Source: a virus
Reading direction: 5' to 3' (one strand)
Length of the DNA: 27,881 nucleotides
IMG/VR virus record: IMGVR_UViG_3300033571_005700
Coordinates: 1-27,881 of that record
The notes under the pieces were generated by a model. It worked only from the letters and a program-made list of their open reading frames with translations. It was not told the origin of the DNA and ran no database searches. Made by a program: the position numbers and the translations under genes. Shown here piece after piece: positions 1 through 27,881 of the stretch; the stretch's first letter is position 1; every line of letters starts with the position of its first letter.

Positions 1-1650
1 TGACACATCTATCAAAGTCTTGAAATCCGCAAGAGTTACATTTGGATTTGAAAATAAAATTGTACCACCATCTGTACCCCAATTCATCAACTGTGTTGAC
101 GGAGAGTAATCTAATCTGTCAGCAGGATCAGATGCAATAATGGTTTTGGTTTCAGTGTCAGATCCACCAGTGTTTGTAGCAGTCAATTCAACATCATATG
201 TTCCTTTGACAGTAAATGAATATGGATTAGGTGACGGGTTCGTTGTTGTTTGTGCACCAGTGCCGTCATCTAAATCCCAAGAATATGTCAATGTACCAAT
301 TCCAGTACTAGTATTCGTAAATGTGACATCCAATGGAATATCACCAGATGACTTGTTAATTGTAAAATTAGCGACAGGAACCGTCACGGCTGCAACAGTA
401 ATATATCCAGTCTTGGTATGCGTTGCACTACCACCTGCGTTTGTGGCAGTTAATGACACCGTATAAGTTCCGGGGGTACTATATGTTTTTGTTGGATTCT
501 GTAGTGAACTTGTGGCACCACCATCACCAAAGTTCCAAGACCATGCGGTTACTGGATATAATGGATTGCTAGTTGTACCATCAGTAAAGGCCATTGATGT
601 AATAGTAGCGTATCCGGTATTAGGAGTAGCAATAAAGTTTGGAGATGGCAATGGTATTGCATCCGCTTCAATACAATTTATCTTGGTGGTTGTACGCGTT
701 CCACCTCCACCTGTACCAGTCAACGATACTGTATATATACCCGGCGACGAATATGTTTTAACAGGATTTGCCAAACTGCTGGTTGTACCATCTCCAAAAT
801 TCCAAGTGTAGTAATCAACATTACTTGTACTACTTGTAAACGTTATCTGTAACGGAACATACCCCTCAGTTGGAGTGAACGAGAAATCTATAGTGGGTGC
901 CGGTATTACAACATTCGCAGTAATATAGTTAGAACGAGTCTTAGTAGAAGATCCACCAAATCCCGTAGCAGTCAATGATACAGTATATGTACCCGGATCT
1001 ACATAAACATGACTAAATGCATTGGACGATGTAGATGTAGTACCATCTCCTAAATTCCACAAAAATTCTGTTGCGTTACCTTGTATACTTGGCGATAATA
1101 CTGTGGTTAAAGGTGCATATCCAGACAACGGAGTGGCAGTAAAATTCACAGTAGGCGGCGAATATACGTTTGAAGTCAAATCAACATAATTGATAAAATG
1201 AGTACCGTCCACATACAAATTGCCGTACGTATCATCAAAAAATGTATAGACTTTATCTTTTGAATAATCTGTAATTACTACTGAATCTCTAAGAATAGAA
1301 TCACCAAAATAAATTCTTGGCAAGGTCACTCTAATGCAAGTATTCTGAAGAATCTTAACAACCTTGTCAGTATCTGTTGTTTCCAATCCAAAATTCAACG
1401 CAATGTTGGAATTATAATATGCGTTTTTAACTAACTGATAAACTAACCGTTTATAAGTTCCATTGTCATTTTGTTCGGCGGCTGTGAAACCATATAACGC
1501 TGCTGACGCCGAGTCATAAAAGTTATAACTGCTGCTTACAAAATAACCTTCTTCGACCGTTTGGATCGAACTGCTTGAATTCAGTGACCACGATTTGTTT
1601 GATACAAACGGTGTGTTAAAAATTTCATTCGATTGAATGGGCTTGATCAT
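1..1650 (-). CDS. PKD-repeat structural/adsorption protein (partial, runs off left edge)
   Basis: I translated this open frame by hand: 550 codons from ATG at 1650 with no stop before the window edge, so the C-terminus is missing. The first 170 or so residues match nothing I recognise. They are followed by four tandem PKD-type Ig-like domains, each starting with an NF/DF strand, then W(N/D)(F/L)GDG-like and GTYTVSLTATN-like cores. Their centres are near nucleotides 1050, 790, 520 and 260. The fourth has WDLDDG instead of WNFGDG. PKD domains are common in phage tail-fibre and surface-binding proteins, and the gene lies directly downstream of the baseplate operon, so a virion adsorption or decoration role is inferred. 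The chosen start is preceded by GGAAG with almost no spacing. An upstream out-of-frame ATG at 1658 hits a stop after ten codons. A TACTTATA motif lies just upstream. Confidence 0.85.
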   Translation of the reverse strand, partial: MIKPIQSNEIFNTPFVSNKSWSLNSSSSIQTVEEGYFVSSSYNFYDSASAALYGFTAAEQNDNGTYKRLVYQLVKNAYYNSNIALNFGLETTDTDKVVKILQNTCIRVTLPRIYFGDSILRDSVVITDYSKDKVYTFFDDTYGNLYVDGTHFINYVDLTSNVYSPPTVNFTATPLSGYAPLTTVLSPSIQGNATEFLWNLGDGTTSTSSNAFSHVYVDPGTYTVSLTATGFGGSSTKTRSNYITANVVIPAPTIDFSFTPTEGYVPLQITFTSSTSNVDYYTWNFGDGTTSSLANPVKTYSSPGIYTVSLTGTGGGGTRTTTKINCIEADAIPLPSPNFIATPNTGYATITSMAFTDGTTSNPLYPVTAWSWNFGDGGATSSLQNPTKTYSTPGTYTVSLTATNAGGSATHTKTGYITVAAVTVPVANFTINKSSGDIPLDVTFTNTSTGIGTLTYSWDLDDGTGAQTTTNPSPNPYSFTVKGTYDVELTATNTGGSDTETKTIIASDPADRLDYSPSTQLMNWGTDGGTILFSNPNVTLADFKTLIDVS

Positions 1651-1657
1651 CTTCCAT

Positions 1658-1703
1658 TATAAGTATAATCCAACAATGGATTTGATCACAATCCGATTGG
1701 ATT
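1658..1703 (-). promoter_or_regulatory. Candidate promoter motif and two small hairpins
   Basis: The short gap between the PKD gene and the gene upstream of it carries TACTTATA on the coding strand (1658-1665), 8 nt before the start codon. It also has two small inverted repeats: TCCA-N4-TGGA (1669-1680) and AATCC-N4-GGATT (1690-1703). Neither hairpin has a U-tract, so they are not convincing terminators. The octamer belongs to the recurrent motif described under findings. Confidence 0.35.
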
Positions 1704-1716
1704 TTAAACGAAACGA

Positions 1717-2955
1717 TTAAAAATCAAGTCTAACTTTAACCAAAAGTTCATTGGAAAATGTCTTTTGAGCAGGTCTACTTAATTTTGCAATCGCAACCAA
1801 TTCATTATTATTATTATACAGACCAACTGATGTAGGATATACCTTTGGATCTGTTAAAAATTCGATTTGTTTGATATCACCACGTTGACGAATTTCACCA
1901 GTAACAGCATCTGTTGTAGCTGTTTGATAACTAAATGTTGGATTATTTGTATAATTAAAATCACGGTTCTTTACACGAACAAAGTAATGACGAGACGGAA
2001 CATATTCACTTCGTCTTACTTTCATGTTATCAGCAGATGCACGAATAGCATTATATATCGCCTGTTTATATTGTTGATTTTGATTATACGTACTCGTAGT
2101 TGGAGCAGTATCACGAGCACTTGATGTAGATGGTATAGTTATATTAGCATTCGAACTTGCTGCAGAAGTCGTTAGAACTTTATTCAAAAAGTCACAACTC
2201 AAAATGACCACACCAGATTTAGGGAAAATCAATCCGATTCCAGTAGTTGGATGATATTGTGCCACTGATTTTGCACCTGTATACTCGGCGGTGCCAGCGG
2301 CTGACAATAATCCAGTGGCTAATGTCGAATAATTGTTATAATATGCTTGTCCTGTGGTTGAATCGTATTGACCCAAAACCAAGTTATAATATGCAGCAGA
2401 TCCACTTTGACTGGTGATACTAGAGTCATCAATCAATCGAACATATTCGTTACTTACATCATTTTTCAATGTCAATTGAAATTGACCAGCATCAATTCCA
2501 TCTCTAATCTTTTGAGAATTGTATGACAGTACAATAAAATCCGTTGACAACGTAACAGATGTCACAGATGTACTTCCAATTGCTTGTGATTTTATTGAAA
2601 AATTTTCACCACTATTAAGACCGTTAATATATTGTGTCCAGATTACTTTGGTAGGAGATGCTTTGATATTGGTATATTCATCGTAACTAGTACCAAATCC
2701 ATTTGAATTGCCGTAAGCAACACTCACAATAAGATCGTTGGAACTTGAAGTTGCAGCAACACTTGGATACACATCCAAATAGTAATATCCGTTATACACG
2801 TCATATCTATTTGATCCAGAAATGGCGGCTTGTAAACTGCCAGTTGCTACCGAATTTTGAGTTTGATATACCGACCCACCACTAAAAATACCGGTGGATA
2901 CCTTTGTAGATCTTCCCACTACAATATCAGACTGTTCAAATTGTTTATAGATCAT
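1717..2955 (-). CDS. Virion structural protein (tail/baseplate associated)
   Basis: A 412-residue protein beginning MIYKQFEQSDIVVGRSTKVS. The N-terminal 'K.F..SDIV.G...KVSSG' pattern and the C-terminal segment (about residues 320-412, with YFVRVKNRDFNYTNNPTFSY and a later VGLYNNNNELVAIAKLS) are patterns I associate with conserved virion proteins of T4-like marine phages. No enzymatic motif, signal peptide or membrane segment is visible. It starts 3 nt after the stop of the next upstream gene, so the two are co-transcribed and probably co-assembled. A specific position in the virion cannot be assigned from sequence alone. Confidence 0.8.
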   Translation of the reverse strand: MIYKQFEQSDIVVGRSTKVSTGIFSGGSVYQTQNSVATGSLQAAISGSNRYDVYNGYYYLDVYPSVAATSSSNDLIVSVAYGNSNGFGTSYDEYTNIKASPTKVIWTQYINGLNSGENFSIKSQAIGSTSVTSVTLSTDFIVLSYNSQKIRDGIDAGQFQLTLKNDVSNEYVRLIDDSSITSQSGSAAYYNLVLGQYDSTTGQAYYNNYSTLATGLLSAAGTAEYTGAKSVAQYHPTTGIGLIFPKSGVVILSCDFLNKVLTTSAASSNANITIPSTSSARDTAPTTSTYNQNQQYKQAIYNAIRASADNMKVRRSEYVPSRHYFVRVKNRDFNYTNNPTFSYQTATTDAVTGEIRQRGDIKQIEFLTDPKVYPTSVGLYNNNNELVAIAKLSRPAQKTFSNELLVKVRLDF

Positions 2956-2958
2956 ATA

Positions 2959-3591
2959 TTAAGAAATTCTTACAGTTACAGGAATAACAACTGTTCCACC
3001 GCTTTCATTACCAACCACAGTAATTGTGGCAGAAGTTGTTACTGTTAATGACGTATTTGGCACAAATTTAAATCTATTGCCCACAACAACCTGTGAACTT
3101 GTACTAATCAAGTCATTAGCAAATGAAGGAACTGTGCTTGTACTTGTATTTGCTGCATTTGTTTGATCAACAATCAATGTTCCAATCTTCTTATTAGACA
3201 AAATAGCAGTATAACCCAATGTAAGATTATATGCTGGATTGGTGGTTGGTGAAATAATGTTGTCGGACTTATTATCTTTTTGAAGATCTATTGATTGAAT
3301 ATTCAAACTGATAACCGGAATGGATGTTACACCTTGAGCCAATGTTACCAACTTGTATTTCATTGACTGTGTTTCATCTGACAACGGTTGAAACACCGGC
3401 GTATTTCTAATGGCTATATCGTAATACGCACTTCCCTGTGGGTGATTTGGATTATAAAGATTATAATCCACTTCATCATCTGCGAGTGCAAACGATGTAA
3501 TATTTAGATTGCCAGTCTGAGCAAGCAGTTCTCGCCCTCTTTTTGTTAAAACTGCATCTACAGTGATGGTTTTATTATCTACGTATGCCAT
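2959..3591 (-). CDS. Conserved virion structural protein
   Basis: A 210-residue protein. Its first 110 residues carry a highly patterned block: DNKTITVDAVLTKRGRELLA, then FALADDEVDYNLYNPNHPQGSAYYD, then a segment rich in TPVFQPLSDETQSMKYKL. I recognise this as a widespread uncharacterised structural protein of T4-like phages. The last 50 residues are a low-complexity Thr/Val-rich beta segment. TACTTATA occurs on the coding strand (3605-3612), 13 nt upstream of the ATG, so this gene and the 412-residue gene may have their own promoter after the long gene upstream. Function unknown beyond the likely virion role. Confidence 0.8.
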   Translation of the reverse strand: MAYVDNKTITVDAVLTKRGRELLAQTGNLNITSFALADDEVDYNLYNPNHPQGSAYYDIAIRNTPVFQPLSDETQSMKYKLVTLAQGVTSIPVISLNIQSIDLQKDNKSDNIISPTTNPAYNLTLGYTAILSNKKIGTLIVDQTNAANTSTSTVPSFANDLISTSSQVVVGNRFKFVPNTSLTVTTSATITVVGNESGGTVVIPVTVRIS

Positions 3592-3643
3592 ATATGTGTT
3601 TGTCTATAAGTATTGTTTTAACTGTCTTTTTGTTTATTATTTT

Positions 3644-6600
3644 TTATTGAACTGTTAAAACTCCGTTGTTTCCAGTTGATACCGATGTATTGGTTACAAT
3701 GGTACTTGTTACAGGAAGACTTTTATCTGGGTTTCCACATTCATCTACTGTATAATTTACAGTTTGTTTTGATTTAACAAAATAACCATATTTTACCCCG
3801 TCATCCGCCGTTACTTTAAATAAATCCCAATGTATAGGGTTGTGTCGGTTACCCAAGAAATTTTGAGTAGCACCACGGAAAGGTGTTCCTAATTGATATG
3901 GATCCAAGTCATATGCTTTCTTTGGAGTTATAATTAGTTTGTTCAATATTTTTGTATAGGAATATGCAGATCCGGATGGATCATAGTCCTGAACTGATGA
4001 ACTATAAGGCAACATCCAAGTAAAGTGTGGAACAGATTCGGAAACTTCTAAACTTCCTGATAAAGATCCAGTGACTGCAACATCAATATACATGATACCA
4101 AATCCCGTTGAAGAATATAATTCACTATTTGCCCACAACTCTTCATACGATGAAACGTCATTAATATAAGAATATCCGGCTTGAAAATTTTGGAAATTGT
4201 TATTAATGATCAACGACTGTGATGTTGGAACTGCTACGATAGATTTTTTATCAACAAATTGTTGATATGAACTTGAATTTTCGGTTTGATTTTGATCATT
4301 TCTCCACACGGTTATGGTTGCTGCAGAACATGAATTAATCAAATTTGAATATTCAACAGTATCTTCAACAATCAAAGATTGTATTGGTTTGTGTGGGAAT
4401 TTAATTCTTTCTAAAATTGACGGTTCAATTAAAATACCTGACAACAAAGTATTACGAGCTGCAATAACGTTACGTATTGATTCAAAAATACTTGAATCGA
4501 AATACAATTTGTAAATACTTGTAAATTCTTGATATAAAATACGTCCACTATAAGTTGGTGATCCAGCAGAATAATATGCTGCACGCATTTCTTCAAGAAG
4601 AGAATAACTTGATGAAAATTCTTGACGTGGATCTCCCAACTCACTTAATACATTTGTATCACCAAAGTATCTTAGAATTTCTTCATTTTTATTAGATACA
4701 GGTGACATAAACACACCAACCAATGGAGAGTCTGTATCAACAGTTGTCTTGGTGCTCTTTTCAAATGGAGTTAAAGCAGAAACATCCTGATGATCCTCAA
4801 TAGAAATCTTATTGTTCCACAACAAGTTTGGACCATAATTGGACATTCTATACGATTGATTTACATTGTATTCAATGAAGTTATATGGAAAAGCAGATGA
4901 TGTTTCACCTAGACAAATATTTGCGTAAGGATATAATGAACTAGTTGAATAACTTCCGTTATACATTGAACGTACAACTAAAGTTTCATCATACAAGTCA
5001 GGATTATCTATCAATGGATCATATACAGTGTTAGCTTTATTTGGAGACTTGGTTGGGATATTATACAAATAACATGTCAATGTTGCTGCACTTGATGAAT
5101 ATTGATATAGTTCAACACTAGTGTTAATTTCTCTAGGATAGTTATAAGCCAATCTCAAATATAGATTTTGTCGTATACTATCATAATCATTTTCATAATA
5201 CGAATCGAAATTATTTCCATGTTCTTTAAAATCGTCATTAGAAATTGGAACTGTCCATAAGTTGAGTTTATCAACTGAGCCACTAAACTGTGATGATCCC
5301 AATCTCAAAAATCTTACAGATCCTTTTGTGAATGCATCATTTTGATCATACTCAAGTGTTTTCGAATTGACAGACAATAATCTATTCTCACCATCCTGAT
5401 TGATTTCTACAAACAAATCATATACGGTAGGAATTTCGTTAACATTAGATGACCCAGTATAATTAGATGATGGATCGTTTCTACGAACCATAACGCTATA
5501 CACATTGCCATCAAAGATTGGCAATAAATCAGAAGAAATTTCATTACCCCCAATTTCAAACACGACCTTACCATTATCACCTAAAGATTCCTTATATGCA
5601 TAAATTCGATAATCATATGATGACGATGAATCGGGAAACTTTCTAATCAAGTCTATCTTGCTTTGTTGCGCATAAAGTTTACTGTATCTATTACTAAACG
5701 CAAACTTAAATTCAACCGTTTTGATCGTCGGATCATATGGTGTTAAAATGTAAGAGTCCGTATTTAAATGTAATAAGTATGCATTACGATCAAACGAGTA
5801 TAGTGATTGTGATACATCCGAATAGGATCCAAATTCTCTAATATTAATAATGTTGTTGGGAACGCCATAACATGCCAACAACAACTTTACACTTTCGACT
5901 GTGCCTTTTGATTTTAAGATGGCAGGCAAACTATTCAAAATTCTATTATTGATAATATTTGTTTTATCTGCAATAGAAGCGTAATTTGATCCTTGTAAAT
6001 AGTTACTTGTTAATGATACATCATTAACTGACGATTGCATCTTCCAACCAAAAGAAGAAAGCATTCCATCTAAAATCTTATTAGGAATAACAGTATCAGT
6101 TCCAAAACTGTTATATGATAACATTGGAAACTTATCAATGTAAATATAAATATTGTCAAAGTGATGACCTATCATTGACAAGAAAATTAAAAAGTCATCA
6201 TTGTTTGAATCCGTCAACAAATATGTTGGCAAATTGTTAATGAGACTGTCTCTGTTATTTGCATCATATTCGTCCGCATCATCTTCGTATGATTGTGGAA
6301 AACGATCTATGTTATTATAATAACTATTTGTCCACAAATAATACTCGTATCCATCAAATGATAATTTTATGTCATTGATTTCTTTGGTTAAAAGATCAAG
6401 TTTATCAGTAGTATATTGATCTGAGTACGAAGCAGCATTTAATTCATCAATTGAGGACTGTTTCCCCTTAATTGTCATCAATTTGTTTTTATAAATAACA
6501 ATACGAGTCTTGGCAGAAGAATAAATTACAAAGTTCTCAAAGTTAGTATAATCTACAAAAATGTTTGAAAAACGTTGTTTAAGTATCAAATCAACATCTT

Positions 6601-7921
6601 CCGTTGTAGTCACATCGGATTCAGAATAATTTACCGACAAAGAAGTTTTTTTATCGTTAACTTTTAAATTTACATTCGGTGATTTAATACTAAAAGTATT
6701 ATACGTTGGTGTAGTAGTTAAAACAATATTCTGAACAACTGGTGTTAGAGATGTATTGACTATCCAAAACGTGCTATTAACGCCAATGGTATTAGGTAGT
6801 TGATCTTGTAACTTAAACACTAATGTGCCATCAGAAAACAGTTTAAATGACAAAATCTTAATAGTTAAGTTTTGTCCGAAGTTAATTGAATTCTTCAGTG
6901 CGCCAACATATTTCTTATCGTACTCCGATTTAATATCAATAAAGTACTGTTGAATCTGTTGGTTGAAAATAGTGTACAAGTAAGAGTAACAAATCAACGT
7001 GTCGTTGTTATCAACGTCGTGAATGTTTTTTAGTCTGATCTTAATTGTCTCAGACACAATGGTGTCCAAAATTTTTGAATATTGATCTGATGTATAACAC
7101 TCTGCGTAATTTTCATACAAGAATGTTTTGATATAATCAGCAATGCCAATGAACCGAATATCTTTTGGTAAATTATTTAAAGAATTAGCTGGGATGACGA
7201 ACCCGTTATAGATTTCGTTCATCAACTTATACAATCCATCACCACCGATAATTGCATACGCTTTATCAAATGTATTTAAAACATCATCAGGAGTACCGTT
7301 AACAAAGTTCAGCAAATAGGTCTGTTTAAGATAATATTCGAAATATGGAATAATATCACGAGCCTCAATTTTTCCACTTACATAACAGTCGTACTCACTT
7401 TGAAAATCAATTTTATCTTGGTCGTTAAAATTTTCTTTTTCAAGAATCAATGAAGTTTTGATTTCTTTACGTGACGGAGAAACTTGTTTGATTACCAAAC
7501 ATTGTTTATCGTGGGCACCAACTACGTTAGATAAAAAGTTATATACAACTCGGTAACTACCATTTTGTATTCCATATCTCGCCAAATCCAATCGTGGATC
7601 CAATAAAATTTTAGCGTTCTCATATAAAGTAAATGATGGTATAAATTCATTATACGTCACTGAGATCGTGTTGTTTTGAATATCTTGATATTCAACTGTA
7701 CGAGATTGATAAGTCTCATCCTGATAAACTGGTTGCCAAAGATTAATATTTTCCTGAGCGTCAAATACTGACAACTCAATGTAATCATCAATCTGTGATC
7801 CATAAAACCTTTCAGGTGAAGGCGGAACCTTCTTCATTAAAGAAGTAATTTCAGCAGAAAAATAAGATGAACTATTTACCTGATCGACATAATCTGTCGT
7901 AGTTGGAAAAGGATATGCCAT
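3644..7921 (-). CDS. Very large baseplate/tail structural protein with LamG-like segment
   Basis: A 1425-residue protein if it starts at the ATG at 7921 (MAYPFPTTTDY). A TTG 21 nt upstream would add seven residues, but the ATG is preferred. Around residues 665-705 it has ILKSKGTVESVKLLLACYG followed by an IREFGS block. This pattern occurs in large baseplate-wedge or tail proteins of T4-like phages. Residues about 730-910 look like a concanavalin/LamG-type jelly roll (EFKFAFSNRY ... VFEIGG ... VMVRR ... LFVEI ... FLRLGSSQFSGSVDKLNLW). The gene lies downstream of gp25 and gp6, where T4 has the large wedge protein gp7, so a gp7-like wedge role is possible but is inferred from position. The C-terminal 200 residues are beta-rich with Ser/Tyr-rich stretches. 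No catalytic motif is visible. Confidence 0.8.
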   Translation of the reverse strand: MAYPFPTTTDYVDQVNSSSYFSAEITSLMKKVPPSPERFYGSQIDDYIELSVFDAQENINLWQPVYQDETYQSRTVEYQDIQNNTISVTYNEFIPSFTLYENAKILLDPRLDLARYGIQNGSYRVVYNFLSNVVGAHDKQCLVIKQVSPSRKEIKTSLILEKENFNDQDKIDFQSEYDCYVSGKIEARDIIPYFEYYLKQTYLLNFVNGTPDDVLNTFDKAYAIIGGDGLYKLMNEIYNGFVIPANSLNNLPKDIRFIGIADYIKTFLYENYAECYTSDQYSKILDTIVSETIKIRLKNIHDVDNNDTLICYSYLYTIFNQQIQQYFIDIKSEYDKKYVGALKNSINFGQNLTIKILSFKLFSDGTLVFKLQDQLPNTIGVNSTFWIVNTSLTPVVQNIVLTTTPTYNTFSIKSPNVNLKVNDKKTSLSVNYSESDVTTTEDVDLILKQRFSNIFVDYTNFENFVIYSSAKTRIVIYKNKLMTIKGKQSSIDELNAASYSDQYTTDKLDLLTKEINDIKLSFDGYEYYLWTNSYYNNIDRFPQSYEDDADEYDANNRDSLINNLPTYLLTDSNNDDFLIFLSMIGHHFDNIYIYIDKFPMLSYNSFGTDTVIPNKILDGMLSSFGWKMQSSVNDVSLTSNYLQGSNYASIADKTNIINNRILNSLPAILKSKGTVESVKLLLACYGVPNNIINIREFGSYSDVSQSLYSFDRNAYLLHLNTDSYILTPYDPTIKTVEFKFAFSNRYSKLYAQQSKIDLIRKFPDSSSSYDYRIYAYKESLGDNGKVVFEIGGNEISSDLLPIFDGNVYSVMVRRNDPSSNYTGSSNVNEIPTVYDLFVEINQDGENRLLSVNSKTLEYDQNDAFTKGSVRFLRLGSSQFSGSVDKLNLWTVPISNDDFKEHGNNFDSYYENDYDSIRQNLYLRLAYNYPREINTSVELYQYSSSAATLTCYLYNIPTKSPNKANTVYDPLIDNPDLYDETLVVRSMYNGSYSTSSLYPYANICLGETSSAFPYNFIEYNVNQSYRMSNYGPNLLWNNKISIEDHQDVSALTPFEKSTKTTVDTDSPLVGVFMSPVSNKNEEILRYFGDTNVLSELGDPRQEFSSSYSLLEEMRAAYYSAGSPTYSGRILYQEFTSIYKLYFDSSIFESIRNVIAARNTLLSGILIEPSILERIKFPHKPIQSLIVEDTVEYSNLINSCSAATITVWRNDQNQTENSSSYQQFVDKKSIVAVPTSQSLIINNNFQNFQAGYSYINDVSSYEELWANSELYSSTGFGIMYIDVAVTGSLSGSLEVSESVPHFTWMLPYSSSVQDYDPSGSAYSYTKILNKLIITPKKAYDLDPYQLGTPFRGATQNFLGNRHNPIHWDLFKVTADDGVKYGYFVKSKQTVNYTVDECGNPDKSLPVTSTIVTNTSVSTGNNGVLTVQ

Positions 7922-7938
7922 ATGACTATCAATATATA

Positions 7939-9615
7939 TCAACGAAGAAGGTTCTTAACTATTACATTTCCACCAGAACCAAAGTTTTGATTTCTTCCAC
8001 CCCCAGTTCCACCGAATGCAGTTCCATTACTTTCATTAAGTGCTTTTCTGACTGTAGCAGATTGTGAACACTTTAACTGTAATACTTCCAGATTATATGT
8101 ACCTTCACTACCTCTGCCATCAAATATGTCAATTATAGCAGTATAATTGTTTGAAGAATTAGGTTGTTGACTGATCTGTACAGATCCACGTCCGGCCCAC
8201 TTGATAGTCAAATTAGTATTGTATGAACCAACACCGTTATTTGAAAATTCACTAACAGTACGTGGCAACGTACCATGATACTGTTCATTAGAATAAGTAA
8301 CGTTGGTTCCACGCAATGTAATACGTAACGTATGATCAACATTGCCTGTAAACTTAAAGATGGTTTGTGGATTAACACAATCTTCAGAAGGTTGTTGTAC
8401 CAGAGTTGGTTTTTGACCACCTGAACATTCTTGATAGTCTTTTTGATTGTACGCGTCACGACTTGTCCAAATTATACGACCTTCGTATGAAATCAATGCA
8501 GCGACAGAATGTGGTCCACCCCAGTTCTTATAAAACAACTCAACGGTTTTCCAACCGGTGGTTAATTGAATAGTCTTTGGATGATCGCCTTGATAATTTT
8601 CTAATTGGGCAGCATACGGCGATTGAGATGTAATACTAGTTAAATCAACATAACGTACACCGTCTATTGCCATATACCCAGAATTATCTACCGCAAATTT
8701 TAATGTATACATTCCGTCGTAAGGAATATATACTTGATACTTCAAAGTATCGGACGATTCTGTCTGGAATGATTCACTTACATTTTCACTATATACACCA
8801 TAACTATACATCATTGGACTTCTACCTACGCCGTACGATGGCCATACATTATCATACTTACCATACAAGTAATATTTTTCAACACAAGAAGTAACAGACG
8901 GCAGTACCTTTTGAATAGCAAGTTGATGTACAGGTATAGTAGTTACTACCGACACCGATTTCGTTTCTGGTATTAACGCAATAGGAGATACGGGTTTTAA
9001 TACAGGCGGTGACGGATCAAAAAATTCAGCTGGTGGTGAAAATTGAATATTTGATTGACGTTCACATTGTTGTGAGGATGGTAACAAGCCAGTTTGTGCA
9101 CCCGTCAATTCCGAAGTTACCGGTGTATTTGTGGTTGAACTGTTATTTGTACCCGAACCTTGTCCTGTGGATGACGCATCTGATTGAATTGCTTCAGAAG
9201 ACTTTAGTGGCAAGTATGGAAACACTGTATTGAAATCTGATTGCGATTTTCCTTCACCAGCCTTAATACGCAAACCAACAATAATATCACGACTTGCTGA
9301 AATCAATGCATCTTTTCCAGACGAATTACTCATCTTTGATAACTCTGATGTAAGACTTGTAATTTTCGACTGAAGTGTTGCTTTTTCAGACTTTAAAGTT
9401 GAAACTACAGCATTTTCTTTAACTGGTACATCTTTAAATTCTTCAATATCAACCGTATAAATGTTGGATATCGAAGTATTTTCATACACTTCACGGGTCA
9501 ACGTTACTGCCAAATACTTTTCTGTTGAATCAACTATAACTAAGTTGCCGTATTCATCAAACAGATTAGCATATGATCCATCACGTTTAAATTGACTTTG
9601 TGTATCTGTAATCAT
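7939..9615 (-). CDS. PA14-like domain tail/adsorption protein
   Basis: A 558-residue protein. Residues 1-60 are a small beta-rich head. Residues about 65-100 form a predicted coiled coil (KSEKATLQSKITSLTSELSK). A Ser/Thr/Gly/Pro linker follows to about residue 235. The segment about 240-385 resembles a PA14 carbohydrate-binding domain: YYLYGKYDNVWPSYG, VYIPYDGMYTLKFAVDNSGY, AIDGVRYVDL, TTGWKTVELFYKNWGGPHS and a final Trp-rich strand. A further beta domain runs to about residue 515, and the tail is Gly-rich. The start ATG overlaps the stop of the upstream gene as ATGA. A virion surface, sugar-binding role is inferred from the PA14-like fold and from its place between other virion genes. Confidence 0.75.
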   Translation of the reverse strand: MITDTQSQFKRDGSYANLFDEYGNLVIVDSTEKYLAVTLTREVYENTSISNIYTVDIEEFKDVPVKENAVVSTLKSEKATLQSKITSLTSELSKMSNSSGKDALISASRDIIVGLRIKAGEGKSQSDFNTVFPYLPLKSSEAIQSDASSTGQGSGTNNSSTTNTPVTSELTGAQTGLLPSSQQCERQSNIQFSPPAEFFDPSPPVLKPVSPIALIPETKSVSVVTTIPVHQLAIQKVLPSVTSCVEKYYLYGKYDNVWPSYGVGRSPMMYSYGVYSENVSESFQTESSDTLKYQVYIPYDGMYTLKFAVDNSGYMAIDGVRYVDLTSITSQSPYAAQLENYQGDHPKTIQLTTGWKTVELFYKNWGGPHSVAALISYEGRIIWTSRDAYNQKDYQECSGGQKPTLVQQPSEDCVNPQTIFKFTGNVDHTLRITLRGTNVTYSNEQYHGTLPRTVSEFSNNGVGSYNTNLTIKWAGRGSVQISQQPNSSNNYTAIIDIFDGRGSEGTYNLEVLQLKCSQSATVRKALNESNGTAFGGTGGGRNQNFGSGGNVIVKNLLR

Positions 9616-11282
9616 CGTACTACTTTAAAATAAGTATTGTTATCAAACACTTCTACAGCGCCATTTACCTCAGTTTTAATAAGAATCTTGAAATATCTTT
9701 CTTGAGGCAAACATGACATATCCAACATAAAGTAGTTACCATTTGAATCACAACTCAACTTTGTACCCTCATCAAAATCGACAATTACTTCTTCGGTTTC
9801 CGTATCTTTAATAGAGTAAGATGACGATATTGGCAAATACTTAGGTGTCAAATGAGAAGTTTGCTGCGTGGCTTTTGTAAAGTTTTTCAACGTAAAACGT
9901 TCTCTAGCAAAAACATTTATTCTTGCAACACTGTCGCTCTTATACTGTTTTTTGATGTTCTTCAAAACTACAGTTAACTGTGAATCGTCAGAAATCGGAC
10001 TCAAACTGCCTGTAACATATGAACTGTCGTCATATACCACATCCAAGTAAGGTGTATAAATTGTATTAGTTTCCTTACTATAGAAACCAAGATTACCGTT
10101 AGAAACATTCTGAGTATTTAATTCTTCTGAAGTCAATAGAATAAATCCTTCGTTTGGCACACATCCACACATCCAAGATTTAACTACAGGTGTGACATCC
10201 ATCTTCAGATCCGACGCCTCATACGCAAAACTTTGAGACATGATCAATGACCCACCTACAGTTAAGGTTGAACAAAAACTGTTATTTGGTATTATCGCAG
10301 TGTTTGGAATTGAATAATACCATGTTCCACCTCCATTACGAAAAGCGTATGATTTATTTGATTCGTTGGTCAAATAATTGTATACCTCATTGGTTGAACT
10401 TAAACCATACCAATATGTTCCGTCGTTATAATCCTTATAATTCCAACTTGCACCGGTTGTCGATCCATTGTCAGCATATCTTCCATTTCCCATATCCCAA
10501 CTTTGACTTATTGGATACGAATAAAGTGTATATTCTAGTGGAAGTTCTTGTTGTTTTAAAACCTTCAAATTCAACACAAACTTAGGATTATCAATATCAC
10601 CTGATGCAATTGAACTAGAAATAGCAGAAACATCAAATTTAATCAACGCTCTACTAAATTTTGAATTGGTTGTAAATGTGAATTTAGGATTATAATATGC
10701 ATAACTTCCTGATATATCGCCTTCAATATTTCCGGAAATTCCGTATAAACTACCGGAAAATACAGTTACAAGTCCAGTTAAACTTCCAGATACAGTTCCA
10801 CTAATACTAGATCCAGATAAACTTCCTGACAAGTTAGACACGCTTCCACTTGCATTTGTCAAAGACACTGTTTGTGTAGTGTAATTGGTGCCATTTAATG
10901 TTGCACTTGTTACATACCCGGAAACACTACCTGTTATATTTCCAGTGAATTGCGTAGATACAAAATTCGCACATGATGCCGTTGGATTGGCAGTACCTAA
11001 TACAGATCCATATGATGTGGTAGTATTGGTCGAAGTATCTGATACAATCACGTTTGTCGTACTTCCGGAAAAGTATCCCACTAACGTTCCGTAATAATTG
11101 ACCAAATTATTTAAAATATAATTGTTAGAGTCCAAACTGCCAGTTTGATATTTTACTATCGATTTGACAGTGGATGCTATACAACTCACATTCAAATTTT
11201 CATCAATACCAAAGTTTTTGGTATCAAAATTGGTTTGATTGGTAATGTATGTATCTTTAGATGGATATACGAAAATATGCAT
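9612..11282 (-). CDS. DNRLRE-like tail protein with inserted Gly/Ser repeat module
   Basis: A 556-residue protein. The N-terminus (DTYITNQTNFDTKNFGIDENLNVS, about residues 10-33) and the segment from about residue 205 (FSRALIKFDVSAI, then LYSYPISQSWDMGNG and TTGASWNYKD) match the opening and core strands of DNRLRE-type carbohydrate-binding modules in phage and bacterial surface proteins. About 150 residues between them (roughly 48-198) are a Gly/Ser repeat with GSVSG, GSLSGS, GTVSGS, GSLTG and GNIEGDISGS units, resembling the repetitive shaft of fibres. Residues from about 430 form a further C-terminal beta domain. It begins 1 nt after the stop of the gp6-like gene and overlaps the next gene by ATGA, so it is part of the baseplate operon. 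An adsorption or fibre-attachment role is inferred. Confidence 0.75.
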   Translation of the reverse strand: MHIFVYPSKDTYITNQTNFDTKNFGIDENLNVSCIASTVKSIVKYQTGSLDSNNYILNNLVNYYGTLVGYFSGSTTNVIVSDTSTNTTTSYGSVLGTANPTASCANFVSTQFTGNITGSVSGYVTSATLNGTNYTTQTVSLTNASGSVSNLSGSLSGSSISGTVSGSLTGLVTVFSGSLYGISGNIEGDISGSYAYYNPKFTFTTNSKFSRALIKFDVSAISSSIASGDIDNPKFVLNLKVLKQQELPLEYTLYSYPISQSWDMGNGRYADNGSTTGASWNYKDYNDGTYWYGLSSTNEVYNYLTNESNKSYAFRNGGGTWYYSIPNTAIIPNNSFCSTLTVGGSLIMSQSFAYEASDLKMDVTPVVKSWMCGCVPNEGFILLTSEELNTQNVSNGNLGFYSKETNTIYTPYLDVVYDDSSYVTGSLSPISDDSQLTVVLKNIKKQYKSDSVARINVFARERFTLKNFTKATQQTSHLTPKYLPISSSYSIKDTETEEVIVDFDEGTKLSCDSNGNYFMLDMSCLPQERYFKILIKTEVNGAVEVFDNNTYFKVVR

Positions 11283-11283
11283 A

Positions 11284-13239
11284 TTATACTGCCGTGGCTT
11301 TTATATCTACGTCTGGATATTTCAATTCAAATACACATGGATCAAGTGAAGGATAAATGATTTTATTTACAGTTGCAGCGTCAATGTTATATTCAACTCC
11401 CGAATAGTTGCCATTTCGTGATGTTAAATTATTAATTTTCAATGATGCAACTGATTGTACACCTTCTACCCTTGCAATTTCCAATTCCAATTGACTCAAG
11501 TTAATTGGTTGATTGAATCCCCACAAATCGATATTAAAAAAGTCTTTGATTGACTGAACACAGTTAGCAAGAACCTCTTTTTTGTTAAAATTATTATACG
11601 TCACAATCTTAAATTCAACTCCAATATTAATAACGTATCCGTCAATAAGATTGATACCATCCGTCATCATACGATACTGGCTTAGATATTGACGTAGATT
11701 ATTTAGTAATGCTGCGTTTGGTTTTGTTAAATTTTTATAAGAATCGTAACTCAACAAATATAAGTTGACGGAAAATGGATTTTTAAGATTGCCACTGATT
11801 TGTCTATTGCTTAATACTTCATTTTGTTGAGTCAATTCACCATCAACAACCGAATTTGCATTCAGATTATTATCTGACATGACCATTGCTTTTGCTATTG
11901 ATCCAAACTTTGCAGGCATAGCATAACAACGTGAAATATAATCATCAGCAGTAACTACACGATTTTGTGCAGCAAAAAATGCTGTAGCATTTTGTTTTAT
12001 TTCGTCACTAGATTCGGGTCCATCACCTCCGACAGCTGGCGTATTATTTTCGGCAGCCAACGAATTTTTTACTACTTGAAACAGATTTTGTTCAGCTGTA
12101 GATAGTATTGATACGTCGTTTTCATATTCAACGCTAACTATCTTATTGATGTCTCCAGTTTGACTATTTGCTTCAACTCCACCTCCAACTAAATATTTGA
12201 TTGTAAATTGAGTACCTTGTTTAGGATATACGCCGAACGCATCCGAATTAACAATGTTTGATGGATCAATTGTTGCATTTAAATTGCCCAAATTTGATAA
12301 ACTTACACCCAAGATCTCAGCAGATGGTATAATAATCTCGTCATTGACACCATCATTGCCAGGACCAAACTCAAGATAAGTTAAATTATTTTGATCAATA
12401 TTAGTTACAAATTTACGTTGAGTTCTTAACAATTTAACGATATTAGGCACGGATGATTGATATTGAATAAACCTATCATCATTTAGCGATGTATTTTCGT
12501 ATGAAGTCAATACAACATCTTGTGCAAGATAATCAACTTCATACCACGGTACGTTGTCTTGATCACGTACATCCAATATTTCTAATACATTTGATTCATC
12601 CAAATACAATTTATAGTAAGGAGTGCTCTCACTGACATTGAACGTCTTGGTTACAATTTGTCCGGAAATTCCATTTGCGGTTTTCTTGATCAAAAAGAAC
12701 TGTGGAATACCAAATTCATCTCTAGAACTAACTGTGATTTCTCTAGGAGAATTTGTAGTATCCATTGAAAAATCAATTACATCAGTAGTAACAAATCCGA
12801 GTCCGTTACTATTAATTAATTGCATTCCAGCCTTAATACGCAATGTATATTTTTCGTCAGGAATATACTCTCCAGTTGAATTTTTAATTGACGGAACTAG
12901 TTGATATACATCAAAATTTGTTAATGATGGACGAGAAACTTTAGGCTTGTATCCCAAAAACTTTGATAACGCAAGCACATTTTTACGTTCTTCTGTATAT
13001 GGAAACAAACTTTCTTTGAACTGTTGATCCAAATAAAACGACAAAACATCACCAACATAAGATGCCATATCAATGAAAATGGTACCCGGAGATGCGTCCG
13101 AAAAATCCTGATAATTCTTTGGAAAATACGTCTTTGTATATTCTATAAGATTTCTCTTAAATTGAGAAAAATCACGATTCAAATAAGAAATATCCTTATT
13201 TGTTAACGGTTTAAATGTTTTCTGTGTGGTTGCGGCCAT
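11284..13239 (-). CDS. 6: Baseplate wedge protein, T4 gp6-like (baseplate J family)
   Basis: A 651-residue protein, close to the length of T4 gp6 (660). The N-terminus (YLNRDFSQFKRNLIEYTKTYFP) and the following DASPGTIFIDMASYVGDVLSFYLDQQ and LSKFLGYKP blocks are hallmark patterns of gp6/baseplate-J wedge proteins in T4-like phages. The central KQNATAFFAAQNRVVTADDYISR motif is typical of the family. The C-terminus (LELEIARVEGVQSVASLKIN) matches the end of baseplate-J proteins. Gp6 dimers form the ring that locks the wedges together around the hub. The gene directly follows gp25, as expected for a wedge module, with a 2-nt gap after gp25. Confidence 0.93.
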   Translation of the reverse strand: MAATTQKTFKPLTNKDISYLNRDFSQFKRNLIEYTKTYFPKNYQDFSDASPGTIFIDMASYVGDVLSFYLDQQFKESLFPYTEERKNVLALSKFLGYKPKVSRPSLTNFDVYQLVPSIKNSTGEYIPDEKYTLRIKAGMQLINSNGLGFVTTDVIDFSMDTTNSPREITVSSRDEFGIPQFFLIKKTANGISGQIVTKTFNVSESTPYYKLYLDESNVLEILDVRDQDNVPWYEVDYLAQDVVLTSYENTSLNDDRFIQYQSSVPNIVKLLRTQRKFVTNIDQNNLTYLEFGPGNDGVNDEIIIPSAEILGVSLSNLGNLNATIDPSNIVNSDAFGVYPKQGTQFTIKYLVGGGVEANSQTGDINKIVSVEYENDVSILSTAEQNLFQVVKNSLAAENNTPAVGGDGPESSDEIKQNATAFFAAQNRVVTADDYISRCYAMPAKFGSIAKAMVMSDNNLNANSVVDGELTQQNEVLSNRQISGNLKNPFSVNLYLLSYDSYKNLTKPNAALLNNLRQYLSQYRMMTDGINLIDGYVINIGVEFKIVTYNNFNKKEVLANCVQSIKDFFNIDLWGFNQPINLSQLELEIARVEGVQSVASLKINNLTSRNGNYSGVEYNIDAATVNKIIYPSLDPCVFELKYPDVDIKATAV

Positions 13240-13241
13240 AA

Positions 13242-13631
13242 TTAGTTATTTTCCAAAAACATTTCAATTTGTGTCGTATCGTTATTCACAGAAATTGTTA
13301 AGTTGATGTACAATCTATAAATATCAACATCTTCTTTTTTTAAGACTTTAACATCAATATTATCTACAGATGCGACAGGTATCCAAAACGTAATATCAGA
13401 AGTTAATGACTGTTTAATACGTTGTGGCAAAGTTGTATCGTTAGGATCAAATACAAAATTATTCAATGAGTGACCAAACGTAGGTTGCATACGTCGTTCA
13501 CCTTTTTTGGTGTTCAACAAATTACGAATATTTGTTTTTACCTGTTCAAGTGTATATATGGTTTGATTAAAAAAACCATTATTACCATTTTGAATAGGTA
13601 GGGTTAATCCAAGTGGATACAATGTCGTCAT
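13242..13631 (-). CDS. 25: Baseplate wedge protein, T4 gp25-like
   Basis: A 129-residue protein, matching the T4 gp25 length (132). The core motif KKGERRMQPTFGHSLNNFVF (about residues 42-61) is the characteristic 'GER...P.FG..L....F' signature of the gp25/GpW family. It is followed by the amphipathic helix and beta-hairpin typical of the family (TLPQRIKQSL, IPVASVDNIDV, YRLYINLTISV). Gp25 bridges the hub, gp6 and the sheath-initiating end of the baseplate and is conserved across contractile injection machines. It lies immediately upstream of the gp6-like gene. Confidence 0.95.
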   Translation of the reverse strand: MTTLYPLGLTLPIQNGNNGFFNQTIYTLEQVKTNIRNLLNTKKGERRMQPTFGHSLNNFVFDPNDTTLPQRIKQSLTSDITFWIPVASVDNIDVKVLKKEDVDIYRLYINLTISVNNDTTQIEMFLENN

Positions 13632-13641
13632 ATTACATCAT

Positions 13642-14043
13642 TTATACATTATTTGATGAAATACCACCTTTTCGTTTTTTGTCGATAGCCTTCATCAACG
13701 CAGAATAGTCTTTTGTTAGAGCCTGGGCGACCACGGGAGGAGCTTGATTAATGTGATCCATTACTGATGGGGCAGAATTAAACCCAGAGGATGCAATGTC
13801 ACCTTCTCTTGGAACGCCGCCCACAGTTTCATTTAATGCCTTGTTTAAAAGTTCATTATCGGTGTACTTCTTATATTCTTTCTTAATTGGTTGTTGTACA
13901 ACCGGTTTTTGAACAACCGTTTTATTTGACACTTGTGGATTTAATTTTGAAGAAAAAATCTCAGTCATGACTTGAGGAAGTACCTGACGAACTTCTTCCT
14001 GTACCATTTCTCTTATTAGTTGTCTCAATGATTCTTTTGTCAT
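13642..14043 (-). CDS. Hypothetical protein in baseplate operon
   Basis: A 133-residue protein if started at the ATG at 14043 (MTKESLRQLIREMVQEEVRQ). A TTG at 14061 would add six residues but is less likely. The first 35 residues form a strong amphipathic helix, followed by a Gln/Val/Pro-rich linker (VVQKPVVQQPIKKEYKK) and a C-terminal half with a Lys-rich helix (YSALMKAIDKKRKGG). I do not recognise a family. Because it sits between the hub and gp25 genes, it could be a small baseplate or assembly factor. That is inference from position only. Confidence 0.75.
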   Translation of the reverse strand: MTKESLRQLIREMVQEEVRQVLPQVMTEIFSSKLNPQVSNKTVVQKPVVQQPIKKEYKKYTDNELLNKALNETVGGVPREGDIASSGFNSAPSVMDHINQAPPVVAQALTKDYSALMKAIDKKRKGGISSNNV

Positions 14044-14081
14044 AGTAATATTAAATATCAAATTTGATGGTGTAAAATGAC

Positions 14082-15797
14082 TTATATTTGAATTTGACTT
14101 TCGTCAGAAATCTGTCTGGACCGTCTGTCGAAATTATTAAATCCGCCAGGAACACCATCTCCGGTTTCAGTATTAATACTAACTGGCGGTGCACCATCGG
14201 TTATAGGTCCTCCATTTTGTCCCGGTGCATATCCTCCACCTGTTAAAAATACCCGTCTACTCAGTAAAGTTGATAATCTTTTTTGTAACTCTTCTAATTC
14301 AAACAACTGTACTGGAACTTGTGTAAATGGAAGTGATGCGCCACCAGCATCTGGATGGGAATGATAATACCAATGAACGTGAGTTTTTAACCACTCACAC
14401 AAGTCGAATAACCAATCAACCGCCGTTTGACCCAATAAAGCTGGCTCATTGGTTTCATTATACTGTCCCAAATAAATGGCAGGACTATTAATTACAGTTT
14501 TTGTATTTGTGGTAATAACGACTTGTTCATGTGCATCTACTGTATATTCACTGTCAGTCACCACTGCATACCTCTTCTTTGAAAAATGAAACGTCTCGTC
14601 AAATCTACTACTTAGAATAATGCGGTCTGTATTGAGAATGTACTGATCTTTATTTAGTATTGGATATTTGAAAATTGTAGAGTCTTGAGGTGCAAACGCA
14701 TCTACTTCTTCACCCGTATCATTTCCAGCGGTTCCAAACATTTTTTTATAACATGTACTTACAAATTTTGATATAGTACATCCCGATGTAATGTGGATAG
14801 ACGTACCGTCATTGTTAATGTCCTCCAACAAATAACCCCCAGTATTTCGTTCAGGATGTGTCAAATCACTTTCTGAAATAGAAATGATTTTTGGAAGTCG
14901 TGGATGAAATTGTATATCACTCGTTTTTTTCAACGGGCGTTGTCGATTTCTAAACAAAATCATTGGGTTTCCACCACCTACCTCATATTTGTTATTGAAA
15001 AAATTGTTTGTTTTACGATTTCCAATGTTATAATCTGAATATCCCTTTTCAAAATTATGAGCAGGATTCGAATCATATGCTTTATCATTAGATCGATTAT
15101 CATCATATGCGCCAAATCTAATAGACTGTCCAAAACGACTTTCAATCACGGTATCACCCTCAAATCGTTGTAACGATCTAATATTAGGATTGTTTAGAAA
15201 ATATCTTCCAAGAGATCCTTCAAATCCATAACCACCTTCAGCTCTCAACTTACTTACTGGCCCCTTATAATCAATAAACGGATCTGTGTCACTTTTATAT
15301 TCTTCCCGATTGCCCATGTTTGCACCATAAGTTTGTTCAAATGCAAAATCAGCATTATTGTTTATAAAGTTCTTAAAATTGATTTTACGAGTGTAATATA
15401 AATTGTTATTATACTTTATTACACCCACGATTTCATTTACTAATGGATATTCAGAAATATTGTTTTCAAGAGGCATTGCCCATGACAATCCTTCCTTAGG
15501 CAAAGTTGTTTGTGAATTCAATAACCGAATTTTTGCTCTTCCTATCCATGTATAATCGTAATCATCGATTGTTGGTTTTTCTCCAACATAATTTTCCGGC
15601 CACTGATCTGGATCTAAATAATGTCCATTTTCCATTATTTCCGGATGATCCTTATCTAATATTATGTCCAATATGACGGCTGGTTCATATTGTACGGATG
15701 GTGAAATATCCGTTAATAGAAACTTTAAATCACGTTTTGTAGCCAAAAGATTTACATCTTTTGACTGATCCATTGCTACTGGCGAATTTCCACTCAT
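14082..15797 (-). CDS. 5: Baseplate hub/central spike protein, gp5-like
   Basis: A 571-residue protein. After about 45 residues it has a region with OB-fold character (YTWIGRAKIRLLNS ... NISEYPLVNEIVGVIKYNNNLYYTRKIN, about residues 83-140), which resembles the N-terminal OB domain of gp5-type spikes in T4-like phages. The C-terminal third has AIYLGQYNETNEPALLGQTAVDWL, a Trp/His-rich helix (DLCEWLKTHVHWYYHSHPDAGG) and a Gly-rich tail. These patterns are common in gp5-like proteins of aquatic T4-like phages. I see no lysozyme catalytic signature like that in T4 gp5, so cell-wall cleavage during infection would need another protein. It ends 38 nt before the next gene of the operon. The gene symbol is tentative. 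Confidence 0.75.
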   Translation of the reverse strand: MSGNSPVAMDQSKDVNLLATKRDLKFLLTDISPSVQYEPAVILDIILDKDHPEIMENGHYLDPDQWPENYVGEKPTIDDYDYTWIGRAKIRLLNSQTTLPKEGLSWAMPLENNISEYPLVNEIVGVIKYNNNLYYTRKINFKNFINNNADFAFEQTYGANMGNREEYKSDTDPFIDYKGPVSKLRAEGGYGFEGSLGRYFLNNPNIRSLQRFEGDTVIESRFGQSIRFGAYDDNRSNDKAYDSNPAHNFEKGYSDYNIGNRKTNNFFNNKYEVGGGNPMILFRNRQRPLKKTSDIQFHPRLPKIISISESDLTHPERNTGGYLLEDINNDGTSIHITSGCTISKFVSTCYKKMFGTAGNDTGEEVDAFAPQDSTIFKYPILNKDQYILNTDRIILSSRFDETFHFSKKRYAVVTDSEYTVDAHEQVVITTNTKTVINSPAIYLGQYNETNEPALLGQTAVDWLFDLCEWLKTHVHWYYHSHPDAGGASLPFTQVPVQLFELEELQKRLSTLLSRRVFLTGGGYAPGQNGGPITDGAPPVSINTETGDGVPGGFNNFDRRSRQISDESQIQI

Positions 15798-15798
15798 A

Positions 15799-16167
15799 TT
15801 AAGACTTATTAATCTTTATTTCCCCGCTTGTATTATTGATCGTGTTAATCTCCTTCATGATTTCACGTTTTTCCTCTTCGGTCAAAAACCCTGTCATTTC
15901 CCCATCAGCACCGACAGACGGTTTGCTCATGATACGTTGAATAACGGCTGCTAATTTAACTAACTGTTCATCGTTTTTAACTTGAACGTCCAAATACTCT
16001 TTAATCAATGGCACAATCATCAGTGCATCATTTGCAGATTTAATCATCGAACGTAAATCACTAATTAAAATGTCTAATTGATCACGATTATTTTCAGAAT
16101 TTTTCACTATATCTTTACAAAGATCGGAAAACTTCTTATTTTTGTATATCTCAATATCGTTATCCAT
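15799..16167 (-). CDS. Hypothetical helical protein, first gene of baseplate operon
   Basis: A 122-residue, mostly helical, charged protein (MDNDIEIYKNKKFSDLCKDI). The middle carries LISDLRSMIKSANDALMIVPL and a VKLAAVIQRIM helix, and the C-terminus is Asn/Lys-rich. I do not recognise its family. It is the first gene after a strong terminator, with a TATTTATA motif 16 nt upstream of its ATG, and its stop is 1 nt from the start of the hub gene. It is therefore probably the promoter-proximal gene of the baseplate transcript. A hub-assembly or scaffold role is possible but unproven. Confidence 0.75.
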   Translation of the reverse strand: MDNDIEIYKNKKFSDLCKDIVKNSENNRDQLDILISDLRSMIKSANDALMIVPLIKEYLDVQVKNDEQLVKLAAVIQRIMSKPSVGADGEMTGFLTEEEKREIMKEINTINNTSGEIKINKS

Positions 16168-16183
16168 AATTGGTATTTGTTAT

Positions 16184-16191
16184 TATAAATA
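16184..16191 (-). promoter_or_regulatory. Candidate promoter motif TATTTATA upstream of the baseplate operon
   Basis: On the coding (minus) strand TATTTATA lies directly after the U-tract of the preceding terminator and 16 nt before the start codon of the first baseplate-operon gene. The terminator-then-motif arrangement suggests that transcription restarts here. The same octamer or a one-base variant precedes several other genes in the window. It reads as the reverse complement of the T4 late consensus TATAAATA, so it is not simply a T4-type site. Confidence 0.45.
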
Positions 16192-16192
16192 G

Positions 16193-16219
16193 AAAAACCA
16201 CTCCATTTGGAGTGGTTTT
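16193..16219 (-). terminator. Intrinsic terminator after the sigma factor gene
   Basis: A perfect stem, CCACTCC/GGAGTGG, extended by AAAA/TTTT, with a short AT loop. It is followed on the minus strand by a run of five T. It lies 23 nt beyond the stop of the late sigma factor gene and would end that transcript. The structure is symmetrical enough to act on the plus strand too, but there is no plus-strand gene here. Confidence 0.85.
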
Positions 16220-16242
16220 CATTATTTTATTTTATAACACTT

Positions 16243-17154
16243 TTACAGTATGCCATTGTTTACATATGACTTTGTGATATTGTTTTGATAATTCTTCATT
16301 CTATTAATCACCTTGGTGATCTGTTGAGTCTTACACGAAGAAATTTCTCTAATATACAAATATAGAGCCTTCTTATTAAACGCATCAATTCGATCACTAT
16401 TTCTAAACAATTCAATTACTGCATTAGCAATGTTAATATCACGTTGTTTAGTAAAAATCTTATTAACATTTTTTTCCCAATAAGAAACCATCATGCTAAT
16501 AAATTCTCGATTCTCTTCTTCTTTATAGTAAGGGTCTTCGTGTTGAAGTTTACATGTATTTTCACCATTATCTTCACCAATTTCAACGTGTTGATTAAAA
16601 CGTTTGTAATTACTGTTATTCTGAAAGATCAAATAATTCTTAGCAATAATACTGAAATAACTAAATGCTTTACCTTTGCCACTTTCAAACTTATGAATAT
16701 TAGCTACCAAATGTGCGACTGTTTCTTTTTGAACTTCCAACGGACTGGTTTCAAAATAACAAAATTTAAAGGTATTAAAAACGTTTTCAACGAGTTTTTC
16801 AAATGCGTATTTGATCTGTGTGTTATAGATCTCATCACGATCTGATTGATTCTCAGTTGCATTGTATTGAATAATAGCATCTTCAGTCTCACCGGTGAAG
16901 TACATCTTCTCCTTTGGCTTACGTGCTCGTTTGGTTTTTTTGGTGGATTCGATTACAGGCGTTTCAGCAATCGTAACAATAGGCAACTTCTTTTTATTAG
17001 TCACTTCTTTTTTAGATTTTTTGGATTTTTTTGTTTTTGTTAAAGATTTATTAGTTGTGGATCGTGTAACACCCACATCTCGCTTAGACTTCTTCTTGGT
17101 ATGAAGTTTGTTAACTTTCTTCTTCTTCTTGTTGTTGTTGTTGGCTTTTAACAT
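16243..17154 (-). CDS. 55: Late-transcription sigma factor, T4 gp55-like, with Lys-rich N-terminal extension
   Basis: A 303-residue protein. Residues about 84-230 contain a sigma region-2-like helical block: FEKLVENVFNTFKF, TVAHLVANIHKFESGKGKAFSYFSIIAKNYLI, then KRFNQHVEIGED. This matches the 'I..F....G.AFaYFs.I..N' pattern of gp55-type late sigma factors. Gp55 directs host RNA polymerase to phage late promoters, working with the sliding clamp. The protein is much longer than T4 gp55 (185) because of about 80 N-terminal residues rich in Lys (about 28), including KKKKK and KKSKKSKK runs. The start ATG at 17154 has AAAGGA at good spacing and lies inside the preceding gene (44-nt overlap). A terminator follows. 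Family assignment is by motif; the role of the tail is unknown. Confidence 0.8.
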   Translation of the reverse strand: MLKANNNNKKKKKVNKLHTKKKSKRDVGVTRSTTNKSLTKTKKSKKSKKEVTNKKKLPIVTIAETPVIESTKKTKRARKPKEKMYFTGETEDAIIQYNATENQSDRDEIYNTQIKYAFEKLVENVFNTFKFCYFETSPLEVQKETVAHLVANIHKFESGKGKAFSYFSIIAKNYLIFQNNSNYKRFNQHVEIGEDNGENTCKLQHEDPYYKEEENREFISMMVSYWEKNVNKIFTKQRDINIANAVIELFRNSDRIDAFNKKALYLYIREISSCKTQQITKVINRMKNYQNNITKSYVNNGIL

Positions 17155-17413
17155 TAGATTCGGTCCTTTGATTAAGTTTTTGAATTATAAAATACAATTG
17201 TGAAAAAGTAGATCCTACTTCATCATCCTTTTCAAATATCTGTCTATCATCGATTATTTTCATCTGACGATATACATCGCTGATATCATTCTTGAATTCT
17301 ACTATCCAACTCTCATAAATGTCAATTTTATTTTGACTATTATAGGCTACATAACTTAGTATAACTGTTGTTGCAACAAACAGTACCAACATTAAACTTA
17401 ATAAAATAATCAT
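17111..17413 (-). CDS. Small single-pass membrane protein
   Basis: A 100-residue protein with an N-terminal hydrophobic helix (MIILLSLMLVLFVATTVILSY, with no basic residues before it). A charged helical segment follows (IDIYESWIVEFKNDISDVYRQM), and the tail ends QQQQQEEEES. Topology is probably one membrane anchor with a soluble coil; the tail composition is low-complexity. Its last 44 nt overlap the start of the sigma factor gene in another frame, through a CAA/GAA trinucleotide tract. It starts 3 nt after the preceding tiny gene, so these three genes form one transcript. I do not recognise the family. Confidence 0.7.
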   Translation of the reverse strand: MIILLSLMLVLFVATTVILSYVAYNSQNKIDIYESWIVEFKNDISDVYRQMKIIDDRQIFEKDDEVGSTFSQLYFIIQKLNQRTESNVKSQQQQQEEEES

Positions 17414-17416
17414 AAC

Positions 17417-17557
17417 TTATTCTTCTTCATCTTCGTCTTCATATTCCTCACAATAGTTTGCGAGATATATGAGTGCTTCATCAACTAAATCCCAATCTTT
17501 ATTTGTTTTTGCTTCTTTTAACACCTGTACAATTTCACACGTTTCATCTTGACTCAT
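17417..17557 (-). CDS. Tiny acidic hypothetical protein
   Basis: A 46-residue open frame (MSQDETCEIVQVLKEAKTNK, then a Trp/Leu helix, ending with YEDEDEEE). It is helical and strongly acidic at the C-terminus. It starts at ATG 17557, and its stop is followed after 3 nt by the start of the single-TM protein, typical of a real translated operon member. The translation shows amphipathic helix periodicity, which supports coding. No family recognised. Confidence 0.6.
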   Translation of the reverse strand: MSQDETCEIVQVLKEAKTNKDWDLVDEALIYLANYCEEYEDEDEEE

Positions 17558-17581
17558 AGATACTTAAGTTAATTTTAATGA

Positions 17582-17599
17582 ACTGTCAGATTAGACAGT
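17582..17599 (-). repeat. Inverted repeat between two small operons
   Basis: ACTGTC-N6-GACAGT, an 18-nt perfect hairpin in the 89-nt gap between the membrane coiled-coil gene and the tiny acidic gene. On the minus strand it is followed by TTCATTAAAATTAA rather than a T-run, so it is a weak terminator or a possible operator. Outer flanking bases (AATTTT/AAAATT) could extend the stem with a bulge. Confidence 0.5.
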
Positions 17600-17646
17600 C
17601 AAAATTAAATAGTATTAATGATTGTAAACGTCAAAAAAAATGTAAA

Positions 17647-18687
17647 TTATCGTGCGGTGAAATATCTTTTAAAGAAGTCATCTCCCTGATTCTCCATCTT
17701 TTTTTGATCCTCCAAAGTTATTTTTGAAGATTCATTTTCATCAAGTTTTCCATCGTTGTTTGTATCGTATTTTTCAACAATTTGTTGTACTTCATTAGAC
17801 TCTTCAATCTTTGTTTCGGTTACAATTGGTTTGGTAATAATCGGTTCTGGTTCTTTTGACACAATTGGTTCTTTTGGTTCCACGTAAGAATATATGGCAT
17901 ACTCTTTACTTATTGCCATATTATATGCCAATATTAATGCTACCGCAAGTGGATCGAACACAAATATCAATATAAGTATAAACCATTTGACGACAGTATT
18001 CAAGCTTACATTCAATTCATCAGCAACAAATTTAAAGGTTTGAATATCTTTATTCGCAGCGGTATTCAACTTTATATCAGAAATTTTCTTATCAATAGAA
18101 TCAATAGTCGTCGAATATGATACAGACTTATCATTTTCAGATTTAATGTTTTTATCGGTTTGGTCAATCAATTCCATCGTCTGATCTTGAACTTGACGAA
18201 ATTGTATGGGATTTCTGGCGAGCAAAGCATTGGTATTGATTTCACTCAACCGAGCTTCTTGTGTACGTCTTAATGCTGACAATGAATCAATTCTCAATTT
18301 CACCTCTGAAATTTTAGATTGTTCTTGTTTTTTCTGATCCTCTAACAATTTAACTGTATCTAACATCATTCCATACTTGATGGCGGACTGTTGATATGCG
18401 CTTGTAAGATATCCAAAAATGCCTAAAGATGTAATCAACATGAGAATAAAAACCGCACCACATAGATATGATTTTAACATCCATTGTGATCGTTTCCAAA
18501 ACCTATACAAAAACGATGTGGCAACTAATTTGCCCAATTCCAATGAAGATGCCATTACCATGGCAGCAATAGACGCACCCGAAAACAATAACCCAATTCC
18601 CCAAATAGAGAAAAATGCAGCACATCCAGCAATGAATAATGCTGAAAAGCCAAGTAACAGATTAAAGTTGAATAAGTTTCTGTTCAT
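17647..18687 (-). CDS. Membrane coiled-coil protein with EF-hand-like calcium loop
   Basis: A 346-residue protein. Hydrophobic segments lie at about 9-31, 34-48, 73-96 and 233-258. Between the third and fourth is a long coiled-coil-like region (about 105-205, with KKQEQSKISEVKLRIDSLSALRR and repeated heptads). After the last membrane segment comes a Pro/Glu/Lys linker (EPKEPIVSKEPEPIITKPIV). It leads to DTNNDGKLDENE at 308-319, a canonical EF-hand-type loop (D-x-N-x-D-G-x-L-D-x-x-E). Proteins of this architecture occur as conserved unknowns in T4-like phages. A TATTTATA motif lies only 6 nt upstream of the ATG. Function unknown; a host-envelope role is inferred from the membrane helices. Confidence 0.75.
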   Translation of the reverse strand: MNRNLFNFNLLLGFSALFIAGCAAFFSIWGIGLLFSGASIAAMVMASSLELGKLVATSFLYRFWKRSQWMLKSYLCGAVFILMLITSLGIFGYLTSAYQQSAIKYGMMLDTVKLLEDQKKQEQSKISEVKLRIDSLSALRRTQEARLSEINTNALLARNPIQFRQVQDQTMELIDQTDKNIKSENDKSVSYSTTIDSIDKKISDIKLNTAANKDIQTFKFVADELNVSLNTVVKWFILILIFVFDPLAVALILAYNMAISKEYAIYSYVEPKEPIVSKEPEPIITKPIVTETKIEESNEVQQIVEKYDTNNDGKLDENESSKITLEDQKKMENQGDDFFKRYFTAR

Positions 18688-18693
18688 AGTATA

Positions 18694-18701
18694 TAAATAT
18701 C
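18694..18701 (-). promoter_or_regulatory. Candidate promoter motif TATTTATA
   Basis: The coding-strand octamer lies 6 nt upstream of the membrane-protein start and about a dozen bases after the T-run of the hsp20 terminator. If it is a promoter -10 element, the transcript would be nearly leaderless. It may instead be part of an AT-rich translation initiation region. Confidence 0.35.
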
Positions 18702-18712
18702 AAATAAAGTAA

Positions 18713-18741
18713 AAAACCCCCATCTATTAGGACGGGGGTAT
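18713..18741 (-). terminator. Strong intrinsic terminator after hsp20
   Basis: The stem ACCCCC/GGGGGT (18718-18723 with 18736-18741) is extended by two pairs past a mismatch and encloses an AT-rich loop. On the minus strand the GGGGGT side is followed by six T. It lies 19 nt downstream of the hsp20 stop codon. Confidence 0.92.
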
Positions 18742-18760
18742 ACATAACTTATTTGTTTAT

Positions 18761-19249
18761 TCACTTAACAGTGATCTTTTTAACATCAGGTTTAACTGGT
18801 TTAATCTTTGGTAAAGTAATGGTCAACATACCGTTTTGAAACGTTGCTTCAACCTTATCTTTGGAAATATTATCACCAAGTGTGAAACTACGACGGAAGC
18901 TTGAACGTTTCAACTCACGACGTATATATGTTCCAGTTTCTCCACTTTGCTTATCGGGGACCACCAGTTTATTACCCACAATGGTCAATACATTAGCTTC
19001 AAGTTCTACGTTTACATCAGACTTATCAAGACCGGGGATTTCCGCTTCAATTACCACTCGGTCTGAAAAATCAATAAGATTGACCTTTGGATATGATCCT
19101 TTTTCAAAAAAGTCCACACCAAAATCTTGTGTGAAACTAGGAACGTTAGCTGCGAAGAACTCATCGAAAATTCTGTCAAATGGCGTTAAGAATTCGTCAC
19201 GATGTACTGCACGAAGTGTGTTTTTATTAAACTTACTTAGACTACTCAT
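18761..19249 (-). CDS. hsp20: Small heat-shock protein (Hsp20/alpha-crystallin family)
   Basis: A 162-residue protein with an N-terminal arm (DEFLTPFDRIFDEFFA) and an alpha-crystallin domain at about 53-150 (PKVNLIDFSDRVVIEAEIPG, DVNVELEANVLTIVGNK, then the GMLTITLPK strand typical of the family at about 140-148). A C-terminal I-T-V near the end fits the I-x-I/V anchoring motif. These proteins act as ATP-independent chaperones holding unfolded proteins. Hsp20 genes are a known accessory of T4-like aquatic phages. The gene is monocistronic: it has a strong GAAAGGAA ribosome-binding site, a hairpin-rich leader upstream and a strong terminator downstream, so it is probably regulated separately from its neighbours. 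Confidence 0.96.
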   Translation of the reverse strand: MSSLSKFNKNTLRAVHRDEFLTPFDRIFDEFFAANVPSFTQDFGVDFFEKGSYPKVNLIDFSDRVVIEAEIPGLDKSDVNVELEANVLTIVGNKLVVPDKQSGETGTYIRRELKRSSFRRSFTLGDNISKDKVEATFQNGMLTITLPKIKPVKPDVKKITVK

Positions 19250-19256
19250 AATATAT

Positions 19257-19352
19257 TTTCCTTTCGTTAATAGTCCTTTTGGACCTATTATCTCTTAATC
19301 TTTTGGACTTAAGAGAGTGAAACATTTTGTCTCACCAACCAATATATATTGG
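19257..19352 (-). promoter_or_regulatory. Hairpin-rich leader of hsp20
   Basis: Four successive inverted repeats lie within about 80 nt upstream of the hsp20 Shine-Dalgarno. In transcript order they are CCAATATATATTGG (19339-19352, perfect 14-nt palindrome); GTGAGAC-N5-GTTTCAC (19317-19335, one G-U wobble, only valid for the minus-strand RNA); TCTCTTAA-N10-TTAAGAGA (19291-19316, perfect); and GTCC-AAAA-GGAC (19273-19284). The SD AAAGGAA lies just after them (about 19257-19263). A promoter/operator at the first palindrome and an RNA regulatory leader in the rest is a reasonable reading, but it is inferred. Confidence 0.6.
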
Positions 19353-19368
19353 ACAACTACAAAAAAAT

Positions 19369-20079
19369 TTAGATAAAATATTCAATTTTATTACTAAAAT
19401 CGTATTCATTGATCCAAATGTTCATAGGTCCATGCGCACCAAACGTATTTCTTTGCAGATTCATATCCACAGTACATTCTCTTGAAAATTTACACGCTAC
19501 CTCATACGGTGCAAACTTGCAATCATAACGTTCATACAAAGGTGCGTTATGTATACAAATCACAACGTCTTCTGCACAATATCCATTTCTATGATGTTTG
19601 AAGAAATCACCATGAGTTGTAGCTACAAAAGGTATATACTCTTTCGCAGAAACCTCCAATAACTTCTTGGATCTAAAACTAAACCCTCCATTTCCAACCC
19701 GACGCACACCACCATACGGATCTTTAAAATGGCCGTCTAACAAAGGCCATGGAGCACCAATATAATCGTAATTATAAAAGTCATCATCCCACGCGTCAGC
19801 GTTTATGATGAAACCATCGTGTTGCACTACTAAACAATATTTAGTCTGAATATAACGATGTAAATCATAAATCATGAAATGACTATATGCTTCTGTCGAG
19901 GTTAGCCATCTGCACGGTTCAATATCAATACCATCTTCACTCGATATAGTTGGATCATGAGTTATAAACTTGACTGAATCAAATTCCATTTGATTCATAC
20001 AATATCTCAGTGACATCAAAGATGCTTGTATTCTAACAGACGATACACATACTAATGTGACATCCTTCAACTTTCTCAT
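19369..20079 (-). CDS. DUF5672-family protein (glycosyltransferase-like)
   Basis: A 236-residue protein with the DUF5672 signature: LVVQHDGFI (about 83-91), YDYIGAPW (104-111), VGNGGFSFRSKKLL (128-141) and AEDVVIC (169-175). DUF5672 proteins are glycosyltransferase-like and often occur in phage and bacterial glycan loci. The DG motif in the first block probably marks the nucleotide-sugar/metal region, by family analogy. Its ATG overlaps the stop of the upstream glycosyltransferase gene by 4 nt (ATGA), so the two are translationally coupled. It may modify virion proteins or act on host surface sugars; substrate unknown. Confidence 0.88.
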   Translation of the reverse strand: MRKLKDVTLVCVSSVRIQASLMSLRYCMNQMEFDSVKFITHDPTISSEDGIDIEPCRWLTSTEAYSHFMIYDLHRYIQTKYCLVVQHDGFIINADAWDDDFYNYDYIGAPWPLLDGHFKDPYGGVRRVGNGGFSFRSKKLLEVSAKEYIPFVATTHGDFFKHHRNGYCAEDVVICIHNAPLYERYDCKFAPYEVACKFSRECTVDMNLQRNTFGAHGPMNIWINEYDFSNKIEYFI

Positions 20080-21356
20080 AAATTCATTATAGTTTGTGTA
20101 ATGATTCGATCAAACATATCATACACATATAATTTACAATAATAACTAGTTTCTAAAATAATATCAAAGTTAATTGATATATTAATTACATCGACCTCTT
20201 TATTGGTCATTTCTATAAATTTTTTATTAAACGATTGTGTTATTATAAGACGATGTGTAGTATCATACACTTCCAATTTAATATGATTAACATTTTCGCC
20301 TTTCATCAATTTTGAATCAACGTTTATAGACTTATTGATTTTTTTTATTTCGGCCGAATCTGATGTTTTTCCACACACATAATTTTTATTATATGGAGTA
20401 GGTGCAGTTTTGCCTGACAAAGTATATAACGAAACACTCTGTTCTTTAAAATTAACTCCAGCGTATCTTTCATAATCAGATACATCTCTCACTGTTCCCA
20501 TTTGATATTTGGGAGGTATTACAATTGAATCTTCGGTTTCCAATCCAAACAAAACTCTATTTCTTTTATGTGAAAAAACATCTCTTTCCCACCACGATTT
20601 ATCCACATTCGTAAATTTACTCAAATCATGATCATCCCAATGTTTAATTCTAGACTGACGTGTATATTCATGCCACGCAACCACTTTATGTGGATGATAC
20701 AGATCGTATCCGTGTGTAAATGCACGAACAGCGATACTAATCTCCTCACCATAAAAATAATATTCTGGATCGTGTGGTACTTCTTCACAAAACGTACCAT
20801 CGGTGAATGCAAAATGAGCAGAATAAAATCTGGCCGGAATGGGTTGTGTCAACTTCTCATGATCTAATATAGGACTCGGTGAAAAAATTAAAGTTCCTTC
20901 ATGAGTAAACTGATGAAAATCCATTCGCCAAGGCGTTTTATCAAACTTATCTTTTGGTTCAAACGGATCAAATGCAGGCACGTATGTTGTAATAAGAGGC
21001 TTTTTACTTCCCATTTCAACACACTGTGCATACATTTGTTTTAACGAATTGTCCCACCCTTGTACAAACCGATGATGTGAGTCTAATTGTAATGTATATC
21101 TTTCTCCGTTATAATAACGTTGAATCAAATTTCTTGCCCAGCACGCACCTTTACTCTTTTGATATGGAATATCAATAATGTTTATATTTGGATAACTGTT
21201 GAATATATTTAAATTTTCAACGTCATCATGTTGCCAACAAATACAAACATGTAATTGTTCGGGATTTTCTGCTGTCTCAAACATATCCAAAATGGTTGGC
21301 ACTAATTCTGGATCTCTATATGATGCTATCTGTACAAAAATTGACTCATCGTTCAT
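20076..21356 (-). CDS. GlcNAc-transferase-family glycosyltransferase
   Basis: A 426-residue protein with the opening IFVQIASYRDPEL (6-18), characteristic of the UDP-GlcNAc transferase family related to Skp1 GlcNAc-transferases. It has SKGACWARN (68-76), LQLDSHHRF.QGWD (89-102, the likely metal/donor-binding DSH motif), FTDGTF (184-189) and YFYGEEISIAVRAFTHGYDLYHP (about 200-222). The enzyme would transfer a sugar, probably GlcNAc, to a protein or glycan. About 150 C-terminal residues beyond the catalytic domain form a separate, probably beta-sheet, region of unknown role. It starts 3 nt after the HD hydrolase gene and overlaps the DUF5672 gene. Confidence 0.88.
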   Translation of the reverse strand: MNDESIFVQIASYRDPELVPTILDMFETAENPEQLHVCICWQHDDVENLNIFNSYPNINIIDIPYQKSKGACWARNLIQRYYNGERYTLQLDSHHRFVQGWDNSLKQMYAQCVEMGSKKPLITTYVPAFDPFEPKDKFDKTPWRMDFHQFTHEGTLIFSPSPILDHEKLTQPIPARFYSAHFAFTDGTFCEEVPHDPEYYFYGEEISIAVRAFTHGYDLYHPHKVVAWHEYTRQSRIKHWDDHDLSKFTNVDKSWWERDVFSHKRNRVLFGLETEDSIVIPPKYQMGTVRDVSDYERYAGVNFKEQSVSLYTLSGKTAPTPYNKNYVCGKTSDSAEIKKINKSINVDSKLMKGENVNHIKLEVYDTTHRLIITQSFNKKFIEMTNKEVDVINISINFDIILETSYYCKLYVYDMFDRIITQTIMNL

Positions 21357-21359
21357 AAC

Positions 21360-22019
21360 TTAATTTTGGAGCTTCCACATATCGTATTCACATCTACAGG
21401 ATATATAGTCTGCAACGTGCACAATCCTCGGCAAATTCGTCTTCAATTCATGATCGGGATTATATGACATCAAATATGATGTATTAGCTTCATGATACAA
21501 TCCGTCTGATAATTTAATTGCCAATGTTTCCTTCCAAGTACACACAATTCCATACTGTTGAAGAATAAACAATGCTCGATCTGTGACATCCATGTATTGG
21601 AGATCCGAATTGAATTTATAAATTTCACCTTTATTCTTTCGATGCCATTCACTTTCTTGAATGAGATAGTATTCTCCTTGTTCCTTGTCGCCCAACTTTC
21701 CAAGATCGTGATGAATAGTTGCAAACGCAAGTTCTTCGTCTGTGAAATCAATGGTACCTCCACGAGCTTCATACAACTTCTTGACACCAAAAGATGTGGT
21801 CAACACATTTATAATGTGATCAAGATAACCACCAGCGTAAGCATTATGATAATGTTCCTTCGCACTCGCAGGTGCCATTATCGCACGATACCCATATTCA
21901 TTTTCACTATATAGATGTTTCAACTTTTCAAGTCGATCACCCGTGAACAACTTATCAAGTTGTTTTAGAAATTTCTCGTAATTAGCAAAAAGCTCTTTTT
22001 CAGTATAAGATTTAGTCAT
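21360..22019 (-). CDS. HD-domain phosphohydrolase
   Basis: A 219-residue protein. Metal ligands of the HD fold are visible: H56/H58 and YAGGYLDHII (61-70), the HHDLGK motif (103-108) and a distal Asp in HVADYISC (201-208). The GGYLDH-then-HHDLGK order resembles YhaM/HDIG-type hydrolases, which act on nucleotides or RNA 3' ends. The precise substrate cannot be told from sequence. The gene leads the operon with the two glycosyltransferase-like genes. A possible sigma70-like promoter (TTGACG, 17-nt spacer, TAGGAT) lies in the 50-nt gap upstream. Confidence 0.88.
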   Translation of the reverse strand: MTKSYTEKELFANYEKFLKQLDKLFTGDRLEKLKHLYSENEYGYRAIMAPASAKEHYHNAYAGGYLDHIINVLTTSFGVKKLYEARGGTIDFTDEELAFATIHHDLGKLGDKEQGEYYLIQESEWHRKNKGEIYKFNSDLQYMDVTDRALFILQQYGIVCTWKETLAIKLSDGLYHEANTSYLMSYNPDHELKTNLPRIVHVADYISCRCEYDMWKLQN

Positions 22020-22025
22020 GAACTA

Positions 22026-22055
22026 AATCCTATATCAAAAAAGAGCCTTCGTCAA
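22026..22055 (-). promoter_or_regulatory. Possible sigma70-type promoter for HD/glycosyltransferase operon
   Basis: On the minus strand TTGACG and TAGGAT are separated by 17 nt, ending about 6 nt before the HD gene start. A CTTTTTT tract lies between them. The -10 matches four of six consensus positions, so the call is weak. No TATTTATA octamer is present here, unlike most of the other gene fronts. Confidence 0.3.
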
Positions 22056-22069
22056 TTTTTTAATTCTTA

Positions 22070-22585
22070 TTATAGAATAACCGGATTTGCAGTAAACTCA
22101 ACTGATCCATTTGGTGTAGTCAATGTAATTGTAGAAATCACATCATCAACATCAACCTTGGCAAATCCACCGGATGTTAAAGTATACACAAAAACGCTGA
22201 CTGTCTTATTTCCGTTATCGTAAGTTACTGTGGTATCACCAGAAACAAATTCGGTTCCATCAACATATACCCACTTTGAAGTTGGATCTGGGTGATCACG
22301 TAAATCGGTAACAGTTGGTGGCAATGTAGCAGTACCTACGGTATATTCAATATCGCTAGTAAATTCACCATCTGGTGTGATTACTTTAAAAAACCCAGTA
22401 CCGGATGCATCTGCTGGAAGATACAATCCTAGTTGTTCATCACTGAACACGTAGATTTTACCACAGTCTAAACTGTTAAAAAATACGCTGGTTTGATTTT
22501 CTACGAAATTAGTACCAAAGATATAGATCCATTGATTTGTAGGTCCAATATTGGTTGACAATCCTGTAATTGTTGGTAATGACAT
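22070..22585 (-). CDS. Protein with two IPT/TIG (Ig-like) domains
   Basis: A 171-residue protein made of two successive IPT/TIG-type beta domains: PTITGLSTNIGPTNQWIYIFGTNF (residues about 4-27) with a TPDGEFT end, and PPTVTDLRDHPDPTSKWVYVDGTEF (about 89-113) with TTPNGSVEF near the C-terminus. No signal peptide or catalytic motif is visible. Such Ig-like modules in phages usually occur in capsid-decoration or tail-surface proteins. The gene is isolated from the structural operon, between phoH and the HD gene. TATTTATA lies 15 nt upstream of its ATG (22601-22608), consistent with late expression. Confidence 0.8.
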   Translation of the reverse strand: MSLPTITGLSTNIGPTNQWIYIFGTNFVENQTSVFFNSLDCGKIYVFSDEQLGLYLPADASGTGFFKVITPDGEFTSDIEYTVGTATLPPTVTDLRDHPDPTSKWVYVDGTEFVSGDTTVTYDNGNKTVSVFVYTLTSGGFAKVDVDDVISTITLTTPNGSVEFTANPVIL

Positions 22586-22600
22586 ATGTTATGATTTTAT

Positions 22601-22608
22601 TATAAATA
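22601..22608 (-). promoter_or_regulatory. Candidate promoter motif TATTTATA before TIG-domain gene
   Basis: Coding-strand octamer in the 29-nt gap between phoH and the TIG-domain gene, within TATATTTATAATAAAATC. It supports independent expression of the TIG gene. Confidence 0.4.
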
Positions 22609-22614
22609 TAAGTT

Positions 22615-23340
22615 TCATGTCGATTGTTTCAATTTTTTTATGATGAACCGGACTAACGCACTTCTGACAATATCGTCTTCATCAAACTTAAAAGTATGAA
22701 TACCATTTTCACGACTTTCACCATCCTCAAATGAATTCATCATTTTAAGAAATCCGCTTTTACCGTTGATATCACTTTGATCGGGGTCTCCCAATATGAA
22801 CACTTTACTAAATTCACCAATACGAGTCACTAATGTAACCAACTCTTTATACGTCATATTTTGAGCTTCATCGGCTACAATACAACGAGCATTCCAATTC
22901 AGTCCACGCAAAAATCCAATGGGAATACTATCAATACGTGCTTCTTTTTGAAGATAGTCAATACTTGCTTTATTTGTAAGTTCAGACAATTTTTCCAGAA
23001 GAGGTTGAATATACGGTGCCATTTTTTCATCAGCTTCTCCTGGCAAAAATCCAAGTTTACTATCAGAACTTTCCACCGCACTTCTTAAATAAAGAAGATC
23101 ACTTACACGTTTTTGATTCAACAACATCAACGATGCTAAAATTGTAATGTATGTTTTTGAGGTACCGGCCGGTCCACTAATAAACATCAATTTTGTATTT
23201 TTATCTAATGCAACATCTAAAAATTGTTTTTGTTTACTTGTTAATTCACGTTGGTATATTTCAATCTCATTCTTAATTTTGTTTTTTTGTGGAATTACAG
23301 GACTCTTGTCTTCACCGGCTTTATTCTTATTTTTTTTCAT
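22615..23340 (-). CDS. phoH: PhoH-family ATPase
   Basis: A 241-residue protein. The first 30 or so residues are Lys-rich, followed by the PhoH core: LTSKQKQFLD (33-42), Walker A GPAGTSKT (56-63), LPGEADEKM (99-107), Walker B CIVADEAQNMT (153-163) and LGDPDQSD (183-190). PhoH-like proteins are P-loop ATPases with RNA-helicase/ribonuclease-like features. They are very common in T4-like aquatic phages, but their role in infection is unresolved. The start overlaps the end of the upstream gene by 14 nt, so the two are coupled. Confidence 0.96.
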   Translation of the reverse strand: MKKNKNKAGEDKSPVIPQKNKIKNEIEIYQRELTSKQKQFLDVALDKNTKLMFISGPAGTSKTYITILASLMLLNQKRVSDLLYLRSAVESSDSKLGFLPGEADEKMAPYIQPLLEKLSELTNKASIDYLQKEARIDSIPIGFLRGLNWNARCIVADEAQNMTYKELVTLVTRIGEFSKVFILGDPDQSDINGKSGFLKMMNSFEDGESRENGIHTFKFDEDDIVRSALVRFIIKKLKQST

Positions 23341-23662
23341 TCGGTTTTTTGGGTTTTACTGTACTATCCAATAACAATTCAACTCGTTTAACACGTCCAC
23401 AGAGTTCGTACTTTTCTTCTTGAAGATAGAAATTATACACATTCTGAATATTGTCTCGGAATGCTTCTCTTGAAATTGTAATTACGAAGTCAGAATTTTT
23501 AAAATTGAAAACTTCTACCATGGGTAGATTTTTTTTAATAGCAAATTCAATCGATGAAATAACACGTTCAGTCAAATCTGTTTTATGTGACTGAACATAC
23601 GTCTCCAACTCTTTAAAGTCAGAGGGTAATACAAATGGCTTGTATTTGTCTTTTGTTGCCAT
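23327..23662 (-). CDS. Hypothetical protein upstream of phoH
   Basis: A 111-residue protein from ATG 23662 (MATKDKYKPFVLPSDFKELE). The open frame extends to 23716, but the extra part lies in the terminator of the preceding gene, so the internal ATG is chosen. An alpha/beta protein is suggested by LTERVISSIEFAIKK, VEVFNFKNSDFVITI and a Lys-rich tail. A TATTTATT motif lies 9 nt upstream (23672-23679). I do not recognise the family. Overlap with phoH suggests a linked function or coupled expression. Confidence 0.75.
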   Translation of the reverse strand: MATKDKYKPFVLPSDFKELETYVQSHKTDLTERVISSIEFAIKKNLPMVEVFNFKNSDFVITISREAFRDNIQNVYNFYLQEEKYELCGRVKRVELLLDSTVKPKKPNEKK

Positions 23663-23671
23663 ATAACATCT

Positions 23672-23679
23672 AATAAATA
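23672..23679 (-). promoter_or_regulatory. Candidate promoter motif TATTTATT
   Basis: Within GAGATATTTATTAGATG on the coding strand, 25 nt downstream of the terminator T-run and 9 nt before the start codon of the gene that precedes phoH. Confidence 0.4.
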
Positions 23680-23704
23680 TCTCAACCGGTCTAATTAAAC
23701 CAAT

Positions 23705-23730
23705 AAAAAACGCCATCGTATGATGGCGTT
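23705..23730 (-). terminator. Intrinsic terminator
   Basis: Perfect stem AACGCCATC/GATGGCGTT (23709-23717 with 23722-23730) and a 4-nt loop, followed on the minus strand by a run of six T (23705-23710, overlapping the stem base). It ends the transcript of the small gene at 23758-23970. Confidence 0.92.
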
Positions 23731-23757
23731 TGCAAATCGTAATATTTTATGTGTTAT

Positions 23758-23970
23758 TTACTTATTCTTATTCTTAATCTTCTTCACACTAAGATCCGGA
23801 GCGGTTTGTGTCGGAATCGAATTATTCAATTCAGCGATTCGGAACTTGGCAGTAGACTTCCAAGCATTCTTAGTTTTATCTGAAGCGTATTCAAATGTCT
23901 TACTCTTTGAGATCAACGATTCGATCTCCGATTCAGATCCAGCATTCTTAATTTGTTCACGTAGTCCCAT
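23758..23970 (-). CDS. Small hypothetical protein
   Basis: A 70-residue protein (MGLREQIKNAGSESEIESLI), mostly helical, with a Lys/Asn-rich C-terminus (SVKKIKNKNK). Its start lies 5 nt after the stop of the 59-residue gene upstream, and a strong terminator follows its stop. It is therefore the last gene of a small transcript. The overlapping plus-strand frame is rejected because the terminator and operon spacing favour the minus strand. Family unknown. Confidence 0.7.
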   Translation of the reverse strand: MGLREQIKNAGSESEIESLISKSKTFEYASDKTKNAWKSTAKFRIAELNNSIPTQTAPDLSVKKIKNKNK

Positions 23971-23975
23971 AACTT

Positions 23976-24155
23976 TTACCAGATACGATGCTTCTTATCA
24001 TCCTTTTCAACCACGTCCACAACTGACCCGTCAGGCCAGCGCCAAATGATAGACTTCCAATGTTTCAGTTCCTCCGAGGCATCAGCAGGAGTATCATACT
24101 CCATATCCGAGACCCTCAGACCACTACGAACAACTACATACTTCTTCTTTTCCAT
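23976..24155 (-). CDS. Small hypothetical protein
   Basis: A 59-residue open frame from ATG 24155 (MEKKKYVVVRSGLRVSDMEY) ending with KKHRIW. The WKSIIWRWPDGSVVDVVEKD segment reads as a short beta-sheet protein. The adjacent downstream gene starts 5 nt after its stop, consistent with an operon. No family recognised. Confidence 0.65.
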   Translation of the reverse strand: MEKKKYVVVRSGLRVSDMEYDTPADASEELKHWKSIIWRWPDGSVVDVVEKDDKKHRIW

Positions 24156-24204
24156 ATGTGTAACTTATTGTTAGGTTTAATGTTTATACTACGATTTACA
24201 ATTT

Positions 24205-24240
24205 AAGAGTATCACATCTTGTACAAATGTCAATACTCTT
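24205..24240 (-). repeat. 36-nt dyad/hairpin embedding a TTGACA box
   Basis: Arms AAGAGTAT and ATACTCTT are perfect 8-mers. The centre TTGTACAA is itself palindromic, and ACAT/ATGT pair inside. On the minus strand the hairpin begins 1 nt after the stop of the gene at 24242-24550 and contains TTGACA followed by GATACT. The T-run lies on the plus-strand side only. It could be a transcription-factor operator over a promoter for the 59-residue gene, or a processing/terminating hairpin. Confidence 0.6.
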
Positions 24241-24241
24241 T

Positions 24242-24550
24242 TTACCAAAATCGATGGTTCTCACGAATTATTTCAAGTCCTTCACGTTCTGATAAATGCC
24301 ATTTACGAATTGGCCTTCCCATATCGTCTTTGATTTCCAATTCATCTGGCACTTCAAGTACACGAAGGTCGGCACCATGTCCACTCGCGCGTTCTTGCAA
24401 ATATTCAACAACATGAATCAGTTGTGGCAAAGTACGTTCTTCGTATGGATAAAAAGAATATGGCTCCGTAACGCCAAGCATATTACATGCCTCGTCAGAG
24501 AGTTTATATCCACAACCCGGACCTTTGGATCTATTGACAACAATTTTCAT
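24242..24550 (-). CDS. Hypothetical phage protein
   Basis: A 102-residue protein (MKIVVNRSKGPGCGYKLSDE). It begins with a short beta strand, then YKLSDEACNMLG and TLPQLIHVVEYLQERASG, and ends with KWHLSEREGLEIIRENHRFW. It resembles small conserved phage proteins of unknown role. I do not recognise a domain. A TATTTATT element lies only 3 nt upstream of the ATG. A 36-nt hairpin follows directly after its stop. Confidence 0.75.
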   Translation of the reverse strand: MKIVVNRSKGPGCGYKLSDEACNMLGVTEPYSFYPYEERTLPQLIHVVEYLQERASGHGADLRVLEVPDELEIKDDMGRPIRKWHLSEREGLEIIRENHRFW

Positions 24551-24576
24551 GGCAATAAATATACGATACGATATTA

Positions 24577-24978
24577 TTAAGTTTGAAATTTATAAGAACC
24601 ACCTTCTGGGTGAATGGCAACACTGTCGTAATAAAAACACTGCATAGTTTCATATGTGGCATTATACACAGTCACTCCTCCATTTGGCCAACTCGGTTCG
24701 CCTGCGATATGTGTCTTATACAAATATATCTTGTAAAAATCTGGATATCTGGCAACCAACACTCTTGTTCCTTTTAATGTATAATTATCAACTTTATGTT
24801 GACCGTCTACTCCTTGAAATGTCCAGTGTTCTGTGCTTGACGATTTAGATACAACACGTTGTACACATTTATAATACTTACTATGTCCATCGTCATTTAA
24901 TATCTCGACCGATTTTGTCTTTCTAGGTTTACGAGTTATTACTTTTTTTTCTTTATCTTTTTTATTTGTTTTTTTCAT
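24577..24978 (-). CDS. Hypothetical protein with Lys-rich N-terminus
   Basis: A 133-residue protein from ATG 24978 (MKKTNKKDKEKKVITRKPRK), with a strongly basic head of about 25 residues. A mixed beta region follows (STEHWTFQGVDGQHKVDN, YPDFYKIYLYKTHIAGEPSW, TVYNATYETMQCFYYDSV). The open frame continues upstream to 25026, but that part enters the terminator of the preceding gene. An ATG at 24999 is a second option. The motif TACTTATG lies just upstream of that ATG. No family recognised. Confidence 0.7.
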   Translation of the reverse strand: MKKTNKKDKEKKVITRKPRKTKSVEILNDDGHSKYYKCVQRVVSKSSSTEHWTFQGVDGQHKVDNYTLKGTRVLVARYPDFYKIYLYKTHIAGEPSWPNGGVTVYNATYETMQCFYYDSVAIHPEGGSYKFQT

Positions 24979-25011
24979 ACGATATTCAACGACGAACATA
25001 AGTACACCGTA

Positions 25012-25042
25012 AAAACAAAAAACCACAAACTTTCGTTTGTGG
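25012..25042 (-). terminator. Intrinsic terminator
   Basis: Perfect stem CCACAAAC/GTTTGTGG (25023-25030 with 25035-25042), 4-nt loop, followed on the minus strand by TTTTTTGTTTTT. It ends transcription of the coiled-coil gene at 25065-25268. Confidence 0.93.
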
Positions 25043-25064
25043 CTCTATTTTGAATGATACAGAA

Positions 25065-25268
25065 TTATTCTTCAATATCTGCATCAGCAGCTAAAGGCAA
25101 CCCGCCAGCGTCTTCTACAACCGCTTTGATTTCACTTTCCAACTCCTTGATACGTTCCTTGTACCCAGCAGCAACATCCTTAAAATCCTTTTTGGTATGT
25201 AGTAGTTTTTCGGTGAGTTCGTATACCTTCTTCTGTGCTTCTTGCTTTGATAATTTGATGTTACTCAT
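25065..25268 (-). CDS. Small coiled-coil protein
   Basis: A 67-residue protein (MSNIKLSKQEAQKKVYELTE) with continuous heptad character over about residues 7-53 and an acidic Ala-rich C-terminus (LPLAADADIEE). No family recognised. It is followed by a strong terminator. Its start is divergent from the plus-strand gene at 25294, with only 25 nt between the two start codons. A TATTTATA motif lies 48 nt upstream, inside that neighbour (25317-25324). Confidence 0.75.
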   Translation of the reverse strand: MSNIKLSKQEAQKKVYELTEKLLHTKKDFKDVAAGYKERIKELESEIKAVVEDAGGLPLAADADIEE

Positions 25269-25275
25269 AACACAG

Positions 25276-25287
25276 ATACATATGTAT
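25276..25287. promoter_or_regulatory. 12-nt palindrome in divergent gap
   Basis: ATACATATGTAT is a perfect palindrome centred in the 25-nt gap between two divergent start codons. It could be an operator that regulates both genes, although its AT content makes a chance occurrence possible. Confidence 0.35.
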
Positions 25288-25293
25288 TGTTGT

Positions 25294-25515
25294 ATGGAAG
25301 AAGTAAATTTTCACGATATAAATATAAACCACCATAGGATTACAATTTGGGCAGATCGATTCGTTGTACTACGTCATCCGGAAAAATGTGATTTATATGA
25401 AGATGAATCGTGTCGTGAACATATGATTAAGTATCTAACCAACGAGGGTTATATTGATCCGGAAAAACATAACTGTCTAGTGATTGACAGTTACATCGAC
25501 TTTAAAGAAGAATAA
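25294..25515 (+). CDS. Small acidic hypothetical protein (only plus-strand gene)
   Basis: A 73-residue protein from ATG 25294 (MEEVNFHDININHHRITIWA). An in-frame ATG 12 nt upstream would add MYCC. The sequence has ordinary protein character: beta strands RITIWADRFVVLRH, a Cys-containing acidic turn (KCDLYEDESC), a helix (REHMIKYLTNEG) and CLVIDSYIDF. No competing minus-strand frame exists. It stops 2 nt before the 3' end of the tmRNA on the opposite strand, so the two are convergent. Two Cys and several His could bind a metal, but no motif is complete. Family unknown. Confidence 0.7.
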   Translation: MEEVNFHDININHHRITIWADRFVVLRHPEKCDLYEDESCREHMIKYLTNEGYIDPEKHNCLVIDSYIDFKEE

Positions 25516-25517
25516 AA

Positions 25518-25926
25518 TGGTGGACGTGGCGCGAGTCGAACGCGCGTCTTCAACAATCGTAATACATCAGACTACACGCTTATATACTTTTCATTACGTC
25601 AACGCACATCTAAAATATCAAACTGTGTGTGATCGTTGTTTGGAAAGATTTAAATGACAACCCCAAACATATTGTCATCGTGCCTGATAGTTTACACCCA
25701 TCACAATTATCAGACATCATTGTAATGAATGTGCAGCAACTTAGGCTGCGAGTGCCAAACCACTCTTCTTAGAGGTCTTGGAAGACTTCTTTGAAGTGAA
25801 GTTGTAGCTGATTACCTTGCTCTTCTTAGTAGCAGTTAATTTTTTGATAGATGATTTAAGAGGCCAACTATCGTCCTCTACGTGCCTAACGTACACTAAC
25901 CGTTGAATCGAAGCCAGTACACGCCC
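25518..25926 (-). ncRNA. ssrA: Transfer-messenger RNA (tmRNA), one-piece
   Basis: A full-length 409-nt tmRNA that rescues stalled ribosomes and tags nascent proteins. The 5' GGGCGTG (25926-25920) pairs with 3' CACGTCC (25528-25522), giving a 7-bp acceptor with the alanine-identity G3-U70 wobble. It is followed by A and an encoded CCA. The T arm is GCGCG-TTCGACT-CGCGC. The 5' segment CTGGCTTCGATTCAACGG resembles the conserved tmRNA D-loop region. Pseudoknot PK1 is visible: AGAGG (25879-25875) with CCTCT (25863-25859), and GATAG (25872-25868) with CTATC (25850-25846), separated by TTGG as in E. coli. Twelve nt later a GCT resume codon (25833) opens a 30-residue tag frame ending at TAA 25741. 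A further H-type pseudoknot lies at 25678-25638. Phage-borne tmRNAs are known but uncommon. Confidence 0.95.
25741..25833 (-). other. tmRNA tag-peptide reading frame
   Basis: Thirty sense codons plus TAA, starting at the GCT resume codon after PK1: Ala-Thr-Lys-Lys-Ser-Lys at the start, Val-Ile-Ser-Tyr-Asn-Phe in the middle, two SKKS-type segments, then Gly-Leu-Ala-Leu-Ala-Ala. ALAA is the classic degron recognised by ClpXP/ClpAP. The tag is several times longer than the E. coli tag of 10 encoded residues and contains eight lysines and eight serines, which is unusual. The frame is also open upstream, which produces a spurious longer ORF. The resume codon is inferred from spacing to PK1 and from the AAAAAA tract before it. 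Confidence 0.85.
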
Positions 25927-25941
25927 ATGAAAAAGAACAAA

Positions 25942-25949
25942 AATAAATA
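25942..25949 (-). promoter_or_regulatory. Candidate promoter motif TATTTATT upstream of tmRNA
   Basis: Coding-strand GATATTTATT lies 15 nt before the mature tmRNA 5' end. This is suitable for a short leader to be removed by RNase P. It ends 3 nt from the stop codon of the glycosyltransferase-like gene. The tmRNA could also be processed from that gene's transcript. Confidence 0.4.
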
Positions 25950-25952
25950 TCA

Positions 25953-26705
25953 TCAAATATAATATTGTTTATATGGATGAATAATTTTATTTTGCAAATC
26001 TAAATCGTTAAGATTATTTATATAATTTAGACCTCCATATTTTGATTGACCATAAAATGGAAGTTGTAATGACAATATATAATCCTGATACCACAAAAAG
26101 TCAACTGTTATTTTGTCATAAATAGTTTTTAATATGTGTGCTCTTTCCACAAATTTATCCCATTCATTATAAACAGTACGTACAAAATTCATATTATATA
26201 TGTCACCTCCGCCGCCCATAATTTTATCATATAATGGTTCTTTGTACACTCCTTCTTTTTTATAGAACTCAATAATTTTTGGTATGATCCAAGATTGTAT
26301 TTTGACATTATCATTGAAATAAAAACTCCATTGCAATGTCGGATCTTTGTTAATAACACAATCATAATTAACATATGGCAGTGTAATATTGTTACGAACG
26401 AAACAATCTGGCTCAAGATTGATAAAATAATTCTCTTTAATATGAAGTGAACATTCAAAAAATCTGTACAAGTATTTGAGAGGAATTTTGATATCAGATG
26501 ACGCAGGGTATCCAATCTGATTATATGACGTTATAATGTTACAATCATACTTTTCACACACATCATAAATTCCATCCACCGGACCATCGAGAATTACAAC
26601 AATAGATGACTCGGGGTTATGTTTTCGAAACGACTCAATCATCTTATACGATGAAAGTTTTTGTTTCTCAAATACAATTGCTACTGCGCCAACTCGTTCT
26701 GACAT
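25953..26705 (-). CDS. Glycosyltransferase-like protein (GT-A type)
   Basis: A 250-residue protein. The start AVAIVFEKQKLSSYKMIESFRKH and IVVILDGPVDG (35-45) are typical of a nucleotide-sugar-binding Rossmann half. NLEPDCFV (96-103) could be the metal-binding D-x-D-like site (E-P-D), and GGGGDIYN (164-171) a later acceptor or catalytic loop. The C-terminus ends HPYKQYYI. The family is not firmly recognised, so the glycosyltransferase call rests on this order of motifs. It overlaps the sulfotransferase-like gene by 25 nt. Confidence 0.65.
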   Translation of the reverse strand: MSERVGAVAIVFEKQKLSSYKMIESFRKHNPESSIVVILDGPVDGIYDVCEKYDCNIITSYNQIGYPASSDIKIPLKYLYRFFECSLHIKENYFINLEPDCFVRNNITLPYVNYDCVINKDPTLQWSFYFNDNVKIQSWIIPKIIEFYKKEGVYKEPLYDKIMGGGGDIYNMNFVRTVYNEWDKFVERAHILKTIYDKITVDFLWYQDYILSLQLPFYGQSKYGGLNYINNLNDLDLQNKIIHPYKQYYI

Positions 26706-27352
26706 AAGAACTCACGTTGATATCCAAATTCTTTAAACACAATTTCATATGTGTTCCACACTATGTCAAGTTCTTCTTGAGTTTTATAGTAACTTTTATA
26801 ATCTGTATATTCTTGATTTTTCGAATCACGTGTTAGTTGAAATAAAGGTATATCAGCTTTGTTACAATCAAAATCGTACTTGTATCCGTTCCTCTTGATA
26901 TGATCACTAATAATAGTCGTTACTCTTCGATCATTAAAATCTATAAATGGAACTTGATGTAAGTCTTCAACTAAATATTCCATCCTTATATAGATGTTAG
27001 GCTTACGTGACTGTTGTAAAATTTGATGTTCTTCAGAACTAGTAGAAATGTGTCGTTGAAGAAATTCAGAAAATGACATTTCAATTATAGGTTTTTCAGT
27101 GTTTTTATCTTTTGAAAAACATCTCAAATGCCAAGACGATAATACTTTAGCATATGGATTACGGATGTTACAAATTATTGTATAATCCTCACATCCTTTT
27201 GGAATACGAATGCTGTGTGTATATGACGTATGTAAAGGTAAGTTATTTTCAGCGTTAATAAACTTATAATAGGCAGGTATTTCCGATACCGATCTACTGG
27301 CAGTTCTTGATGGAAGCCACCAGATAGTCTTTAATTCGTGATTAACGTTCAT
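26681..27352 (-). CDS. Sulfotransferase-family protein
   Basis: A 223-residue protein from ATG 27352 (MNVNHELKTIWWLPSRTASR). The frame extends upstream into tRNA-Gly, so that part is excluded. WWLPSRTASRSV (11-22) sits where sulfotransferases have the 5'-phosphosulfate-binding loop. NIRNPYAKVLSSW (62-74) matches the 3'-phosphate-binding R-N-P-Y-x-x-x-x-S-x-W motif. Together these are typical of PAPS-dependent sulfotransferases of carbohydrate or protein substrates. It could sulfate a glycan on the virion or host surface, possibly together with the glycosyltransferase-like gene that it overlaps. No signal peptide or membrane segment is present. Substrate unknown. Confidence 0.75.
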   Translation of the reverse strand: MNVNHELKTIWWLPSRTASRSVSEIPAYYKFINAENNLPLHTSYTHSIRIPKGCEDYTIICNIRNPYAKVLSSWHLRCFSKDKNTEKPIIEMSFSEFLQRHISTSSEEHQILQQSRKPNIYIRMEYLVEDLHQVPFIDFNDRRVTTIISDHIKRNGYKYDFDCNKADIPLFQLTRDSKNQEYTDYKSYYKTQEELDIVWNTYEIVFKEFGYQREFLCQNELAQ

Positions 27353-27362
27353 TATTTTTTTT

Positions 27363-27436
27363 TGGAGCGGGTAGCCGGAATCGAACCGGCACATCGACCT
27401 TGGCAAGGTTGCAGGCTACCACTACATCATACCCGC
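27363..27436 (-). tRNA. tRNA-Gly (GCC)
   Basis: Cloverleaf on the minus strand. The acceptor GCGGGTA/TACCCGC is followed by T and an encoded CCA. The D arm contains AGTGGTAG, the anticodon loop is TTGCCAA (anticodon GCC, glycine), and the T arm is GCCGG-TTCGATT-CCGGC. The anticodon stem has one A-C mismatch. Confidence 0.93.
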
Positions 27437-27448
27437 GCTCTAAATATT

Positions 27449-27523
27449 TGGTGGACCGTAAGAGAATCGAACTCTTCCCTAAAGCTTGCAAAGCTCCCGT
27501 GCTACCACTATCACTAACAGCCC
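27449..27523 (-). tRNA. tRNA-Ala (TGC)
   Basis: The acceptor GGGCTGT/ACGGTCC contains the alanine-identity G3-U70 pair, followed by A and an encoded CCA. The anticodon loop TTTGCAA gives TGC (alanine). The T arm is AAGAG-TTCGATT-CTCTT. It lies 12 nt upstream of tRNA-Gly, so the two were probably co-transcribed. Confidence 0.93.
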
Positions 27524-27801
27524 ATTGTTACCCATACATAGTAACTAAAATTTCAAAAAACACAAACCGTGCTATTATACTCTAAAAAGACTTGCGGCAC
27601 ATGCGCCCAAACCCTTAAGGAATACTCCAATCGGGTGTTTGTGTTAAATTGGATGACCACGACTTGCGAATATACGAGGATTTCACGAAAACGTTCTTGA
27701 TTATCTGTTAACAGCTACATCAAATATCTATCTCGTCAACTTCAGTCTTCTCCACCTCAACTGGTGGTGTTTTATTATTCTATATCACTAATGGTCAAAT
27801 T
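27524..27801 (-). other. 278-nt spacer in the tRNA cluster without a convincing gene
   Basis: No protein-coding frame with a plausible start is seen on either strand. The spacer contains a 9-bp inverted repeat enclosing about 70 nt (27559-27645), a TATAAT hexamer in it on the minus strand (27572-27577), and a CCACC-N6-GGTGG hairpin near 27752. A further tRNA was sought and not found. Confidence 0.7.
27555..27645 (-). ncRNA. Possible structured RNA in tRNA cluster
   Basis: On the minus strand AACACAAAC (27645-27637) pairs perfectly with GTTTGTGTT (27567-27559), which is followed by more T, as in a terminator. Between the arms are an ACCC...GGGT hairpin with an inner GGA/TCC stem, and a GGCGC...GTGCC hairpin, giving a multi-branch shape. 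It has no tRNA anticodon or T-loop. It might be a small phage RNA, or spacer processed with the tRNAs. Confidence is limited because no homology can be tested here. Confidence 0.35.
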
Positions 27802-27875
27802 TGGTTGCCCGAACTGGATTTGAACCAATACAAAGAGAGTCAAAGTCTCTTGTGCTACCATTACACCATCGGGCA
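27802..27875 (-). tRNA. tRNA-Gln (TTG)
   Basis: The acceptor TGCCCGA/TCGGGCA is followed by A and an encoded CCA. The D arm contains AATGGTAG, the anticodon stem is AGAGA/TCTCT with loop CTTTGAC (anticodon TTG, glutamine), and the T arm is ATTGG-TTCAAAT-CCAGT. Confidence 0.92.
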
Positions 27876-27881
27876 ATTAAA

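Follow-up and report, generated by a model that had tools for sequence, protein, structure and literature searches.

The window, a virus record of 27,881 bases, contains on its minus strand a segment (19250-19335) which, judging from its sequence, is a conserved cis-regulatory 5' UTR of an hsp20 gene, with the elements arranged in the order promoter, three-hairpin leader, hsp20 and terminator. Comparison of related leaders shows that the three hairpins (P1, P2 and P3) are genuine conserved RNA helices, and sequence comparisons together with predicted folds suggest that their function is most likely protein-mediated translational control. By analogy with IbpA, we propose that P2 and P3 may form a tandem translational operator with Hsp20 itself as the likeliest ligand, while P1 would more likely protect the transcript; we assign this reading a probability of roughly two in five. 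The features of the locus are as follows.

18716..18739, minus strand: intrinsic terminator 3' of hsp20
18761..19249, minus strand: hsp20 (162 aa; PF00011, E 1.4e-21; phrog_432, E 2.6e-24)
19259..19264, minus strand: Shine-Dalgarno (SD) sequence AAAGGA, predicted to be unpaired
19268..19290, minus strand: hairpin P3, with a bulged G at 19284 (or 19285), inner UCC/GGA and loop AAAA (from folding and comparison)
19291..19316, minus strand: hairpin P2, with a bulged G at 19308, inner UC/GA and loop CAAAA (from folding and comparison)
19317..19335, minus strand: hairpin P1, 8 bp with a 3-nt loop and no bulge (from folding and covariation)
19342..19348, minus strand: TATATAT, a -10-like box belonging to a putative promoter of sigma70 type, conserved in position and sequence in relatives

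The leader is located directly 5' of hsp20, in the 119 bases that separate this gene from its neighbour, and in the window the 3' end of P3 is 18 nt from the start codon. The terminator 3' of hsp20 is strong in the window, and a hairpin followed by a T-run was recognized by eye at the same place in all 40 distinct relatives printed, suggesting that hsp20 is probably its own transcription unit. Most of these relatives also have, by eye, a short conserved stretch of the GTTATGT/GTTATAT type that follows the stop codon of hsp20 and precedes the terminator (18740-18760, minus strand). The sequence TATAAATA on the plus strand (about 18685-18700) adjoins the terminator and has similar counterparts in many relatives; it presumably resembles a T4 late promoter, and would run antisense to hsp20. 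The baseplate wedge (13242-13631), PhoH (22615-23340), tmRNA and tRNA genes found in the window fit a T4-like myovirus. A blastn search with 1,601 bases around the leader matched no phage record. The phage tmRNA gene is complete (25518-25926, minus strand) and has a long predicted tag of 30 aa, ATKKSKVISYNFTSKKSSKTSKKSGLALAA; tRNA genes for Gly, Ala and Gln are located past it (27363-27875, minus strand). The window also carries an ORF of 1432 aa with a TTG start and without a PHROG match (3644-7942, minus strand).

The structure of the leader was compared with that of 80 relatives from IMG/VR, whose hsp20 identity ranges from 96 to 56%; two leaders located at contig ends (L019 and L061) were excluded from the leader set. 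The segment 19250-19336 folds into three hairpins with -22.4 kcal/mol (z -4.48), and none of 200 shuffled sequences folded equally well. When 27 leaders were aligned with MAFFT on sequence only, 96.3% of the 614 helix cells paired, a level reached by none of 500 shuffles, and both sides of the pair are changed in 88 cells; a control with slid partners on the same alignment gave 37-39% pairing. With 39 distinct leaders, in an alignment fitted to the covariance model and so biased towards it, pairing was found in 95.8% of 926 helix cells and both-side changes in 21 of the 26 pairs. The stems are thus conserved through compensatory changes in related phage leaders, the comparison that had been proposed in the earlier note. 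In P1, all eight pairs show both-side changes among the 39 leaders, its sequence being free to vary while pairing is kept. The helix cells contain 46 G-U compared to 12 A-C combinations, indicating that the selected strand is the sense RNA strand. Together with the compensatory changes, this bears out the suggestion, made earlier from a single repeat completed by a G-U wobble, that selection acts at the RNA level; the wobble itself is present in P1, inside GUGAGACA/UGUUUCAC.

A covariance model built from nine close leaders (R1) recovered the leader from 80 of 81 sources, including those with an hsp20 identity as low as 56% (L055 being the source missed), and gave no match outside the hsp20 leader within 497 kb. 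A broader model applied to 16 phage contigs (up to 116 kb) gave one hsp20 match in each contig and two additional matches at chance level. On this comparison, the element appears confined to hsp20 in the records searched.

The earlier note had described four consecutive hairpins. Four inverted repeats are present on the minus strand (19267-19352), and three of them correspond to RNA hairpins (P1-P3). The first repeat, CCAATATATATTGG (19339-19352), overlaps the TATATAT box and forms a perfect DNA palindrome on it, and a hairpin of at least 5 bp is possible at this site in 6 of the 39 distinct leaders. Because of its position on the -10-like box and this low count, it is probably outside the RNA, and the four-hairpin reading was dropped. 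The -35 element is weak in the window, many relatives have TTGAAT or TTGACA at promoter spacing from TATATAT, and a promoter pattern search of the window gave no match. Judged from the sequence, transcription starting 6-7 nt past the box would begin at the foot of P1.

The AAAGGA sequence follows the repeats as stated earlier, and the absence of a pairing that hides it is supported by folding predictions. With the leader alone, the unpaired probability of the window SD is 0.87 at 10 °C and 0.97 at 37 °C, and the mean for the window clade (n = 39) is 0.91 and 0.93 at these temperatures. Folding of 19240-19368 gave a structure better than chance (z -3.27, with 1 of 200 shuffles equally good). 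In folding at several temperatures, as suggested in the earlier note, the SD in the leader is predicted to be open across 10-50 °C; masking through an upstream anti-SD was dropped for this reason. After addition of 60 nt of coding sequence, the predicted openness in the window clade (n = 39) is 0.62 at 10 °C, 0.71 at 37 °C and 0.74 at 42 °C. We also considered an anti-SD conserved at the beginning of the coding sequence and dropped it, since shuffled coding sequences gave a similar value at 37 °C (0.67 versus 0.71 observed). The motif U(U/C)GCU is present in none of the 39 distinct window-clade leaders, and an Rfam scan of the window leader with E values up to 10 produced no ROSE and no fourU match, just two chance matches. 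Folding and sequence comparison point to a ROSE-like array from which the thermometer hairpin is missing, rather than a classical thermometer.

Both P2 and P3 contain a bulged G, a feature absent from the earlier note. In each of the 39 distinct leaders whose leader region is complete, P3 has an unpaired 5'-side G followed by pyrimidines, and the same 5'-side bulged G is found in P2 of all except L013, L015 and L017, which have G.G below the bulge. This G is kept while stem sequences differ completely between subgroups, as illustrated by the stems CUCUUAA.G.UC(CAAAA)GA.UUAAGAG of L001, AUAGU.G.CUC(GAGU)GAG.GCUAU of L056 and GUUCGU.G.CUAC(UUU)GUAG.GCGAAU of L055. In a set of 52 non-redundant phage hsp20 leaders, drawn as representatives from 177 by a 6-mer similarity cut, 36 have a 5' bulged G in a hairpin of 8 bp or more, against a mean of 2.2 in shuffled sequences. 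Bulges of A, C and U were found in 11, 2 and 3 of these leaders (5.2, 2.5 and 3.2 in shuffles), placing C and U at background, and a 3'-side bulged G in 8 (1.5 in shuffles). As a control, 244 other ORF leaders from the same loci, which are mechanical ORFs and in many cases lack a real gene start, yielded 29 with a bulged-G hairpin and none with two. In the window, P2 and P3 have A-U and G-C below the bulge and U-A above it, giving the core N-G-UC and not the U-G-C of ROSE, while a ROSE-type core surrounds the bulge in P2 of L055 and the L056 group from the same gene family. CsrA-type sites with GGA in the loop were dropped as a candidate, as inspection by eye showed that GGA is not retained among relatives.

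Related leaders were also found in marine T4-like phages. From 160 marine loci, after skipping two without upstream sequence (L174 and L186) and merging identical leaders, 129 distinct hsp20 leaders were obtained. Each of these combines a bulged-G hairpin located upstream with U(U/C)GCU close to the SD, and in 124 a bulged-G hairpin covers the SD. The upstream hairpins have a U-G pair below the bulge in 105 cases and inner letters CC or CU in 126, suggesting that the ROSE core is repeated there. The predicted openness of the SD in this group (n = 129) is 0.20 at 10 °C, 0.28 at 37 °C and 0.39 at 50 °C. Rfam ROSE_3 matched 3 of 19 loci, all below the gathering threshold (L185, E 3.4e-4; L100, 2.3e-3; L242, 3.9e-3), and neither of the cyanophage loci tried. 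From their predicted folds and sequences, the marine leaders look like ROSE-type thermometers, in contrast to the window leader with its predicted open SD. The earlier idea of an RNA thermosensor, taken as SD masking, is thus not supported for the window leader, but seems apt for its marine relatives. Four marine loci (L240, L243, L255 and L260) have three consecutive bulged-G hairpins with the last one over the SD, comparable to E. coli ibpA.

Bulged-G hairpins with compensatory changes also precede hsp20 in the cyanophages S-E7, S-SM1 and Syn19 and in the Methylophilales phage Melnitz-3, and the cyanophage motif TGCCTTCGGGG has one exact site per genome, at hsp20, in three complete cyanophage genomes. 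Seven of nine tabulated distant loci have a clear bulged G (L088 and L090 from this distant group of 11 were omitted due to their similarity to L089 and L091), and in L083 and L084 the bulged base is A in place of G. The pattern is absent from the Vibrio phages PWH3a-P1 and IBT_VpB-34 and from the fecal contigs L101 and L102; in L099 and L102, the scan listed other bulged-G or bulged-A stems away from the expected place. In a Halobacteriovorax MAG contig, possibly of phage origin (L264, about 1830-1950, plus strand), inspection by eye shows hsp20 together with a TTGACA promoter, a tandem of two bulged-purine hairpins and an AGGAG SD that is free. In S-SM1, an antisense 'heat shock protein' ORF annotated across the hsp20 leader (L097, 507-644, minus strand) is probably an annotation artefact. 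A sub-threshold Rfam manA match is located 5' of hsp20 in L087 (1010-1201, plus strand; E 2.3e-6, 38 bits versus 55.2).

In the ROSE-like leaders described in the available parts of two papers (PMC11182007, PMC3669281), the number of hairpins is 2-4, and the SD region has U(U/C)GCU together with a bulged G. A crystal structure (PMC11342760, seen in part) contains a U.G and a C-G pair along with the bulged G. ROSE-G has been described as a further SD-masking class (PMC12857270, in the portion available). The window leader resembles the ROSE families (RF00435, RF01832 ROSE_2 and RF02523 ROSE_3; hspA/ibpA) as a small heat-shock 5' UTR with an array of bulged-G hairpins, and its three covarying hairpins fit the number reported for ROSE-like leaders. 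It differs from them in the absence of U(U/C)GCU and of an SD hairpin throughout the window clade, the N-G-UC core, the lack of an Rfam match and the position of the bulged G of P2 and P3, which is not opposite the SD. The ibpA leader of E. coli K-12, which is covered by Rfam ROSE_2, has three bulged-G hairpins and that of ibpB two, the last being over the SD in both. Among eight plasmid-borne bacterial hsp20/ibpA leaders, an SD hairpin with a bulged G is present in seven, six reach the ROSE gathering score, and in four an upstream hairpin has a bulged G with two pyrimidines after it.

Few phage thermometers are counted in PMC11182007, from which the term 'hsp20' is absent; the phage examples cited there are lambda cIII, SP-beta blyA and a gut-phage sigma70 fourU. 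These share with the window a structured phage 5' leader, but they involve other genes and motifs, with the ribosome site masked or alternatively folded. The text of PMC3827213 contains none of the terms promoter, untranslated, regulat-, upstream or thermometer. The marine T4-like leaders have in common with the window a bulged-G hairpin before hsp20 and compensatory changes; they differ by a second bulged-G hairpin that masks the SD and by an IbpA-like Hsp20, mostly with Arg at the position of R93.

In the accessible sections of PMC10474464, IbpA is reported to bind its own structured 5' UTR and to repress translation; R93 is irreplaceable for RNA binding by the E. coli protein, R97, K98 and an aromatic residue at position 34 also matter, and RNA structure is mentioned without a particular site for IbpA. 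At the corresponding positions, all 81 window-clade Hsp20s have Ser (93), Arg (97), Ser (98) and Tyr (34), and the 129 marine proteins have Arg (121) or Lys (8) at position 93. The window clade therefore shares with IbpA autorepression, as described for E. coli, Cedecea and Vibrio in the same sections, the bulged-G hairpin leader and the conserved Y34 and R97, but has Ser in place of R93 and K98, which disfavours a simple transfer of the IbpA contact. Across the sequences compared, R93 tracks the SD-masking hairpin and not the bulged-G hairpins as such.

Stable hairpins accompanied by an open SD, together with an unpaired G that is conserved beside the short helix closing the loop, have the look of a protein operator, and the occurrence of the element at hsp20 only, in the records searched, suggests an autogenous ligand. 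P2 and P3 may be ROSE-type bulged-G hairpins retained without the SD-masking hairpin, whose absence would make simple SD melting impossible for the window RNA. A ligand bound to P2 and P3, 15-18 nt 5' of the start codon, would hinder binding of the 30S subunit; the end of P3, 18 nt from the start codon, is presumably at the edge of the 30S footprint. With Hsp20 as the likeliest ligand, this would create negative feedback, which could be relieved when misfolded clients titrate Hsp20, as proposed for E. coli IbpA acting on ibpA. Predicted to lie at or next to the mRNA 5' end, with a sequence free to vary, P1 would more likely serve in transcript protection. Against this reading are the N-G-UC core of the window, Ser at positions 93 and 98 and the lower SD openness with coding sequence added, although shuffled coding sequences give a similar openness.

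The same hairpins might instead act in mRNA stability or processing, with the 5'-terminal hairpin and the following stems blocking 5'-dependent decay and the bulged Gs being incidental or nuclease marks. The start of P1 about 6-7 nt past the -10-like box and its kept pairing despite sequence variation are consistent with this role, and there is a precedent in hairpin I of Pseudomonas ibpA, which has been proposed as an mRNA stabiliser in the part of PMC3669281 available; according to the same paper, what the 5' hairpins do in ROSE leaders is incompletely understood. However, stabilisation leaves unexplained both the specificity for hsp20 and the retention of the 5'-side bulged G in P2 and P3 despite stem turnover, and we regard it as unlikely. 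An operator for another phage or host protein, such as an RNA-binding regulator or a phage translational repressor, would explain why bulged-G hairpins persist in Hsp20 clades without the R93 of IbpA. A general repressor should have more targets, yet in the 16 contigs the search located the element just at hsp20, as it did the single exact TGCCTTCGGGG site in each of the three cyanophage genomes, and this possibility is ranked after stabilisation.

A classical RNA thermometer in the window leader, with the SD masked in the cold and open in the warm, would be in keeping with the marine relatives, given their SD hairpins (124/129), the invariant U(U/C)GCU (129/129), an SD openness that rises with temperature and the three sub-threshold ROSE_3 matches. 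The window leader itself has an SD predicted to be open from 10 to 50 °C, lacks U(U/C)GCU in 39 of 39 leaders and shows no conserved anti-SD, and the openness with coding sequence (0.62-0.74) changes little with temperature and is like that of shuffled coding at 37 °C, making such a thermometer rather improbable here. The DNA-level operator array raised in the earlier note, or a cruciform controlling transcription, could draw on the inverted repeats adjoining the promoter and on the perfect dyad over the -10-like box. This dyad is not conserved (6/39), and the strand-specific preference for G-U over A-C points to selection on the sense RNA, so that control at the DNA level is extremely improbable.

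The marine result suggests that ROSE-type leaders are common on chaperone genes of T4-like phages, a subject on which we found no paper among those listed by our literature search. If P2 and P3 are indeed an operator, the bulged-G hairpin, and not SD melting, might be the ancestral working unit of small-heat-shock leaders, read by the chaperone and occurring in tandem both in phages and in the ROSE leaders of bacteria, and the window clade would have a chaperone-sensing operator without a thermometer, a ROSE array no longer coupled to temperature; we offer this proposal tentatively, as it is doubtful on present comparisons. In the window clade, the hairpins are kept and the SD mask appears to have been lost, so that two functions are naturally separated, and this clade provides a direct test case for the binding of a small heat-shock protein to bulged-G hairpins.
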